In this document: positions 1 through 64,000 of the stretch, piece by piece
How the letters are laid out: each line of letters starts with the position of its first letter
Numbering within the stretch: the first letter of the stretch is position 1
Source: Bacillus sp. ISL-37
GTDB lineage: Bacteria > Bacillota > Bacilli > Bacillales > Cytobacillaceae
DNA length: 64,000 nt
Reading direction: 5' to 3'
Assembly: GCF_018613315.1 (NCBI RefSeq)
Contig: NZ_JAGGQL010000008.1
Span: forward strand, 62,001 to 126,000
Program-made: the position numbers and the translations under genes
Notes under the pieces: generated by a model
Databases searched by the model: none
The model's input: only the letters and a program-made list of their open reading frames with translations
Told to the model about the DNA's origin: nothing

Positions 1-1103
1 CAAAGAAAAAGGAAGAAGCATTGAAGCATGAAGACTATGAAACAGCTGCAAAGCTTCGTGACGAGGAAGCAAAGCTGGAAAAAGCATTAAACGACAATGG
101 TCATGCAGTACGCCCTGTTGTAACAGTCCAGCATATCCAGGAAATCATCGAGACGAAGACTGGAATTCCAGTGGGCAAACTTCAGGAGGACGAACAAGCA
201 AGGATGAAGAACCTTGTTGTCAACCTTAATGGCAAAGTGATCGGCCAAGAGGAAGCTGTGCAAAAAGTAGCGAAGGCCATCCGCCGCAGCCGTGCTGGTC
301 TGAAATCAAAGAACCGCCCGATTGGATCCTTCCTATTTGTGGGACCAACAGGTGTCGGTAAAACGGAACTGACCAAAACATTGGCAGAAGAGCTTTTTGG
401 CTTTAAAGATGCCATGGTTCGTCTTGACATGAGTGAATATATGGAAAAGCACAGTGTTTCGAAGCTGATTGGTTCGCCCCCAGGATATGTAGGCCATGAT
501 GAAGCTGGCCAGCTGACTGAAAAGGTTCGTCGCAACCCGTACAGCATCATTCTATTGGATGAAATCGAAAAAGCTCATCCAGATGTCCAGCACATGTTCC
601 TGCAGATTCTTGAGGATGGCCGTTTGACTGATAGCCAGGGTCGCACTGTAAGCTTCAAGGACACTGTCATCATCATGACAAGCAATGCAGGAGTCGGACA
701 TAAAACAATCAAGGTCGGATTTGATCAGAACACAGCAGTCAATGAATCAAGTATCCTTGAATCCCTTGGGGGCTTCTTCAAGCCAGAATTCCTGAACCGC
801 TTCGACAGCATCATCGAGTTCAAGGCACTTGAAAAAGAGCATCTTCTTCAAATTGTCGACTTGATGCTTGTTGAACTGAAGAATACACTTTCAGAGCAGA
901 ACATCAGCCTTGAGGTGGAAACTGAAGTTAAGGAAAAGCTTGCTGAGCTTGGATACCACCCTGCGTTTGGCGCCCGCCCTCTGCGTCGCTCGATTCAGGA
1001 ACAGCTCGAGGATTCCATCGCGGACTTCATACTTGAAGAGCCGGATGCAGTTGAATTACAAGCAATCTTTGAGAATGAGGAAATTGTTATTAAACGAAAA
1101 TAA
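1..1103 (+). CDS. clpE: ATP-dependent Clp protease ATPase subunit ClpE, C-terminal part
   Basis: The reading frame is open from the first bases of the window (in frame from base 3), so the N-terminus lies upstream. The visible 366 or so residues start inside a UVR-like coiled segment ([12 protein letters not shown]) and continue into the second AAA+ module: Walker A GPTGVGKT, Walker [14 protein letters not shown], the loop [20 protein letters not shown], sensor region and the C-terminal D2-small domain ([10 protein letters not shown]). ClpE unfolds damaged proteins in the cytoplasm and feeds them to ClpP. I prefer ClpE over ClpC because of the linker [20 protein letters not shown] and the short C-terminus, both as in Bacillus ClpE. 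The gene ends in a strong terminator; its promoter, usually a CtsR target, is outside the window. Confidence 0.93.
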
Positions 1104-1112
1104 TAGCTTTTG

Positions 1113-1141
1113 AGGTTCGGAGTGAATCCGGACCTTTTTTA
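1113..1141 (+). terminator. Rho-independent terminator of clpE
   Basis: A 9-bp stem (AGGTTCGGA / TCCGGACCT, one G·T pair) with a short loop is followed by a T run, 10 bases after the clpE stop codon. Confidence 0.88.
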
Positions 1142-1333
1142 TGCCCTTTTCACCTTTGTTGTTACACCTATCTTAGAATTTTTTGTAAAGAGTCCCAGTG
1201 CAGGTTAAGCTTTGTCACAAAGTAACAATCCATGCGAAAAATCTATTTAAAATTTTTACAGTTTAAAAATGAAATGAACATAGAAGACATATAGAATAAG
1301 AGCATAACTTTTGAAAGAAATGAGGTAAACCTA

Positions 1334-4300
1334 ATGGGTTTTTTAACAAAATTCAGTCTTAAAAATGCTTTTGCTGTTTTTATCATCTCCTTTTTATTGA
1401 TACTCGGCGGACTGTATTCCTTCACTCGCCTGAAGGTCGATTTACTGCCGAATATCGAGTTCCCACAACTTTCTGTTGAAGTCATTTATCCAGGGGCATC
1501 GCCTCAGGATATAAATGAGCAAGTGACAGAGAAGCTAGAAACCAAATTCAAGGGAATTGATGGGATCAAGAAACTCCAGAGTTCTTCATTTGAAAGCATC
1601 TCAATCATCAATCTTGAATTCCCTTTTGATACCGAACTGGATGATGCTGAACAGCAGGTCAATTCCTTCATTAAGGAGGCAGGACTTCCTGAAAATGTAC
1701 AGACAAGTGTAAACCGATTTTCATTTGGCACATTCCCGATTTTCAATATTTCCCTTTTTGCCAAAGGTGATCAGGACCTGGAACAGCTTGTGAACGAAGA
1801 AATCATTCCTGAACTGAACAAAATCCAGGGAATAAACAGTGTTTCAGTTGGCGGTATGACTGAGGACATTCTCCAAATTACCGTTGACCAGGAAAAGGCT
1901 TCCCAGCTTGCCCTTAGCTTGAATGAAATTAAAGAAACAATCAATAGCAAGAAATTCAGCTTTCCTGCTGGCAACTTGAATGAAAACGAAATCCAGATTC
2001 CTGTAAGGGTGCAGGAAAAAATTGAGGAAATCAAAGAACTCGAAAACCTGGTGATCCAGTCCAAGTTTGTACCTAATGCTCCACCAGTTAAACTAGGGGA
2101 AATTGCCTCGGTTGAGATTATAACTGAAAAACCGGAAATCACACGCTACAATGAGAAAGAATCTTTATCGATGGCCATCACAAAAAAGCAGGATGCAAAT
2201 ACGGTCGAAGTGGCGGAGAGGGTTTTAGCGGTCATCAATAGCTATGACGACCGTCTCGAATACGCGATTGGTTTCGATTCTGCGGAAGGAATTGAAAAAT
2301 CGGTAAATACCCTGGTAAAGGAAGGATTGCTCGGAGCCCTGTTCGCTTCGATCGCTGTACTGATCTTCCTCAGGAACTTCAGGGCGACTATTATTGCGAT
2401 TGTATCGATTCCGCTGTCATTATTGATTTCGTCGATCTTTTTGAACCAGCTTGATATTTCATTGAACATCATGACACTTGGCGGTATGGCTGTGGCCGTT
2501 GGCCGGGTGGTCGATGATAGTATCGTAGTTATTGAGAACATCTTCCGCAGAGTCCGCAAAGCGAACAAAGATATGACAGATGATCTGATTCAGGATTCAA
2601 CTAAGGAAATTCTGAAGGCGATCACTTCATCCACAATCACCACGGTTGTAGTATTTTTGCCGTTAGGACTAGTCGGAGGAATTACCGGGGAATTCTTCCT
2701 TCCTTTTGCTCTAACGATTGTATTTTCTTTGCTGGCGTCATTAATTGTAGCCGTTACTATCGTTCCAATACTGGCAAAATTCTCATTCAAGAAGGTGCCA
2801 AAGGAAGAAAAGGTAGGTGCGTTGCAGAGAGCATATGCCTCTTCAATCAAATGGTCCCTAAACCATAAAGCTCTTGTCATCTTCCTTTCCATTGCCCTGC
2901 TTGCTGGTTCAGGATTCCTTGTCAAAGGCCTTGGTTTTACCTTTATCCCTAATGAAGAGCAAAAGCTGCTAGTAGCTACTTTCCAGTTGCCCTCTTCTAC
3001 TTCACTTGAAAAGACAAATGAAGTCTCTTCGAAGGTCGAGAACATGTTCGCAGAGCAAAAAGAAATTAATGATGTTACCGTTGGAATCGGCAGCCGGGAT
3101 TTCCAGACTGGTCTCAAACGCCAGAACCAGGCGAACTATTTTATCAGTCTTGGAGATGGTGCTAGTGTTTCCGAGTTTATACCTCAGCTTGAAAAAGAGA
3201 TGGAGGAAATCGTTCTATCAATCGAGCCAGATGCCAAAATCGGTATCCAGGAACAATCTACAGGCGGCCCTCCATCCAATAATAACGTCAACATTGACTT
3301 GTACTCTACTGATCTGGCCGTCTTGCAGGACGCGGCTGCCAGGGTAGAAGAATACATGATGAAACAAGAAGACTTAAAATATGTTTCTAACAATTTTTCC
3401 GAAAAACAAAAACAAATTATTGTAGACATCGACCCTGAAAAATCTGCTCAATTAGGGATTTCGGGATTCCAAATTCTTGGTACAATCACTGATAAAACAA
3501 AGCCCGTTGATGCTGGTATTATGAAACTCGGTGGTGAAGAACGTCGTGTTGCCATAACCTATAATGAAAAGTCCGAAACAATTGAGGACCTAAAAAACAC
3601 GGTGATTTTCACACAACAAGGACCTGTTCCAATCACCGAAATCGCCAATATCACTGAAACGGAAGCATTCACTTCAATCCAGAAATTAGATGGCAAGATA
3701 TTTGCCCGAGTTTCTGCACAAATTGATTCAAATGATATTAGAGCTGTTTCGAATGCCGTTATTAATGGTGTCCAAAATGACATTGAACTGCCTGATGGTG
3801 TGTCCCTTGAGGGCGGAGGCGGCAGTGATGAGACAGTTGAAACATTCACTCAGCTAGGAATTGCGATGGTCGTGGCCATCGGGCTAGTCTATCTGACCAT
3901 GCTGATTACATTCGGTCAGGCAAGGATTCCGTTCATCATCCTGTCATCTTTGATTTTCGTTCCAATCGGCTCTTTGCTGGGACTGTGGATTGCCGATGAA
4001 CCAATGTCAGTAAGCGTAATGATTGGGCTGCTGATGCTGATCGGAATCGTTACGACCAATGCGATTGTCATGGTCGACCGAATTGGCCAGAACCGTACAG
4101 AGAAAGGTATGCCAATTCGTGAGGCGCTTATTGAAGCCGGAATCACAAGGCTCCGCCCTATCCTGATGACAGCCTTTGCGACGATCGCTGCATTGATCCC
4201 ACTGGCGCTTACCACTTCATCTGGCACCTTGATTTCAAAAGGGCTGGCAGTAACCGTAATCGGAGGGCTGACCTCGTCTACCCTTTTGACATTGATTTTG

Positions 4301-4357
4301 ATTCCTGTTATTTATGAAGTATTTTTCTTCCAACAGGTGAAAAAAGAACGCAGTTAA
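1334..4357 (+). CDS. RND/MMPL-type exporter, AcrB/SwrC family
   Basis: A 1007-residue inner-membrane transporter of the resistance-nodulation-division family. It has one N-terminal membrane helix, a large extracellular porter domain (about residues 35-330), a block of five to six helices, a second porter domain (about 545-830) and a C-terminal helix block, as in Bacillus SwrC. The RND signature GGMAVAVGRVVDDSIVVIEN lies in the first helix block. Such pumps export drugs, fatty acids or lipopeptides by proton antiport. No membrane-fusion partner is adjacent, which is usual in monoderm bacteria. ATG start with TGAGG upstream. The gene stands alone between two terminators. A 13-bp palindrome CTTTGTCACAAAG (1210-1222) sits upstream and could be an operator. 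A second, distinct pump of this family lies at 42.5-45.8 kb. The substrate cannot be read from the sequence. Confidence 0.9.
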   Translation: MGFLTKFSLKNAFAVFIISFLLILGGLYSFTRLKVDLLPNIEFPQLSVEVIYPGASPQDINEQVTEKLETKFKGIDGIKKLQSSSFESISIINLEFPFDTELDDAEQQVNSFIKEAGLPENVQTSVNRFSFGTFPIFNISLFAKGDQDLEQLVNEEIIPELNKIQGINSVSVGGMTEDILQITVDQEKASQLALSLNEIKETINSKKFSFPAGNLNENEIQIPVRVQEKIEEIKELENLVIQSKFVPNAPPVKLGEIASVEIITEKPEITRYNEKESLSMAITKKQDANTVEVAERVLAVINSYDDRLEYAIGFDSAEGIEKSVNTLVKEGLLGALFASIAVLIFLRNFRATIIAIVSIPLSLLISSIFLNQLDISLNIMTLGGMAVAVGRVVDDSIVVIENIFRRVRKANKDMTDDLIQDSTKEILKAITSSTITTVVVFLPLGLVGGITGEFFLPFALTIVFSLLASLIVAVTIVPILAKFSFKKVPKEEKVGALQRAYASSIKWSLNHKALVIFLSIALLAGSGFLVKGLGFTFIPNEEQKLLVATFQLPSSTSLEKTNEVSSKVENMFAEQKEINDVTVGIGSRDFQTGLKRQNQANYFISLGDGASVSEFIPQLEKEMEEIVLSIEPDAKIGIQEQSTGGPPSNNNVNIDLYSTDLAVLQDAAARVEEYMMKQEDLKYVSNNFSEKQKQIIVDIDPEKSAQLGISGFQILGTITDKTKPVDAGIMKLGGEERRVAITYNEKSETIEDLKNTVIFTQQGPVPITEIANITETEAFTSIQKLDGKIFARVSAQIDSNDIRAVSNAVINGVQNDIELPDGVSLEGGGGSDETVETFTQLGIAMVVAIGLVYLTMLITFGQARIPFIILSSLIFVPIGSLLGLWIADEPMSVSVMIGLLMLIGIVTTNAIVMVDRIGQNRTEKGMPIREALIEAGITRLRPILMTAFATIAALIPLALTTSSGTLISKGLAVTVIGGLTSSTLLTLILIPVIYEVFFFQQVKKERS

Positions 4358-4362
4358 TATTT

Positions 4363-4393
4363 AAAAAACCCGCATCTGCATGCGGGCTTTTTA
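4363..4393 (+). terminator. Terminator of the RND exporter
   Basis: CCCGCAT / ATGCGGG stem with a CTGC loop and T run just after the stop codon; the A-rich left flank could make it work in both directions. Confidence 0.85.
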
Positions 4394-4456
4394 AATGACT
4401 GTGGTGAAACATCCTGTTCCTAAATAACTTATTCCTATGTTGAGGAGAATTCTCCA

Positions 4457-4716
4457 TTTCCCGTTTTTGATCTCACCTTGTTATTTTCAGGCAATGCATT
4501 CGCTCTCCTTTTACCCTTTTTGATTCTTCTCCTCATTTTGGGGTAATGCAGTGGCTTTCCTTTTACCCTTTTTGATTCTTCTCATCATTTTAGGGTAATG
4601 CAACGGCTTTCCTTTTACCCTTTTTGATTCTTCTCCTCATTTTGGGGTAATGCAACGGCTTTCCTTTTACCCTTTTTGATTCTTCTCCTCATTTTGGGGT
4701 AATGCAGCGGCTTTCT
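4457..4716. repeat. 52-bp direct tandem repeat, five copies
   Basis: Four nearly identical 52-bp units start at 4509, 4561, 4613 and 4665 with TTTTACCCTTTTTGATTC. A degenerate copy precedes them (4457-4508) and a decayed fragment follows to about 4766. Units differ at only a few positions. Each unit contains TTACCC and GGGGTAA, so it could form a weak stem-loop. The array fills the space between two convergent genes (4358-4878) and has no credible coding potential. Confidence 0.9.
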
Positions 4717-4794
4717 TTTTTACCGTTATTAATGCCCCTTCGATTCTTCGGGCAATACAGCTAGGGCCAAATTCAATGAATAGCGGCAAGAAAT

Positions 4795-4841
4795 ACAAAA
4801 AAACTGCAGACAAACTGATTTTCCATCGAGTTTGTCTGCAG
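4795..4841 (-). terminator. Terminator of the M3 oligopeptidase gene
   Basis: A perfect 13-bp inverted repeat (CTGCAGACAAACT / AGTTTGTCTGCAG, 12-nt loop); on the minus strand it is followed by a run of seven or more Ts. Confidence 0.88.
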
Positions 4842-4878
4842 TCAGACCCAAAGCCACTACGAGCTTAGTTTTTCCTAT

Positions 4879-6573
4879 TTACAGCTTGCTGTCGTCAACA
4901 GAATCAAGCCAGCTCTCGATATCGCCAATTACTGACTGGACGCAGCCTTCTTCGAATGGGGAAATAAGGTTTGCTTCCTTGACAAGTTCTGTGAAAGCCA
5001 TGCTTCCACCCAGCTTGCAAAGGTTAGCATAATCTTTCCATGCTTCTTCCTGATTTTCTCTTGAACGCTTCCAGAATTGGAATGCACAAATTTGTGCAAG
5101 CGTGTAATCGATGTAGTAGAAAGGCGAGTTATAGATATGGCCCTGTCGTTGCCAGAATCCCCCTTCTTCTAAATAAGTATTTCCATCATAATCTTTATGC
5201 GGGAGGTACTTCTTCTCGATTTCTCGCCATTGCTGCTTTCTTTCTGCAGGTGTTGCTTCAGGGTTTTCATAAACCCAGTGCTGGAATTCGTCAACAGAAA
5301 CTCCGTATGGCATGAATAGCAAGCCGCTGCTTAGGTGCGAGAATTTATATTTATCGGTATCCTCTTTGAAGAATAGTTCCATCCAAGGCCATGTGAAGAA
5401 TTCCATGCTCATCGAGTGGATTTCGCAAGCCTCATAAGTTGGCCAATTATATTCCGGAATTTCAAAATGACGGCTTGAATATACCTGGAAGGCGTGCCCA
5501 GCTTCATGCGTCAGGACATCAATATCACCTGAGGTTCCGTTAAAATTCGAGAATATGAATGGTGACTTATAGTTTTCAATGTATGTACAATATCCCCCGC
5601 CCGCTTTACCTTTCTTCGCAACCAGGTCCATCAGATTGTTCTCATTCATGTAACGGAAAAATTCACCCGTCTCAGGTGACAGCTCATCATACATTTTCTG
5701 GCCGTTTTCAATGATCCACTCAGGGATTCCCTTTGGTGCTGCATTACCGGTTTTGAAATCGAACGGCTCATCATAGTATTTTAACTCATTGATATCGATT
5801 CGGTTCTTCTGACGTTCCTTAAGCTTTGATGCAACCGGAACAATGTATTTGTGGACCTGGTCCCTGAATGCTGCTACCATGTTGCTGTCATAGTCAGTAC
5901 GGAACATTCGGTAGTATGCCAACTCCACAAAATTGCTGTAGCCAAGCTTGTGGGCCATTTCTGTCCTGACTTTTACAAGCTCATCATAAATGCGGTCAAA
6001 TTCTTCTCCGTGCTCAGAGAAGAATGCGAATTTAGCTTCACTTGCTTTCTTCCTTGTTTCACGGTCTTTGGACTCGGTAAAAGGATCAAGCTGCGCAAGA
6101 GTACGCTCTTCACCTTCAAACATGATTTTTGCTGAAGCCACAAGTTTTGTATATTCAGTTGATAGCTTATTTTCCTTCTGCATCAATGGAACTATTTCTG
6201 GTGAAAACTGTTTTAACTGAGCTTCAGCCAGAGCGAATAGCTGACGTCCCCATTTCGCTTCAAGCTCATCTCGGTAAGGAGATGAAACAAGTGCTTCATA
6301 ATATTTTGTTACCAATCCCTCTACCTGTGGAGCGAGTTCATCCAGGAAATCCTGTTCCTGCTTATAGAATTCATCCTCGGTATCGATTGAATGGCGAATA
6401 TAGCAAAGGTTGAACATGGTACCAACATCATTACGCAAATCGTTGATTCCATTCATCGCTATGCTTTGCTCCTCAACAGATCCAGCATTTTTGAATTGTT
6501 CCAGCAGATTATCGAATTTGGCAGTTACCTCATCCAAATTCGGGCGCGTATATGTATATTGCTCAAATTTCAT
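4879..6573 (-). CDS. M3 family oligoendopeptidase
   Basis: A 564-residue cytoplasmic zinc metallopeptidase of family M3 (thimet oligopeptidase/PepF class). The zinc-binding HExxH motif is in DVLTHEAGHAFQVYSS (around residue 350), with the downstream glutamate helix near YEACEIHSMSMEFFTWP. It degrades oligopeptides, probably for peptide recycling. Length fits the 564-residue M3 subgroup common in Bacillus rather than the about 600-residue PepF itself. The start is the ATG at 6573, preceded by an AAAGGGGG ribosome binding site. Transcribed alone and closed by the hairpin at 4.8 kb. No signal peptide is seen. Confidence 0.9.
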   Translation of the reverse strand: MKFEQYTYTRPNLDEVTAKFDNLLEQFKNAGSVEEQSIAMNGINDLRNDVGTMFNLCYIRHSIDTEDEFYKQEQDFLDELAPQVEGLVTKYYEALVSSPYRDELEAKWGRQLFALAEAQLKQFSPEIVPLMQKENKLSTEYTKLVASAKIMFEGEERTLAQLDPFTESKDRETRKKASEAKFAFFSEHGEEFDRIYDELVKVRTEMAHKLGYSNFVELAYYRMFRTDYDSNMVAAFRDQVHKYIVPVASKLKERQKNRIDINELKYYDEPFDFKTGNAAPKGIPEWIIENGQKMYDELSPETGEFFRYMNENNLMDLVAKKGKAGGGYCTYIENYKSPFIFSNFNGTSGDIDVLTHEAGHAFQVYSSRHFEIPEYNWPTYEACEIHSMSMEFFTWPWMELFFKEDTDKYKFSHLSSGLLFMPYGVSVDEFQHWVYENPEATPAERKQQWREIEKKYLPHKDYDGNTYLEEGGFWQRQGHIYNSPFYYIDYTLAQICAFQFWKRSRENQEEAWKDYANLCKLGGSMAFTELVKEANLISPFEEGCVQSVIGDIESWLDSVDDSKL

Positions 6574-6696
6574 GGTATTGCCCCCTTTATCTTTATAAGG
6601 GATGTATGTTTATCCCCATCCCTATCCTATTCTACGGATATTCCCTATTTTCCTTTTAAATACTTGTTCTTTTCGTCAACTTTTCCGAAAAAAAAC

Positions 6697-6722
6697 AATA
6701 AAAAAACGGCTTTTGCCGTTTT
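6697..6722 (-). terminator. Terminator of the MarR gene
   Basis: AACGGC-TTTT-GCCGTT hairpin directly abutting the stop codon, followed on the minus strand by a long T run. Confidence 0.8.
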
Positions 6723-7159
6723 TAATATTTGCTTACAGAAAGGCCCAGCTTTTTTAACAATTCAATTGCTGAGTCTTTTTCATCATCATTAAGGCTGTCC
6801 ATCAATTCATGAATCAACGCGCTGTGTTCAGGAAAGATTTCTTCTATCAATTTTCTTCCATCTTCAGAAATTTTCGCATATGTTACCCTGCGGTCCTTTG
6901 GGCAGGCAACTCTATTTAAGTAGCCCTTTTCTTCAAGTTTATCGACTACATAGGTAATACTGCCGCTTGCCAGCAGAATCTTTCCCCCGATTTGCTGCAA
7001 TGGTTGTTCACCTTTGTGGTAGAGAAGTTCAAGAACAGCAAATTCAGTCGGGTTGAGACCATTTTTTTGGATGACCTTGTTCACCTTTTCATTTACAGCC
7101 CTGTACGCTCTAGATAATACAATAAATAACTTTAAAGATTTTTCTCTCTCATTGTTCAT
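6722..7159 (-). CDS. MarR family transcriptional regulator
   Basis: A 145-residue winged-helix regulator. The DNA-binding segment is about residues 32-100: the recognition helix lies in LASGSITYVVDKLEEKGYL and the wing contains CPKDRRVTYAKIS. The N- and C-terminal helices form the usual dimer domain. Such proteins respond to small phenolic or oxidative ligands and often control a neighbouring gene. Here the divergent neighbour is lemA and the convergent one is an oligopeptidase, so the target is not obvious. No clear palindromic operator is visible in the AT-rich 235-bp intergenic region. Confidence 0.87.
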   Translation of the reverse strand: MNNEREKSLKLFIVLSRAYRAVNEKVNKVIQKNGLNPTEFAVLELLYHKGEQPLQQIGGKILLASGSITYVVDKLEEKGYLNRVACPKDRRVTYAKISEDGRKLIEEIFPEHSALIHELMDSLNDDEKDSAIELLKKLGLSVSKY

Positions 7160-7394
7160 ACAATTTCATTCCTTTACCTTATACGACTAATCCATAACTA
7201 GAGTATATCTGAATTTGTTGTTTTTATCAGTATTTCCCTTAATTTTATAAGAAAAACTAATTAATGTCCTACAGTTAAATCTGCAATCTTTATTTTTTAA
7301 ACAAAGGAATGTCCTTTGCGCTAAGTTTAAAACCATCTCCATTGAGGGAAAAATACGGGCATCAACATACAACAATGAATTAGGAGTGGCTAGA

Positions 7395-7964
7395 ATGAAA
7401 AAAGGTTTAGGAATTGTAATCGGCTTATTAGTCATATTAGGAATTTTCATCATGATGGGAGTTGGCAGTTACAATAACTTCGTTGCCGAAGAAGAGAATG
7501 TCAATAATGCATATGCCCAGGTAGAGAACCAGCTTCAGAGAAGGCTTGACCTGATACCGAACCTTGTCAATTCAGTCAAGGGGTATGCAGCTCATGAAAA
7601 AGAAGTCATACAATCCATTTCAGATGCACGCGCAAGATTAGCCGGAGCGAACACACCAGAGGAACAGGCAACTGCTAATGCCGAGTTGTCAAGCGCGTTA
7701 AGCCGCTTGCTTGTGGTTGTTGAGAATTACCCAAATCTGAAAGCGGACAAGCAGTTCACTCAACTGATGGATGAGCTTGCAGGAACTGAAAACAGATTGG
7801 CTGTGGCAAGGAAGGATTATAATGACCAGGTATCCGTTTATAACAGGAAAGTAAAGCAATTTCCAGGTGCCATTATTGCTAACATAACAGGTTTTGATGA
7901 GAAGGAATACTTCCAGGCGGACCCTCAGGCACAGGAAGCCCCTGAGGTTGATTTTGGAGGCTGA
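7395..7964 (+). CDS. lemA: LemA family membrane protein
   Basis: An N-terminal membrane anchor (residues 4-25, GIVIGLLVILGIFIMMGVG) is followed by a helical LemA domain with the family pattern NNAYAQVENQLQRRLDLIPN and LVNSVKGYAAHE. The protein is about 189 residues, normal for the family. The ATG at 7395 is chosen because TAGGAG at 7381-7386 is correctly spaced; an in-frame GTG at 7386 overlaps that site. LemA proteins occur in many bacteria as surface-exposed helical bundles of unclear function and are very often paired with a TPM-domain protein, as here. Confidence 0.92.
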   Translation: MKKGLGIVIGLLVILGIFIMMGVGSYNNFVAEEENVNNAYAQVENQLQRRLDLIPNLVNSVKGYAAHEKEVIQSISDARARLAGANTPEEQATANAELSSALSRLLVVVENYPNLKADKQFTQLMDELAGTENRLAVARKDYNDQVSVYNRKVKQFPGAIIANITGFDEKEYFQADPQAQEAPEVDFGG

Positions 7965-7966
7965 TG

Positions 7967-8701
7967 ATGAACCAAAAAAGATTCCCTGGCCTTGCTGCAA
8001 TACTTGGCATCCTGCTATTGCTGCTTCCGGCCGGGGCAATCGCGGCACCAAATGAGATACCTGACCCAGTTGGTGATATTTATGTCCAGGATTTCGCTAA
8101 TGTTTTAAGCGAGAACGAGGAAATACAATTAAAAAACATTGGAAGATCGATTGACGACCAGACTACTTCCCAGATTGCGGTCCTTACCGTTGACTCGATC
8201 GGTGAGTCAAGCATAGAAGAATACTCTGTCGAAGCTTACCGTAAATTTGGGCTTGGAACGGAAGAAAACGATAATGGCGTGCTGCTAGTAATAGCCATGC
8301 AGGAAAAGAAAATCAGGATCGAAGTCGGTTATGGACTTGAAGGAACTATCCCCGACGGCAAAGCTGGGCGAATCCTTGATGAATATGCGATTCCACATTT
8401 GCAAAATGACCAGCCAAACCTTGCTGTCATGAATACCTACCAAGCGCTTGCCAACGAAGTCTCAGGTACAAATGAATTCGGGAGTGCTCCGCGGGATGTC
8501 CAGCAGCAGCAGGACTTGCCTATACCGTCCTGGCTGCTCATTATCATCGTAATCGGCGTCGTGGTCCTCGATTTTATGTTCTTCGGAGGCACCCTTACCT
8601 ACCTATTGTTATCGATCATATCGAGAGGCGGCGGTGGTGGCGGTCCGCGTGGAGGTGGCGGCGGCTCTTCCGGAGGCGGAGGTGCCAGCCGCGGCTGGTA
8701 G
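7967..8701 (+). CDS. TPM domain protein (YgcG family), secreted and membrane-anchored
   Basis: A signal peptide (residues 1-27, ending near GAIA-AP) leads into a TPM_phosphatase domain (about 30-160, with YVQDFANVLSENEE and VGYGLEGTIPDGKAGRI), a linker, one membrane helix (about 180-205) and a glycine-rich tail ending GGGASRGW. This is the standard YgcG layout. GGAGG at 7956-7960 best fits the ATG at 7967; the ATG at 7964 overlaps the lemA stop. It is co-transcribed with lemA, and the two products probably work together at the cell surface. A short interspersed palindromic repeat begins three bases after the stop. Confidence 0.9.
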   Translation: MNQKRFPGLAAILGILLLLLPAGAIAAPNEIPDPVGDIYVQDFANVLSENEEIQLKNIGRSIDDQTTSQIAVLTVDSIGESSIEEYSVEAYRKFGLGTEENDNGVLLVIAMQEKKIRIEVGYGLEGTIPDGKAGRILDEYAIPHLQNDQPNLAVMNTYQALANEVSGTNEFGSAPRDVQQQQDLPIPSWLLIIIVIGVVVLDFMFFGGTLTYLLLSIISRGGGGGGPRGGGGGSSGGGGASRGW

Positions 8702-8704
8702 CCA

Positions 8705-8752
8705 GAAAAGCGCAAGCGCCTTGGTCAGCCCCGACTAGCGCTGGAGCTGGAC
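8705..8752 (+). repeat. Short-form interspersed palindromic repeat (AGCGCAAGCGCC family)
   Basis: It starts GAAAAGCGCAAGCGCCTTGG, continues with CAGCCCCGACTAGCGCT and ends GGAGCTGGACA. The same sequence ends frame the long copies at 33.1 and 63.5 kb, and a truncated copy lies at 51.1 kb. It begins three bases after a stop codon. Confidence 0.85.
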
Positions 8753-8768
8753 ATTTCACAAGGTCAAA

Positions 8769-8799
8769 AACACCAGAAGCAATTTGCTCTGGTGTTTTC
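8769..8799. terminator. Bidirectional terminator between the TPM gene and the phosphotransferase gene
   Basis: AACACCAGA / TCTGGTGTT stem with A-rich left and T-rich right flanks, between two convergent genes. Confidence 0.8.
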
Positions 8800-8802
8800 C
8801 TT

Positions 8803-9798
8803 TTATATTTTAATATTCACAATCGGCTTTTTGTTCCTGATTCTGTCTGCGATTTCCTCCATCATCACCTGTAATTTTTCGTCCCTATCCTCTGGGGCGA
8901 TTTTTTTATGTAGAACTGCGTATAGAAGAATATCCCGAAGCATCAAAAACAATGGGACTTGCTCATTCCAGCCTTCTGGCAGCTGGTTCGCTTTTTGGTA
9001 TCCTTCGATAAAAGCCTCTAGAAATAACTTCCCAAAGCGGCTACGCTCTTCTTCCTCGCTGGCAGGGATTCGATATATGATTGAATAGTACAGAGGGATC
9101 GCAATATCTGAAGCGAACCAATGGTAACTTGCATCATCGAAGTCGAATACGTGAATCAGTTCTCCATCATAAAAAAAATTACCGGAATGAATATCACCAT
9201 GGATGATGCCGTAATTATCCACATTTTTCGGTAGGACTGAAATCGCGGCGATCACTTCATTCGCGTTTTCTATTATCACCCTCTCGTCAGAAGGATAATA
9301 TTTTTCAACTGATAGAAGTTCGTCCTCATCCCAGCTACTTCGTGCTTTTATGCCTGAAGCCGGCTTATAGGATTTTGTGGCATGATGCATCCTTCCTGTT
9401 GTTTCCCCCCATTTCTTGAACAGCTCTACATTGAATTCATCAGAACGGACACTGACTGCCTTCCCCCTTGCCTTTGCATATAAGCAGCCATAAAACCCAC
9501 TATTATCTGCTGCCAGAATTTCTTCTACAAGGTATCCTCGTGTCGATGGAAAAACCTCTGGAACAGACAGACCTTTGCTGTTTAAATGCCTCATCCAGTC
9601 CAATTCGGACAGAACCTCATCCTTGCTCCTGTGGGAACTATGCGTAAGCCTCATTATATATGGATGATCATTAATATAAGTTTCATAAACATAATTCTCA
9701 AAATCACCAAGCTTTTTAACTTCTCTATCCAAGCCGAAACGCTCCAAAAAATTGTGTAAAATCTCCTGGGTCATCAATGAACTCACAGCTTTTTCCAT
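8803..9798 (-). CDS. Aminoglycoside phosphotransferase/choline kinase-fold protein
   Basis: A 331-residue protein of the APH superfamily. The catalytic loop HGDIHSGNFF (about residue 200) and the metal-binding VFDFDDAS carry the Asp residues expected of this kinase fold. The N-lobe contains YETYINDHPYIMRLT. Bacillus has many such proteins (spore coat CotS-like, fructosamine or homoserine kinase-like) and substrate cannot be assigned from sequence. Resistance to aminoglycosides should not be assumed. Monocistronic, facing a divergent MFS gene. Confidence 0.82.
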   Translation of the reverse strand: MEKAVSSLMTQEILHNFLERFGLDREVKKLGDFENYVYETYINDHPYIMRLTHSSHRSKDEVLSELDWMRHLNSKGLSVPEVFPSTRGYLVEEILAADNSGFYGCLYAKARGKAVSVRSDEFNVELFKKWGETTGRMHHATKSYKPASGIKARSSWDEDELLSVEKYYPSDERVIIENANEVIAAISVLPKNVDNYGIIHGDIHSGNFFYDGELIHVFDFDDASYHWFASDIAIPLYYSIIYRIPASEEEERSRFGKLFLEAFIEGYQKANQLPEGWNEQVPLFLMLRDILLYAVLHKKIAPEDRDEKLQVMMEEIADRIRNKKPIVNIKI

Positions 9799-9940
9799 AC
9801 GATTGTCCCCCTAGTTAAATAATCTGTATTTTCTAAATTATATTAGACCACATATTTCAATAGAAAAGCTATTTTTATCTCGTGACTTTTTTTGTAAAAT
9901 GATATGTAGGAAACCGAAATAATTTAAGAAGGAGACAATC

Positions 9941-11173
9941 ATGACCCAATCAGCTGCCGCCGTCAGTGCGAAACCGCAAAATCAAAACGATACTGCGTAT
10001 AAGATACTCTTCATCATCGGGTTAGTACATTTATTGAATGATTCCATCCAATCCGTCATTCCTGCAATGTTCCCAATACTTGAAAAATCAATGGGTCTTT
10101 CATTCACCCAATTAGGGATGATTGCCTTTTCATTGAATATCGTTTCTTCCATTCTTCAACCTTTGATAGGGATGGCAACCGATAAAAAGCCAATGCCTTA
10201 TGCCCTTCCGCTTGGTTTGACTTCGACGATGTTCGGTGTTCTTGGACTGGCATTCGCTCCGAGCTTTGAGTTTGTTATTCTTTCAGTTTTATTCATTGGT
10301 CTTGGGTCAGCTGTTTTCCATCCAGAAGGTTCGAGGGTTGCCTATATGGCAGCCGGACCGCGCAGGGGATTGGCACAGTCCATATATCAGGTCGGGGGCA
10401 ATTCCGGCCAGGCACTTGCCCCGCTGATTACAGCGCTCATTCTCGTACCACTCGGTCAATTCGGTGCAGTTTGGTTTACGCTTGTAGCGGCAATCGCCGT
10501 AGGTCTGCTTTTATATATCGCAGCATGGTACAGCCGAAAATTAGATTATGAAAAAATAGCCGCCAAAGCCAAACAAGCTAGCAAACAAGTAAACAAGGGG
10601 ATTTCAAAAAATATCAAAATGGCGCTTGTCTTGATTTTATTTTTGATTTTTGCCCGGTCCTGGTATATTTCAGGTATGACGAACTTCTATGCATTTTATG
10701 CAATCGATAAATATGGCATTTCGATTAAGGAGGCGCAAATTTTCCTATTTGCATTCCTTGTTGCAGGTGCGTTCGGCACTTTTTTCGGAGGCCCGCTCGC
10801 AGACCGTTTCGGCAAGAAAAACATTATTTTTCTTTCGATGATCGCTACTGCGCCTCTTTCCGCAATCATTCCATTTATGCCATATGTAGTTGCATTCGCT
10901 TTCCTGACGATAAGCGGATTCATCCTGATGTCGAGCTTTTCTGTTACGGTGGTATATGCCCAGGAGCTGGTTCCCGGTAAAATTGGGACAATGGCTGGGC
11001 TGACAGTAGGTCTCGCATTCGGAATGGGCGCCATTGGTTCTGTGGGACTCGGGTATCTTGCTGACTTGATTGGACTGCCACTGATGATCATCAGTGTCGG
11101 ATTCCTTCCCTTGTTCGGAATATTGACCATGCTCCTTCCTAAAGATGAAGAGCTAGCTGAATGGAACAGTTAA
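9941..11173 (+). CDS. MFS transporter, fosmidomycin-resistance (Fsr) type
   Basis: A 410-residue major facilitator with about 12 membrane helices and the central cytoplasmic loop near residues 195-230 (KIAAKAKQASKQVNKGISKN). The segments HLLNDSIQSVIPAMFPI and FHPEGSRVAYMAAGPRRGLA match the Fsr subgroup, which exports fosmidomycin and other compounds. The loop GGPLADRFGKKN is the MFS motif-A repeat in the C-half. Ribosome binding site AGAAGGAGAC just upstream. The physiological substrate is unknown; the Fsr label reflects family resemblance only. Confidence 0.85.
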   Translation: MTQSAAAVSAKPQNQNDTAYKILFIIGLVHLLNDSIQSVIPAMFPILEKSMGLSFTQLGMIAFSLNIVSSILQPLIGMATDKKPMPYALPLGLTSTMFGVLGLAFAPSFEFVILSVLFIGLGSAVFHPEGSRVAYMAAGPRRGLAQSIYQVGGNSGQALAPLITALILVPLGQFGAVWFTLVAAIAVGLLLYIAAWYSRKLDYEKIAAKAKQASKQVNKGISKNIKMALVLILFLIFARSWYISGMTNFYAFYAIDKYGISIKEAQIFLFAFLVAGAFGTFFGGPLADRFGKKNIIFLSMIATAPLSAIIPFMPYVVAFAFLTISGFILMSSFSVTVVYAQELVPGKIGTMAGLTVGLAFGMGAIGSVGLGYLADLIGLPLMIISVGFLPLFGILTMLLPKDEELAEWNS

Positions 11174-11276
11174 TCTCTATAATAGGCAATTAAAATATTC
11201 CATTTGTATATTTATGTTTAGGCATGCTCCCGTTAAGGAAATAAAGAAAATGAGGATAAAAAGAAGGGAGATCAAC

Positions 11277-11471
11277 ATGTCTAAATTTAAGATTAACTAT
11301 TTTTTTGAAAAAGATTTTAAAGTGTCACGACCAATCGAGGTAGAAAACATTTCAGAAGCCATCCAAGATGCCAAGGATCAAGAAGGCCAGATTGAATTCA
11401 CTGGTGAAGATAATGTTTTTTATAGATTCGATACGAAAGACATTAAGCTTGTAACGATTACAGAAGCTTAA
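11277..11471 (+). CDS. Small conserved-looking protein, 64 residues
   Basis: The protein (begins MSKFKINYFFEKDFKVS) is acidic and predicted to be mixed alpha/beta; I do not recognise a family. The ATG at 11277 has an excellent site (AAGAAGGGAG), while the upstream in-frame ATG at 11214 has none. A bidirectional terminator follows 11 bases after the stop. The clean start, stop and terminator support a real gene. Confidence 0.7.
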   Translation: MSKFKINYFFEKDFKVSRPIEVENISEAIQDAKDQEGQIEFTGEDNVFYRFDTKDIKLVTITEA

Positions 11472-11482
11472 TTTATATACAG

Positions 11483-11515
11483 AAAGGGTGAAGCTTTAAT
11501 GGCTTCACCCTTTTT
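11483..11515. terminator. Bidirectional terminator
   Basis: AAAGGGTGAAGC / GCTTCACCCTTT, 12-bp stem with a short loop, between two convergent genes. Confidence 0.88.
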
Positions 11516-11523
11516 AGTTACTT

Positions 11524-12051
11524 TTAAATTATTTTTATACGCGCTGCCAGCTCTTGCTTCTCTTCCTCGCTGAACATATTCTCTGCCATTGGGAAAAGGA
11601 TGCTTTCTTCCTTAGCGAAATGGCTCACCAGTGTGTAGTTAGCATTTTTTATCATTTGAGCATTTTCAATCATTTTCTCATTTGTAAAACCTGTTGTGCC
11701 ATCCTTTGTATTGTGGAGGAAGGTTCCAATGAAGCGCTTTGCCTGATCATGTTCATATTCCATTACTGCAATCGGTCCCATTTCCCTGCCAATATAAACT
11801 GCCATCATCTCAAACAATACGCCTTCTTCACGCTCCGAATGCGGTTCAAGCTCAGCAAGGAACTCAATGACCAGCTCTCTAAGCTTCGAAAAATTCTCCT
11901 CCATTTGCTCCCCTTCCTCAATCTTTACTGAAATATTTAAAAGGTTCGCAAGCATCTCCAATAAAGGTGGATGTTCATTTTTTAATTGTTGAAGACCTGC
12001 ACTTAATGTAAAACTTGAATCCTGGTTGATACCACTCATACAGCCTGTCAT
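11524..12051 (-). CDS. Hemerythrin-like di-iron protein
   Basis: A 175-residue hemerythrin-domain protein. Iron-ligand candidates appear in order: H in NEHPPLLEML, E/H in EPHSEREEGVLFEMM, the YEHDQ helix, and LVSHFAKEESILFPMAE near the C-terminus. Such proteins bind O2 or NO, or repair iron-sulfur clusters (compare YtfE, which has an extra N-terminal domain absent here). The start at 12051 (MTGCMSG) is set by TAGGAGG nine bases upstream; a longer frame to 12126 would run through the promoter. The gene has a near-ideal Fnr-dependent promoter (12078-12127), implying expression when oxygen is low. Confidence 0.87.
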   Translation of the reverse strand: MTGCMSGINQDSSFTLSAGLQQLKNEHPPLLEMLANLLNISVKIEEGEQMEENFSKLRELVIEFLAELEPHSEREEGVLFEMMAVYIGREMGPIAVMEYEHDQAKRFIGTFLHNTKDGTTGFTNEKMIENAQMIKNANYTLVSHFAKEESILFPMAENMFSEEEKQELAARIKII

Positions 12052-12077
12052 CCTAATCGGCCTCCTATTTGTTTTGA

Positions 12078-12127
12078 TAGTTTCATTATAGAAAGCGATC
12101 GCATTCGGAGTTGTGATAGGCATCACA
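12078..12127 (-). promoter_or_regulatory. Fnr-type promoter of the hemerythrin gene
   Basis: A perfect TGTGA-TAGGCA-TCACA box (12112-12127) lies 21 bp upstream of a perfect TATAAT (12090-12085 on the minus strand). If transcription starts at about 12078 the box is centred at -41.5, the classic class II position for Fnr/CRP activators. No good -35 hexamer is present, as expected of an activator-dependent promoter. Confidence 0.82.
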
Positions 12128-12168
12128 ATTACAATTAATTTAAGAAAATGTGAAGAAAGAATGACACT

Positions 12169-12196
12169 TTGTTAAAATTTCTAAAAATTTTAACAA
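12169..12196. promoter_or_regulatory. 28-bp inverted repeat, possible operator
   Basis: Arms TTGTTAAAATT and AATTTTAACAA (11 bp each) flank a 6-bp spacer, between the hemerythrin promoter and the TATAAT (about 12230) of the downstream gene. The sequence resembles Rex-type TTGTTAA half-sites, but the spacing differs from the usual Rex site, so this is only suggestive. Confidence 0.45.
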
Positions 12197-12267
12197 TTAA
12201 CCTTCAAATATTATAAATCCTTACATATAATGAATTTATAGCTTAAAGGAAAAGGAGTGAATTTACA

Positions 12268-12603
12268 TTGCAAAATAATTTGTATCGCGATTTTTACAAA
12301 AAGGCACTTATGCCAGCCGGTCTCAGTGACAAGAAAGCTTTCCTTGATCTCCAGCCTGACATGCTGCATACTCATTTACTGATTGGACTTCAGGGCCACC
12401 CAGAAGATGGCCGGGAATATTACCATTGGAATGTTACGATATATAAATCAGATTCAGCCGGAATCTATGATGCTGGCAAACCAGTATATGCTTCAACTCT
12501 GTATGATCGGTTTGATGAAGCTGTTGAGGCAGCGCGGAATATAGAAAAAGAGATCCTTAGTGACCAGCTTCACGCAGTGTGCCAGCAAGAAAAAATCAGT
12601 TAA
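12268..12603 (+). CDS. Hypothetical protein, 111 residues, TTG start
   Basis: The product (begins MQNNLYRDFYKKALMPAG) is soluble and without signal peptide. Central segment HTHLLIGLQGHPEDGREYYHWNV and YASTLYDRFDEAVEAARNIE suggest a small alpha/beta fold. I do not recognise a family. The TTG start follows AAAGGAG at about 11-nt spacing; no in-frame ATG lies nearby. A TATAAT-like -10 is present near 12230. Confidence 0.62.
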   Translation: MQNNLYRDFYKKALMPAGLSDKKAFLDLQPDMLHTHLLIGLQGHPEDGREYYHWNVTIYKSDSAGIYDAGKPVYASTLYDRFDEAVEAARNIEKEILSDQLHAVCQQEKIS

Positions 12604-12765
12604 CCCTCCCTCATTTATCCCTCTCTTGATAGCTCCACCCTTTTTTGAACCCACTTGTGAATTAACTTACATATGATGAATATAGAATAATTGTTAATGT
12701 CTAGCGACAGCATGATTATTTTAATATGGTTTAATTCTCCTATACTTTGTCTTATCAATCGACAC

Positions 12766-12898
12766 GTTGATTTGCGCTACAGGCACTTCGCTTTCCACGG
12801 GGGTGCCGTGGAGCCTCCTCGGCGCTATACGCGCCTGTGGGGTCTCCCCTGCCCCTTACTCCCGCAGGAGTCTTCGTGCCCTACGCCCCCCAATCAAC
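12766..12898. repeat. 133-bp interspersed palindromic repeat (CTTCGCTTTCC family)
   Basis: The ends are inverted (GTTGATT at 12766, AATCAAC at 12892), with GGCAC/GTGCC nested inside and several GC-rich inner hairpins. The core motif CTTCGCTTTCC recurs in the element at 32.0 kb. Base composition is much GC-richer than the flanks. It occupies most of the gene-free stretch 12604-13055 and is non-coding. Confidence 0.78.
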
Positions 12899-12979
12899 TA
12901 GATGTGCTTTTCACCAAAGATTCATTATCCAATGGATCTTGAGAGACCCTTGGGCATTAGGAAAATTTAAATAAACAAA

Positions 12980-13026
12980 AACAAAAGAAGCAGGTAAAGG
13001 GCAAATTAATGACCTTTACCTGCTTC
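12980..13026 (-). terminator. Terminator of fixABCX
   Basis: A perfect 14-bp stem (GAAGCAGGTAAAGG / CCTTTACCTGCTTC); on the minus strand it is followed by a T-rich tract. Confidence 0.88.
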
Positions 13027-13055
13027 AGAATGGACTTATTTAATCATTTTAACTA

Positions 13056-13340
13056 TTAAGCTAGCCTGAATACAATCCCGTGTCCGCCTTTTGGATATTC
13101 CCATTTGATATTCTGGTACGGGCAGCCGATGCGGCAGCTGCCGCATTCGTGACAGCCTTCATAGCCTACTTGCATCCTCTTTCCTTCCCATTTGTATACT
13201 TCAGCCGGGCAGAATACTGTACAGAGTTTGTCAGGGCACTGAGTCATGCAGACGTCATGGTCCAAAACTGTCAGATGCGATTTCGTGTCACACTTAAACC
13301 TTAAAAGAAATTGTTTTTCCTCGATGTTTGTAGTTGACAT
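13056..13340 (-). CDS. fixX: FixX, ferredoxin-like protein
   Basis: A 94-residue ferredoxin-like subunit with one clear [4Fe-4S] motif, CHECGSCRIGCP, and the additional cysteines of this family (CMTQCPDKLC). In FixABCX it relays electrons between FixC and quinone. It overlaps the fixC stop by one base (TAATG), so the two are translationally coupled. Last gene of the operon before the terminator. Confidence 0.93.
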   Translation of the reverse strand: MSTTNIEEKQFLLRFKCDTKSHLTVLDHDVCMTQCPDKLCTVFCPAEVYKWEGKRMQVGYEGCHECGSCRIGCPYQNIKWEYPKGGHGIVFRLA

Positions 13341-14635
13341 TATTTCACCGCCTTCCAGGCACGATAGATGTCTTGCATTACCTTAAAGGTTCCTTTTTCA
13401 GCCGTCACGCTTCGCATGATTTCCTTCTGCTTTTCTCTCTTCGGTGTTCCATCGACTGTGAAGAACTTGCTCATTGCTTTGTTCATCATTGGCAGGTATT
13501 CCTTAAAGTATTGTGGGTAGGTCTCAAAGGTGTGTGCTGCATCCTTATATTTTTCAAGGTCCTTGATGATAAAGCTTCCGAATAATGCTTCCTTATAACG
13601 GTTCAGGCTGTTCTCACTGAAGTCACCATCTTTTTTGGCCTCAACGATTGCTTCCGCTGCCATTTGTCCCGAAGCCATCGCCATGTTTGAGCCTTCACGG
13701 TGAATCGCATTAACTAGCTGGGCGGCATCTCCTACTACAAGCACACCGTTACCGGCAACTCTCGGTACAGAATTGAATCCTCCTTCAGGAATCAAGTGGG
13801 CCAGGTATTCTGCTGATTCTCCACCCTCTATATAAGGACGAACCATTGGATGTTTTTTCAGGTAATCAAGCAGCTCATATGGCTTCAATTTGGCTTTGAT
13901 CATGCTTGAGAGCGTCGTTCCAACACCGATGTTCAAGCTTTCTTTGTTAGTATAAAGAAAAGCCGTACCCAGATTGCCTTGTGTTGAATCACCGAAAATC
14001 TCAATCGTTGTTCCGTGATTTCCTTCGAGATTGAAGCGGTCATTGATTTTGTCCTTCGGCAGATTGATTACTTCCATAACCGTCAAGGCAACTTCGTCAG
14101 GACGGAATTCCCTGTGGAAGCCAAGCTGCTTTGAAAGCAGGGAGTTCACTCCGTCTGCAAGCACAACAACGTCTGCATATACTTCTCCATCCGGTCGGTC
14201 AGTACGGACGCCAACAACCTTGCCATTTTCAACGATACATTCAGTAACAACTGTTTCATTTATCAATAATGCACCTTGTTCGACAGCTTTCTTTGCGAAC
14301 CACTGGTCAAACTGTGCGCGCAGTACTGTAAAGTTATTATATGGTTCAGCTGCCCATTCGAGACCTTTATAACCAAACTGGACAACCGATTCTTTATCCA
14401 TCATCCAGAATCGCTGCTCAACAACAGGTCTTTCGAGAGGCGCTTCCTTCCAAAACTCCGGAATGATGTCCTCCATCTGTTTTCGGTAAAGGACTCCACC
14501 CATAACATTCTTTGAGCCTGGGTATTCACCACGCTCGATCAACAATACTTTTAGTCCGCTTTTGGCACAGTTGTAGGCACATGATGTTCCAGCAGGGCCG
14601 GCTCCTACGACGATGACATCAAATTTTTCAGACAT
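13340..14635 (-). CDS. fixC: FixC, ETF-quinone oxidoreductase-like flavoprotein
   Basis: A 431-residue FAD enzyme. The N-terminal dinucleotide fold GAGPAGTSCAYNCAKSG with acidic strand end LLIERG, the segment GVLYRK and the C-terminal VVGDAAQLVNAIHREGSNM are typical of FixC. It takes electrons from FixAB and passes them to the quinone pool with FixX. Overlaps fixB by 8 bp. Confidence 0.93.
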   Translation of the reverse strand: MSEKFDVIVVGAGPAGTSCAYNCAKSGLKVLLIERGEYPGSKNVMGGVLYRKQMEDIIPEFWKEAPLERPVVEQRFWMMDKESVVQFGYKGLEWAAEPYNNFTVLRAQFDQWFAKKAVEQGALLINETVVTECIVENGKVVGVRTDRPDGEVYADVVVLADGVNSLLSKQLGFHREFRPDEVALTVMEVINLPKDKINDRFNLEGNHGTTIEIFGDSTQGNLGTAFLYTNKESLNIGVGTTLSSMIKAKLKPYELLDYLKKHPMVRPYIEGGESAEYLAHLIPEGGFNSVPRVAGNGVLVVGDAAQLVNAIHREGSNMAMASGQMAAEAIVEAKKDGDFSENSLNRYKEALFGSFIIKDLEKYKDAAHTFETYPQYFKEYLPMMNKAMSKFFTVDGTPKREKQKEIMRSVTAEKGTFKVMQDIYRAWKAVK

Positions 14636-15653
14636 AGCTCATTTCCCCGCCCTTCTCTTTGCTGAGATCTTTAAACTGCTTGATTAGTTTCGGAACAATT
14701 TCCAATGCATCGCCGACAATGCCATATGTGGCAACATCAAAAATAGGAGCGTTCGCATCCTTGTTGATCGCGATGATCAGCTCAGAGTTTTTCATTCCTT
14801 CAACATGCTGGATTGCACCTGAGATCCCGATGGCAAAGTAGATTTTCGGAGTGACAGTCTCGCCAGTCTGGCCAATTTGCTGCTCATGCTTCAGCCATCC
14901 TGCCTCAACGACATCCCTTGTTCCTCCCACACTTGCACCAATTACTTCCGCAAGCTCATGAATAAGCTGGAATCCCTGGATGTCGCCTAAACCTTTTCCG
15001 CCAGCCACGATGACATGGGCTTCTGCAAGGCTTGCTTTTTTTGTTACATCCTTCACAATTTTAAGCACTTTAGTGCGCATATCTTCTTCCCGAAGTTCTA
15101 ACTCTTCTTCGATGATGACTCCTTTCCTGCCTTCATCCGTTTCGAGGGCCTTCATCACCTTCGGACGTACCGTTGCCATTTGCGGTCTATGTTTTTTACA
15201 TAGAATGGTAGCCATGATATTTCCGCCAAAAGCAGGACGGCTAGCCTCGAGCAATCTTTTCTCAACATCGACATCGAGCATCGTCGTATCAGCTGTCAAA
15301 CCTGTACTTAAATCAGTTGCAACAGCACTCGCCAGGTCTTTTCCATTTGGCGTTGCTCCATAAAGGAAGATTTCCGGCTTATATTTTTCAGCCAGTATAC
15401 AGACACCCTTCATATATGATTCTGTCCGATAATTCTTAAGGACCGGATGATCAACTACATATACTTGATCTGCACCAGCATAGATAACTTCATTAGCAAA
15501 AGGCATGACACCTTCCCCGAGCATCACTCCGGAAAGGGGAACTTCCAGCTTGTCTGCAAGCTTCCTTCCCGCACCCAGTAATTCCAGTGAAACACCTTCA
15601 ATACTTCCATCATTTACTTCAATGAATACCCAGACTCCCTGGTTTTCTTCCAT
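14628..15653 (-). CDS. fixB: FixB, electron transfer flavoprotein alpha subunit
   Basis: A 341-residue ETF-alpha homologue. The C-terminal FAD-binding domain is clear: VGGTRDVVEAGWLKHEQQIG and YFAIGISGAIQHVEGMK. Together with FixA it forms the flavin pair that, in characterised FixABCX systems, splits electrons from NADH between quinone and a low-potential ferredoxin or flavodoxin. Start ATG at 15653 after AAAGGGGGAATAGC. Confidence 0.93.
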   Translation of the reverse strand: MEENQGVWVFIEVNDGSIEGVSLELLGAGRKLADKLEVPLSGVMLGEGVMPFANEVIYAGADQVYVVDHPVLKNYRTESYMKGVCILAEKYKPEIFLYGATPNGKDLASAVATDLSTGLTADTTMLDVDVEKRLLEASRPAFGGNIMATILCKKHRPQMATVRPKVMKALETDEGRKGVIIEEELELREEDMRTKVLKIVKDVTKKASLAEAHVIVAGGKGLGDIQGFQLIHELAEVIGASVGGTRDVVEAGWLKHEQQIGQTGETVTPKIYFAIGISGAIQHVEGMKNSELIIAINKDANAPIFDVATYGIVGDALEIVPKLIKQFKDLSKEKGGEMSYV

Positions 15654-15680
15654 CCTGCTATTCCCCCTTTATAATCGGAA

Positions 15681-16508
15681 TCAAGAGTTGGCTGTTTTTA
15701 TTTTCAATAAATCTTTTCTTTCCATTAAAACTCCCATAAGCTGTTCTACCTGAGAATCAGAGTTTCCCTCAATTCTTTTCCCACCTTCAAGCTTTGGAGG
15801 ACTGAACATCTTGCCAACAATCGTTGGAGATCCTTTTAATCCCAGCTGTGTCTTGTCAACATCCCCAAGATCATTCACAGACCAGATGACCGGCTCATAA
15901 CGTGCTGCATTGATCATATTTGTAAGCGGTGCATACTCTATGTCATTAATCTCCTTTTCAACAGTCAGTAAGCAAGGGAGCTGTGATTGAATAACTTCGT
16001 ATCCATCGATTTGCTTCCGCTTGATGTGAACATATTTTTCTTCTTTATTAACCTCTGAAACTTCAATAACATTCGTAATTGGCGGTATATCCAGCCTGCG
16101 GGCGATCCCTGGTCCTACTTGTCCTGTATCCCCATCAATCGCATGCTTCCCGCAGATGACCAGGTCAATCGGATTATCCTTCGATATTTTTTCTAGCGCT
16201 TTGGAGAGCGCATAGCTTGTAGCAAGGGTATCTGCACCCGCAAACGCCCTGTCTGAGATGAGATATCCCTGGTCAGCGCCTATTTCAACACTTTTCTTAA
16301 TAACTGCGACAGCCTGTGGCGGTCCCATTGAAAGAACAGAAATCGTTCCGCCGGTTTTGTTCCTGATTTTGACTGCTTCCTGTACAGCATGAGCATCATA
16401 AGGGTTCAAAATTGCTGGTGCGCTTCGCCTGTCCAGAGTATTAGTCTTAGGATTGATTTTGATGATCTTTGTATCGGGCACTTGCTTGACACATACGACA
16501 ATGTGCAT
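15681..16508 (-). CDS. fixA: FixA, electron transfer flavoprotein beta subunit
   Basis: A 275-residue ETF-beta homologue: MHIVVCVKQVPDTK at the N-terminus and the nucleotide-binding LVICGKHAIDGDTGQVGPGI. The start at 16508 follows GGAGGGG; a longer in-frame extension to 16529 begins before that site and is unlikely. First gene of fixABCX. It lies behind a cre-like site and, further upstream, an Fnr-like box, suggesting control by carbon source and oxygen. The operon is best known from nitrogen fixers and carnitine metabolism; neither context is visible here. Confidence 0.92.
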   Translation of the reverse strand: MHIVVCVKQVPDTKIIKINPKTNTLDRRSAPAILNPYDAHAVQEAVKIRNKTGGTISVLSMGPPQAVAVIKKSVEIGADQGYLISDRAFAGADTLATSYALSKALEKISKDNPIDLVICGKHAIDGDTGQVGPGIARRLDIPPITNVIEVSEVNKEEKYVHIKRKQIDGYEVIQSQLPCLLTVEKEINDIEYAPLTNMINAARYEPVIWSVNDLGDVDKTQLGLKGSPTIVGKMFSPPKLEGGKRIEGNSDSQVEQLMGVLMERKDLLKIKTANS

Positions 16509-16547
16509 ACTCTCTTTTCCCCTCCTCAAAATGAAAAACTATTAACT

Positions 16548-16561
16548 TGTAAGCGGTTACC
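16548..16561. promoter_or_regulatory. cre-like site upstream of fixA
   Basis: TGTAAGCGGTTACC matches 13 of 14 positions of the CcpA consensus TGWAANCGNTNWCA. It lies 40 bp upstream of the fixA start codon, so it is probably inside the transcribed leader or core promoter and would be repressive. Confidence 0.55.
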
Positions 16562-16771
16562 TTGGCAGTAAAAAATAAAATGCTATGTAGTACGATATAT
16601 GAATCGCACAACAAGCATAGTACCAACAATTAAAAAAGTGGAAAGCAAAATTGTACATTCGAATGATGAAAAATTGAGGTTAAGACATAGATGCGAATTT
16701 ATAATTGTCTAAAATGGTAGTACGTTGCTGTACTTGATGGAGTGAGTCATATGATGATATAAAAACCTATC

Positions 16772-16821
16772 TATGTTAAAAATAAATAAAATATGAATTT
16801 AAAAATATGATAAATATCACA
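16772..16821 (-). promoter_or_regulatory. Possible Fnr-type promoter of fixABCX
   Basis: On the minus strand TGTGA-TATTTA-TCATA (16821-16806) has one mismatch to TGTGA-N6-TCACA and lies 21 bp before TATTTT (16784-16779), the same geometry as at the hemerythrin and oxidoreductase promoters. It would give a leader of about 264 nt before fixA. The weak -10 keeps confidence low. Confidence 0.42.
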
Positions 16822-16830
16822 CAAAGCAAC

Positions 16831-16842
16831 TTTCACGTGAAA
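16831..16842. other. 12-bp palindrome TTTCACGTGAAA, parS-like core
   Basis: A perfect palindrome identical to the central 12 bases of the Bacillus parS site TGTTTCACGTGAAACA, but the outer two bases on each side do not match (ACTTTCACGTGAAAAT). It lies in the fixA upstream region beside the Fnr-like box and could equally be a transcription-factor operator. Confidence 0.35.
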
Positions 16843-16927
16843 ATTTGAGCAAATTGTTAAATTATTGGCGGAGGGCTGGAAAGAACTTGGGGGGGATATT
16901 TGATTGAAGTCTTCTTATAGAAACATT

Positions 16928-16966
16928 TTAGCCACCGCCGGTTTCCTGGCAGTGGCTAATTTTTTC
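16928..16966 (+). terminator. Orphan rho-independent terminator on the + strand
   Basis: TTAGCCACCGCC / GGCAGTGGCTAA with one mismatch, 8-nt loop and six Ts. No + strand gene precedes it between 16530 and 16928, so it may end a short non-coding RNA. The minus-strand side lacks a T run. Confidence 0.6.
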
Positions 16967-16983
16967 GATATGATGGAATGTTA

Positions 16984-17229
16984 TCACGCATGCGCTAAAA
17001 TATATTGTTTCTTTGTCAGCAGAATCATTTGCCTGAATAAAATTTTTGCTTTTTGCCGCTGTATTTCCGTCTCTTTGCATAAAGTTTGATATTCATAAAT
17101 TAGACGGTCCAGTTCCTGGCTTCGATAGATTGTTTCCTCACTCGTGAATCCAGATTCCATTGCAGCAGCCACCATTAAATTCCTAGCGCGATCAATTTCC
17201 TTTAATAATGCATTTTGCGATTGATACAC
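16984..17229 (-). CDS. Spo0E-like aspartyl-phosphate phosphatase
   Basis: An 81-residue helical-hairpin protein containing the family signature SQELD within YRSQELDRLIYEYQTL. Spo0E-type proteins remove the phosphoryl group from Spo0A~P and delay sporulation. The start codon is GTG, eight bases after GAGGAG. Stand-alone gene; the + strand reading frame over the same bases is a shadow. Confidence 0.82.
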   Translation of the reverse strand: MYQSQNALLKEIDRARNLMVAAAMESGFTSEETIYRSQELDRLIYEYQTLCKETEIQRQKAKILFRQMILLTKKQYILAHA

Positions 17230-17385
17230 TTCTATATCTCCTCTACTACTTTAATTCCTTAAATAAATAAAAGTTTACTTGAAGAATTATGGCAAATGCT
17301 TGTTTGATTGTAAATAGATTCGCAAAATAAGACAATATTCACATCAAAAAATTTTTTCTTCGACAATGTTTGCGGGTCATCATGA

Positions 17386-17919
17386 TTACTGGCTGACTTT
17401 TTCCTCTTCGTAAATCGGAACCCAGCCTTCAGTTGTCACGAAAATTCTTACCGCAACTACCTGGCGGTCATCCTGAAGCGTAAAGTAATGGCGAGTATTT
17501 TCAGGCACGGAGATCAGGTCTCCTGGATTCAGGAACACTTCGAAAAATTCTCCGTCCTTTCCTTGGATGACAAATACTCCATGGCCGCTGACGATAAATC
17601 TTACTTCATCATCCGTGTGATGGTGTTCCTGCTTGAAATTTGCAAGCAGCTGGTCAAGATTCGGGGTATTGTCAGACAGTGAAATGACGTCCTGAGCTTT
17701 GTAGCCTCTGCGTGCAGAAATGTCTTCAACCTCTGCTTTGAAGGCTTCCAAAATCTGCTGTTTTTCATCATCAGTTAAGAGGAACTTTTCCTGTAGGTTT
17801 GCTGGCAGCTTATTGATATCCCACTTTTCATAGATAACTTCCTCTGCGTTCAGAAATGCTTCTACCTGTTGCTCATCAACGATTTTTTCCTGTGTGTTTT
17901 GCTTTACGATAAATGCCAT
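17386..17919 (-). CDS. mtnD: Acireductone dioxygenase
   Basis: A 177-residue cupin. Metal ligands lie in HHHTDDEVRFIVSG and the later PENTRHYFTL. The enzyme converts acireductone plus O2 to the keto acid 2-oxo-4-methylthiobutyrate and formate (Fe form) in the methionine salvage pathway. Last gene of mtnWXBD, the usual Bacillus order. No clear terminator follows. Ribosome binding site AAAGGGAGAG precedes the ATG. Confidence 0.94.
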   Translation of the reverse strand: MAFIVKQNTQEKIVDEQQVEAFLNAEEVIYEKWDINKLPANLQEKFLLTDDEKQQILEAFKAEVEDISARRGYKAQDVISLSDNTPNLDQLLANFKQEHHHTDDEVRFIVSGHGVFVIQGKDGEFFEVFLNPGDLISVPENTRHYFTLQDDRQVVAVRIFVTTEGWVPIYEEEKVSQ

Positions 17920-17983
17920 GTGAATCTCTCCCTTTTTATAATGTCTTTTTTCTACTTAATGAAATCTGCTCTAAAGAACCTAA

Positions 17984-18619
17984 TTAAACTACCTTGAACA
18001 ATTGGAATGGTTTGTGCTCCAGTAATCTTAACTGGTAACGGAATAAAAACTCAGTAGCTTCGAGAATTTTTTTAGCTTCAAATGCATTCCTTCCCCAGAC
18101 TGTGATGCCATGGTTACGGATCAAAACTGCTCCAGTGTCTCCTTTTACATGCTCTGAAAAAGCTTTAGCAAGGGTTGGGATATGCGCATAATTTGGAATA
18201 ATGGGAATCTTCAGTACAGCGTCTTCCTCCCATATGTTGAAAGCCTTAATTAGTTCCTGTCCCTGGAATTGCACCTCGCCCCTGTCTCCATAAACCTCGG
18301 AGATGACATTGTTATCAATCGTATGGACATGGAGGCTGCATCCAGCGTTTGTCTTCCTGTATACCTCTACATGGAGCAATGTTTCAGCAGAAGGCTTCAA
18401 ATGCGTGTCCTCCACTGGACGGCCGAATTGGTCAACAAGCAAAAAGTCTTCATCCGATCTTTTCCGCTTATCCTTTCCGCTCGCCGTCACAAGGAATTGC
18501 ACCGGGTCGCTGTTCACTTTAATCGCAAGGTTACCGCTCGTTCCCATAAACCAATCACGCTCAGCCAGTTCAGCCTTTACATCCGCCAGTTCTTCCCACT
18601 TCGATTCTAAAATGCTCAT
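17984..18619 (-). CDS. mtnB: Methylthioribulose-1-phosphate dehydratase
   Basis: A 211-residue class II aldolase-fold enzyme with zinc ligands in [11 protein letters not shown] and NHGITVWG and the segment [13 protein letters not shown]. It dehydrates 5-methylthioribulose-1-phosphate. The ATG overlaps the mtnX stop by 4 bp (ATGA). Confidence 0.94.
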
Positions 18620-19278
18620 CTTTTCACCCCTGTTTCAGTTTTAAGAGCTTCAATACAGTCATAAAACGTTTCAAATGATAGATGCCGAATCTCCCACTCT
18701 TCACATTTATCCTTCAAGTAATCTCTCGCCAGCACCAAGTCTGCTCGTTTTGCTGCTTCCAGATCGGTAACGGAGTCACCAATGACAATTTTATAATCTC
18801 CACTGTGTTCTAACTTTCTCATGATGGATGGTTTGCAGCATCCGCAATCATTTGAACATTGATTATCGCAGCTGTTCGGCCATTTAATTTTGATTGTTTT
18901 TCCTGAAAAATCAGAACTGTTACAGTAAATGCCAGCAATTGGGCCAAATTGTTGAATGATGGGTTCTATGAAAAAGTCAATTCCGCCGCTCACGATGTAA
19001 ACAGAGATTCCTTCTTCGCTGGCATAATCCAGAAATTCCTGAAAACCAGGGCGTATCCTTGCATTCTTGACGGCAAACTCAATGATTTCTTCTCTAAGGT
19101 GGACGGGAAGGAGGGAAAACATCTTCCCCACGCCTTCCCTTATGGAAATGGTGCGATCAAGCACCGCTTCCTTTAATTCATCCCATCCCTCAGGGCCAAA
19201 TTCATTCATGATCGCGATGATATTGTCCTTTTCGGTTACTGTTCCATCGAAGTCACAAAAAATCACTGGCTGGCTCAT
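18616..19278 (-). CDS. mtnX: 2-hydroxy-3-keto-5-methylthiopentenyl-1-phosphate phosphatase
   Basis: A 220-residue HAD phosphatase. Motif I is [13 protein letters not shown] (nucleophile Asp), with motif III/IV in [16 protein letters not shown]. It dephosphorylates the MtnW product to acireductone. A CxxxCxxxCGCC cluster ([12 protein letters not shown]) lies in the cap region. ATG at 19278 overlaps the mtnW stop (ATGA); the longer in-frame extension into mtnW is not used. Confidence 0.93.
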
Positions 19279-20498
19279 TTCGCCACCGCCTCGGCTGAAC
19301 CCCAAAGACCTAAAGCAATTTTTAACTCTTCATGCTCATGTGCGCCCTCTTCAAGCGTTTTCCCTTGAAGAACTGTTTCAATTGCCTGCCTGAATGCCTT
19401 GCCGCCCCCTTGTGCACCATCAGGATGGCCGTGTACGCCTCCACCCGCATTAATGATTGAATCTATTCCGAAATCTTTTACAAGCAAAGGGACCATTCCT
19501 GGATGGATACCTGCTGATGGAACCGGGAATGTCCTTTTGAATTGATCCTCAGCAGTCAGTGCCTCGGCTATTGAGATCGCCTGCTGCTTTTCGAGAGCCA
19601 CACTTCCATAAGGTGATGGGAACAGTGAGAAGTCTGCTCCGGCATAGCGGAGTAATTTTCCCAGAAGCAAAGAATGTGAAAAACCATATTCTTCAGCTGA
19701 AGTGAACGCACCACTTACAGCCGGGTGAGCCATGATCGGAATACCGATTTCGTCATCTTCCCTAAGTTCCTGCAAGACATCCAAACCGTAGGCGAACACA
19801 TTGAACAACAGGGCGTCGGCTCCAAGCTCGGCCGCTCTTCTCGCTTTATCCCGAAGCTGTGTGGTTCTTCCTGTCAGATTGGCAGCATATAAGGTTCTGT
19901 GTCCGGTAGATTCATATACCTCATCGAGAACCTGTTTCCCAAGAGTGATTCTCTTTTCAAAAGGAGTAAGTTCATTTTCAAACAGGATTTCATCATCCTT
20001 GATCAGATCAACTCCTCCAAGGCTCTGTTCTTTTAGCTGCTTTAACAGAAACTCCATATCCCGTCCAATGACACCTTTGAAGATGCTCATAAGCAATGGC
20101 CGGTCGTAGACGCCAAGCTTTCCCCTGATTCCTTCAATGCCAAAGCGCGGACCTGGGAATTCTTTCTTTAATTCTTCTCCGAATTCAAGGTCTATCAGCT
20201 TTACCTTTCCATCAAGTGATAGTTTTCCAAATACAGTTGTGAGAATTGCTGGCAGGTCCGGTGAGAAATTGATGGCAGGATAAGCGATTTTAATTGTTGC
20301 CACTGTTTCTGAATTGCTGTCCAGGCCCGAACCTTCTACAGAAACAACTCTTCCCTTATGTTTTTTTAATTGTTTTTGGTCCAATTCAGGCAAATCTGTC
20401 CAGGATCCCACTGTCAATCCAAGCGCGATCCCCTCTGCTTTTTTCTCCGGGTTATGTTTAGCATCATGGACTATATATGTCGCTGTAATTTCGCTCAT
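19275..20498 (-). CDS. mtnW: 2,3-diketo-5-methylthiopentyl-1-phosphate enolase (RuBisCO-like protein)
   Basis: A 407-residue RuBisCO-like protein. Catalytic-site regions [10 protein letters not shown] and the phosphate-binding [10 protein letters not shown] and [12 protein letters not shown] are present. It enolises the diketone in methionine salvage and does not fix CO2. The start at 20498 (MSEITATY) is preferred over 20507 because of the AAAGGGA site. First gene after the SAM riboswitch. Confidence 0.95.
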
Positions 20499-20543
20499 GA
20501 AGATCAATCCCTTTCCAAACGTGTTGTTTTAAAGACATTAAAA

Positions 20544-20694
20544 AAACCTCTTCACAAAGAAGAGGTTAGAAAATACACTAAACTCTTCTCATCTTTCAGC
20601 TTTCGCTGCAAGAATTAGCACCGTGCCCAGCATAAAATGCTGGATCGGTTGCCGGGCTTCATCGGGCTCGTCCCTCCGCCTGCTCTTGATAAGA
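20544..20694 (-). ncRNA. SAM-I (S-box) riboswitch with terminator, upstream of mtnWXBD
   Basis: Minus-strand elements in order: CTTATCAAGAG (20693-20683), GGAGGGA, GCCCGATGAAGCCCGGCAAC, GGTGCTAATTC, GCAG and GAAAGATGAGAAG. These are the conserved blocks of the S-box. A terminator (AACCTCTT / AAGAGGTT plus T run) follows at 20544-20568. High SAM should terminate transcription and switch off the operon. Confidence 0.95.
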
Positions 20695-20774
20695 AAATAA
20701 TTTAATCAAGTTATTTAATTGGTTAAAGTAAATTTATTAATTAGGATTATGTCAGGTTCATAAATCAATGTCAA

Positions 20775-21950
20775 CTATTTTTTGAAAATTTCCAAGCTTT
20801 CAATTCTGCTGACTGCTTCTTGCAATCTCTCCTCGGAGCTCAGCAAGCCAACCCTCACAAAACCCTCTCCATGTTCTCCAAACCCTACACCTGGCGCAAC
20901 TGCAATATGTGCTTTTTCAAGCAAAAAATCCGCAAATTCAACCGAAGTGAAGTGTTCCGGAACCTTAAGCCAGGCAAAAAACGAGCCTTTTGGAGCAGTA
21001 ACGTGCCAGCCAATATTTTTCAGACCGTCAATAAGGACATTTCTTCTTGATTCGTATAAATCATTTAACTCAGCAACACATTCCTGCGGCCCTAGCAAAG
21101 CTTCTGCTGCAGCTTCCTGGACAGCACCAAACAGGCTGACATACATATGGTCCTGAAGCAAGTTAATCGCGGCAATCACGCTCTTATTCCCCGCTGCAAA
21201 GCCAACACGCCATCCAGCCATATTATACGTTTTTGAGAGCGTATAAATTTCGATCCCTACGTCTTTGGCACCCTCTGACTGTAAAAAGCTTTGTGGTCTC
21301 TTCCCGTCAAAGCCAATCGCTCCATACGCGAAATCGTGGACAACACAAATTTCATTTTTTCGTGCCAGTTCGATTGTCTGATCAAAAAATTCCTGATGTG
21401 CCACTGCGCCCGTAGGATTATTGGGGTAGTTGAGAAACATCAGTTTTGCTTGATCCAAATCCTCTGCACTTAATTCAGCATAATCAGGCAGAAAGTCATT
21501 CTCTTCTCTTAGTGGCATTGTCACCATCTTGGCCTTTGCAAGTTCGACTCCAGATAAATAGTCAGGGTAGCCTGGGTCAGGAACGAGAATGGTGTCCCCA
21601 GGATTCAAAAGGCATTGAGGAATTTCAACCAGGCCAGCCTTGCCACCGAATAGTATGGCAATTTCTTCTTCTGGATCAAGATCGACTCCATACTCCCTTT
21701 TATAGAATGCTGCTGCGGCTTCCTTCAACGAAAGCAATCCCCTGAACGGTGGATACTTATGATTAGCCGGATTTTCTCCAGCTTGCTTCAACTTTTCAAC
21801 GATGTGCTGTGGTGTCGGTTGGTCAGGGTTTCCCTGTCCAAGATTTATCACGTCTGCCCCTTTTTCTGTATATGCGCCCACTTTTTGCACGAGTGAAGCA
21901 AAAAACTGCTTGGGCAGGCTTTTCAATAAATCTGATTGTGGAAATTCCAT
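20775..21950 (-). CDS. mtnE: Pyridoxal-phosphate aminotransferase of methionine salvage
   Basis: A 391-residue class I/II aminotransferase. The PLP lysine is in IYTLSKTYNMAGWRVGF; LNYPNNPTGAV is another family marker. It makes methionine from 2-oxo-4-methylthiobutyrate. Assignment to MtnE rests on sequence type and position between mtnWXBD and divergent mtnU, as in B. subtilis. No S-box precedes it, and mtnK/mtnA, often adjacent, are absent from this window. Ribosome binding site AGGTGAG. Confidence 0.88.
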   Translation of the reverse strand: MEFPQSDLLKSLPKQFFASLVQKVGAYTEKGADVINLGQGNPDQPTPQHIVEKLKQAGENPANHKYPPFRGLLSLKEAAAAFYKREYGVDLDPEEEIAILFGGKAGLVEIPQCLLNPGDTILVPDPGYPDYLSGVELAKAKMVTMPLREENDFLPDYAELSAEDLDQAKLMFLNYPNNPTGAVAHQEFFDQTIELARKNEICVVHDFAYGAIGFDGKRPQSFLQSEGAKDVGIEIYTLSKTYNMAGWRVGFAAGNKSVIAAINLLQDHMYVSLFGAVQEAAAEALLGPQECVAELNDLYESRRNVLIDGLKNIGWHVTAPKGSFFAWLKVPEHFTSVEFADFLLEKAHIAVAPGVGFGEHGEGFVRVGLLSSEERLQEAVSRIESLEIFKK

Positions 21951-22079
21951 TTTCTCACCTGCTTAGGAAAAATATATTATTATTTAAAAATTTTAATTTG
22001 AAATTCTAGTCACAAATGATATAACGTAAATAGTAACTTGTAAAGATATAATTTTCAGAAAGTATGGCGGTGATTAAAG

Positions 22080-22862
22080 ATGAAATATAAAATAGCATGC
22101 CTGCAAATGGACATTGCCTTTGGGAACTCTGAGCAAAATTACAAAAAAGCCACCGAACTGATCGACAAGGCAAATGCTCAAAAACCTGATATCATTGTCC
22201 TTCCCGAGCTCTGGACTACCGGATATGATCTCGATCATTTAAAAGACACTGCAGAAGAAGAAGCACAAGAAGCCAAAGTGTTTTTCAAGGATGCAGCTGT
22301 TAAATACAATTCCCATTTTATTGGCGGTTCTGTCGCCAATAAAACAGAAGCTGGCATTGAAAATACACTGCTTGTATTCGACAAAAATGGTGAGCAGGCA
22401 GGAATATACAGCAAGCTCCACTTGTTCAAGCTCATGGATGAGCATCTGTATCTGGCTGCCGGAAAGGAAAAAGGGTTATTTTCTTTAGATGGCCACAAAT
22501 TTGCCGGGCTGATTTGCTATGATATCCGGTTTCCGGAATGGGTCCGTGCCCATGCACTCCATGGAGTCGAAGCGATGTTTGTTGTTGCTGAATGGCCAAT
22601 CCAGCGTTTAGAACACTGGCGAGCATTGCTCATCGCCCGTGCGATTGAGAACCAATGCTTTGTTATAGCCTGCAACCGGGCTGGTTCAGACCCTAACAAT
22701 AGATTCGCTGGCCATTCCATGATCATTGGCCCATGGGGTGACGTAATCGCAGAAGGTGGAGAAGGTGAGGAAATCCTCCTGGCAGAAATCGACCTTGATG
22801 AGGTTAAGGAAGCAAGAGGCAAGATTCCCATCTTCGCCGACCGCCGGCCAGAATTGTATTGA
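22080..22862 (+). CDS. mtnU: Carbon-nitrogen hydrolase, omega-amidase type
   Basis: A 260-residue nitrilase-superfamily protein with the Glu-Lys-Cys triad: PELWTTGYDL, YSKLHLFK and GLICYDIRFPEW. It probably hydrolyses 2-oxo acid amides (e.g. alpha-ketoglutaramate) formed when a glutamine transaminase supplies the amino group for methionine salvage. Divergent from mtnE, matching mtnU of Bacillus. Confidence 0.9.
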   Translation: MKYKIACLQMDIAFGNSEQNYKKATELIDKANAQKPDIIVLPELWTTGYDLDHLKDTAEEEAQEAKVFFKDAAVKYNSHFIGGSVANKTEAGIENTLLVFDKNGEQAGIYSKLHLFKLMDEHLYLAAGKEKGLFSLDGHKFAGLICYDIRFPEWVRAHALHGVEAMFVVAEWPIQRLEHWRALLIARAIENQCFVIACNRAGSDPNNRFAGHSMIIGPWGDVIAEGGEGEEILLAEIDLDEVKEARGKIPIFADRRPELY

Positions 22863-22876
22863 TATCTATTTACAGG

Positions 22877-22909
22877 AAAACCGCCTGAAACAATGTCTCA
22901 GGCGGTTTT
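22877..22909. terminator. Bidirectional terminator after mtnU
   Basis: AAAACCGCCTGA / TCAGGCGGTTTT, perfect 12-bp stem between convergent genes. Confidence 0.9.
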
Positions 22910-22918
22910 GACTTGCAA

Positions 22919-23503
22919 TCATTCTGGTTTTGCCCACATCTCTTCAGGGTTCAATTCATAAATCGCATTTTCACGATACATGTAATGATTGATAATGAAT
23001 TCCCTTCTGATTGTCGCATAATCCTCATGGAACTTTGTTATATATTCGTTCAGTTCCTTTTCTGGATATTTTTTTCCGGCTTTCAACCCACGGACCATAT
23101 ATTCAAATACCATCAGCTTCTTCTTCCGTTGCGCCGGGATGTTCTTTAATTTACCGTCTTTTGTAAAGAAATTCTCGATAACCTTTTGTCTTTCGATATT
23201 CTGTTGTATCATTGCTTCCACCTCCCCCTCCTTTTTCTCGATCAACTTGCCAAGTGTTTTCGCCTGTTGCTTGATTAATGACTCATTTAAGTGAAAATAT
23301 ATTGTGTTCTTGTCCCTGCGCTCGAAGATTACATTGATATCCCGCAATTTTTTGATATGATGTGTGATTGTCGGCGGGGTAAGGCCAAGCTTTCCGGCAA
23401 TTGCCTGGCCATGAAGCGGCCCGTTTGCTAGCAAAGCCACTATTCTTATCCTTGTTGGGTCCCCCATTGCTTTATGAAAAGCAACAATTTTATCCAGTTG
23501 CAT
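22919..23503 (-). CDS. ArsR-type winged-helix regulator with C-terminal DUF2087
   Basis: A 194-residue protein: residues 1-75 form an ArsR-like HTH (MGDPTRIRIVALLANGPLHG and recognition helix LTPPTITHHIKKL); a linker helix follows; residues 120-185 match the DUF2087 type (LKNIPAQRKKKLMVFEYM, YATIRREFIINHYMYREN). The metal-binding Cys motif of ArsR/SmtB is absent, so the inducer is probably not a metal. A palindrome covers its promoter, consistent with autoregulation. No neighbouring target gene is evident. Confidence 0.85.
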   Translation of the reverse strand: MQLDKIVAFHKAMGDPTRIRIVALLANGPLHGQAIAGKLGLTPPTITHHIKKLRDINVIFERRDKNTIYFHLNESLIKQQAKTLGKLIEKKEGEVEAMIQQNIERQKVIENFFTKDGKLKNIPAQRKKKLMVFEYMVRGLKAGKKYPEKELNEYITKFHEDYATIRREFIINHYMYRENAIYELNPEEMWAKPE

Positions 23504-23535
23504 TAAACCACCCCACTCAATTCGACATTTATCTA

Positions 23536-23553
23536 ATTAGGTATATATCTAAT
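23536..23553. promoter_or_regulatory. Possible operator of the ArsR-DUF2087 gene
   Basis: The imperfect palindrome ATTAGGTATATATCTAAT sits about 33-50 bp upstream of the start codon in the promoter region; ATTAG repeats occur on both sides. Confidence 0.45.
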
Positions 23554-23647
23554 ATAATACATTCTTCCTTATTTTAAAAGGGAAATGAGGAAAATTTTTT
23601 TAAGAATTACTCCGTCAGGTTTTAGAGACTGTTTTTTTTAGCAAAAA

Positions 23648-23674
23648 AAAACGCCTGATTAAATTTAATCAGAC
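23648..23674 (-). terminator. Terminator overlapping the histidine kinase stop codon
   Basis: The 18-bp palindrome CTGATTAAATTTAATCAG (23655-23672) includes the stop codon and is followed by nine or more Ts on the minus strand. Confidence 0.75.
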
Positions 23675-25248
23675 ATTTCCTTGGTTATTGGCAAATAAAT
23701 ATGGAAGATTGTTCCGTCCCCGACTTTGCTCTCTATTTCGATTGTGCCACCATGTTCTTCAATGATTTTGAAGCTAACCATCAACCCGAGGCCTGTTCCT
23801 CTTTCCTTGGTTGTGTAAAAAGGTTCTCCAAGCTTTTTGATCTTTTCAGCAGGAATTCCTTCTCCTTCATCCTGGATGCATATATGTATCCTGTTCCCTG
23901 GTGCCTGGCTGACCATCACACTGACTAATCCGCCCTTAGGCATCACTTCTATCGCGTTTTTTATCATATTAATAAAGACCTTCTTTAGTTGATTAGGTTC
24001 ACACAGGAGTTCTGGCAAATCATCGTCATATAAAGTTTTAATCTGCACATCATGCAGCACAGCCTGCGCAGTAAGCAGGGCCGCCGTCTCATTCATTATT
24101 TTTGAAATATTGGTATTCTCATATTTTATTGACTGAGGTTTAGCCAAAATCAGGAACTCGTTGATGATCGAATCGATTCTTTGGAGTTCAGTCTTGATTA
24201 CCTGGAAATATAACGAATACGTATCGCCTGTACTGTTTTCGAGCAGCTGGATGAACCCTTTAAGCGCAGTCATTGGATTGCGGATTTCATGGGCAATACC
24301 CGCTGCCAGCTCTCCCAGCATATTAAGCGTATCTGATTTATGGAGCTGGGCTTCCATCTCTATTTTTTCAGTGATATTCCTGAAAACAATAAGATTCAAG
24401 CTGTCTACCAATTGGTGTTTGACAGTGTACTCAAAGTGCTTCATCCTGCCTTCTTCAAACGGAATGGTAATTCTTCCATCCAGCCTGCCTTTTCGAAGCA
24501 GCGCTTGCACCTTTTCATCGATTAATTCTTCTGAAAGCCCAAAATTCATGAAAAGCTTCCGAAAGTTTCTCTCCTTCAGGTCTTCCGGCTTCAATTCCAG
24601 TTTTGCTATGCCAGAGGGGTTGATTTCATAGTGTTGGCAATTTTCATCCCAAAGAATCATTCCCTCAATCGATCCCTCAAAAATTCTCCGAAATCGTTCT
24701 TCGCTTTTCCGAAGCTTTTGTTCCATATGGTAACGCTCACTTGCGTCACGAACAATAGTCATATGATAGCCGTCGCCCGCATTGAGCTTAACAGTAAATT
24801 CCAGCAGTCTCGTTTCTCCATTTGGCAGAAGAAAAAACGCTTCTTCGCGCAGCGCACCTTTTTCATTGATAATTTGTTTCATCTCGCTATATTTCTCATC
24901 TTTTTGATAAATGAAGTCCGAAATTTTATGCTTTACCATCTCTTCATGTGTGAGCCCGAAAATCTTGCAGGTTGCTTCGTTAGCAGCAATGATTTGTCCG
25001 CACTTTCCCCAAAACACAATCCCATCCAATGTTTCAAGGAATAAGTTTTTTAACAAACCCTCGTCTTCAATGAATCTTTCGTCAAAACTTCCTGCGGCAC
25101 CGTCAGCTGGGACCATTTGAACAGAACAGTCAGTGGCTGCCCGCTGATGCTTATTCTTCCACTCTATTAAAGAGGAATTTTCTCGTTCTAAAGCGGCTAT
25201 TTTCTCTTTCAGTGCCTTAATCTCATCTGCCATGTTAGCACTACTCAC
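23665..25248 (-). CDS. PAS-domain sensor histidine kinase, sporulation-kinase type
   Basis: A 527-residue soluble kinase. After an N-terminal coiled segment come two PAS domains (about 60-180 and 185-300), the HisKA H-box LAAGIAHEIRNPMTALKGF (phosphorylated His), the N-box FINMIKNAIEVMPKGG and G-boxes DEGEGIP and GTGLGLMV. No membrane helices. This orphan layout, with no response regulator adjacent, fits KinA/KinE-type kinases feeding the Spo0 phosphorelay. The GTG at 25248 is chosen because AAGGAGG lies seven bases upstream; the frame extends to 25275 without a site. Confidence 0.88.
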   Translation of the reverse strand: MSSANMADEIKALKEKIAALERENSSLIEWKNKHQRAATDCSVQMVPADGAAGSFDERFIEDEGLLKNLFLETLDGIVFWGKCGQIIAANEATCKIFGLTHEEMVKHKISDFIYQKDEKYSEMKQIINEKGALREEAFFLLPNGETRLLEFTVKLNAGDGYHMTIVRDASERYHMEQKLRKSEERFRRIFEGSIEGMILWDENCQHYEINPSGIAKLELKPEDLKERNFRKLFMNFGLSEELIDEKVQALLRKGRLDGRITIPFEEGRMKHFEYTVKHQLVDSLNLIVFRNITEKIEMEAQLHKSDTLNMLGELAAGIAHEIRNPMTALKGFIQLLENSTGDTYSLYFQVIKTELQRIDSIINEFLILAKPQSIKYENTNISKIMNETAALLTAQAVLHDVQIKTLYDDDLPELLCEPNQLKKVFINMIKNAIEVMPKGGLVSVMVSQAPGNRIHICIQDEGEGIPAEKIKKLGEPFYTTKERGTGLGLMVSFKIIEEHGGTIEIESKVGDGTIFHIYLPITKEMSD

Positions 25249-25383
25249 CAGAAAGCCTCCTTGTCGGATTCCCATTTTTCTAGTAATTTCTACATAGATG
25301 GTAAAAATTCCTTTAAAATCGGGATTATTTCCTGGTTATCCTGTTAACTTTATTCAACATAAAAAACACTTAGACATATCAAA

Positions 25384-25411
25384 AAAGAAGCCAGAGTCTC
25401 CTGGCTTCTCT
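25384..25411 (-). terminator. Terminator of the 2-oxoacid:ferredoxin oxidoreductase operon
   Basis: AGAAGCCAG / CTGGCTTCT stem followed by six Ts on the minus strand. Confidence 0.85.
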
Positions 25412-25415
25412 TATC

Positions 25416-27710
25416 CTATAAATACTCGTTTTCGTGCTTAGCCTTTAGGCGCTGCCACCTTTTTTCGACTTCTTGCTCAAACTCTACAAGCATATCCTTA
25501 TTCTCTTCTTTTAATAAATGCTTGGTTTTACCCATATATTTCAGCCAATCTGCCAAAGGTATCTTCTTATTTTTCGCTTCAGGATCGTAAGTTATATTTG
25601 TGACTCCCTCTTCCACTTCGTATAGCGGGAAGAAATTCGAATTAACAGCAGCCTCGACAATTGTCTGGCCAAAGCGGTCTTCCGATTTCCAGTTAAGCGG
25701 GCATGTTATCAAAAGCTTACCGTATACAGTCCCTACATTTTGCGCATACCACTGTGCCTTCGCAGCCTTTTTTACTAGGTCCTGCGGGAAAGCTTCGGTT
25801 CCAGTAAATACATAAGGAATATTGGTAGAAGCCATGATCTGGGCTGTATCCTTATGGTGGAACGCCTTACCCTGTTGTGCCTTGCCGACGTTTGATGTGC
25901 TCGTCATGTGGCCAAAAGGAGTGGAGTATGAAAGCTGGGAACCTGTATTCATATAGCCCTCGTTATCGTACTCAAGCATAATTAGCTTGTGTCCGCGAAG
26001 TGCCGTGCCGATTGCCGATCCCATGCCGATGTCCATACCGCCATCACCGGTTACCATAACGAAGGTCGCATCTGCAGACACTTCGATTTCACCACGGCGC
26101 TTCAGTTCAAGGAAGGCTTCGAGCGTTCCTGATAATGTTGCCGCACCATTCTGGAACAGGTTATGGATCGTCGTCTGCTTATGGGATGTATGAGGATACG
26201 CTGTTGTAACAACGTACGCGCAGCCTGTTTGGAAAAGAATGACGAGATCTCCTTCAATTCCTTTAAAGAATAGTTCCAGTCCGCCGAAGATTCCACAGCC
26301 TGGACATGCCCCATGACCTGATGCAATTCGTTTCGGCTTGGAAGTTAACGCTCTTAATGGCGGAATTTTGACATTCAGTTTATTCTTTTCTTCATCTCTT
26401 GTTACCTGGATAAGCCCTGAATTAAAGACATCGCCATGCTGAGGTTCAATTACCTGCTTCAATGCTTTTTCAGGTTCGCCAGCAACATGACCGTAATAGT
26501 CGAACGGCTTTTCTGCGTATCCTTTTTCCATAGCGTCGATCGCCATATTGAAAAATGCTTCAGCATCATCTGCATAGAAGTCCTTGCCGCCAAGTCCAAA
26601 CACCCTGCTCTGGACGATTGTTGCATTGTCCCTGTCTTCCTGCAGCGCTGACTTAATTTCGTGTGTCAGGTTAGGCCCATGACCGCCGTAGGAATCGGCA
26701 CGCTCACCTACAAGCAATGATTTCACATTCTTCAGTGCTTCCCTGATTTCCTGCGCAGGGAATGGTCGGATGATATTAGGGCTGATGACACCGGCCTTGA
26801 TTCCCTTCTCACGAAGTCTGTCTACAACATCCTTGGCAGACTCTGCAGCTGAGTTCAACAGGAACAACGCTACGTCAGCATCTTCCATTTGATAAAGGTC
26901 AAGAATATCATAGTTTCTTCCTGATAGTTTTGCATATTCTGCAGCCACTTCTTTATAAACATCTTTCGCTCTGTACATCGCTTCCGATTGCTGGAAGTGG
27001 TTGTTCATCAAGTCGTCGCCATTCATGTGCGCTCCGATTGTCAGCGGCTTCTTAGGATCTCTGGCAAAATTATATTCAGTCGGCGCCTCGCCAACAAATC
27101 TCTGGACTACAGCACGATCCTTGAAAAAGTTCACTTTGCGCTTTTGGTGGGATGTAAAGAAGCCATCATAAGCCACCATTACCGGCAGACGCACATCTGA
27201 GTGTTCGGCGATTTTCAGCGCCATAATATTCATATCGTAAACAGCCTGCGGTGTCCTCGCGGTGAGGATCACCCATCCTGTATTTAACGCAAAATACAAA
27301 TCCGAATGGTCACCGCGGATATCCAGCGGACCGCTGATTGAACGAGTTACCAGGTTCAAGACCATTGGATAACGTGTTCCAGATTGTACCGGGAGCTGCT
27401 CAAGCATATACATCAACCCGTTCGCGCTTGTTGCGTTGAACACGCGGGCTCCGGTTGCTGCAGCTCCATAACAGATACCCGCAGAACCATGTTCTCCATC
27501 AGCAGGAATCAATTTGATATCATGCTCGCCCCTGGATTTCATCATATCCAGATACTGGGCAACTTCTGTAGAAGGGGTAATCGGAAAATAGCCCATGATA
27601 TGATAATTGATCTGAGCTGCAGCCATTGCCGCCATTTCATTTCCGGATTCAAAGGTTGTCACCTGTTCTGCTGTACTCATTGCCTTTACGTTTTCTTCAA
27701 GAACGGACAT
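25416..27710 (-). CDS. 2-oxoacid:ferredoxin oxidoreductase, fused alpha and beta subunits
   Basis: A 764-residue fusion. Residues 1-420 are the alpha part (YFPITPSTEVAQYLD; IRGDHSDLYFALNTGW; YDGFFTSHQ, as in pyruvate enzymes). The beta part from about 460 has the cluster ligand CPGC in HGACPGCGIFGG, the thiamine diphosphate site TGDGGMDIGMGSAIG and DNEGYMNTGSQLS. It decarboxylates a 2-oxoacid to acyl-CoA and reduces ferredoxin; the alpha/beta motifs favour pyruvate, but 2-oxoglutarate or others are not excluded. The start overlaps the preceding stop by one base. Oxygen-sensitive chemistry agrees with the Fnr-like promoter upstream. Confidence 0.9.
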   Translation of the reverse strand: MSVLEENVKAMSTAEQVTTFESGNEMAAMAAAQINYHIMGYFPITPSTEVAQYLDMMKSRGEHDIKLIPADGEHGSAGICYGAAATGARVFNATSANGLMYMLEQLPVQSGTRYPMVLNLVTRSISGPLDIRGDHSDLYFALNTGWVILTARTPQAVYDMNIMALKIAEHSDVRLPVMVAYDGFFTSHQKRKVNFFKDRAVVQRFVGEAPTEYNFARDPKKPLTIGAHMNGDDLMNNHFQQSEAMYRAKDVYKEVAAEYAKLSGRNYDILDLYQMEDADVALFLLNSAAESAKDVVDRLREKGIKAGVISPNIIRPFPAQEIREALKNVKSLLVGERADSYGGHGPNLTHEIKSALQEDRDNATIVQSRVFGLGGKDFYADDAEAFFNMAIDAMEKGYAEKPFDYYGHVAGEPEKALKQVIEPQHGDVFNSGLIQVTRDEEKNKLNVKIPPLRALTSKPKRIASGHGACPGCGIFGGLELFFKGIEGDLVILFQTGCAYVVTTAYPHTSHKQTTIHNLFQNGAATLSGTLEAFLELKRRGEIEVSADATFVMVTGDGGMDIGMGSAIGTALRGHKLIMLEYDNEGYMNTGSQLSYSTPFGHMTSTSNVGKAQQGKAFHHKDTAQIMASTNIPYVFTGTEAFPQDLVKKAAKAQWYAQNVGTVYGKLLITCPLNWKSEDRFGQTIVEAAVNSNFFPLYEVEEGVTNITYDPEAKNKKIPLADWLKYMGKTKHLLKEENKDMLVEFEQEVEKRWQRLKAKHENEYL

Positions 27711-28723
27711 TAAGAAACCCCTCCAGTCACATAAGGATAGTTATGTTTTACTTGATTCTCCTCAGCATAGCCGATCATTTCCCTCAGCTCGCTTAACGCA
27801 GTAGTTGGACATGCCTCAACACACTTCAGGCAGCCTTTGCAATATTGATAATCGATTCCCTTTAGGAACATTTGCTTTCTGCCGCGTTTGTCCTCTCCTT
27901 CTTCCCATACAAAGCAATAATCAGGACATGCAGTATCACATGCGGCACAATTGATACATTCTTGCTGATTGAATTGGGGCAGGAATCCTTGTCTGGAACC
28001 GCTTAAATCCTTGAGGATACTATTTGCCTGCGCTGTAATCACACCGCCGATTTCCTGTGTTTCATACCCTAGAAGCGGCATTGTGCGCTTGAATTCTTTG
28101 CCCTGTGCCCCTTCTTCTGGTGCGTATGTTTTAAATTGAACGTCATTATAGCCTCTCTCGAACGTTCTAATATTCGGCTCAACTAAATGAGGATATTTCT
28201 TTTCAAAAGTTTTGCGGATAACATTTTTCATCGCTTCGGGATCGAGGAAATCAATGATGCGGTACAATGCACCAAGCATCGCTGTATTTACTTTTGTTTT
28301 TTCCTCGACAGCAATGGATAGCGCATCAACAATTGCCAGTGTTCCATGCTCCAGATGAAGATCTTTTTTGATGTCGTCAAAATCTCTCGTCGAATTTACC
28401 AGCAGGATTCCGTCCGGACGCAACCCGCTTACTACATCGACCATTTTATAAAGTGCCTCATGAAATACGCCGACAACATGCGGCTCTTCTATTGGACTGT
28501 GGACCCTGATTTCAGTGTCTGGTTCACAGAAACGGACAAAGCTTTTCACCGGCGATCCTTTTTTCTCCGATCCATATGATGAAAAGTTGGATCCATTCAA
28601 ACCAAGACCAAGAACACCTGCTTCCGCAAGCATCTTTCCTGCAAGGTTTGCACCAAGCCCTCCAATCGATTCAAGTCTTATCTCGTAAAAACCTAATTCA
28701 TTCTTTTTCGGTAAGATAGACAT
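27710..28723 (-). CDS. 2-oxoacid:ferredoxin oxidoreductase, fused gamma and ferredoxin (delta) subunits
   Basis: A 337-residue fusion: a gamma domain (IRLESIGGLGANLAGKMLAE, residues 10-190), a connecting segment, and a C-terminal di-cluster ferredoxin (CINCAACDTACPDYCF and CKGCLKCVEACP, each ending in the CxxxCP or equivalent). It passes electrons from the alpha-beta catalytic protein to external ferredoxin. The ATG at 28723 follows GGGGAGGGAG; the frame extends to 28816 but would cover the promoter. Two genes thus carry all four archaeal-type Por subunits. Confidence 0.9.
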   Translation of the reverse strand: MSILPKKNELGFYEIRLESIGGLGANLAGKMLAEAGVLGLGLNGSNFSSYGSEKKGSPVKSFVRFCEPDTEIRVHSPIEEPHVVGVFHEALYKMVDVVSGLRPDGILLVNSTRDFDDIKKDLHLEHGTLAIVDALSIAVEEKTKVNTAMLGALYRIIDFLDPEAMKNVIRKTFEKKYPHLVEPNIRTFERGYNDVQFKTYAPEEGAQGKEFKRTMPLLGYETQEIGGVITAQANSILKDLSGSRQGFLPQFNQQECINCAACDTACPDYCFVWEEGEDKRGRKQMFLKGIDYQYCKGCLKCVEACPTTALSELREMIGYAEENQVKHNYPYVTGGVS

Positions 28724-28774
28724 AATCTCCCTCCCCAATTTGGTTATAAGGTAATTGACTTTAAAACATTCCCC

Positions 28775-28824
28775 ACTAATAATTTTAAAGACTTTAAGAT
28801 TATTAAGCTGTGACATATATCAAA
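28775..28824 (-). promoter_or_regulatory. Fnr-type promoter of the 2-oxoacid:ferredoxin oxidoreductase operon
   Basis: TGTGA-CATATA-TCAAA (28809-28824; one mismatch to TGTGA-N6-TCACA) is 21 bp from TAAAAT (28787-28782, minus strand), placing the box centre at -41.5 from a start near 28775. The leader to the ATG is about 52 nt. The rest of 28825-29050 is AT-rich with no other clear element except the ribosome binding site of the next gene. Confidence 0.68.
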
Positions 28825-29050
28825 CATTTCAACTTTTTTTATGGAACACACCCAAAAATATTTAACTTAAGCCGTATCTTATAATGAAAATCTTTTATAT
28901 AACAGGGAGAAATTTGTAATAGTACAGAAACATTTATTCCTGATTCAGGATTTTATTCCTTAATTTTGAGCAATTAGCCTAGTTTGTATTTATCCTGGAT
29001 GGGGTAAAAGAGGGTTAGTATTTTGGGGGTCTCTAATTAAGGGAGGAAAT

Positions 29051-30094
29051 ATGAAACAACGAGATTACTACTTTGACAATGCCAAGTTCATCTTGATTTT
29101 TTTCGTCGTATTTGGCCATCTTTTGCGCTCGTTCATTGAAGACAATGAAATGATTTATAATGTTTATAAAGTCATTTATACATTCCATATGCCGGCCTTC
29201 ATCCTTGTTTCTGGATTTTTTGCGAGAGGCTTCAATAAAAAAGGCTATGTAATGAAAATTGCCAAGAAGTTAATACTGCCATACTTTATTTTTCAGCTGA
29301 TCTATTCTATTTTCTATTATTTCCTATACAGCAAATCTACTTTTACGATGGATCCGCTGAACCCGCATTGGTCTCTATGGTTTTTGATCAGTTTATTCTG
29401 CTGGAACATCATGCTGATCGGTTTTTCAAAAATTAAAGCACCCATAGGACTGTTGATTGCTTTTGGATTAGGTTTAGGTGTCGGATATATAGATTGGATA
29501 TCCAACTATTTGAGTCTTTCAAGGACCTTTGTTTTCTTTCCATTGTTCCTGCTTGGGTACCATTTGACAAAGGACCATATTAAAACACTGACAATGCCAG
29601 CCTTCAAAGTTGGAGCACTGATAACCTTCGCCATCGTGTTTTTAGGGTTTTATTTCAATCCAGATATAGACTATAAATGGCTTCTTGGTTCCAAACCTTA
29701 CTCATTGATGGAAGCAGCTTCATTATCAAGCATGTTCACACGACTGGGCTTTTACTTATTAAGCTTGCTGATGGTGTTCAGCTTCTTGACAATTGTACCG
29801 AAGAAGCAATATTTCTTTACAGACCTGGGAAAAAATACGCTTTACGTATATCTGCTGCACGGCTTTTTTGTACGAACCTTCCGCGAAAGCGAAGTTCAGA
29901 ACTTCTTCCATAGTCCTGAACGAATCCTTTTGCTTGCAGTCATCGCACTGCTCTTGACTTTCCTATTGTCCAGCAAGTACGCAGCAGCAATAGCACAACC
30001 GCTCATCGAGTTTAAAACCTCAAGAATCAACCGCCTTAAAACCCGGTTCACAGCCATCCTGAGGTTCTATAGAAGGAAGCTGTTGAGCAGTTAA
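29051..30094 (+). CDS. Membrane acyltransferase (acyltransferase 3/OafA-like family)
   Basis: A 347-residue polytopic protein of about ten membrane helices. The N-terminal FDNAKFILIFFVVFGHLL carries the conserved His of the family, followed by TFHMPAFILVSGFFARG. Related proteins O-acetylate sugars or polysaccharides (fucose 4-O-acetylase type) at the membrane. Neighbours give no substrate. Start ATG follows GGGAGG; ends in a strong terminator. Confidence 0.85.
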   Translation: MKQRDYYFDNAKFILIFFVVFGHLLRSFIEDNEMIYNVYKVIYTFHMPAFILVSGFFARGFNKKGYVMKIAKKLILPYFIFQLIYSIFYYFLYSKSTFTMDPLNPHWSLWFLISLFCWNIMLIGFSKIKAPIGLLIAFGLGLGVGYIDWISNYLSLSRTFVFFPLFLLGYHLTKDHIKTLTMPAFKVGALITFAIVFLGFYFNPDIDYKWLLGSKPYSLMEAASLSSMFTRLGFYLLSLLMVFSFLTIVPKKQYFFTDLGKNTLYVYLLHGFFVRTFRESEVQNFFHSPERILLLAVIALLLTFLLSSKYAAAIAQPLIEFKTSRINRLKTRFTAILRFYRRKLLSS

Positions 30095-30117
30095 CACGTC
30101 CTAATACAAGCACTAGC

Positions 30118-30150
30118 AAGAGCCATTCCTCAGGTGGAATGGCTCTTTTC
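30118..30150 (+). terminator. Terminator of the acyltransferase gene
   Basis: AAGAGCCATTCC / GGAATGGCTCTT perfect stem, then TTTTCC. Confidence 0.85.
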
Positions 30151-30247
30151 CTTATTATTCAATTGCATTCAACCTGTCTTTTTTGTCCAAACTGAGATAT
30201 AATTAAAAGTTGATTTGCTGCTGGATTTTTACAAAGGAGATTTTTCA

Positions 30248-32008
30248 ATGAACATAGTACTAACAACGCTCAACGCGAAATATATACACACCAATCTTGC
30301 AATCAGGTATTTGAAGGCATATGCTCAGCCAGAGTATGACGTGAAGCTAGTTGAGTATACAATCAAGGATCCCGCCATCAATATCGTGTCAGATTTGATT
30401 CAAAAGCAGCCAGATGTCATCGGATTCAGCTGCTACATTTGGAATATTGAAGAAACCATAAAAGTCATCAAGATGATCAAAAAAATTAACCCTGAAATTA
30501 AAATTATTGCAGGGGGGCCAGAGGTTACTTACGACGTTCAGGATTGGATGAAGGAAGTGCCCGAGTTTGATTTCATTGTCATTGGTGAAGGTGAACAGAC
30601 ATTCAAGCAGCTTCTTTCCGCAATATCTTCAGGAACTGATTTTACCGCAGTGCCTGGAATCGCTTACCGAAACGACGAGAGCATACGAACGAATCCCCAG
30701 CAGAATAAGCTGGATTTAAAAGACCTTCCGTCCCCGTATCGTTTTGAAGCTGACCTTCCCCATCTTTCCAAAAGGGTAACTTATCTCGAAACAAGCCGCG
30801 GCTGTCCCTTCAGCTGTCAGTTTTGCCTATCTTCGATTGAAGTCGGAGTCCGTTACTTCGACAGGGAGAAGGTCAAGGAAGATATCCGTTATCTAATGGC
30901 GAATGGTGCGAAGACAATCAAATTCGTCGACAGGACATTCAATATCAGCCGAAGCTACGCAATGGAAATGTTCCGGTTTCTGATTGATGAGCATCTTCCT
31001 GGGACTGTGTTCCAATTCGAAATCACTGCTGATATCATGCGCCCTGAGGTCATTGAATTCCTGAACCAGGAAGCGCCTGCGGGATTATTCCGTTTTGAAA
31101 TTGGCGTACAATCGACTAATGATTATACAAATGAATTGGTGATGAGAAAACAAAATTTCGATAAGCTAAAGCGGACTGTGACAATGGTCAAGGAAGGCGG
31201 CAAGATTGACCAGCACCTTGACTTAATTGCCGGTTTGCCCGAAGAAGATTATCAATCGTTCAAAAAGACATTTAATGACGTGTTTGCAATGCGGCCCGAA
31301 GAATTGCAGCTTGGCTTCCTGAAGATGCTGAGAGGGACTGGATTGAGACTGCGGGCTGACCAGCATGATTATGTTTATATGGATCATTCACCATATGAAA
31401 TTCTTGGGAATAATGTCCTTGATTTCAACGATATCATCAAGATCAAGCAAGTTGAAGATGTACTTGAAAAATATTGGAATGACCACCGTATGGATCTTAC
31501 CGTTGAATATCTAGTCACAAAGGTTTTCCCATCACCATTTGATTTCTTCCAGGAATTCGGCTCTTATTGGGAGACAAGAGGATGGTCCCGGATTGGCCAT
31601 CAACTCGAAGACCTGTTCAAAAGGCTGTTCAATTTTCTCCAGGAAAAAGGTGTGGACAATTTAGAAGCGATTGAAAGCTTGATGAAGTATGATTACCTTG
31701 CAAGCATGAAACATAAGCCACGCAAGCCTTGGTGGGAACTGAGCTTAGACAAGCAGGAACGTTCTGAATTGTACCGCGGCATCATTCATAAACCTGATGC
31801 CCTTGGCCATCAGTACTCAGAATTGAATATCAGTGAAAAAGAATTGTATAAGCATACACTGCTTGAGGATATCACGATTGACTTGGAGAAGTTTATGGAA
31901 GATGGAGAAATTGAGTACTCCCCTTCATACATGCTTGTATATTTTGATTCTAAATTGGATCGTCCCCAATTCTTCACTTTTAAAGTGCAAAATGTAAAGC
32001 CAGCTTAG
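30248..32008 (+). CDS. B12-binding domain radical SAM protein with DUF4080-like C-terminus
   Basis: A 586-residue protein: an N-terminal cobalamin-binding fold (residues 1-140, ends near IVIGEGEQTF), the radical SAM domain with CPFSCQFC ([4Fe-4S] ligands CxxxCxxC) at about residues 190-400, and a C-terminal domain (about 420-580, EFGSYWETRGW). The start at 30248 follows AAAGGAG. This type is common in Bacillus; related enzymes methylate or otherwise modify substrates, but no function is known to me for this subgroup. Stand-alone gene. Confidence 0.88.
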   Translation: MNIVLTTLNAKYIHTNLAIRYLKAYAQPEYDVKLVEYTIKDPAINIVSDLIQKQPDVIGFSCYIWNIEETIKVIKMIKKINPEIKIIAGGPEVTYDVQDWMKEVPEFDFIVIGEGEQTFKQLLSAISSGTDFTAVPGIAYRNDESIRTNPQQNKLDLKDLPSPYRFEADLPHLSKRVTYLETSRGCPFSCQFCLSSIEVGVRYFDREKVKEDIRYLMANGAKTIKFVDRTFNISRSYAMEMFRFLIDEHLPGTVFQFEITADIMRPEVIEFLNQEAPAGLFRFEIGVQSTNDYTNELVMRKQNFDKLKRTVTMVKEGGKIDQHLDLIAGLPEEDYQSFKKTFNDVFAMRPEELQLGFLKMLRGTGLRLRADQHDYVYMDHSPYEILGNNVLDFNDIIKIKQVEDVLEKYWNDHRMDLTVEYLVTKVFPSPFDFFQEFGSYWETRGWSRIGHQLEDLFKRLFNFLQEKGVDNLEAIESLMKYDYLASMKHKPRKPWWELSLDKQERSELYRGIIHKPDALGHQYSELNISEKELYKHTLLEDITIDLEKFMEDGEIEYSPSYMLVYFDSKLDRPQFFTFKVQNVKPA

Positions 32009-32042
32009 TCTAAGGAGGCCACTGAAAAAGTCTTAACAAAGA

Positions 32043-32161
32043 TAGTTTGGTTAAATTGGCCGATTGATTTCCACTCCAGGATGCTTCGCTTTCCGCAGGA
32101 GTCTCGCACCTTCCGTTTCAATCAACCTAGTGCTGTTAAACCAGTAACATTAACCAAACTA
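32043..32161. repeat. 119-bp MITE-like element with terminal inverted repeats
   Basis: The ends are perfect 12-bp inverted repeats, TAGTTTGGTTAA (32043-32054) and TTAACCAAACTA (32150-32161). Inside, a second inverted pair TTGATT/AATCAA frames the motif GCTTCGCTTTCCGC shared with the 12.7-kb element. No coding capacity. Confidence 0.75.
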
Positions 32162-32169
32162 CTAAAAAG

Positions 32170-32206
32170 GCCGAGTCCCTGTTTTTTTAAGGGACTCGGC
32201 TTTTTT
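32170..32206. terminator. Terminator, probably bidirectional
   Basis: GCCGAGTCCC / GGGACTCGGC perfect stem followed by six Ts on +; the left flank AAAAA can serve the minus strand. Confidence 0.88.
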
Positions 32207-32291
32207 GTTTAGGTCTCAAGAAAATCTAAAAAATCTGCAGATTTTCAGTTGCCTCGCAAGCAGCTGGCTTTTAATTTGACTCAACCTATAG

Positions 32292-32435
32292 TTATTTGCA
32301 TTCTTTATCAGCTTTGCTTTTCGCCTTTTTTCCACTAAAAGGGAGCTCATAAAGCTTACCAGCATTTATATCGCCAAACTCCATGCCAAACTCAACGTTC
32401 AAAGGCTTTTGATGCCGACCTTCATGCTTTTTCAT
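32292..32435 (-). CDS. Small basic protein, 47 residues, possibly spore-associated
   Basis: Starts MKKHEGRHQKP and contains NVEFGMEFGDINAGK, ending in a lysine-rich tail. The ATG follows AAAGGAAG with good spacing and abuts the stop codon of the upstream small gene (TGA at 32438-32436), so the pair is a tight operon. I do not recognise the family with certainty; the EFGxEFG-like segment faintly recalls gamma-type spore proteins. Confidence 0.55.
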   Translation of the reverse strand: MKKHEGRHQKPLNVEFGMEFGDINAGKLYELPFSGKKAKSKADKECK

Positions 32436-32597
32436 TCACGATCTTCCTTTCCTGCCCTGCTTTGAATTTCTGTTGGCAAATTTGCCTGGATCTTCACCGT
32501 GGGCAAATTCTGCAGAAAATTCGCTTTCCTGAAGATTTTTCTTAGGTGTATTTGTATATTTAACCAAAGCATTTCTTTCTGCTTTCCGTTTAGCCAT
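32436..32597 (-). CDS. Small basic protein, 53 residues, possibly spore-associated
   Basis: Starts MAKRKAERNALVKYTNTPK and contains SEFSAEFAHGED followed by NRNSKQGRKGRS. The ATG has a strong GGAGGTG site. EFSAEFA resembles the EFA-type repeat of gamma-type small acid-soluble spore proteins, but the similarity is short. The alternative frame over 32432-32629 has an unlikely Trp-rich composition. Confidence 0.58.
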   Translation of the reverse strand: MAKRKAERNALVKYTNTPKKNLQESEFSAEFAHGEDPGKFANRNSKQGRKGRS

Positions 32598-32734
32598 TCT
32601 AACCACCTCCATACTACTATTTTTTTCAATCAGCGATTTGCTATGTACTGATTTGATTACCTAATTTTACAAAGGGAACTATCTAATAAAATACGGAATA
32701 AAACAAAAAATAAGCTCAAAAAGGAGGAGCTATA

Positions 32735-33082
32735 ATGGCCAATAAAGACCGGGAGCTAAAACCCATGGATATTGAGGATACCTTGCCTCATCAAATAAAC
32801 GCTCCAAGCTTCAAAGATACAGGCATCGAAATGAAAGCTCCATTCAAAAATGAGCATGGAGTCATCATTGGAGACAGTCTCTACGCATCTGAAAACTCAC
32901 CGCTTGAAAATTGGACTGACGAGACGGATCCAGCAGTCATGGCTGGTGATGAATGGGTCCACCCTACAAATGATATAGGGTGGAACACAGCTGAAAACAG
33001 GGATCTTCTTGAGGAAAAGAGAAAGCCGCAGGCCTATCCATTTATGCACCCTACAAAAGATGTGAGCAAAGGCCAGGATTAA
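32735..33082 (+). CDS. DUF3905-type hypothetical protein, 115 residues
   Basis: A hydrophilic protein with motifs LPHQINAPSFKDTGI, GDSLYASENSPLENWTDETD and GDEWVHPTNDIGWNTAENR. This looks like the Bacillus-specific DUF3905 group, whose role is unknown; a spore link is often assumed. Strong AAGGAGGAG site. Followed by a long interspersed repeat. Confidence 0.72.
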   Translation: MANKDRELKPMDIEDTLPHQINAPSFKDTGIEMKAPFKNEHGVIIGDSLYASENSPLENWTDETDPAVMAGDEWVHPTNDIGWNTAENRDLLEEKRKPQAYPFMHPTKDVSKGQD

Positions 33083-33146
33083 TAATCAGCCCACTACGAC
33101 AATGAGAGCAAGGCAAACTTGTAGGAAAATCATAAAAGGCAAGAAC

Positions 33147-33440
33147 AAAAAGCGCAAGCGCCTTGGTCAGCCCCGACAAGCGCTGCCCGCCTTAAAACGC
33201 CACGTCCTGTGGCTGGCGGGTCTAGCACATCGTGTGCCACGGAGGGCCGACCGGTGAAGTCGTTCTTTGACTTCATTGGGCGGACCGAAATCGAAAAGTA
33301 TAGCCGACTGCCCAGAAACACAGAAACTGGAGGCACCGACAAAGAAGCGCTTTTTGCTTCTGCCGGCGGTGCTGAAGTTTCGGAGTTTCTAGGAGGCGAC
33401 ACTAGACAAGCGACTCGAGGGGCTAGGCGCTGGAGCTGGA
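33147..33440 (+). repeat. Long-form modular interspersed repeat (294 bp)
   Basis: Left module: AAGCGCAAGCGCCTTGGTCA ... CGACAAGCGCT. Right module: GACAAGCGACTCGAGGGGCT ... GGCGCTGGAGCTGGA. Between them are hairpins: GCCCGCC/GGCGGGT and TGAAGTC-GTTCTTT-GACTTCA followed by GGGCGGACCGAAA. The copy at 63.5 kb shares the same order; the short copy at 8.7 kb is the fused ends only. Reading frames through it are not credible genes. Confidence 0.82.
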
Positions 33441-33500
33441 TTAAGAAAACCATATATAGTTATCCACTAATGAAATTGTTTTATAATTTCCTAGGCAACA

Positions 33501-33528
33501 AAAAAATCCGGGATATCCCGGATTTTTT
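33501..33528. terminator. Bidirectional terminator
   Basis: A perfect 28-bp palindrome, AAAAAATCCGGGAT / ATCCCGGATTTTTT, lies between the repeat and the potassium channel gene. Confidence 0.85.
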
Positions 33529-33539
33529 GATATGAACCA

Positions 33540-34895
33540 TTAACCAATTATCACACGTTCCTTTGGATAATGAATGCTTTCTTTTTCTGTTTTACCGCCA
33601 ATGATCAACAGGAAGGATATGACTCCAACTCTTCCAATGAACATCAAAATAATTAGGACCATTTTTCCGACCGTCGAGAGCTCTGGAGTGATGCCCATGG
33701 ATAAGCCTGTTGTTCCAAACGCAGATGCAACTTCAAAAATAATGGCCAATAGTGATTGATTCTCTGTAACCATCAGAGTAAGGACAGCAAAGAAACATAT
33801 AAGTACAGCCATGATGGAAACAACCAAAGACTTGATTATATCTTCCTGGTGCAGTTCTCTGTTAAATACCCTGATTGCTCGCCTTCCTCTCGCAAAGTGG
33901 TAAAGAAACAAGAGATTAAGCGCAAAAGTTGTTGTTCGGATCCCTCCGCCGACCGAACTTGGTGATGCCCCAATAAACATCAAAGCTGCCATCAGGAATA
34001 AGGTAGGGTCAGTAAAATCATTCACATCCATTGTCGCCAAACCACCACTTCTGGTTGTAGTGGACTGGAAAAAAGCATAAAAGAATGAATCCAATAGAGA
34101 TTTATCAGATAAGAAATGATTATATTCGAGTCCCCATATTGCAACGGTACCGAAAATAAGGAGGCCAAGGAACGTAAGAGTGGTAATCTTAAGAAATAGT
34201 GAGAAACGGAATGGACCACTTTTTTTGCTTCTGAACAGGAAGCTTTTCAATTCAACCAGCACAGGGAAACCAATTGCACCAAGTGTAATCAATAGCATAT
34301 TGATTGTAACTACAAAATAATCCTGTGCATATGGAATCAGTGAGGCTCCTGTAATATCAAACCCTCCATTGGTTGTAGCACTAACAGATGCGAAAAGACC
34401 GTGAAGAAAAGCTTCTTGCCACGTCGGAAAGTATCTTAAGAAATATAAACCCAATAGCAGTGCACCGATCAATTCAATAATGACTATAATTATAAGGATT
34501 TCTTTCAGCATTTTTACGAGCCCTGACATCGATGTCTGGTTCTGGTCCATCATGATCAATCTACGTTCCTTCAGCCCTATTTTCTTCCTTATAATCAACC
34601 AGAAGAATGTGCCAAGCGCCATGACACCAATCCCGCCGAACTGCAGGACAAACATGAGGATAAAGATTCCCTGCACAGTAAACGTATCGCGGACTGTTAT
34701 TACTGAAAGTCCGGTAACACTGACAGCACTTGCGGCAGTGAATAATGCATCCATGAAAGACCATTTTGCCCCGGGCTGTATGGCAATAGGCAAACTTAAT
34801 AAGCTCATCGAGACAATTACCGCAATCAAATAATACGCAACGATAATTTGCGCAGGAGATAATTTGTTTAACCTTCTTCTAATAATAATCCACAT
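33540..34895 (-). CDS. Potassium uptake protein, KtrB/TrkH family
   Basis: A 451-residue membrane protein with the four pore loops of the Trk/Ktr family and their filter glycines: AVSVTGLSVI, TTNGGFDITG, TTTRSGGLATMD and SAFGTTGLSMG. It is the ion-conducting subunit of a Ktr K+ (or Na+-dependent K+) uptake system, normally gated by a cytoplasmic KtrA/KtrC RCK protein, which is not encoded nearby. It could be KtrB or KtrD. ATG at 34895. Confidence 0.9.
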   Translation of the reverse strand: MWIIIRRRLNKLSPAQIIVAYYLIAVIVSMSLLSLPIAIQPGAKWSFMDALFTAASAVSVTGLSVITVRDTFTVQGIFILMFVLQFGGIGVMALGTFFWLIIRKKIGLKERRLIMMDQNQTSMSGLVKMLKEILIIIVIIELIGALLLGLYFLRYFPTWQEAFLHGLFASVSATTNGGFDITGASLIPYAQDYFVVTINMLLITLGAIGFPVLVELKSFLFRSKKSGPFRFSLFLKITTLTFLGLLIFGTVAIWGLEYNHFLSDKSLLDSFFYAFFQSTTTRSGGLATMDVNDFTDPTLFLMAALMFIGASPSSVGGGIRTTTFALNLLFLYHFARGRRAIRVFNRELHQEDIIKSLVVSIMAVLICFFAVLTLMVTENQSLLAIIFEVASAFGTTGLSMGITPELSTVGKMVLIILMFIGRVGVISFLLIIGGKTEKESIHYPKERVIIG

Positions 34896-35120
34896 AATTG
34901 CTTCCTTTCAGCCCTGATTCATTTACATACCTATGATAAAGAATATCATCTGATTAATAAAGTACTTTCTTGCAGTTTCCACCCATACTATACGCCTTCC
35001 GGAAGAATCAACAGGGTTTAACCTGACCGTTAAGCCTTAACAGAGCCAAAATCAGGTAAACATTATCCAAAAGGATAAAAGATTACCACTTATGAATTTA
35101 CCTACAATGTTCAAACTATC

Positions 35121-35146
35121 TATACAGAGAAATTTTTCTCTGTATA
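35121..35146. promoter_or_regulatory. Perfect 26-bp palindrome upstream of the SASP gene
   Basis: TATACAGAGAAA-TT-TTTCTCTGTATA ends 5 bp before the AGAGGAG ribosome binding site. It may be an operator or form a 5' hairpin in the SASP mRNA. A loose sigma-G-like arrangement (GAATT ... CTATCTA, about 35093-35122) lies just upstream. The rest of 34896-35120 shows nothing clear. Confidence 0.55.
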
Positions 35147-35167
35147 CTATCAGAGGAGTTGATAATA

Positions 35168-35368
35168 ATGGCTCGTAATTCAAATAAATTGCTGGTTCCT
35201 GGCGTTGAACAATTCATGGACCAAGTTAAATATGAGATCGCTCAGGAATTTGGAGTGAATCTTGGTTCCGATACCGTCTCAAGAGCAAATGGCTCAGTCG
35301 GAGGAGAAATCACTAAACGCCTTGTTCAGCAAGCACAGGCACAGATCTCTGGTCAAAACCAGCAATAA
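35168..35368 (+). CDS. Alpha/beta-type small acid-soluble spore protein
   Basis: A 66-residue SASP with the family signatures [13 protein letters not shown] (GPR protease site region) and [16 protein letters not shown]. It coats spore DNA in the A-like form and protects it from UV and heat. The ATG at 35168 follows AGAGGAG. Expected to be made in the forespore under sigma G. Confidence 0.95.
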
Positions 35369-35439
35369 ATTGATGGAATAGTAGTTATCGTATATAGCAT
35401 ATCCACTATCTCCACAAACAATTGAATATGAACATGGAA

Positions 35440-35467
35440 AAAAGTCCGGATTAAATTCCGGACTTTT
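35440..35467. terminator. Bidirectional terminator between the SASP gene and rsgI
   Basis: AAAAGTCCGGA / TCCGGACTTTT, perfect 11-bp stem. Confidence 0.9.
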
Positions 35468-35475
35468 ACAATTAA

Positions 35476-36552
35476 CTATTTCTTTCCAGGATTGTCTTTA
35501 TTTTTCCCGGATTGGCCCCTGCTGTCACTTCTTGTGCCTTGTTGGTTGCTGGACTTTTTTTCATCTTTATATTGTTTTCTGCTCTGGCCATTTTTATTGC
35601 TATTGCCATTATTAGCATGTGTGTTGTTGTTCCCCTGCCAATTCTTGTTGTTATCCTGGCCATTATCGTTTTTTCCGGAATTGTTATTTCCTTTGGCTTT
35701 ATCTTGCGCAGGCGGTTCTACCTTGTTGGGATTTTCTTTTGGAACCTGAGGATCTTTCTTCTTCTCCTGACCTGGTGGTTCCTTCTTTTCAGGCTGCGGA
35801 ACAACAGAAGGAGCAGAGTTTTTCTTTTCAGGCTCTGGCTTTGCTTTTTCCTTTTCATCCGGCTTTCCTGCAGGCTTTAGCGCATCCTTTTGCTTTTCTT
35901 TATAAACACCAGTCGTAACACCCTGCTTTTGTGCCTTCTCCCTGTCTTCAATTGTTGCTTCCATAACCTTGAAATTCAGGTTTTCATCTTGTGTTGTTTT
36001 TTTTATTTCAGTAATCTTTTTTTCTAATGCTCGATCTACTGATTCTTTTGCCTTCTTATTATGAACAGTCGCGATGACAACGTCTTTGTTTTCTTTTAAG
36101 AAACCTTCATCCTCGATTTCCTCAATGATCATCTCTGCGACCACAGCTGCATCCTTCTTTTTCCATCCTTTTATTTCCCCAATGATCTCTTCCCCTTCAG
36201 AATTATAACCTGTCATCCGGAGAACCTTTAAATCATCGTTGACTGCCAGTTCAATGCTTGGATTCACATCAATGGACATATATGCGTAAACCTGTCCGTT
36301 TTGATACACAGGAACAAGCGCAGTCATGGCAAGCATAAACACTGCTGCAACCGCAATACTCCTTGTCTTAAAGCTATTTAAAAACGATAGATTGAATCTT
36401 TTCTTCTTAACAGTTAGCGTTTCTGGAAAAAAATGAATTTCTTCTCCTACCTGATAATCTTGTTGAAGCTTTCGGGCCCGTAAAAACTCGCCTTCGGGGG
36501 TCAACAATGTTAGGTAAAGATCATTGATTTCAAGGATAACCCCTTTTCTCAT
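35476..36552 (-). CDS. rsgI: RsgI-type anti-sigma-I factor with a low-complexity extracellular tail
   Basis: A 358-residue single-pass protein. Residues 1-55 are the cytoplasmic RsgI N-domain (MRKGVILEINDLYLTLLTPEGE); one membrane helix lies at about 62-82; the extracellular juxtamembrane domain contains YMSIDVNPSIELAVND; from about residue 225 the sequence is a P/K/E/Q- then N/G-rich tail. RsgI holds sigma I inactive until an external signal, in Bacillus heat or cell-wall stress. The start overlaps the sigI stop by 4 bp. The disordered tail may sit in or sense the cell wall. Confidence 0.92.
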   Translation of the reverse strand: MRKGVILEINDLYLTLLTPEGEFLRARKLQQDYQVGEEIHFFPETLTVKKKRFNLSFLNSFKTRSIAVAAVFMLAMTALVPVYQNGQVYAYMSIDVNPSIELAVNDDLKVLRMTGYNSEGEEIIGEIKGWKKKDAAVVAEMIIEEIEDEGFLKENKDVVIATVHNKKAKESVDRALEKKITEIKKTTQDENLNFKVMEATIEDREKAQKQGVTTGVYKEKQKDALKPAGKPDEKEKAKPEPEKKNSAPSVVPQPEKKEPPGQEKKKDPQVPKENPNKVEPPAQDKAKGNNNSGKNDNGQDNNKNWQGNNNTHANNGNSNKNGQSRKQYKDEKKSSNQQGTRSDSRGQSGKNKDNPGKK

Positions 36553-37304
36553 GTCTCTAACACCCCTTTAATATAATCCTTTAAATATACATAATCCCCA
36601 ATTAAAATAAGTGCGATTGCAATAATATATTTTCTGTTTCTCTCTATGGTTTTTCTGCTGACTTTGACCATGTCTTCCAATTGCTTGATTGGCAAGCGTT
36701 TTTTATCGAGAAGCAAGTTCTTTAATTCCTCGCTTTCAACCATTGACTTTGCAACAAGCATCGCATTTTTCCGGGCATCTGCATGCTTAGGTGACTGTTC
36801 GAGCAAATCCTGGAAAGATAGGTCAAATTCTTTTAGTACCGCCTGAAATTGAATGATCTCTTCTCTTCTTAGTTCTTGTTCTGTCTTTTTTCTGAACTCA
36901 TCCAGAGAAAGCTCATCTTCAATAGTCGATCTCTGTTGCTCTTCTTCAGACGGATCATTGGATATGTTGAAGCTAAGGTTTTGATTCCGGCTCTGCTGCC
37001 GGATATAATCAATCACCCTCCGCTTAATCATGACTTCAGCAAAGCTTAATAATGAATTTCCTTTTTCTGATGAATATTTCTGGATTGCCTCATTAAAAGC
37101 AATGAGGCCAATGCTAAATTCATCGTCCGACTCATGTATGTATCTCTTGCAGACAGACGAAACAGTCTTCGCGATAAATGGCTTATATGAATCAATTAAT
37201 TCTTCTCTTAAAGCAGCATCCCCCTGGTGGATTTTCTCTACAGTTTCTTCCAGTGGCCTGCGCTTTTTCTTTGCCATGAACAATAAACTTAGCAATAGCC
37301 TCAC
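36549..37304 (-). CDS. sigI: RNA polymerase sigma factor SigI
   Basis: A 251-residue sigma factor. YKPFIAKTVSSVCKRY and DDEFSIGLIAFNEAI match SigI; the C-terminal part has VKQLEDM-like KQLEDMVKVSRKTIERNRKY. The GTG at 37304 (seven bases after GGGGAG) gives exactly the length of B. subtilis SigI; the ATG at 37319 lies before that site. In Bacillus it controls heat- and wall-related genes (e.g. mreBH, lytE, bcrC). Confidence 0.93.
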   Translation of the reverse strand: MRLLLSLLFMAKKKRRPLEETVEKIHQGDAALREELIDSYKPFIAKTVSSVCKRYIHESDDEFSIGLIAFNEAIQKYSSEKGNSLLSFAEVMIKRRVIDYIRQQSRNQNLSFNISNDPSEEEQQRSTIEDELSLDEFRKKTEQELRREEIIQFQAVLKEFDLSFQDLLEQSPKHADARKNAMLVAKSMVESEELKNLLLDKKRLPIKQLEDMVKVSRKTIERNRKYIIAIALILIGDYVYLKDYIKGVLET

Positions 37305-37365
37305 CTCTTTTCTCCCCACATTATATCATGTCTGTCAATTTCTCATTCTGTGGTTAGGCAGTGAA

Positions 37366-37394
37366 AAGATAGCCAAATAAGGCTACCTTTTCGA
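37366..37394 (-). terminator. Terminator of the DUF5667 gene
   Basis: AGGTAGCC / GGCTATC stem with TTATTT loop on the minus strand, followed by TTTT. Confidence 0.65.
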
Positions 37395-37413
37395 GTCTAT
37401 TGTTCATTATGAA

Positions 37414-38592
37414 TTAGTTTTTGTCATTACCTTTTCCGTTACCGTTACCTTTGCCATTTCCATTGCCTTTATTTTCTTGTTTCTTTGTATTCTTTTCTTG
37501 TTTCTTATCCTGCTTAGCCTGTTGTTTTTCTTCTTTCTTTTGCTGTTCAGCTTCCTTGCGTTCCTGTTTTTCAACAGCCTTTTCTGCTTTACGCTCTTGT
37601 TTAGCTTTTTCTTTTTCAGCTTTTGGTGACACTACTGGTACTACAGTTGTGTCGTCATTTACAGGCACTGTTTCTTCAGCAGGCTCTTCAACTACAGGTG
37701 TTTCATCAGCAGGCAGAAGATCTGATTCAACCACTGGTTCTAGTTCTACTGGCTCAGTTGTTTGTGCTTCTTCTTCCTCAACAGGTTTCTCTGCATATTT
37801 TTCTTCTAATTTAGCCAATTTCTTTGCCATCTTAGCGTATGTTTTGTCAATGTTCTTTTGAAGTTGCGCTCTTGCATTTTCATTGCCAACATGTTCCATC
37901 GCGGCTTTTAATGCAATAATATTCTGTCTAAGCATTCCTTCGATTTCTTCGAAAGGATCTTCACTTACAACGTCTTCTTCTTCAGAACCTTCTTCCGCGT
38001 CTTCATCGCTAGGCTCTTCAGCTACAACATCGTCCGCAGGCTCTTCTCCATCTTCTGTTGATTCTTCAGAATCTGTTTCCTCTGTGTCTTCATCAGTTGT
38101 TGTCCCATCCTCCGGGTCTGTTCCTTCTTCAAGGTCAGCATTTTCTTCATTTGATACTTCTTCATCTACAATCTCTTGTGAAGATTCCATATATTCAACA
38201 GCTGCTTCGATTACTTTAAGGGCTTCTTCTTCATTTCCCTCAGCAAATAGAGCACTTGCCTCTTGAAGGCGTTCTGCGGCGTATGTAGCAAGCAATTCTG
38301 CTTCTTTAGCATTATCAATTGTAAAAGCAAGCCTGATTTTCTCAAGTGCTATTTTAGCAAAGTAGAAGAAGTCTCCCGGTATCAAAGATGGATTCGTTTC
38401 TTCAAGCTCATCGACCTGTGTCTTTGCTTCTTCAAGCTCTTCAGGGCTGACATTTTGCAGTTCTACCGTTTCAACCTCAGAATTGTTCTCTTCTGCCATT
38501 GCAACAGGGGAAAATGCAAATGTTCCAGCAAGCACTAAAGCCAATGTACTCTTGGCGATTTTTTTCATCTCTTGGTTAGAAAGTTTCTTCAT
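37414..38592 (-). CDS. Secreted DUF5667-type protein with acidic middle and basic tail
   Basis: A 392-residue exported protein. Signal peptide residues 1-32 (ends FAFSPVAMA). A helical DUF5667-like domain (about 55-125) contains PGDFFYFAKIALEKIRLAFT. A long Glu/Asp/Ser-rich stretch follows (about 130-215), then a second helical part, and a Lys/Gln-rich tail ending in KGNGNGK repeats. The charge pattern suggests interaction with the envelope or with DNA, but no function is known. It lies directly upstream of sigI-rsgI on the same strand, and a sigma-I-like promoter precedes it. The ATG at 38592 has GAGGTGA upstream. Confidence 0.8.
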   Translation of the reverse strand: MKKLSNQEMKKIAKSTLALVLAGTFAFSPVAMAEENNSEVETVELQNVSPEELEEAKTQVDELEETNPSLIPGDFFYFAKIALEKIRLAFTIDNAKEAELLATYAAERLQEASALFAEGNEEEALKVIEAAVEYMESSQEIVDEEVSNEENADLEEGTDPEDGTTTDEDTEETDSEESTEDGEEPADDVVAEEPSDEDAEEGSEEEDVVSEDPFEEIEGMLRQNIIALKAAMEHVGNENARAQLQKNIDKTYAKMAKKLAKLEEKYAEKPVEEEEAQTTEPVELEPVVESDLLPADETPVVEEPAEETVPVNDDTTVVPVVSPKAEKEKAKQERKAEKAVEKQERKEAEQQKKEEKQQAKQDKKQEKNTKKQENKGNGNGKGNGNGKGNDKN

Positions 38593-38645
38593 TCTCAGTT
38601 CACCTCGTAAGTTTTTAGGAGCGGCCGCTTTAATCACTACAAGGT

Positions 38646-38674
38646 TACGTTTGCGCTTACTATGTTATGGGGGT
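38646..38674 (-). promoter_or_regulatory. Possible sigma-I promoter of the DUF5667 gene
   Basis: On the minus strand AAAAAACCCCC (the C run at 38673-38669) is followed 19 bp later by CGTA (38649-38646). B. subtilis sigma-I promoters carry an ACCCCC -35 element and a CGAA-like -10. I do not remember the exact preferred spacer, so this is tentative. A start near 38638 would give a 45-nt leader. Confidence 0.4.
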
Positions 38675-38683
38675 TTTTTAGAA

Positions 38684-38720
38684 AAAAATAAAAAGCTTCA
38701 GTCAAAACTTGACCGAAGTA
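38684..38720 (-). terminator. Probable terminator of the gene ending at 38924
   Basis: CTTCAGTCAA / TTGACCGAAG (one mismatch, AAC loop); on the minus strand a T-rich tail follows. It separates the upstream gene from the DUF5667 promoter. Confidence 0.6.
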
Positions 38721-38923
38721 TTAAGAATATTGTTGATATATACGGTTTTAGAAGGAATTTTGGTTCTTATAAAATATAATAGGGCAACGTCGACTAAAGT
38801 CTGCCACCTTCCCATCTTTTACCGATTTATTGGCATAGTCCGCATAAAAAGGACCATGCCACGGGAGAAAACACATTTTAGAAGAATTCTCCCAGGAAGA
38901 TTGGGCTTATTGCTATATGTATT

Positions 38924-39409
38924 CTAGTTGTAATAAAGCTTAAGTAATAACTTCCTGATCAAGAATCCGGTAATCACTCCGGGAATGACAAAAAGCATTG
39001 GAAGGAAAACTGGCCCTGGAAATAGGCCAAATATTTTAACCTTCGGTGATATCATCAAACCAACTGTTACGAAATAGGCCGAGAACACAAAAGGCAAAAA
39101 GGTGATTTTCTCTTCCGCCGGCATCACGCTTCTATACGCATCCCACATGGCGAACATATATAAACATGGGTAAAACATCAGCCACTGGAAGTCCAGGACA
39201 TGCATAGCCTTTTCCGTCTCCCCAAGGAAGCTATACATTATTCCTTTATTAAAATTACTATTAACGTTAACAAGGAACTCAAGCAGGACAAATAAAATGC
39301 CCTTTACAAGGTTCCCCGTCAGTAGCTGGGCAAACCCTGGGAGTGCGATGCTCCACATTACCGCTTCTAGTTTGGTTAAGTTCTTTTTTATCGCCACGTC
39401 ACGTTTCAT
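38924..39409 (-). CDS. Small polytopic membrane protein of unknown function
   Basis: A 161-residue protein with about four to five hydrophobic helices; the N-terminal IALPGFAQLLTGNLVKGILF resembles the PGxGQLxxG helix-turn of TM2-like proteins. I do not recognise a named family. The start codon ATG at 39409 lacks a strong site (ATGACTAAAGGATG: AAAGGATG overlaps). The 3' region contains two stable hairpins (38833-38894). Confidence 0.7.
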   Translation of the reverse strand: MKRDVAIKKNLTKLEAVMWSIALPGFAQLLTGNLVKGILFVLLEFLVNVNSNFNKGIMYSFLGETEKAMHVLDFQWLMFYPCLYMFAMWDAYRSVMPAEEKITFLPFVFSAYFVTVGLMISPKVKIFGLFPGPVFLPMLFVIPGVITGFLIRKLLLKLYYN

Positions 39410-39636
39410 CCTTTAGTCATATTATTGGTACCGTTATGAATGCTTAATTTTCCACAGTGTCAAAAGAACACATGGAAATTATTTTTATCCTGTGCATTTT
39501 GCTCTTGTTTTAGATTGTCCAAATTGTGCTTCGAATTATCATTTTTCCAGTTAATTGTTAAATTAATTTCGTGAGAATTACCTGATCCACGTTGTATATT
39601 TAAAAACAGGATAGGAACATTTGGCTAAATTAATAA

Positions 39637-39661
39637 AACCGCCCCTAATACCGGGACGGTT
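39637..39661 (-). terminator. Terminator of the aldehyde dehydrogenase gene
   Basis: AACCG-CCC / GGG-CGGTT stem with one mismatch, then TTTTATT on the minus strand. Confidence 0.75.
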
Positions 39662-39666
39662 GAAAA

Positions 39667-41220
39667 TTATTTGTTACTTTTTAAGAGGGCGATATAGTTT
39701 TTAGCAAAAGTGAGCCAATCTCTTTTGTCGGCAAAATAGCTTTTGAATAAATTCAGGAACAATGGATATTTACCTTTATACGGATACCATTGAATTTCAG
39801 ATTTCATAAAACCCATGTCTTCCATGATTGCTTTTTCATGACAAAAGATCTTCAAACCTGCCTCAGAATGATATCGTCCAATGCCGCTCTCCTTAGTTCC
39901 CCCGAAAGGAAGACCATGGTTGGCTACAGTAATAAGTACATCATTGATGACGACAGCTCCGGATACAAGTTTGGAAGCGACACGACGCGCCTTCGCTTTA
40001 TCCTGAGTCCAGACACTTGCATTTAGTCCATACACGGTTCCATTAGCATATGCTATTGCTTCTTCTTCCGTATCGAATGGGACAACAGGAAGCAAAGGGC
40101 CGAAAGATTCTTCCTGGATGATTTTCATGTCTTGCTCGACTTCAGTAATGACAGTAAGCGGCAGGAACATGTCTTCCTTCCAATCAGAAGGTTTCAATCC
40201 AGTTTCCAATTTCGCCCCCCGTTCAAGTGCTTCATCCAGCTGTTCTCTTACCACGTCTTTCTGGGCTGGAAAAGTCATTGACCCCACATCTGAGTTTATA
40301 TCGTTCCCCTGCTGAAGAGAATTGACTTCTTTTTTCAATTTTTCAAGGAACTTCCCATATATTGACCGTTCCACATATAACCGCTCAGCGCTCATACAGA
40401 CCTGGCCGCTGTTTGTAAAAGCCCCCCATGCCGCTGCCTTAACTGCCCTGTCGAGGTTGGCATCTTCAAATACAATCATTGGATCCTTGCCGCCGAGCTC
40501 CAGAGTTGTTGGAATCAAATCCTTCGCAGCCTGCTGCTGGATGATCTTCCCTGTACGGACAGAGCCTGTAAAGAAGATATAATCTGGCTTACCCGATGTG
40601 AAAGCAGCACCAACTTCCTTGCCGCCGTGAGCCACTTGTACAGTTCCTTTCGGGAATCCAGAGCGATTGAATAAGTCTTCGATGCATTTACCAACAAGCG
40701 GAGTCACCTCTGATGGCTTTAGGATGACAGAATTGCCTCCTGCCAGAGCGCTGATCATCGGTACCATCGCCAGTTGCAGCGGATAATTCCAGGGTGATAT
40801 TACAAGTACGACACCACGCGGCATATATTCAATAAAGGATTTTTTTCCGATGAGCAATAAAGGTGTTTTAACTTTTTGCCTGCTAAGAACCTTTTCAGCA
40901 TGTTTGATAATATGATCGATTGCATCAAGTGTCGGCATGATATCGGCCACAATTGACTCGGTCAATACCTTGCCAGTATCATCTGAGATAATTTTTGCAA
41001 TTTCATCCATTTCATCGACCATCAGCTGCTTCAGATTTCTTAAATATCCGGTACGCTCAGAAATAGCGAGACTGCTCCAAGTCCCAAAAGCCTTCCTCGC
41101 CTCCTGATAGAAGAACGGAACTTCATGGACAGGCGTCTCCTCAATTTCGGCAATAACCTCCCCTGTCGCTGGTGCCAATACCGATAACTTTTGCACTTCT
41201 TCAACTGAATGCACGTTCAT
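39667..41220 (-). CDS. NAD(P)-dependent aldehyde dehydrogenase
   Basis: A 517-residue ALDH-superfamily enzyme. The general-base Glu is in TLELGGKDPMIV and the nucleophile Cys in NSGQVCMSAERLYVE; cofactor segment FFTGSVRTGKIIQQ. It oxidises an aldehyde to the acid. It lies 23 bp after the reductase gene and is probably co-transcribed. The ATG at 41220 overlaps the AGGTGA site; the GTG at 41214 is better spaced and may be the true start. Substrate unknown; the partner suggests medium- or long-chain aldehydes. Confidence 0.87.
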   Translation of the reverse strand: MNVHSVEEVQKLSVLAPATGEVIAEIEETPVHEVPFFYQEARKAFGTWSSLAISERTGYLRNLKQLMVDEMDEIAKIISDDTGKVLTESIVADIMPTLDAIDHIIKHAEKVLSRQKVKTPLLLIGKKSFIEYMPRGVVLVISPWNYPLQLAMVPMISALAGGNSVILKPSEVTPLVGKCIEDLFNRSGFPKGTVQVAHGGKEVGAAFTSGKPDYIFFTGSVRTGKIIQQQAAKDLIPTTLELGGKDPMIVFEDANLDRAVKAAAWGAFTNSGQVCMSAERLYVERSIYGKFLEKLKKEVNSLQQGNDINSDVGSMTFPAQKDVVREQLDEALERGAKLETGLKPSDWKEDMFLPLTVITEVEQDMKIIQEESFGPLLPVVPFDTEEEAIAYANGTVYGLNASVWTQDKAKARRVASKLVSGAVVINDVLITVANHGLPFGGTKESGIGRYHSEAGLKIFCHEKAIMEDMGFMKSEIQWYPYKGKYPLFLNLFKSYFADKRDWLTFAKNYIALLKSNK

Positions 41221-41243
41221 TCACCTGCCAATAATTTAAAGTC

Positions 41244-42341
41244 TTATATAATGTTTATTTGGTACTGAGTATTATTTTTATTTTCTCGATAAAAAGCCGC
41301 CATTGCAGCTATCCCTTCCTTGAAATCCGGGCATGCGATCCCGGAATCCTTTAAGTCATCCTGTGCCTGTGACGAATCGAAATGGCCTCTCCATGTAAAA
41401 TAGTCGAGTGCTTCTTTTTCGACTCCAAGATACCTTCTGAGCACCCTGAAATTGAGTCCTCCTTTTGCGAGCGCCAGTGGGACAGAACCTTTTGGCTGCT
41501 TCTTCAACAATTCGTACATCATCATTTCATAAAGCTCAGACACTTTGTATGGTTTGGGATCTGTAAGATGATATGTTTTCCCTGCTCCTTTATCAGCAAA
41601 GGTTAAATAGGTTGTCGCCTCAATAATATAATCCACTGGCACAAGATTGACAACAGTATCGCCTTTGCCAAGCTTTGGCAAGAATGGCATGAAGCTGAGG
41701 CGGTCGATAAAATTCATGATGAAATACGGGCCATCAAATTTGATGGTTTCTCCTGTTGCTGAATGGCCTTTAACAATTCCTGGTCTGATGATGGTGACAG
41801 GAATCTCGGACTTCAATGCTTCCACAAGCACTTCAGCTTCATATTTAGTCTCTTCATAGTAGTTTTTGAATCCGGGTGGCTTGATTAATTCATCCTCATA
41901 CAATATACCTTCCCGTTTGCCTGCAACATATCCGGTACTGAAATACGTATAGCGCTTGAGATTTTTTAAGGTCTTCGCCCATTCATTCACGTACCTAGTT
42001 CCATCCACATTCACACGGTACGCAATTTCCTTAGGAACCGCGAGGTCATATATAGCTGCCAGGTGGAAGATATGCGTTACAGCTGACTCAAGCTTTGCTT
42101 GCTTTTCATGGTCAATCGCCAGGCCTGATACTGTAATATCCCCTTTTATAATCTCGAACTGACCCTCAGACATGCTAAAATCCTGAATGATTGCTGCTCT
42201 CTCATCCTCTGCCTTCTCTACCATATTAGGCAACACCAATACATGAATCTTTCCTTTACCATTATTTTTTCGTAAAACTTCTCTAATCAATTGATTGCTG
42301 ATAAATCCAGGAAATCCTGTAAAAAAGTACCCGTACTCCAT
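41244..42341 (-). CDS. Extended SDR reductase, fatty acyl reductase/epimerase-like
   Basis: A 365-residue NAD(P)-binding protein. The N-terminal TGFPGFISNQLIREVL is the nucleotide-binding glycine motif, HIFHLAAIYDLAV follows, and YYEETKYEAEVLV contains the catalytic YxxxK. It resembles NAD_binding_4 (male sterility/fatty acyl reductase) proteins more than sugar epimerases. The start at 42341 follows GAGGAGG. Adjacent to an aldehyde dehydrogenase, so an alcohol-aldehyde-acid interconversion is plausible. Confidence 0.82.
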   Translation of the reverse strand: MEYGYFFTGFPGFISNQLIREVLRKNNGKGKIHVLVLPNMVEKAEDERAAIIQDFSMSEGQFEIIKGDITVSGLAIDHEKQAKLESAVTHIFHLAAIYDLAVPKEIAYRVNVDGTRYVNEWAKTLKNLKRYTYFSTGYVAGKREGILYEDELIKPPGFKNYYEETKYEAEVLVEALKSEIPVTIIRPGIVKGHSATGETIKFDGPYFIMNFIDRLSFMPFLPKLGKGDTVVNLVPVDYIIEATTYLTFADKGAGKTYHLTDPKPYKVSELYEMMMYELLKKQPKGSVPLALAKGGLNFRVLRRYLGVEKEALDYFTWRGHFDSSQAQDDLKDSGIACPDFKEGIAAMAAFYRENKNNTQYQINII

Positions 42342-42493
42342 GAATGTCCTCCTCACAGTTAATTAGCTATATTTTAACGATAAGCGCTTACATCCGCAAT
42401 CACTTTACAAACTATTCTGAAAAATACGATAAATAACGGGGTGGGTGCAACTAAGCGAGGAAGTTTCTTCGTGTATTGTGATGTTTTCTGGGA

Positions 42494-42527
42494 GAAAAAA
42501 ATGCCTGGCTAATCTCAGCCAGACATC
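42494..42527 (-). terminator. Terminator of the second RND exporter
   Basis: ATGCCTGGCT / AGCCAGACAT with one mismatch; seven Ts follow on the minus strand. Confidence 0.8.
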
Positions 42528-42532
42528 TCGCA

Positions 42533-45500
42533 TTATCTTCGTCTTCTAAAATCTTGATGTGAATCTTCTTCGTCTTTTATTTGGTGAAGAAGCTCTTCTA
42601 ACATACCGGCCATTTCTTCTTTCGTGTATTTTCCCTTTTGGAAGGTTGTCGGCCTTTCTTCGGTTCCCGCTTCATATTCTGACTCTGTATGCTCTTTTAG
42701 CAGATAGGCTGGTACCAGATGGCCATCTGGTGTCGCATACATTTTATTTCTTCTTCGGTAGTCCTTGTCAAAGAAACTATAGACTACCGGAATGACAAAC
42801 AGGGTCAGGAATGTACTGCTGATCAGGCCTCCAATTACCGTAATACCCATTGGCTGGTTGATTTCAGTGCCTTCCCCAATGCCTAGCGCCAGTGGAAGAA
42901 GTCCAAGAATGGTCGTCAACGCCGTCATCAAGATTGGGCGTGCCCTGTCTTTTACCGAAAGGACAATCGCTTCATGCGGTATTAAACCACGCTCTTTCTT
43001 CTGGTTGATGTAGTCAACGATTACAATTGCATTATTAACTACGATACCTGCAAGCACAATAATTCCGATCACCACCGTCAAGCTTACTGGTGTTCCCGTT
43101 GCCGTCAGCGCCAGTGCGACACCAATTACCATCAGCGGAACCGTAAACATGATGACAAATGGATACTTAAGTGACTCGAACTGGGCCGCCATTACAAGAT
43201 AAATCAAGATGATTGCCAGAACGAAAGCCAGCACAAGATCATCGATTGATGATTCGAGCAGCTCTCTGTCTCCACTGAAGACTACCTCAGTTTCTTCTGG
43301 TAAATCAAGCTCAGCTATTCTCTCATCCACCTTTTTGGAAATATCACCAAGGTTTGTAGAGGATTTGTATTTCATTGTGAATTCAACTGCACCCTGCTGA
43401 TTGATCCGCTGGATTCTGACAGGACCGCTGCCGGTTTCAATATTAGCAACCTGGCCAAGGGTAATATAGTTACCGTCAGGCTTCTTGATCAAAAGCTTTT
43501 TCAGCTCATTGATATTCTTGGTTACTTCACTATCATATTCTACATATACACCTAGAATTTCTCCATCTTCACCGGGCATTTGTGTTGCCATATCTCCACG
43601 AGTTACATTGTTAACAATCATGGCAATTTGCGCTGGTGCCAGTCCCTGGGCCAGTGCTTTTTCCCTGTCAACCGTAATCTGAATTTCCTCAACAGTATCA
43701 TTCTGGCTTGTAGTCAGCTCATTGACATCATCGAGCTCCTTCAGGGATTCATATATTCTATCAACAGACTCATTCAGCCGTTTTTCACTGGTATCGCGAA
43801 CATTGAAAGTCAGGGTGTTCGGAGCAGAACCGGATGTGGACTGCATATTAAAACCTAGTTCAGCACTGCTGTTTGCATTTGCCGCAGCTTGTTCCAGCTC
43901 TTTTTTTACATTATCGACAAACTGGAAGGTACTGATTTCCCGTTCTTCAAGCTCATCCATCTTTACATACAGTTCACCGACATTGGCATTCGTCGTGCCT
44001 CTGAATGAAGCCTCTTGTGTAGTACCCACCAGGCTTACATAAACATCGACCTCTTCTTCATCTTTCAATTTATCTTCGAGAGCAGCCATGACTTTTTGAG
44101 TCTCAGAAAGAGCGGCTCCATTTTCGAGATTCACCCTGATGCTGAAGAATCCTTCATCTGTAGGAGGGATAAACTGGGTGCCAACTGTTGTCACTCCATA
44201 ACCGCCTCCGGCCAGCATCAGCAAAGTGATCAGAATGACGATGAATCGATGGCGAAGTGCCCACCTGATCGATTTTTCCAATCCTTTCAATGAGCCTGAG
44301 CGCTGCCTTCTCGCTTCGAGATTTTTCTTAGGCGCCTTCAATAGCCTGCTGGCTAACATTGGGACAACAGTCAATGCAACCACTAATGAAGCAAACAAAC
44401 TGAATGAAATCGTCAAAGCGAACTCTGTAAACAGCTCGCCGATGATACCAGAGATGAAGACAACTGGCAAAAACACTGCTACAGTCGTCAAAGTTGATGC
44501 AGTAATAGCAGCTCCTACTTCCTTAGCTCCATCCCTTGCCGCTGTTTTCGGATCCTTGCCCATTGAAAGATGGCGGTATATATTTTCGATGACGACGATC
44601 GCATTATCCACCAGCATCCCGATTCCGAGTGCCAGTCCCCCAAGGGTCATGATATTCAATGTAAAATCAGCAAAGAACATCAATACGAAGGTGAAGATGA
44701 CCGAATACGGAATCGCTATCCCGATGATAAGCGGACTCTTCACATTTCTAAGGAAGAAGAACAGAACGGCCATCGCTAGCAATCCCCCGACAATCAGGGA
44801 GCTTGAAATATTTCCGATTGCCATTTTGATGTAATCTCCCTGGTCAAAGAGTACCTCCGACTCTATCCCAGCGTATTTATCACGTTCAAGCAATGTCTCC
44901 AACTCTTCGAGAAAAGCTTCTGAAACCTCTGCCGTGTTGGCATCCGATTGCTGCAGGACACTCAACAGTACGGAAGGAGTCTGATTCGTCCTTGTAATCG
45001 TATTATCATCCTGTTTCTGCAGCACAACTGTTCCAACATCCTCTAGAGTGACCTTCTCATTTGTCACCGGATTGTTGAATACAGTCAAGTTCTTTAACGT
45101 ATCTAATGAATCCAAATTACTGATGATCCTTGTCGTCAGTTCTTTGCCATCTGTCAAAATCGTATCACCAGGCATTGATACATCATTAGCCCTGATCAGG
45201 TCGACAATATCGGACTGGCTCAGTTTATAGCTCTTTAACTTTTCCTGGTCAAGTTCCACCCTTACTTCCCGTACGGATGTACCTGATAAATTGACGCTTG
45301 CGACTCCTTCAACCTTGGTAAGTTCCAGTTCTAGCTCTTCCGCCAGCTCCCTTAGCGCAGATTCATCCTGGCCGGAGCTTAAGGATAGCTGGATGACTGG
45401 AAATTGAGACGGATCGAACTTCATGAATCTCGGCTTATTCGCATCGTCTGGAATCGGCGTCATATCCAGCCTCTGGATGACTTCATCCTGGATATCATCA

Positions 45501-45802
45501 ATATTGGTTGTCCAGGAAAACTGCATCAGGATTAGGTTGGCACCCTCCTGTGAAGTAGAAGTCATCGTCTTGATTCCCGGCAGCGTAGCCAAATTAGCCT
45601 CGAGTGGCTTCGTCACCTTTTCCAAAACTTCCTCTGGACTGGCTCCCTGATAATTGGTCACAACTACCCCAACAGGCGGATTTATATCCGGAATCAGTTT
45701 CAAAGGAATCCTCATCAATGAAACAACCCCAAGAATCAGGACCAAGAACATGGTCACTAATGTAAAAACAGGCCTTCTAATCGAAAAATTACTGATTTTC
45801 AT
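42533..45802 (-). CDS. RND-type exporter, SwrC/AcrB family
   Basis: A 1089-residue transporter with two porter domains and about 12 membrane helices. The RND signature GGLALGIGMLVDNAIVVIEN is in the first helix block. A charged C-terminal tail (residues 1040-1089) is cytoplasmic. Length and motifs fit Bacillus SwrC (surfactin self-resistance, swarming) better than the shorter pump at 1.3 kb, but substrate is uncertain. AAAGGAG precedes the ATG. The promoter has a palindrome across its -35 hexamer (45883-45901). Confidence 0.9.
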   Translation of the reverse strand: MKISNFSIRRPVFTLVTMFLVLILGVVSLMRIPLKLIPDINPPVGVVVTNYQGASPEEVLEKVTKPLEANLATLPGIKTMTSTSQEGANLILMQFSWTTNIDDIQDEVIQRLDMTPIPDDANKPRFMKFDPSQFPVIQLSLSSGQDESALRELAEELELELTKVEGVASVNLSGTSVREVRVELDQEKLKSYKLSQSDIVDLIRANDVSMPGDTILTDGKELTTRIISNLDSLDTLKNLTVFNNPVTNEKVTLEDVGTVVLQKQDDNTITRTNQTPSVLLSVLQQSDANTAEVSEAFLEELETLLERDKYAGIESEVLFDQGDYIKMAIGNISSSLIVGGLLAMAVLFFFLRNVKSPLIIGIAIPYSVIFTFVLMFFADFTLNIMTLGGLALGIGMLVDNAIVVIENIYRHLSMGKDPKTAARDGAKEVGAAITASTLTTVAVFLPVVFISGIIGELFTEFALTISFSLFASLVVALTVVPMLASRLLKAPKKNLEARRQRSGSLKGLEKSIRWALRHRFIVILITLLMLAGGGYGVTTVGTQFIPPTDEGFFSIRVNLENGAALSETQKVMAALEDKLKDEEEVDVYVSLVGTTQEASFRGTTNANVGELYVKMDELEEREISTFQFVDNVKKELEQAAANANSSAELGFNMQSTSGSAPNTLTFNVRDTSEKRLNESVDRIYESLKELDDVNELTTSQNDTVEEIQITVDREKALAQGLAPAQIAMIVNNVTRGDMATQMPGEDGEILGVYVEYDSEVTKNINELKKLLIKKPDGNYITLGQVANIETGSGPVRIQRINQQGAVEFTMKYKSSTNLGDISKKVDERIAELDLPEETEVVFSGDRELLESSIDDLVLAFVLAIILIYLVMAAQFESLKYPFVIMFTVPLMVIGVALALTATGTPVSLTVVIGIIVLAGIVVNNAIVIVDYINQKKERGLIPHEAIVLSVKDRARPILMTALTTILGLLPLALGIGEGTEINQPMGITVIGGLISSTFLTLFVIPVVYSFFDKDYRRRNKMYATPDGHLVPAYLLKEHTESEYEAGTEERPTTFQKGKYTKEEMAGMLEELLHQIKDEEDSHQDFRRRR

Positions 45803-45865
45803 ACGCTAACTCCTTTCGGCGGTAAAACACAGTGACTGACCGGACGGTTATTATGTACCATCCTT

Positions 45866-45901
45866 AATATAGTGAAGCAACATGGATAATTCAACTATCC
45901 A
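45866..45901 (-). promoter_or_regulatory. Promoter of the RND exporter with overlapping palindromic operator
   Basis: Minus strand: -35 TTGAAT (45894-45889), 17-bp spacer, -10 TATATT (45871-45866). The inverted repeat TGGATA-N7-TATCCA (45901-45883) spans the -35 box. This is the expected layout for repression by a TetR- or MarR-type regulator. Confidence 0.65.
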
Positions 45902-46195
45902 GTGTACAATTTATAAGAACAATTTTTAACATTTGTATCCCATAAGCATACCTTTCATTTTATAGTAACCAAAGAATTAATGAAACTTTTAGGCGCTGAA
46001 ATTTCAGTTTGGCAATGTAGCTCAACTTAACTGCTTTCATGCATTAAGATTATGAAATGAAGTTTATATGGCCCGTACCAGTTGTTCTCCACGAGTTCCG
46101 GCACAAAAGGGTTTTCAGGTCCCGTTTCTGGATAGATGAGTCTGTTTTGTCGAAAAGCATAATTTTATGAAAGTGCATATAAGAATACCCTAGGG

Positions 46196-46612
46196 GCAGG
46201 AATTATACCCTTATGAAGCACGCTCCACTCACATAAGGGTATCTTTAAACCAGAAAGATGTCCTTAAGAAGCACGCTCCACTCACATAAGGGTATCTTTA
46301 AACCAGAAGATGTCCTTAAGAAGCACGCTCCACTCACATAAGGGTACCTTTAGGCCAGAAAGATGCCCTTATAAAGCACGCTCCACTCATATAAGGGTAC
46401 CTTTAGACCAGAAAGATGCCCTTATGAAGCACGCTCCACTCATATAAGGGTACCTTTAGACCAGAAAGATGCCCTTATGAAGATCAATCCACTCACATAA
46501 GGGTACCTTTAGGCCAGAAAGATGCCCTTATGAAGCACGCTCCACTCATAAAAGGGTACCTTTAGACCAGAAAGATGCCCTTATGAAGCACGCTCCACTC
46601 ATATATGGATAT
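46196..46612. repeat. 53-bp direct tandem repeat, eight copies
   Basis: CGCTCCACTC anchors recur at 46221, 46274, 46326, 46379, 46432, (variant 46485), 46538 and 46591, period 53 (once 52). The unit contains ATAAGGGTACCTTT ... AAAGATGCCCTTAT, which can fold into a hairpin. The array fills most of the gap between the two minus-strand genes (45803-46667); the remaining 45902-46195 shows no other clear element. Confidence 0.9.
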
Positions 46613-46652
46613 AAGTTATACCATGGTTGGAAATAGTCGCATTAGTAACGAC

Positions 46653-46679
46653 AAAAAAAACGGCAGCTTATGCCACCGC
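46653..46679 (-). terminator. Terminator overlapping the end of the NhaC-type gene
   Basis: GGCA-GCTTA-TGCC hairpin across the stop codon, followed by eight Ts on the minus strand. Confidence 0.65.
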
Positions 46680-48065
46680 ATTTTTCCCAGTCTTCGATAA
46701 TGTTATTCCGGTAAATCCTGCTGCTAGTGTTAGTAGGGGTGACAGCAGACAAAAGAATGCAAATGGAACATAATCCATCGTGCTGACTCCAAGGACGCTG
46801 CTAAGGAAAACACCGCACACGCTCCAGGGAACAAGTGGATTAAGTACCGTCCCCGCATCCTCCAGAACACGAGAAAGATTCTTTGGATGCAGCCCGGCTT
46901 TTTCAAAGTGGCCTGCAAATGTATTACCGGTTATAAGGATCGAAAGATATTGCTCACCGATCAAAAAGTTAATCCCGATTGCAGATAAAGCCGTTGACCC
47001 TATTAGCACAGGTACCTTTTCAAGACTGCTGGCAAGCCCTCGTAATAAAGCTGGAAGAACACCAAGCTTGAACAATAACCCACCCATGCTCAAAGCAAGG
47101 AGTACAAGCGACACTGAGAAATACATGCTCTCAAGGCCACCGCGGCTCAGCAGGGAATCCAGCTGTTCGTTGCCACTCTCAGAAACATAGCCTGAGTATA
47201 AAATTCCTGGAAGCTGCCCCCAGTCAGTTTGCGGGACAACCATCATACTGATGATCATCGCTGAAAGGGTTCCTGCTCCTAGTGTCAAAATTGAAGACAC
47301 TTTCCTCACTGCAAGTATCGCAATGATAGCCAGTGGAATGAGTGAGTACCAGTTTACAAGATTCATCTCCAAAAGAGTATTCTGCAAACTTCCAAGCTTT
47401 GTGAAGTCAGCTGAACCCAGTTCTGGCGACAAAGCAGCAAACAACACCAGTGAAATGAAGAACGCAGGTATCGTCGTCCAGCTCATGTTTTTGATATGTT
47501 CAAAAAGATCTACTTTCACAGTAGCAGACGCTAAAACGGTTGTATCCGACAGCGGTGACATTTTATCACCAAGGAATGCGCCTGATACCACCGCACCAGC
47601 CGTAATGGCCAATGAGAATCCCAAACTTTCACTAACCGCCATGAACGCTACACCAATCACAGCTGAGGTAGTCAATGAACTGCCAATGCTTAACCCAATA
47701 ACAGATGTGACAATAAAGACAATCGCATAAAACCATTTTCCAGTCACTAAATCAAATGCGATATATATTAATGTTGGAATGGTCCCCGCTGCAATCCAGC
47801 TGCTGACCAGCATTCCTATAAAGAAAAAAATCATCACAGCTCCGAGGCCCGCCTTGGCACCTTCAACCATGCTTTGCTCAAGCTCAGCCATCTTGATTTT
47901 TTTCACCAACCCATAAATGATCAATGAACCGATTCCTATCAGGACCGGAATGTGCGGCATTAGTTCAAGTTTTATCATGCCATAACCGATTCCCGCCAGA
48001 AGCAATAATATAACAGCGGCAGCCTCAGAAGTTTTCAATGATATTGATTGGCTTTGGTTTAACAT
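46668..48065 (-). CDS. NhaC family transporter, probable tyrosine transporter by its T-box
   Basis: A 465-residue membrane protein of about 11-12 helices with NhaC-type motifs (GSSLTTSAVIGVAFM, GAFLGDKMSPLSDTTVLA, GEQYLSILITGN). Family members exchange Na+ for H+ or for organic acids (MleN). Here a tyrosine-specific T-box leader controls it, which fits amino acid uptake rather than simple sodium export. The start at 48065 follows GGGGGAATC; the frame extends to 48170 but through the T-box terminator. Confidence 0.88.
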   Translation of the reverse strand: MLNQSQSISLKTSEAAAVILLLLAGIGYGMIKLELMPHIPVLIGIGSLIIYGLVKKIKMAELEQSMVEGAKAGLGAVMIFFFIGMLVSSWIAAGTIPTLIYIAFDLVTGKWFYAIVFIVTSVIGLSIGSSLTTSAVIGVAFMAVSESLGFSLAITAGAVVSGAFLGDKMSPLSDTTVLASATVKVDLFEHIKNMSWTTIPAFFISLVLFAALSPELGSADFTKLGSLQNTLLEMNLVNWYSLIPLAIIAILAVRKVSSILTLGAGTLSAMIISMMVVPQTDWGQLPGILYSGYVSESGNEQLDSLLSRGGLESMYFSVSLVLLALSMGGLLFKLGVLPALLRGLASSLEKVPVLIGSTALSAIGINFLIGEQYLSILITGNTFAGHFEKAGLHPKNLSRVLEDAGTVLNPLVPWSVCGVFLSSVLGVSTMDYVPFAFFCLLSPLLTLAAGFTGITLSKTGKNAVA

Positions 48066-48089
48066 GATGATTCCCCCAATTAGTAGTAA

Positions 48090-48295
48090 AATACAAAAAA
48101 CCCCTCTACGTCTAGGGACGAAGGAGCTCCGCGGTACCACCCTAATTGGCAAACAGTTATATCTGCCCACTTCATTAATAGTGCCTATCTGTGACAGGTG
48201 TAATTCAAATCATCCATTGCCTGGATTTTCATCAACCATCCAGTTTCTTTGTGCTGCTCATGGGGATTCTACTAATATCTGTCGGCACCATATAC
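48090..48295 (-). ncRNA. T-box leader, tyrosine specificity, upstream of the NhaC-type gene
   Basis: Minus strand: stem I base GACAG (48283-48279) pairs with CTGTC; GA motif TTAGTAGAA; distal loop CTGGATGGTTGATGAAAATC; specifier loop GAATTACACC with codon TAC (48202-48200) followed by A; T-box AATTAGGGTGGTACCGCGG (48147-48129); then the terminator ending in GAGGGGTTTTTT. The TGGT of the T-box bulge implies discriminator base A, as in tRNA-Tyr. Confidence 0.88.
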
Positions 48296-48313
48296 TTAAC
48301 TTTTACACTTAAA

Positions 48314-48333
48314 CGCTTTTATGCATAAAAGCG
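48314..48333. promoter_or_regulatory. Perfect 20-bp palindrome between promoter and T-box
   Basis: CGCTTTTATGCATAAAAGCG lies about 10-29 bases after the predicted transcription start, upstream of T-box stem I. It could be an operator or an RNA hairpin. Confidence 0.5.
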
Positions 48334-48348
48334 ATTTAGAATAATATT

Positions 48349-48377
48349 AATATAGTATCTGATTTGGAAAATGTCAA
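48349..48377 (-). promoter_or_regulatory. Sigma-A promoter of the T-box transcript
   Basis: TTGACA (48377-48372), exact 17-bp spacer, TATATT (48354-48349) on the minus strand. Confidence 0.75.
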
Positions 48378-48485
48378 TAGATAATACTTAATTAGGTGTA
48401 ACTTTGCTATGTTCCCTGACTTTCTGGAAGCACCTTCATATTCTACAGATTTATTCTCTCACAAAAATCCAGGTCTATATAAAAA

Positions 48486-48512
48486 GAGCCGGCATTTGAT
48501 CAATGCCGGCTC
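48486..48512 (-). terminator. Terminator of prfC
   Basis: GAGCCGGCATT / AATGCCGGCTC, perfect 11-bp stem followed by TTTTTATA on the minus strand. Confidence 0.9.
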
Positions 48513-48518
48513 AACTTA

Positions 48519-50093
48519 TTATGAAGCATCCATAGGATTATAAAGTTTTACTTCTGGATTCTTGTCCTGGAACCACCTTAAGGCAAATTCATTCTCGAAT
48601 AAGAATACTTTTTTGTCATAACGGTCATTGACAAGCAGGCTCCTCGAGCTGGACAAGTTTTCGTTCACATCGTCGCCTTCAATCCAGCGGGCAATCTTGG
48701 ATCCTTGTCTTTCCATCAGAACCTCTACGTTATATTCGTTGCGCATCCTTGCTTCGAATACTTCAAATTGAAGCTGTCCGACAGCACCAAGAAGGTACTC
48801 TTCCGTCTTCAATGTCTTGAATAGCTGGATGGCTCCTTCTTGGACAAGCTGCTGGATTCCTTTATGGAAATGTTTTTGCTTCATGACGTTCTTTGCTGAA
48901 ACCCTTACGAAAAGTTCTGGTGTGAACTGGGGAAGCTTTTCATACAGGAATCCTTCCTTGCCAGAAACAATCGTATCGCCAATCTGGTATGTGCCTGGGT
49001 CGTAAAGCCCGATGATGTCACCTGCTACAGCTTCCTCAACAGTACTGCGATCATCAGCCATGAACTGTGTAGATTGCGCAAGCTTCATTGATTTTCCTGT
49101 ACGGCTAAGCTGGACGGTCATTCCTCGCTCAAACTTGCCTGAGCAGATGCGCAGGAAGGCAATTCTGTCGCGATGGGCCGGGTTCATGTTTGCCTGGATT
49201 TTAAAGATAAAGCCAGAAAACTCCTCTGATTGCGGATCAACTTCCCCTGCAGTCGAATTCCTTGGCTGTGGTTCCGGCGCAAATTGCAGATAGGAATCTA
49301 GGAATGTCTGGACACCGAAAGTCGTCAGGGCGCTTCCAAAAAATACAGGTGTCAATGTTCCATCGGCAATCCTTTCCTTGGAGAATTCATTTCCTGCTTC
49401 ATTCAAAAGCATGATTTCCTCTAATGTCTGGTCATATAAGGAAGACTCTTTTATGGAATGATCTCCAGCTATTTCGCCTTCTTCATTCAATGGAACAAAG
49501 CGTTTGTCCTCTTCTACACGGAACTGTTCAATCCGGTTGTTGAATCGGTCATAAATCCCGAGGAACTCCTTGCCCATGCCAATCGGCCAATTCATTGGAT
49601 AAGATTCAATTCCAAGCACTTCTTCCAATTCAGCAAGAAGCTCAAGAGGGGCTTTACCCTGGCGATCAAGCTTGTTGATAAAGGTAAAGATCGGAATTCC
49701 TCTCATACGGCAAACCTTGAAAAGCTTGAGAGTCTGGTCCTCGATACCCTTTGCAGAGTCTATGATCATAACGGCACTGTCGACCGCAGTTAACGTTCTA
49801 TAAGTGTCCTCAGAGAAATCCTGGTGGCCTGGTGTATCAAGGATGTTGACCTTGAAGCCATCATAATCAAATTGCATCACACTTGAGGTAACGGAGATTC
49901 CACGCTGCTTCTCGATTTCCATCCAGTCACTTGTGGCAAACTTTCCAGTCTTCTTCGCTTTTACCGTACCCGCATCACGGATTGCGCCGCCGAACAGCAA
50001 TAGCTTTTCCGTAAGTGTCGTTTTCCCGGCATCCGGGTGGGAAATAATCGCAAAGGTCCTTCGCGATTGTACTTCATCTTTTAATTTTTTCAT
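48519..50093 (-). CDS. prfC: Peptide chain release factor 3
   Basis: A 524-residue translational GTPase. G1 is [16 protein letters not shown], the switch region has [15 protein letters not shown]3 [11 protein letters not shown] and G4 NKLDRQ. The RF3-specific stretch [14 protein letters not shown] near the C-terminus separates it from EF-G. It recycles RF1/RF2 from the ribosome after termination. Monocistronic. AAAGGAAAC precedes the ATG. Confidence 0.94.
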
Positions 50094-50241
50094 GGTTTAA
50101 ATGTTTCCTTTCTGTATAAAGGCAAATTTCCTCATAAGTTTAATCTTATCTTTCTGGCGTTAAGTTTGCAATCCTACAAATGCATATCAGAACTTTTAAA
50201 TATTTTCCTTTAACGTTTATAATAACTTCAGGAGGTGCAGC

Positions 50242-51111
50242 ATGGATTCAGTTACACATACACTTTTCGGTTTAGCCTTATATGGTGCCGTTGATAAAAA
50301 ACATATGGAAAAATCGCAGAAGCGTGCTTATTTACTAACCGCGGTCGGCGCAAGCCAGATCCCCGACATAGATGTCATTTCACAACTATGGGATAATGAA
50401 GGACTTTACCAGATGTGGCACCGAGGCATCACCCATTCAATTTTCCTGACACCATTATGGGCCGCTTTATTTTTTCTACTATCTTTCCTTCTATTTAAAG
50501 TAAAAGATGTAAAACTTTTTTTCCTAGGCTGGCTTGCGGTAATTATCCATAATACAGCCGATTTATTCAACGCCTGGGGAACTGGCTATCTCGAACCATT
50601 TTCCAATATAAGAATCACATTTGGGACAATCCCCATCATTGATTTCGTTTTTTGGGTGATACTCGGAACTGCATTTGTTGCGTCAAAGCTTAATAAGGTA
50701 AAAAGTCCATCCTACTTTAAACTTGCATGGGTCTTCATTGCTCTGCATGTCATTATCCAAAGTGTCCAGGGCTGGATGCTTTATAATCAATATGAGGACG
50801 ATTATGAACAGATTGCACTTTCTGCCGGCTTCATTCCATGGACATATACAGTAATCGCGAAAAGCGATAGTGAAGTGAATATCTTCCAGGATAATCTCTT
50901 CTCCGAAAGAAAGCTCCAATATGAGCTTACTTCCGCAGAGGATACAGATCTCAATGTTTTATTCTCTGAAAAACCCGAAGCTAAGACGCTTACTGAATGG
51001 TCCCCATTTGTCGTAATCGTCGACGACGGAGATAGGTTAGGAGTATACGATCCTCGCTTCTACCGAAACGGACAATCTTTCCTATTTGAGTATATCGATA
51101 AAACACAATAA
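50242..51111 (+). CDS. Membrane-bound metal-dependent hydrolase (YdjM/DUF457 family)
   Basis: A 289-residue membrane protein. The conserved His/Asp motifs are MDSVTHTLFGLALYG, HRGITHSIFLTPLWA and IIHNTADLFNAWGTGY. About four or five helices lie in residues 70-195; the C-terminal part is soluble. The family (B. subtilis YfhP-like) is annotated as metal-dependent hydrolases without a known substrate. CAGGAGGTGC site before the ATG. A truncated interspersed repeat begins 4 bp after the stop. Confidence 0.85.
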   Translation: MDSVTHTLFGLALYGAVDKKHMEKSQKRAYLLTAVGASQIPDIDVISQLWDNEGLYQMWHRGITHSIFLTPLWAALFFLLSFLLFKVKDVKLFFLGWLAVIIHNTADLFNAWGTGYLEPFSNIRITFGTIPIIDFVFWVILGTAFVASKLNKVKSPSYFKLAWVFIALHVIIQSVQGWMLYNQYEDDYEQIALSAGFIPWTYTVIAKSDSEVNIFQDNLFSERKLQYELTSAEDTDLNVLFSEKPEAKTLTEWSPFVVIVDDGDRLGVYDPRFYRNGQSFLFEYIDKTQ

Positions 51112-51115
51112 GAAA

Positions 51116-51154
51116 GAAAGCGAAAGCGCCTTGGTCAGCCCCGACAAGCGCTGA
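51116..51154 (+). repeat. Truncated short-form interspersed repeat
   Basis: GAAAGCGAAAGCGCCTTGGT ... CAGCCCCGACAAGCGCTGAC matches the left module of the repeats at 8.7, 33.1 and 63.5 kb; the right half is missing. Confidence 0.75.
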
Positions 51155-51188
51155 CAATTATGTGTAGTTTCTTTTCCAAACAAGCAAA

Positions 51189-51221
51189 AAGAGCAGCCAA
51201 AGGTTTAATCTGGCTGCTCTT
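51189..51221. terminator. Terminator of the small gene at 51231-51443
   Basis: AAGAGCAGCCA / TGGCTGCTCTT, perfect 11-bp stem with T run on the minus strand. Confidence 0.85.
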
Positions 51222-51230
51222 GCTTATCCA

Positions 51231-51443
51231 TTACATCTTCGTTGCTATATCATCCATCATTTCATCTATTGTGACAGTAACCTCATTCGTTTTCCTTGCT
51301 ATAGCAATCGTGAATTCCAATAACTCTTTATATTTTTCTACCGGAATCATTGAATTCGTCTTCTCGTATTCATTTACTTTAAGACCGAGATTTTGCAGGA
51401 TCATGATTGCCTCTTCTACAGATCCTCTTTCAACTTCAAACAT
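51231..51443 (-). CDS. Hypothetical protein, 70 residues
   Basis: A mostly helical acidic protein (begins MFEVERGSVEEAIMILQNL, later VTVTIDEMMDDIATKM). GGGG lies upstream of the ATG and a terminator follows at once, so it is likely real. No family recognised. The overlapping + strand frame is a shadow. Confidence 0.65.
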   Translation of the reverse strand: MFEVERGSVEEAIMILQNLGLKVNEYEKTNSMIPVEKYKELLEFTIAIARKTNEVTVTIDEMMDDIATKM

Positions 51444-51678
51444 TCTGATTCCCCCTATTTCTCTGGTTGAATTCCATTATGAGGGAGTTAAACCTATTTT
51501 TAAATGGTAAAACTTTCATTAATAACCAATCAAGCTGTAAAAATTAGGTTGAAAGTCGGTCTTTTTTTACTCTCCTTGTTTATAGCCATAAAATGTTCAG
51601 TTTTTTAGATGAAATCACCACTTAAGAACTAGAACTTTTTTCCTTGAAATGATCTTGATTCTTCATATTTCATTCGAA

Positions 51679-52860
51679 TTATTGGATAATTCCGGTAACC
51701 TTCTGGATGAATTCCTCACCTGACATCCATTTGCCCCCACCTTGTACAAGAGTATCGTTACCTCCCCCCTTGCCATCAATTATGGAAAGTGCCCTTTGTG
51801 ATAATCCCTTCAAGTCGCCTTCTATTTTCTTACCTTTTGCAAAAACGAATTGCAGCTTTTCCTCATTTTCAGACGCAAGCAAGAATACCTTATCTTCAGC
51901 AGTTGAAACGAGCAGCCTGGCCAGCTTTTGAAGTTCCTGAATACTCCTGTTCTGAAATACGCGGCTGACCAGATCATTCTTTCCTGATTCAATAATCTCG
52001 TTTGCTTCAAATTTTAATAATTGATCCTTCATTTCCTCAATTGTTTTTTCAAGTTCTTTCTTTTGGGCAAGAAGTCTATTTACTGATGAACTCATATCCT
52101 GTTCTGGTGCATTGAGCAGGGCTGTGAGCTCCTTGATGACCTCATGCTTTTGGCCAAGCTTGTTCAGCACCCTTTTGCCACAAACAAACTCAACACGCAC
52201 CATTTTCTTTTGCCTTTCCCATCCCAGGATTTTCAATGATCCGATCTCGGCAGTGCTGTTTGGATGTGTGCCACCGCAGCCATTGTAGTCAAAGTCTGGT
52301 ATTATGACGAGCCTGATGTTATTAGATACGGATAATTCTTTCCTGGGTCTGTATTGCTTCAGTTCCTCTTCATCGACCCATTTAGTGACGATTGGGCGGT
52401 TTTCGAGAATCACCTGATTAGCTAGCTCTTCCACCTTTGCGGCCTCATCTGCTGAAAGATTTTCTGTATCCAAGTCTATTGTCAGTGTATCTTTACCAAG
52501 ATGGAAACTGACCGTTTTATAACCATACAAACCCTCGAACGAAGCGGAAAGAATATGCTGTCCAGCATGCTGCTGCATATGGTCAAATCGGCGATCCCAT
52601 TCAATTGCCCCTTCAACAGGATTTCCTTCCGCCAATTTTCCCTTTATATAATGGCGGATTTCCCCATCAACTTCCTCAACATCCACTACTTCAACGCCAT
52701 TTAAGAATCCGGTATCGAATGGCTGACCACCACCTGTCGGGTAAAAAGCTGTCTGAGAAAGGATTGCGTAAATCCTCCCAGATTCTTCTTCTTTTTGCGT
52801 AATCAGCTCCGCAGAGAATTCTTTTATGTATGCATCGTGATAATATAATTTTTCTTCCAT
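51679..52860 (-). CDS. Alanyl-tRNA editing protein, AlaX-L type
   Basis: A 393-residue protein: a TGxxGG-like segment (AFYPTGGGQPFD), then the editing domain with zinc ligands QQHAGQHILSASF and CGGTHPNSTAEIG, a coiled coil (about 245-275) and a C-terminal DHHA1-like domain (GKGGGNDTLVQGGG). It hydrolyses Ser- or Gly-tRNA(Ala) in trans. ATG at 52860 is preferred; GTG at 52872 lies too close to GGAG. Stand-alone gene. Confidence 0.88.
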   Translation of the reverse strand: MEEKLYYHDAYIKEFSAELITQKEEESGRIYAILSQTAFYPTGGGQPFDTGFLNGVEVVDVEEVDGEIRHYIKGKLAEGNPVEGAIEWDRRFDHMQQHAGQHILSASFEGLYGYKTVSFHLGKDTLTIDLDTENLSADEAAKVEELANQVILENRPIVTKWVDEEELKQYRPRKELSVSNNIRLVIIPDFDYNGCGGTHPNSTAEIGSLKILGWERQKKMVRVEFVCGKRVLNKLGQKHEVIKELTALLNAPEQDMSSSVNRLLAQKKELEKTIEEMKDQLLKFEANEIIESGKNDLVSRVFQNRSIQELQKLARLLVSTAEDKVFLLASENEEKLQFVFAKGKKIEGDLKGLSQRALSIIDGKGGGNDTLVQGGGKWMSGEEFIQKVTGIIQ

Positions 52861-52959
52861 GGCAATCTTCACACTCCGAAATGTAATTATGTTAAACAGT
52901 ATAGCATTTTTCCAAAGTAAGCAGATGGTTCAGCTAAATCGAAAAACAAGCCTAACTAT

Positions 52960-52991
52960 ATAAAAACAGCTTCCTATATACTGGAAGCTGT
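52960..52991 (-). terminator. Terminator of the YugN-like gene
   Basis: AACAGCTTCC / GGAAGCTGT with an 8-nt loop, then TTTTTATA on the minus strand. Confidence 0.75.
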
Positions 52992-53001
52992 CCCTCTTTT
53001 A

Positions 53002-53412
53002 CTATAAAGTTCCTAAGGCCTGCTCGGCCTTGCTGATCAGTGTCTTTCCTCGTTCCACAAGTCCTTTGGGGAAAGGAGCGTCCTTGTCCTCAGGTGATTT
53101 AAATTGGTTGAAAGAACCGGACACCGCGCCGATGTTACCATCCTCATCAACACCTGTCTGGAATTGATGATCAAGCAAGAAAGGCGTTCCTATCTGGACA
53201 AATGTGCCATCATCATCCAACGGACCACCAGTCGACTTGAAGGGGATCCGTACATACTGCCGGTCACCATGGTCGTCGTTCATCTTGTAATCGATATATG
53301 CATGGTCATATTCCCACTGACCATTGACATTGAACCCAAGCGGTCCGAGCTTTTGCTTCAATTCACCGACAGTGAGCTCTTTTCCGTCTATATTAGATTG
53401 AATTGGAATCAT
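53002..53412 (-). CDS. YugN-like protein
   Basis: A 136-residue soluble protein with QSNIDGKELTVGELKQKLGP, WEYDHAYIDYKMND and GTPFLLDHQFQTGVDEDGN, which fits the YugN-like family of Bacillus. Function unknown. The start follows AATGAGGT. No partner gene is adjacent. Confidence 0.75.
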   Translation of the reverse strand: MIPIQSNIDGKELTVGELKQKLGPLGFNVNGQWEYDHAYIDYKMNDDHGDRQYVRIPFKSTGGPLDDDGTFVQIGTPFLLDHQFQTGVDEDGNIGAVSGSFNQFKSPEDKDAPFPKGLVERGKTLISKAEQALGTL

Positions 53413-53516
53413 AGTGAAAACCTCATTTCATATTGGAATAGTCTTTTAGGTTTTTCCACCAGAAAAAGGATCTCAAACATGCAGCAGCACACAGGAAAAA
53501 TAATTTCGATTTTCTA

Positions 53517-53642
53517 ATCACTACGAAATGTACGATAAACACTACATTTAACGCTATAATCACTACGAAAAAAGGCACAATCACTACGTTTTAAGCTATA
53601 ATCACTACGAAATCGGTCCTAATCACTACTTTTTACAAAGCT
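53517..53642. repeat. 21-bp phased repeat array, six copies
   Basis: The core ATCACTAC (once AACACTAC) recurs at exactly 21-bp intervals: 53517, 53538, 53559, 53580, 53601 and 53622. CGAAA often follows the core, and CTATA or similar ends several units; the remainder varies. The array lies in the gene-free stretch 53413-53880, upstream of the yugN-like gene. Confidence 0.85.
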
Positions 53643-53737
53643 CTTTTCTCAAACTTTGTTGCTTTTGACAACAAAATAGGATTGAATGACCTATGTTTCT
53701 TCACAAAAAATTAAAGCTTATTATGAGAAAAGAGCTT
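53638..53737. repeat. 100-bp element with 14-bp terminal inverted repeats
   Basis: Ends AAGCTCTTTTCTCA (53638-53651) and TGAGAAAAGAGCTT (53724-53737) are perfect inverted repeats; the interior is AT-rich with TTTGTTG/CAACAAA. A second inverted pair, GTTAAAATC / GATTTTAAC (53776-53801), lies just downstream. Possibly a decayed MITE. Confidence 0.6.
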
Positions 53738-53841
53738 GTACACTAATACCGAACTACAAAATGGCTTTTTATCACGTTAAAATCGGCTTTAGGATTTTAA
53801 CAACAATCTTTACGAAAACAGCCTTTTACAAAAATAGTAAA

Positions 53842-53875
53842 AAAAGTAGAGGCCTTAAATGAGACCTCTACTTTT
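53842..53875 (-). terminator. Terminator of the trehalose operon
   Basis: AAAAGTAGAGG / CCTCTACTTTT, perfect 11-bp stem, 5 bp after the treA stop. Confidence 0.88.
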
Positions 53876-53880
53876 CATTC

Positions 53881-55566
53881 TTATTTGGTTAAATGATAAA
53901 CAACTGATTCATACGGACGCAGGTTAATTCGCGAAATATCCTCACTTGAATCAGCATAATTCGAAAGCAACATTTCAATCTTATAGTCATCAGCATCTAC
54001 CGACTCAGGCAATTCAAACACAGTATCTTTTCCATAAAAATTATTTACGACTAGCAGTTTTTCATCCTGCCCGTTCCTAACATATGCGAATATGTCTTGA
54101 TGTTCTTCAAGGATGAGCTGGTAGTCCCCATAGGTGATGATGTCATACTGTTTTCTCAGTTGAATCAACTTTTTATAGTGATAGAACACTGAATTTTTAT
54201 CAGCAAGCGCATTTTCGACATTCACAGTTTGATAATTTCTGGCAACATCTATCCATGGAGTGCCGCTTGTAAAACCTGCATGTTTCTCGTCTTTCCACTG
54301 GACAGGTGTTCTTGAGTTATCTCTCGACTTACTTTGCAGTATCTTCAGGATTTCCTCTTTGGACATGCCTTCGTCCATTTTGATTTTATAAATATTCAAG
54401 GATTCAACATCTCGGTAATCCTCGATCCTTTCAAAATATGGATTGGTCATGCCGATTTCTTCACCCTGATAAATATAAGGCGTCCCCTGCATCATATGGA
54501 CTGCCGTACCAAGCATTTTCGCCGATTCGCGGTGGAATTGACCATCATTGCCATATCGCGACACAACTCTCGGCTGGTCATGGTTGCACCAGAACAAAGC
54601 GTTCCAACCGCCGCCCTTATGCATTTCAACCTGCCATAAAGATAAAATCCGTTTAAGGGCAAGAAAATCAAAATCCACAAGAGTCCATTTGTCACCATTT
54701 TCATAGTCGACCTTTAAATGATGAAAGTTAAATGTCATGCTCAGTTCGTTTCGATCCGGATTTGAGTATTTGATGCAGTTTTCGATAGTCGTGGAAGACA
54801 TCTCGCCGACCGTCATGCTGTCATATTTGGAAAGAACCTCAGAATTCATTTCCTGCAAATACTCGTGTACTTTTGGTCCATCGGTGTAGAATTTCCGGCC
54901 ATCGCCCGGTGGTACAGAACCATCATCATCTGGAAAATCCTGATCCTTTGAAATCAGGTTGATTACATCAAGCCTGAAGCCATCTATACCTTTCTTGAAC
55001 CAATAATGCATCATCTCGTATACATCATTTCGGAGCTCTTCGTTTTCCCAATTCAGATCAGCCTGGGTGACATCGAACAAATGAAGGTAATATTGACCTG
55101 TAGCCTCATCGTACTCCCAGGCATTCCCGCCGAATTTTGATTCCCAATTGGTGGGTGCACTACCGTCTTCCCTCGGGTCTTTCCAAATATAATAGTTTCG
55201 GTAACGGCTATCCTTTGATTTCAGGGCATCCTGGAACCACTCATGCTCAATTGATGAGTGGTTCACGACCAAATCCATGATAATTTTGATTTCGCGCGAA
55301 TGTGCTTCCTCAAGCAGACGGTCGAAGTCTTCCATCGTCCCGTATTCTTTATATATTTGATAATAATCTCTGATATCGTAGCCATTATCCCGCTGAGGTG
55401 AATCATAGACCGGCGTCAGCCAAATTATGTCCACTCCCAGCTCTTTCAAATAATCAAGCTTGGCGATAATCCCCTGCAGGTCGCCTGTTCCATTGCCAGT
55501 TGTATCATAAAAACTCTTTGGATAGATTTGATAGACAACGGACTTTTTCCACCATGGTTCAGTCAT
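53881..55566 (-). CDS. treA: Trehalose-6-phosphate hydrolase
   Basis: A 561-residue GH13 enzyme, the same length as B. subtilis TreA. Catalytic regions: DLVVNHSSIEHEWF, GFRLDVINLI (nucleophile Asp), VGEMSSTTIE (acid/base Glu) and WCNHDQPRVV. It splits trehalose-6-phosphate into glucose and glucose-6-phosphate. The start at 55566 follows GGAGGTG. Second gene of the operon, 43 bp after treP. Confidence 0.93.
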   Translation of the reverse strand: MTEPWWKKSVVYQIYPKSFYDTTGNGTGDLQGIIAKLDYLKELGVDIIWLTPVYDSPQRDNGYDIRDYYQIYKEYGTMEDFDRLLEEAHSREIKIIMDLVVNHSSIEHEWFQDALKSKDSRYRNYYIWKDPREDGSAPTNWESKFGGNAWEYDEATGQYYLHLFDVTQADLNWENEELRNDVYEMMHYWFKKGIDGFRLDVINLISKDQDFPDDDGSVPPGDGRKFYTDGPKVHEYLQEMNSEVLSKYDSMTVGEMSSTTIENCIKYSNPDRNELSMTFNFHHLKVDYENGDKWTLVDFDFLALKRILSLWQVEMHKGGGWNALFWCNHDQPRVVSRYGNDGQFHRESAKMLGTAVHMMQGTPYIYQGEEIGMTNPYFERIEDYRDVESLNIYKIKMDEGMSKEEILKILQSKSRDNSRTPVQWKDEKHAGFTSGTPWIDVARNYQTVNVENALADKNSVFYHYKKLIQLRKQYDIITYGDYQLILEEHQDIFAYVRNGQDEKLLVVNNFYGKDTVFELPESVDADDYKIEMLLSNYADSSEDISRINLRPYESVVYHLTK

Positions 55567-55609
55567 AATAAAACATCCACCTCCATCAGGATTCACTCTC
55601 TAGTTGCGA

Positions 55610-57016
55610 TTACGCCTCTTTTTTCTTTCTTGTTTTTGCCATAATGAATGTCAGTACGAATGGTACGACAAGCGCGATTCCCATCCCGATGAAGAAGACT
55701 CCCCAGAACTCAGTAAAGATTGACAGGAATGCAGGCAATCCGCCGACACCAATTGAAGGCGCCATTACCCCTCGAAGGGTGATGACAATACCCGCAATTG
55801 CAGAACCAATAATCGCAGCGATAAATGGGTATTTGTATCTAAGGTTTACTCCGAACATAGCCGGTTCAGTAATTCCAAGCCAAGCAGAAATGGCTGATGT
55901 CAGTGATAAACCTTTCAGTTTTTCATTGTCCTTCTCTGCAAACATCATGGCGAATGCAGCTGAACCTTGTGCGATATTGGATAAAGCGACCATCGGCCAT
56001 AAGAATGTACCGCCGATTGTACCGATCAATTGCAGATCCACCGCTAAGAATGTATGGTGCATACCTGTGATAACGAGCGGCGCATAAAGGCCGCCATAAA
56101 TCAATCCGCCAATAGCAGGCACTGCATCAAAAATTCCGACAACACCGTCAGTAATCAAGTTCCCAATTGCAAAAGTAATCGGTCCGATCACGATGAAAGA
56201 TAGGAAACCTGTTAACAATAAAGCTATTGGTGCAACGGTCAAGAGCTGGAACGCATCAGGAATCCGCTTTCGTAAGAAAATTTCCATTTTCGCAAGGACA
56301 TAGGAAGCTAACAATACCGGCAATACCTGACCTTGATAGCCTACTTTCTCAACTGTCAGTCCAAACAAATTCCATGTAGGAATTTCTTTTGCTGCCCCGT
56401 AACCCCATGCGTTCAACAAATCCGGGTGCACAAGCATGAGTCCCAGAACAATACCAAGAAGCGGGCTTCCGCCGAATTTATTAACCGCACTCCATCCAAT
56501 CAAACCTGGCAAGAATACGAATGCTGTATTTGCAATTAAATTAATGATGCTGGCAAAATCGGCCCAGCCGGTATAAACGTCAATAAATGCCTGTCCTTCA
56601 AAGAAGATGTCCTTTCCGGTCAGGATATTATTAATCCCCATTAACAAACCAGCAGTAACAATCGCCGGCAAGATAGGAATGAAGATATCTGCCAGCGTCT
56701 TGATTGCCCTTTGAAGAGGATTCAAATTTTGGGCTGCAGCATCTTTTATTTCTTCTTTTGAAGCTTCTCCAATTCCGGTAATCGCAACCATTTCTGCGTA
56801 TACCTTGTCAACAAGTCCCTGTCCAATAACGACTTGGTATTGACCATTTGCAGAAAAAGATCCTTTTACAAGATCATTATTCTCCAGTTTTTCCTTATCC
56901 ACTTTCCCTTCATCCTTCAAGGCAAAGCGAAGCCTTGTAACACAGTGAGTGGCAGCGGCAATATTTTCTTTTCCTCCAACAGCTTCAACAATTTGTTCAA
57001 CTGCTTGTCGATCCAT
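55610..57016 (-). CDS. treP: Trehalose-specific PTS transporter EIIBC
   Basis: A 468-residue PTS permease. The EIIB domain (residues 1-80) carries the phosphocysteine in AATHCVTRLRFALK; the EIIC domain has about ten helices and VITGMHHTFLAVDLQLIG. It takes up trehalose and delivers it as the 6-phosphate; the EIIA function must come from elsewhere (often the glucose EIIA). Assignment to trehalose rests on treA and the TreR operators. No treR is present downstream, where it usually lies. Confidence 0.92.
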   Translation of the reverse strand: MDRQAVEQIVEAVGGKENIAAATHCVTRLRFALKDEGKVDKEKLENNDLVKGSFSANGQYQVVIGQGLVDKVYAEMVAITGIGEASKEEIKDAAAQNLNPLQRAIKTLADIFIPILPAIVTAGLLMGINNILTGKDIFFEGQAFIDVYTGWADFASIINLIANTAFVFLPGLIGWSAVNKFGGSPLLGIVLGLMLVHPDLLNAWGYGAAKEIPTWNLFGLTVEKVGYQGQVLPVLLASYVLAKMEIFLRKRIPDAFQLLTVAPIALLLTGFLSFIVIGPITFAIGNLITDGVVGIFDAVPAIGGLIYGGLYAPLVITGMHHTFLAVDLQLIGTIGGTFLWPMVALSNIAQGSAAFAMMFAEKDNEKLKGLSLTSAISAWLGITEPAMFGVNLRYKYPFIAAIIGSAIAGIVITLRGVMAPSIGVGGLPAFLSIFTEFWGVFFIGMGIALVVPFVLTFIMAKTRKKKEA

Positions 57017-57031
57017 AATTACTCTCCTCCT

Positions 57032-57045
57032 GTTACCGTTTTCAT
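57032..57045. promoter_or_regulatory. cre site of the trehalose operon
   Basis: TGTTACCGTTTTCA matches 13 of 14 consensus positions and lies between the downstream TreR operator and the treP ribosome binding site, where CcpA could block elongation. A weaker match, TGTTTACGTTTTCA (57098-57111), lies between the operators. Confidence 0.65.
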
Positions 57046-57082
57046 TAACTATAAAAAAAGATTACTATCAACTCGAAAAAAA

Positions 57083-57139
57083 CTTGTATATACATGTTGT
57101 TTACGTTTTCATTTTACTTGTATATACATGAATAGTCAA
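57083..57139 (-). promoter_or_regulatory. treP promoter with two TreR operators
   Basis: Minus strand: -35 TTGACT (57139-57134), 17-bp spacer, -10 TAAAAT (57116-57111). CTTGTATATACATG occurs at 57117-57130, filling the spacer, and again at 57083-57096, just after the start site; centres are 34 bp apart. The sequence matches the TTGTATATACAA core of TreR operators. Confidence 0.85.
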
Positions 57140-57307
57140 CTATTTTAAATCCTCCTTTAAAATTCCCAAAACAATTGATTTCAAACAGCGATTTAACTTG
57201 TGTTGGCTGTTAGGGCAAAAATTTACCAGTTGCTAGAGATGTTTTGTTAAAAGTAGTGAAAGGGTAAAAATAAGAGATAAGGAATTTTAGCAGGAAGGGT
57301 GTTTGGA

Positions 57308-57760
57308 ATGTTGGGTACAAAGAAACTCGAAGAAGGGTATAAAAAGTTTGAATCCAAGGCAAAAGAGTATATAAAGAAACCTGAGAAAACTGATGTTCTA
57401 TTGAAGGATGCCGGCAAAAAGGCTGATGATCATAAAGGGTCACTTTCAGAAATCTGGGATAACTTGCAGCTGCTGTTTGATTTAGTTGGAGCCTGGCGCC
57501 GAGGAGAATATCGAAAAATCCCCACAAGATCCATCGTGACCATCATCGCTTCGATTATTTATTTCGTGTCTCCCATCGATTTAATTCCCGATTTCCTCAT
57601 TGGACTCGGGATCGTCGATGACGCTGCCGTAATCGGTTTTGTTTTAAAACAAATCAGTGTGGACTTGGAAAGATTTCGCATTTGGAGGGAGAGTCATCCA
57701 GCGAGCAATACAACTATTGAAGAAATCTCCCTGGAAAAAGATACGCAAAGCCTGAATTAG
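57308..57760 (+). CDS. YkvA/DUF1232 family membrane protein
   Basis: A 150-residue protein. A charged N-terminal helix region is followed by the DUF1232 core: YFVSPIDLIPDFLIGLGIVDDAA, here with the YxxSPxDLIPD signature. One or two membrane segments lie at about 75-112. Function unknown. ATG at 57308 follows GGAAGGG. A sigma-B-like promoter (GTTTTG-N15-GGGTAA, 57241-57267) may precede it. Confidence 0.85.
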   Translation: MLGTKKLEEGYKKFESKAKEYIKKPEKTDVLLKDAGKKADDHKGSLSEIWDNLQLLFDLVGAWRRGEYRKIPTRSIVTIIASIIYFVSPIDLIPDFLIGLGIVDDAAVIGFVLKQISVDLERFRIWRESHPASNTTIEEISLEKDTQSLN

Positions 57761-57782
57761 CCCGATTTTAACGGGCTTTTTT
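57759..57782 (+). terminator. Terminator of the YkvA-like gene
   Basis: AGCCCG-ATTTTAA-CGGGCT followed by six Ts, starting within the stop codon. Confidence 0.82.
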
Positions 57783-57884
57783 ATTGGGAAAATTCGAGTT
57801 CTTCTTCTAGTTCGAAAGTGGGCTTTTAGGGAATAAACACTTTGTCCTATTCTAATTCAATCTCCCTTTCCGTACTTTATTATA

Positions 57885-57914
57885 AATAGTAAATTTTTTA
57901 CAAGATTTACTATT
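57885..57914. promoter_or_regulatory. 30-bp inverted repeat upstream of a small secreted protein
   Basis: AATAGTAAAT / ATTTACTATT, perfect 10-bp arms with a 10-nt loop, ending 33 bp before the next start codon. Operator or leader hairpin. Confidence 0.45.
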
Positions 57915-57947
57915 ACCATGTTTTATTAAAAATAAGGGGGATGAATC

Positions 57948-58184
57948 ATGCAAAAACTGTTCATGTTGACTTTTGTATTATTGCTCGTTTTCTCTGGTTC
58001 TGTCATTGCCTCTTCTTCACAAAATCAAAATAGAAATGCCAGCCCAGTAGAGGATTACCAGGGTAAATCAGCATTTAAACAAGAAGGGTATCTATGCTGG
58101 CAATGCACTAAGTATACCTACCATAATGGTTACAGGACGTGTGTATCTGGCGTATGGCTCACAACCTGTCCTGTCATGAATTAA
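57948..58184 (+). CDS. Small secreted cysteine-containing protein, 78 residues
   Basis: A signal peptide (residues 1-22, MLTFVLLLVFSGSVIASSS) precedes a short mature part with the cysteine pattern CWQC...C...C (LCWQCTKYTYHNGYRTC and TTCPVMN). Four cysteines could form two disulfides or bind a metal. AAGGGGG precedes the ATG. No family recognised; a peptide toxin or bacteriocin-like role is possible but unsupported. Confidence 0.68.
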   Translation: MQKLFMLTFVLLLVFSGSVIASSSQNQNRNASPVEDYQGKSAFKQEGYLCWQCTKYTYHNGYRTCVSGVWLTTCPVMN

Positions 58185-58193
58185 TAAAATCAG

Positions 58194-58224
58194 AAAAAGG
58201 ATGCTTAATGTCAGCATCCTTTTT
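58194..58224. terminator. Bidirectional terminator
   Basis: AAAAAGGATGC / GCATCCTTTTT, perfect 11-bp stem between convergent genes. Confidence 0.88.
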
Positions 58225-58227
58225 CTT

Positions 58228-59097
58228 CTATCCTTTTGTTCCCGATGAGATATTCGAGCCTTCAATAAAATATTTTTGGAAAAAGAAGAAAAGCAGAATT
58301 ACTGGCAGCAGGACTGAAACCGACATTGCCATCAAATAATGCCATTGTGTCTGGACCGTACCCTTGAAGGTCTGCAATCCAATCTGCAAGGTGTACATAC
58401 TTTCATCATTGATATAGAGCAACGGACCTAACAGGTCGTTCCATGCACCATTAAAAGAAAAGATCGCTACTGTAATCAATGCGGGCTTTGTCAACGGGAG
58501 CATGATATGCCACCATATCTGGAGGTGGCCTGCACCATCAAGTACAGCAGCCTCGACAAGTTCATTCGGTATCCCCATCATGAATTGGCGAAGCAAGAAT
58601 ATGAAAAAAGCACTCCCTAGAAAAGCCGGAACAAGCAGCGGCAGATATGTGTTCACCCAGCCCAGCTTTGAAAACAGGATATATTGGGGAACCATCGTCA
58701 CAAACCCTGGAATGAGCATAGTTGACAACACTATCACAAAAAGGGTATTCCTTCCCTTGAACCTGATCTTCGCAAAGCCGTATGCGACCAGAGAATTGAC
58801 AAGCACGCTGCCAATCGTTCCGATTGTAGCCAGAAAGAGCGTATTTAAGGCCCAGCGTGTAAACGGCGCAGTCTGCCAGGCCTCGACATAGTTACTGAAG
58901 TTTAACTTTTCAGGAAAGAATGACGGCGGGTACTGTGCGATCTCTGCAGGTGATTTCAACGAAGTTGAAATCATCCACCATAAAGGCATCAAGATCAGCG
59001 TACTGCCGGCAAGAAGCAGCAACGTCACAAACGTGAGCCTAACATTTTCTCTGAATTTTTTAGTCTCGTAAAATTTTGGTGCTGTTGTTGAATTCAT
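58228..59097 (-). CDS. Sugar ABC transporter permease, MalG type
   Basis: A 289-residue inner-membrane permease with six helices; the ATPase-contact loop is EAAVLDGAGHLQIWWHIMLP (EAA motif). It pairs with the upstream MalF-type permease (4-bp overlap) and the binding protein at 60.4 kb. No ATPase gene is present, so a shared ATPase such as MsmX is likely. Last gene of the cluster. Confidence 0.92.
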   Translation of the reverse strand: MNSTTAPKFYETKKFRENVRLTFVTLLLLAGSTLILMPLWWMISTSLKSPAEIAQYPPSFFPEKLNFSNYVEAWQTAPFTRWALNTLFLATIGTIGSVLVNSLVAYGFAKIRFKGRNTLFVIVLSTMLIPGFVTMVPQYILFSKLGWVNTYLPLLVPAFLGSAFFIFLLRQFMMGIPNELVEAAVLDGAGHLQIWWHIMLPLTKPALITVAIFSFNGAWNDLLGPLLYINDESMYTLQIGLQTFKGTVQTQWHYLMAMSVSVLLPVILLFFFFQKYFIEGSNISSGTKG

Positions 59098-60089
59098 TTG
59101 CCGTCAGCCCCTTCGTAATGTACCCAGCGTTTTCCAAGCTTCATATTCACCGTAGTCAAAATCATGACGATGATAAACAGAAGCCAGGCCATAGCTGAAG
59201 CATAACCCATATCAAACACTTCAAACGCATTGTTCCACATATGCAAATTATAGAATAGCAGAGAGTTTCCCGGTCCGCCGCTTCCATTCTCAGTCATTAC
59301 ATAAGCTTCCTGGAAGATTTGAAAAGCACCAATCGTACTTGTGATCACATCAAAAAAGATGATTGGTGAAATCATTGGCAGCGTAATATGGTAAAACTTC
59401 TGCCACGGTGATGCCCCTTCAATATCTGCCGCTTCATACATTTGAGGCGATACCCCTTGCATGATTGCCAGGTATAAAAGCATTCCCCCTCCTACACTCC
59501 ACATTTTCATCAATAGCAATGCCGGCTTTGTCCATTCAGGATCAAACAGCCATGCCGGACCGTCAATCCCGAACCAGGCTAGAATCGTGTTGACCAGCCC
59601 TGTTGATGGACTCAAAAGCTGCATCCAGAGAAAATATACTGCCACACCGGATAAAACAGCCGGCAAATAATAGATTGTCCGAAAAAACTTCATTCCTTTG
59701 ATCTTTTGATTCAACAGAACAGCTAGTATAATAGCTCCCGCGGTCGTCAATGGAACTGAGAAAATAACATAATAAATAGTATTTAAAAGAGAAGTGCGGA
59801 ATAAATCGTCCATCGTAAACATGCGTTTGTAATTTTCCAAACCAATGAAATTCATTTTTGAAGTAATATTGTAATCTGTGAAACTTGCAGCCAGACTGAA
59901 TAACAAAGGACCTAAAGTTAAACCAAGGAACCCAATGATCCAGGGAGATATAAACAAATAGCCAGCAAGGTTTTCCTTCGCCTTCTTACTAAACCCTTTG
60001 GTTCGCCCAACAGTCTCAGCCGCTTTCTGTTCCTGCATAACTTTAGACGCAGCTTTTGTATGTGCTAATTTTGTATCTGAAGACTTCAT
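59094..60089 (-). CDS. Sugar ABC transporter permease, MalF type
   Basis: A 331-residue permease with an N-terminal extension (residues 1-40, charged) and six to seven helices; EAA loop EAADIEGASPWQKFYHITLP. It belongs to the carbohydrate uptake transporter-1 group. The start codon is 290 bp from the end of the binding-protein gene, with a hairpin between them. Confidence 0.92.
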   Translation of the reverse strand: MKSSDTKLAHTKAASKVMQEQKAAETVGRTKGFSKKAKENLAGYLFISPWIIGFLGLTLGPLLFSLAASFTDYNITSKMNFIGLENYKRMFTMDDLFRTSLLNTIYYVIFSVPLTTAGAIILAVLLNQKIKGMKFFRTIYYLPAVLSGVAVYFLWMQLLSPSTGLVNTILAWFGIDGPAWLFDPEWTKPALLLMKMWSVGGGMLLYLAIMQGVSPQMYEAADIEGASPWQKFYHITLPMISPIIFFDVITSTIGAFQIFQEAYVMTENGSGGPGNSLLFYNLHMWNNAFEVFDMGYASAMAWLLFIIVMILTTVNMKLGKRWVHYEGADGK

Positions 60090-60343
60090 GCTTACCTAAC
60101 CCCCCTTGTTGCTTTTATTTAATGGCTGTTTGCGCATTGCTTTTCGAACTCATTCTGATACCGCATTCCTTTTAGATTCGGGGCCTTTTCGAGGAGACTT
60201 CCGAACATTGAATGAATTAATAATCGTAAAAACTCAGGATCCGGTTTTTACTTTTGATAGTGAAAGCTACAAAGTTTACGAAAAGAGCCCATTTAATCGT
60301 TTATTTCGAAAACTACAGGCATTAAATCCTAAGAAATTTTTAA

Positions 60344-60373
60344 AAAGAGAAGGGCGTAATGCGCCTTCTCTTT
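60344..60373 (-). terminator. Intercistronic hairpin after the binding-protein gene
   Basis: AAAGAGAAGG / CCTTCTCTTT stem, 10 or more bp, followed by TTTTTAAAAA on the minus strand, 7 bp after the stop. It probably lets most transcripts end here, giving excess binding protein over permeases. Between it and 60089 I see only GTAAAAAC/GTTTTTAC (about 60218-60252) and no gene. Confidence 0.75.
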
Positions 60374-60379
60374 CTGTGA

Positions 60380-61675
60380 TTATTCCTTTTTCATTTTTGC
60401 TATATCTTCTTCCGCTTCTTCCAATGCTTTTTCAGGAGAAGTTTTACCTAATAGTGCATTGTCAATATGCGGGTTCAATCTGCTATGATAATCTGGGTAC
60501 TCAACTGGCACTGTGAACATCTTTGTCTGCTTCAGATTTTTGACAGTAGCTTCGTAGACCATCTTATCCGGACCTTCGAGTTCATTGAGGGCTGCCTCAG
60601 CTGCTTCAATGTTCGCTACATTGTCATAGTTTTTAACAGACCAGTACTTCTGAGCTTCAACATCTGTCAGATACTTGATGAAGTCCATCGCTTCCTCTGG
60701 ATGTTTCGCACCTTTCGGAATTTCAACAACGAATCCGCCGCCTTCAGCCCAGTTACCTGAACCTTCCTCGTTTGCAGGGATTGGTGCTACTCCAAAATCA
60801 ACATCCTGTCCGTAGTCTCTCAATTGTGTGTAGAATGTTCCCACATCAACCCACATTGCAACTTTTTCTGCAATGAATGGATTTGCCTGTTCACTTCCGA
60901 ATTCTGCCTGGAAAGCTTGTACAGTGTTTTCTCCGAGGCGTTTCTTCCAATCAAGAATCCAATTTAGGGCTTCAACTTTTTTCGGTGTGTTGATTGTCAA
61001 CTCTCCATCCTCAATAAAACCTTTGCCGCTATCTGCGTTTGTCATCCAGCTGGATGCCCCGACACTTCCCCATAAAGGATAGAACCCAACTCGTTCATAA
61101 TTATCGCCATTCTTAATATCTAACTTCTTTGCGTACTCTTCTAGCTCCGCCCAGGTTGCAGGCGGCTTCTCAGGATCTAGTCCCGCTTCCTTGAATGCTG
61201 TTTTATTGTAGAAAAGAAGACGGGTGTCTGTATTGAAAGGAACAGCATAAGACTTTCCGTCATACTCGACAGTGTCCCATAAATGCGGGTGAAATTTTTG
61301 CTTGAATGAATCATCTATATATTGGCTTAAGTCCTCTACCTGCTTGTTTTCAGCACGCTGGGCAACTGTATTGATATCGTTGATAATGACATCCGCTGGA
61401 TTACCTGCTGCCACTGATGCAAGGTTTTTTGTCCAAATATCGCCCCGTGGCAGGAACGTGTGTTTAACGAATACCTTATCCTGTGATTCGTTATAATCAT
61501 CGATTATTTTTTCAATGATCGGACGGCGTGTCTCTGAACCCCAGAATGTCCAAAAATCAACTACTACTTTTCCATCTTTCGTTTTTTCGGCATCAGCTTT
61601 TTGCTCCCCAGAGCATCCAGCTAGCAAGCCAATTAGCATAAATACTGCAAGAATAAATGCTAGACCCCTCTTCAT
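60380..61675 (-). CDS. Sugar ABC transporter substrate-binding lipoprotein
   Basis: A 431-residue family 1 extracellular solute-binding protein. Lipoprotein signal peptide with lipobox LLAGC (Cys at about residue 21), then VDFWTFWGSETRRPIIEKI and the C-terminal WAEGGGFVVEIPKGAKHPEEA segment. It captures a sugar or oligosaccharide outside the membrane. The trehalose genes nearby are a separate operon. No regulator is adjacent and the substrate is not evident. Confidence 0.91.
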   Translation of the reverse strand: MKRGLAFILAVFMLIGLLAGCSGEQKADAEKTKDGKVVVDFWTFWGSETRRPIIEKIIDDYNESQDKVFVKHTFLPRGDIWTKNLASVAAGNPADVIINDINTVAQRAENKQVEDLSQYIDDSFKQKFHPHLWDTVEYDGKSYAVPFNTDTRLLFYNKTAFKEAGLDPEKPPATWAELEEYAKKLDIKNGDNYERVGFYPLWGSVGASSWMTNADSGKGFIEDGELTINTPKKVEALNWILDWKKRLGENTVQAFQAEFGSEQANPFIAEKVAMWVDVGTFYTQLRDYGQDVDFGVAPIPANEEGSGNWAEGGGFVVEIPKGAKHPEEAMDFIKYLTDVEAQKYWSVKNYDNVANIEAAEAALNELEGPDKMVYEATVKNLKQTKMFTVPVEYPDYHSRLNPHIDNALLGKTSPEKALEEAEEDIAKMKKE

Positions 61676-61792
61676 ATCTTTTCCTCCTGTATATTCAAGT
61701 TGCTTAATAATTACAAACTTACTCTTACCACCTCTGTCAACGAATTAAACATATTCTGTAAGGTTTTTTATAAAATAGCAGTAAAGTTTCAG

Positions 61793-61824
61793 TAAAAAAA
61801 ACAGATTCAGAATTGAACCTGTTT
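61793..61824 (-). terminator. Terminator at the end of the sigma/anti-sigma operon
   Basis: ACAGATTCAG / TTGAACCTGT stem with one or two mismatches overlapping the stop codon, then eight Ts on the minus strand. Confidence 0.65.
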
Positions 61825-62424
61825 TTCCATGTCTTCTATCATTAAGACCACCTGCGCTGCCTTACTTTCTTCCACTTTATAAACATTTTGTTCTTTCATT
61901 CTTTTAATATATACATTATTTTTGCTGATCCATACCTTGCATTTATCCGGCTTTTTGCCCTCATATATTAGCAATAAATCATAGGCCCTCTCCATCTCCG
62001 GGGCATCCTTCACTATGTTTCGTCCGTTGACAGATCTATTCATGATCTCGAGCCAGCCTGGGTCATCAATGATGGAAATTCCTTTTCTCGTCAGGTTCGA
62101 ATGGAGATTAAATTGTTCTGGAGAATCAGATTTAGTAAGATACGTAATCACAATTTCGCTGGATGCAAATAACTCTGCTGGATTTAGAGCAGCTAACCCT
62201 TCCTGAGAAGGACTTTCGATTTCTGTTAGAAGGTAAGCTGCACAAACCAGTATCATCACAATTGTTAGGAGGCTGCCGGTCCAATTCCTTGCTATGTAGC
62301 CAATCGGCCTATCCGGCCTTCCGGTCTGGACTATTGAATTATAAGTTTTTCGTTTTTGGATTTCCGATCTTGGAATTTGGCTAAGGCTCCTGAAACTATC
62401 TTCAAGTTCAAATGATTTCTTCAA
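61807..62424 (-). CDS. Putative membrane anti-sigma factor
   Basis: A 205-residue single-pass protein: cytoplasmic N-domain (1-48), one membrane helix (about 49-67, GSLLTIVMILVCAAYLLT) and an extracellular domain that looks like a DUF4825/DUF4358-type fold (SSEIVITYLTKSDSPEQ...VYIKRMKEQNVYKVEE). It has no classical zinc anti-sigma HxxxCxxC motif. The function is inferred from its 17-bp overlap with an ECF sigma gene. Confidence 0.72.
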   Translation of the reverse strand: MKKSFELEDSFRSLSQIPRSEIQKRKTYNSIVQTGRPDRPIGYIARNWTGSLLTIVMILVCAAYLLTEIESPSQEGLAALNPAELFASSEIVITYLTKSDSPEQFNLHSNLTRKGISIIDDPGWLEIMNRSVNGRNIVKDAPEMERAYDLLLIYEGKKPDKCKVWISKNNVYIKRMKEQNVYKVEESKAAQVVLMIEDMEKQVQF

Positions 62425-62935
62425 TGATTTCCCCTCTTCTCTTTAACTCTTTTTTTAAGGCAGCCATTGCCCGGGAAGTAGTAATTTTCACTTTACTTTC
62501 GCTCCAGCCAAGGATCAGTGCGGTTTCCTTAATCGAAAATTCTTTGATTTTCCTTAAAATTAAAACCTCCTGGTAGTTCAGCTTCAGTGCTTTGATCCCT
62601 TTGTAAAGGAGTGATGTCTTCTCCCCTTTCACGATGATTTCTACCGGGGATGGCTGACAAGATTCGATGACATACTTATCCAATGAAAAAAAACGCAGCC
62701 GTCTTCTTCTTCTTAAATGGTCAATTGCAACATTTCGTGCGATCTTCACGATCCATGTGAAAATCTGCGAATCACCGTTAAACTGATGAATATGCTTGTA
62801 CACTCTTAAAAAAGTTTCCTGGGTTAAATCCTCTGCAACTTCCTTCTTACCGGTCAATAACAGGAGATAGCCATAAACCTTGTCACTGTATTCCTCGTAC
62901 ACTTTCTGGAAACGAATGCTGTAGTGATCGCTCAA
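62408..62935 (-). CDS. ECF-type RNA polymerase sigma factor
   Basis: A 175-residue sigma factor of the ECF group. Region 2: EDLTQETFLRVYKHIHQF and WIVKIARNVAIDHLRRRRR. Region 4: LNYQEVLILRKIKEFSIKE and LGWSESKVKITTSRAMAALK. A matching promoter element (TGATTC-N16-CGTCTA) upstream suggests autoregulation. It is not identifiable as a named B. subtilis sigma factor. ATG at 62935 follows AAAAAGGGGGG. Confidence 0.88.
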   Translation of the reverse strand: MSDHYSIRFQKVYEEYSDKVYGYLLLLTGKKEVAEDLTQETFLRVYKHIHQFNGDSQIFTWIVKIARNVAIDHLRRRRRLRFFSLDKYVIESCQPSPVEIIVKGEKTSLLYKGIKALKLNYQEVLILRKIKEFSIKETALILGWSESKVKITTSRAMAALKKELKRRGEIIEEII

Positions 62936-62961
62936 AATTCTCCCCCCTTTTTACAGACAGT

Positions 62962-62989
62962 TAGACGAACAAGCACAAAAAAAGAATCA
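62962..62989 (-). promoter_or_regulatory. Possible autoregulated ECF promoter
   Basis: On the minus strand TGATTC (62989-62984) and CGTCTA (62967-62962) are separated by 16 bp. B. subtilis ECF promoters have TGAAAC-N16-CGTCTA; the -10 is exact and the -35 matches four of six. Confidence 0.55.
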
Positions 62990-63126
62990 CCTTTTTTGGA
63001 ATATTTTAAATTTATTTAAAAATAACAAAAATTCACCCTTTTTTCATCATTCTAATTGACTAGCCCGCTGTAAAAAATGAGTACCACTTATGGATAATCC
63101 CGAACTATGAATTAAACCTAGCGCAA

Positions 63127-63178
63127 AAAAGAAAGAGGCTGTCAACAGTCATCATGACCCTTTGTAACAGCCTCTTTC
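63127..63178 (-). terminator. Terminator of the YjcZ-type genes
   Basis: AAAGAGGCTGT / ACAGCCTCTTT, perfect 11-bp stem with a long loop; T-rich tail on the minus strand. Confidence 0.75.
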
Positions 63179-63190
63179 CATGTTTTTTTA

Positions 63191-63322
63191 TTAGCGATAG
63201 CATGAGCAGCCGACGATGATCAAGAGGATAAACAGCACAACGATCAAAACAAAACCGCTGCCGTATCCAGCTCCTCCTACGCCGTAACCACCACATCCAC
63301 AGCCTCCGCTGTATCCGTACAT
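63191..63322 (-). CDS. YjcZ family sporulation miniprotein, 43 residues
   Basis: [14 protein letters not shown]-type Gly/Cys/Tyr-rich N-terminus followed by the conserved hydrophobic segment [18 protein letters not shown]. This is the tiny membrane-protein family seen as YjcZ/CydX-like small proteins in Bacillus spores. AGGAGG precedes the ATG. Short, hence easily missed. Confidence 0.85.
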
Positions 63323-63358
63323 GATAAAACCTCCTAATGAAGTTTACTTATTCAAAAT

Positions 63359-63457
63359 TTAGTAACCGAAACCCCAAGACGCTCCGATTATGATTAAAAG
63401 AATGAACAAAACAACAAGCAGGGCGAAACCGCCGCCATAGCCGCATCCTTCAGACAT
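63359..63457 (-). CDS. YjcZ family sporulation miniprotein, 32 residues
   Basis: MSEGCGYGGGFALLVVLFIL then LIIIGASWGFGY: the same family as its neighbour, with a shorter glycine-rich head. GGAGG precedes the ATG. The two genes are in tandem, 36 bp apart, ending at one terminator. Confidence 0.85.
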   Translation of the reverse strand: MSEGCGYGGGFALLVVLFILLIIIGASWGFGY

Positions 63458-63548
63458 CGTAACAACCTCCTTTTTTTGTGTCCTTATATCCTATTCAGGC
63501 CGGGACATTTGTGCAATTAAACACCGAAAAAAATACTAGCCCAATTAT

Positions 63549-63833
63549 GAAAAGCGCAAGCGCCTTGATCAGCCCCGAAAAGCGCTGCCCGCCTAAAACG
63601 CCACATCGTGTGGCTGGCGGGTTTGCACGTCCTGTGCCTTAGAGGGCTTGACAGTGAAGTCGTTTTTTGACTTCATTGGCAGGACCGAAAGGCGACTGCC
63701 CAACTCCGACAAGCGTTGGAGGGCCTGACTGTGAAGTCGCTCTTTGACTTCATTGGCAGGACCGAAACGTATCGAGGAGTTAGGAGCCGCAGCTAGACAA
63801 GCGTCTCGAGGGGCTAGGCGCTGGAGCTAGACA
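63549..63833 (+). repeat. Long-form modular interspersed repeat (285 bp)
   Basis: The same left and right modules as the 33.1-kb copy, but the inner hairpin unit (GTGAAGTCGTTTTTTGACTT ... GGCAGGACCGAAA) occurs twice (about 63645-63690 and 63721-63766), with CTCCGACAAGCGTTGGAGGG between them. Non-coding. Confidence 0.82.
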
Positions 63834-63892
63834 CTAATCTAAGTGTAAAAAGATTATATATTTAGTAAAAAAGGACGTGCTGAATAACCTGG

Positions 63893-63924
63893 ACACAAAA
63901 AAGAGAACCTTGATTGGTCCTCTT
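63893..63924 (-). terminator. Terminator of the gene at the right edge
   Basis: AAGAGAACC / GGTCCTCTT stem (one mismatch); six Ts follow on the minus strand. Confidence 0.75.
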
Positions 63925-63939
63925 CTTCGCAGATTCTGC

Positions 63940-64000
63940 CTATCCTATTTTTACCTGACTTTCCTGTGTTTCATTTAGAAATTCATATGTAATCAAAGGT
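63940..64000 (-). CDS. C-terminal end of an unidentified protein
   Basis: The minus strand is open from the window edge to a TAG at 63942-63940, giving the last 19 residues (PLITYEFLNETQESQVKIG). The other frames stop early, and a terminator follows 16 bp later, so this is probably a real 3' end. Too short to identify. Confidence 0.5.
   Translation of the reverse strand, partial: PLITYEFLNETQESQVKIG

Follow-up and report, generated by a model that had tools for sequence, protein, structure and literature searches.

Phased 21-bp intergenic arrays in Bacillus sp. ISL-37 and its relatives as candidate sites for a protein assembled on one face of the DNA

An intergenic array of six 21-bp units in Bacillus sp. 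ISL-37 belongs to a group of similar arrays dispersed through this genome and its genus. The best explanation, to which we assign a probability of roughly 40%, is that these are sites where a sequence-specific protein assembles cooperatively on one face of the DNA, likeliest in the service of local nucleoid architecture or insulation. The arrays are phased, consist of a fixed core followed by an A/T tract, most often contain six units, carry an end module in part of the cases, are dispersed and are inherited by position; the protein, its cooperativity and its role are what we infer.

The array in the window, its dispersal and the anatomy of its units

The window, i.e. the whole stretch of 64,000 nucleotides that was analysed, contains six AATCACTAC cores starting at positions 53517, 53538, 53559, 53580, 53601 and 53622. 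The original prediction had described six cores at an invariant 21-bp step; all five steps are indeed exactly 21 bp, but only five cores are exact copies of ATCACTAC and the second one (53538) is a near copy, AACACTAC, with one mismatch. The extent first given for the core was also too short, since the conserved block comprises AATCACTACG plus the A/T tract after it. The array spans positions 53516 to 53637 and is composed of five 21-bp units and a terminal unit, all on the forward strand. Unit 1 (53516 to 53536) combines AATCACTACG with an A-tract and filler, unit 2 (53537 to 53557) has the degenerate core AAACACTAC, unit 3 (53558 to 53578) is followed by unit 4 (53579 to 53599) of the T-tract type and by unit 5 (53600 to 53620), and the terminal unit (53621 to 53637) consists of the core AATCACTAC and then the left arm TTTTTACA, an ending that recurs in this form or as a close variant in other arrays. 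Exact ATCACTAC was found seven times in the window, five times inside and twice outside the array, compared to 1.02 occurrences expected from shuffles. The naive probability of the phased set given one core is about 1e-22 if bases are assumed to be independent, and a chance origin of this set is excluded.

The array lies between a YugN-like gene (53002 to 53412, reverse strand, PF08868), whose 5' side points toward it, and an alpha-amylase family gene (53881 to 55596, reverse strand, PF00128), which we take to be oligo-1,6-glucosidase-like and whose 3' end faces the array with an intrinsic terminator at 53841 to 53876 (reverse strand). It is non-coding, all six reading frames being interrupted by a stop. 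A coding heptad repeat was rejected: although the NHY frame is open in some arrays, it contains a stop in the window array, and steps of 19, 20 and 22 bp occur.

The suggested genome-wide search for 21-bp arrays, carried out with a two-unit pattern allowing up to two mismatches, showed that the window array is not unique. Eight intergenic arrays are present in the 4.74-Mb genome, on contigs C26 (three), C44 (two), C54, C55 and C62, and the few other matches were isolated pairs. The pattern matched in 14 of the 21 genomes of the genus and in 22 of 193 genomes of the family, including these 14; of the eight extra family-level genomes, two among the matches listed contained simple or unrelated repeats. 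The control, the same pattern read backwards, also gave matches in the genome and genus searches; these presumably stem from the arrays already counted, as most of the core is retained when the pattern is reversed. When genome contigs were scanned, 29 stretches were obtained. Of these, 26 were records of the Mesobacillus or Bacillus type or held arrays of the same kind (two under the title Chryseobacterium sp. ISL-80 and one under Cytobacillus), and three came from distant groups and had other repeats. These off-clade matches, in Bacteroides (L028), Desulfamplus (L037) and Myxococcales (L041), as well as three from the family search (L118, L119 and L126) were dropped as having other repeat units. 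A phage origin was likewise rejected, there being no array match in phages. In one related genome (G003), five of eight AATCACTAC arrays fall within 172 kb of the 4.70-Mb chromosome (P 4e-4 for a cluster picked post hoc).

Unit anatomy was derived from 39 sequence-distinct arrays with 188 unique units, a sample that includes orthologues, so that the arrays are not independent. Positions 1-10 read AATCACTACG, where individual bases are 86-99% fixed; A/T prevails at positions 11-14, positions 15-19 are nearly free and positions 20-21 lean to AT. Spacing elsewhere is on the whole regular, with 225 of 234 chained steps being 21 bp, six 20 bp, two 19 bp and one 22 bp; the chain search took steps of 18-24 bp only, and larger gaps of 28, 31, 41 and 42 exist. 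Six units were present in 23 of the 39 arrays (range 4 to 15), and the ending of the arrays is CTACTTTTT(A/C)CA, in short TTTTT(A/C)CA, or closely resembles it.

Four A/T bases occupied positions 11-14 in 155 of the 188 units, and a TpA step occurred in 19 of these 155 tracts versus 79 expected from column shuffles; for comparison, 54% of 8050 non-coding WWWW words after G contain TpA. The common tract forms AAAT, AAAA, TTTT and ATTT suit a narrow-groove feature of the duplex, and the occurrence of both A- and T-tracts fits a reading of double-stranded DNA. A cooperative protein or a curved segment had originally been proposed. The step of two helical turns and the TpA-poor tract after the cores speak in favor of this proposal, the latter lending some support to a bent or narrow-grooved site, but no binding protein for the arrays was found in the computational analysis. 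Curvature alone, with phased A/T tracts bending the DNA and no specific protein needed, agrees with tracts that are TpA-poor and recur every 21 bp, i.e. in phase with the helix at one per two turns. We regard it as improbable, because it leaves the fixed 10-bp core of mixed sequence and the cap described below unexplained, one tract per two turns would bend DNA weakly, and a second family of arrays with the core TAATTGCAC lacks an A/T tract of this type.

The array could also be transcribed and act as a small RNA or RNA sponge. A small RNA is, next to a nucleoid protein, one of two ideas put forward for Bacillus tandem repeats in the part of Subirana and Messeguer (2021, PMC8161180) considered here, which refers to transcribed 52-nt repeats in B. 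coagulans. For the 21-bp arrays this is highly improbable. A and T tracts both serve, and on either strand the folding of the window array, and of most of the array in the orthologue from ISL-55 (L038), was not better than that of shuffled sequences (z -0.18 to 1.35). There was no Rfam match at the curated threshold in window positions 53300-54000, where two sub-threshold matches (a microRNA and an Enterococcus sRNA), far below curated scores, lie over the MITE/terminator region outside the array. A single promoter-like match was obtained, fewer than in shuffles (mean 2.1).

Inheritance by position, copying and decay

Comparison of array rows related by descent (eight groups, 35 pairs, 167 unit pairs) revealed differences between orthologous arrays of 6% in the core, 15% in the A/T tract and 36% at positions 15-19. 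Different loci differ by 7% in the core, 51% in the tract and 73% in filler 15-19, the core figures being biased upward in conservation since all arrays except those at the yugN locus were collected by their core. Cores are thus nearly fixed across loci with unrelated fillers, in agreement with the variable bases between cores described originally.

The yugN locus was reached by its protein and not by the core. A match was found in 21 of 21 genomes, with a close orthologue in 19 and only a 47% paralogue in the other two (G016 and G017). As the cross-strain comparison showed, the array is inherited by position: 13 of the 19 species have five or more units at this locus (at most two core mismatches), and 11 of these 13 have six. 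Remnants consist of four degenerate units in G004, three in G005 and G020 and two in G011 and G015, while no units were found at the locus of G012. ATCTCTAC-like cores are present in G002, G004, G006, G007, G009 and G013. The array of G010 (L143) is mixed, with ATCTCTAC-like units at the far end and ATCACTAC-type units beside the cap, so that a factor, if any, would tolerate A or T there. The eight ATCACTAC species differ by 13% in the core, 20% in the tract and 51% in filler 15-21 (28 pairs) and three ATCTCTAC species by 5%, 13% and 15%, respectively, rates that leave out species with decayed arrays as well as G002 and G009; in the pair G008/G001, core and filler changed about equally (4/40 vs 4/28). 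These data indicate that the array is old in the genus and that, wherever it persists, the core is maintained, but also that arrays are lost, and decay in several species argues that no single site is essential.

Copying is visible as well. Duplications of 42 bp were detected in four arrays (L083, L025, L022 and L081; plain in L083 and L081), and two loci of one genome, L022 and L023, have about 150 aligned bases in common, fillers included. The original statement that the array is not a simple slipped repeat was therefore too strong, as slippage or unequal exchange does shape arrays. With both copying and decay apparent, the main and serious rival is a self-amplifying or neutral satellite that drifts, its units multiplying by slippage or unequal exchange and spreading by short duplications, in which case the helical step would reflect the mechanics of copying rather than the function of a site. 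We consider such a satellite possible but unlikely. Plain copying would carry the fillers along, yet between loci fillers differ far more than cores (73% versus 7%, see above), and among the eight ATCACTAC species at yugN the filler changes about fourfold as often per site as the core. Moreover, arrays repeatedly show six units and the end module, and the step and the cap are both found again in a second family whose core is different.

In the window copy, the terminal unit is parted from its right arm by a MITE-like insertion of about 184 bp (53640 to 53823), an element with at least 41 matches in the genome. It is bordered by a 9-bp target duplication, TTTTACAAA, with the left copy at 53631 to 53639 and the right copy at 53824 to 53832 (both forward strand), and the displaced right arm GTAAAAAAA (53837 to 53845, forward strand) is an imperfect match to the cap TG(G/T)AAAA and runs into the downstream gene's terminator. 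The insertion is absent in the ISL-55 orthologue L038, where the end module is uninterrupted. The sole match in a plasmid search (Priestia filamentosa) covers the MITE and not the array; the MITE is 72% similar to a stretch without annotated features on P. filamentosa plasmid CP136440.

The arrays themselves might represent the end of a mobile element, the direct repeats being binding sites of the transposase type and TTTTT(A/C)CA the terminus. They do end in CA, many have an inverted TG 5-7 bases beyond, and they are dispersed between loci. Nevertheless, such an origin is about as improbable as curvature alone. No partner array in inverse orientation (at least three cores, at most one mismatch) was found in the 64-kb window or in the listed 3-8-kb loci, relatives have arrays at orthologous places, the block shared by L022 and L023 runs past the dyad instead of up to it, and the genome contains no transposase of the Y1 family, the one covered by the transposase search. 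Decayed and absent arrays were seen in relatives, with no clean junction defined.

The end module, a second core family and possible roles

Part of the arrays carry the end module TTTTT(A/C)CA-N5/6-TG(G/T)AAAA. The cap, TG(G/T)(A/T)AAA with the A/T optional, was detected in 17 of 37 first-family arrays, i.e. those left after filtering (last core then T) and removal of duplicates. In all 17 it starts 13 or 14 bases after the last core, within a search window of 11-17 bases, and control windows gave a mean of 0.4 and a largest value of 3. The second 21-bp family, with the unrelated core TAATTGCAC, matched in 16 of the 21 genomes of the genus and its control in none. Among 25 TAATTGCAC arrays, taken from among the matches listed plus five further loci, 12 have the cap, nine of them at 14 bases (control mean 0.05, largest 1). 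By the same pattern the cap is missing in 20 of the 37 first-family and 13 of the 25 TAATTGCAC arrays. The latter mostly consist of five or six units (nine arrays each) and in 12 of 25 cases carry TGG(A/T)AAA at most 70 bases ahead of the array (control 0.9, largest 5). In nine of these 12 it sits 30 bases before the first unit, while this upstream motif is not enriched in the first family (3/37; control mean 1.3, largest 3). Dyad covariation in the first-family end module is weak: left-arm ACA pairs with TGT and CCA with TGG in 17 of 23 rows that are not independent (p 0.03). At L180:10649-11104, a single intergenic gap holds a TAATTGCAC array of 21-bp units next to a 52-bp array. Further 20-21-bp families were noted with the cores AATACCAGTTG (L159:13867-13966), CAACCG (L160:5499-5596), GTCGAATAA (L179:6440-6511) and TTTATTGGCGA (L191:16150-16222).

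Under the reading of a protein assembled on one face, each 21-bp unit would provide a 10-bp core and a short A/T tract with a narrow minor groove, at a distance of two turns from the following unit. An array could accommodate about six protomers, and the end module might stop or nucleate the run. The likeliest role would be in local nucleoid architecture or in insulating transcription units from each other, because the neighbours examined are unrelated housekeeping genes. The scanned neighbours include YugN, an alpha-amylase family protein, S8, S41 and M42 peptidases, SufB, glutamine synthetase and others, and no shared regulator was present among the ten flanking genes scanned (of about fifteen at eight arrays). 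This also makes an operator controlling the flanking genes the least credible of the alternatives, and a regulon was rejected on this ground. The window array does lie upstream of yugN and that in L080 upstream of an S8 peptidase gene, but the ten scanned neighbours are unrelated, and 20-21-bp arrays occupy co-directional, convergent and divergent gaps in 8, 3 and 1 of 12 cases, about as gap length predicts; these orientations come from simple ORF calls, some rows being rough and the window being scored convergent though both named genes run alike.

A wider and rather doubtful version would be a bacterial chromatin code, in which related proteins, one per core family (AATC(A/T)CTAC, TAATTGCAC and others), form filaments of about six protomers with a common TG(G/T)AAAA cap, perhaps via one partner that starts or stops the filament. 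The fixed core, the preferred six and an end module held in common with an unrelated core offer a concrete bait for tests. If a protein is found, a sequence-specific architectural factor would be added to the Bacillaceae; otherwise, an explanation would be needed for why a neutral satellite has a helical step.

Comparison with known repeat systems

Iteron arrays of plasmid origins are direct repeats of about 19-22 bp on one helix face. The arrays described here are direct repeats of similar length on one face as well, but unlike iterons they occur at many chromosomal loci, and there was no initiator gene among the ten neighbours scanned. At Tn7-like ends, TnsB-type sites are direct sites about 22 bp apart near a TG/CA end. 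This arrangement resembles the arrays, which differ in having no second end in the loci checked and no transposase among the ten neighbours and in being inherited vertically by place. REP/BIME and REPIN elements are dispersed intergenic repeats, and so are the arrays, but the 21-bp unit is not palindromic; the 52-bp arrays in the window are more similar to these elements than the 21-bp arrays are. A REP/RAYT system was rejected, as the genome has no match to PF01797 (Y1 transposase), which matched in 5 of 14 control genomes.

Fixed lags are not confined to the window array. A scan of 864 kb of this genome for nine-base cores recurring at least four times with a constant lag found non-coding arrays almost only at lag 21 (11 arrays) and lag 52 (21, plus two at 53), with other lags single and lags 42 and 104 being multiples; the scanned contigs were chosen for known arrays, so that the number of AATCACTAC arrays among them is not representative. 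The lag-52 units carry inverted repeats. Among eight other genomes sampled for 35-80 kb each, both lags were present in G003, of the same genus, and in G091, of another genus and with other cores. G023, G029 and G049 had other lags only, and no lag arrays were found in the 35-80 kb sampled each from G021, G032 and G165. The main source of other lags is L187:941-2337 (lags 18, 27, 36 and 45), where most repeats were scored as coding and have a collagen-like appearance. The published Bacillus tandem repeats are mainly of two lengths, equal to two and five helical turns.

The lag pattern of the scan is that reported by Subirana and Messeguer (2021, PMC8161180), who in the portion considered here describe constant-length Bacillus tandem repeats of 20-21 nt and 52 nt, and the class is therefore known. 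B. selenatarsenatis, a species that carries the present arrays, appears in their Table 4 (20-21 nt, 30 repeats; 51-53 nt, 49 repeats), and its repeats are given as common to B. boroniphilus and B. subterraneus. Two 52-53-bp tandem arrays in the window (4483-4721 and 46208-46608) are of the 52-nt class of PMC8161180, their units containing the inverted repeats TTTTACCC..GGGTAATGCA and CCCTTATG..CATAAGGG. The 21-bp arrays consist of at least four non-coding repeats of 20-21 nt with a short signal in all of them, and one genome can contain several families that agree in length but not in sequence. They are accordingly like the repeats of PMC8161180 in length, in being non-coding, in forming several equal-length families per genome and in combining a short conserved signal with a variable rest. 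The anatomy did not turn up in literature searches, and the supplements of PMC8161180, which lie outside this comparison, may list the family. In contrast to that article, whose text as far as considered here contains neither the preferred six nor the end module shared by families, the A/T tracts or the conservation at the same place across a genus, and which stresses that its repeats are species-specific, the arrays described here are kept at one place across the genus. Relative to this portion of the published account, what is new is the anatomy of the arrays, the class itself being already known.
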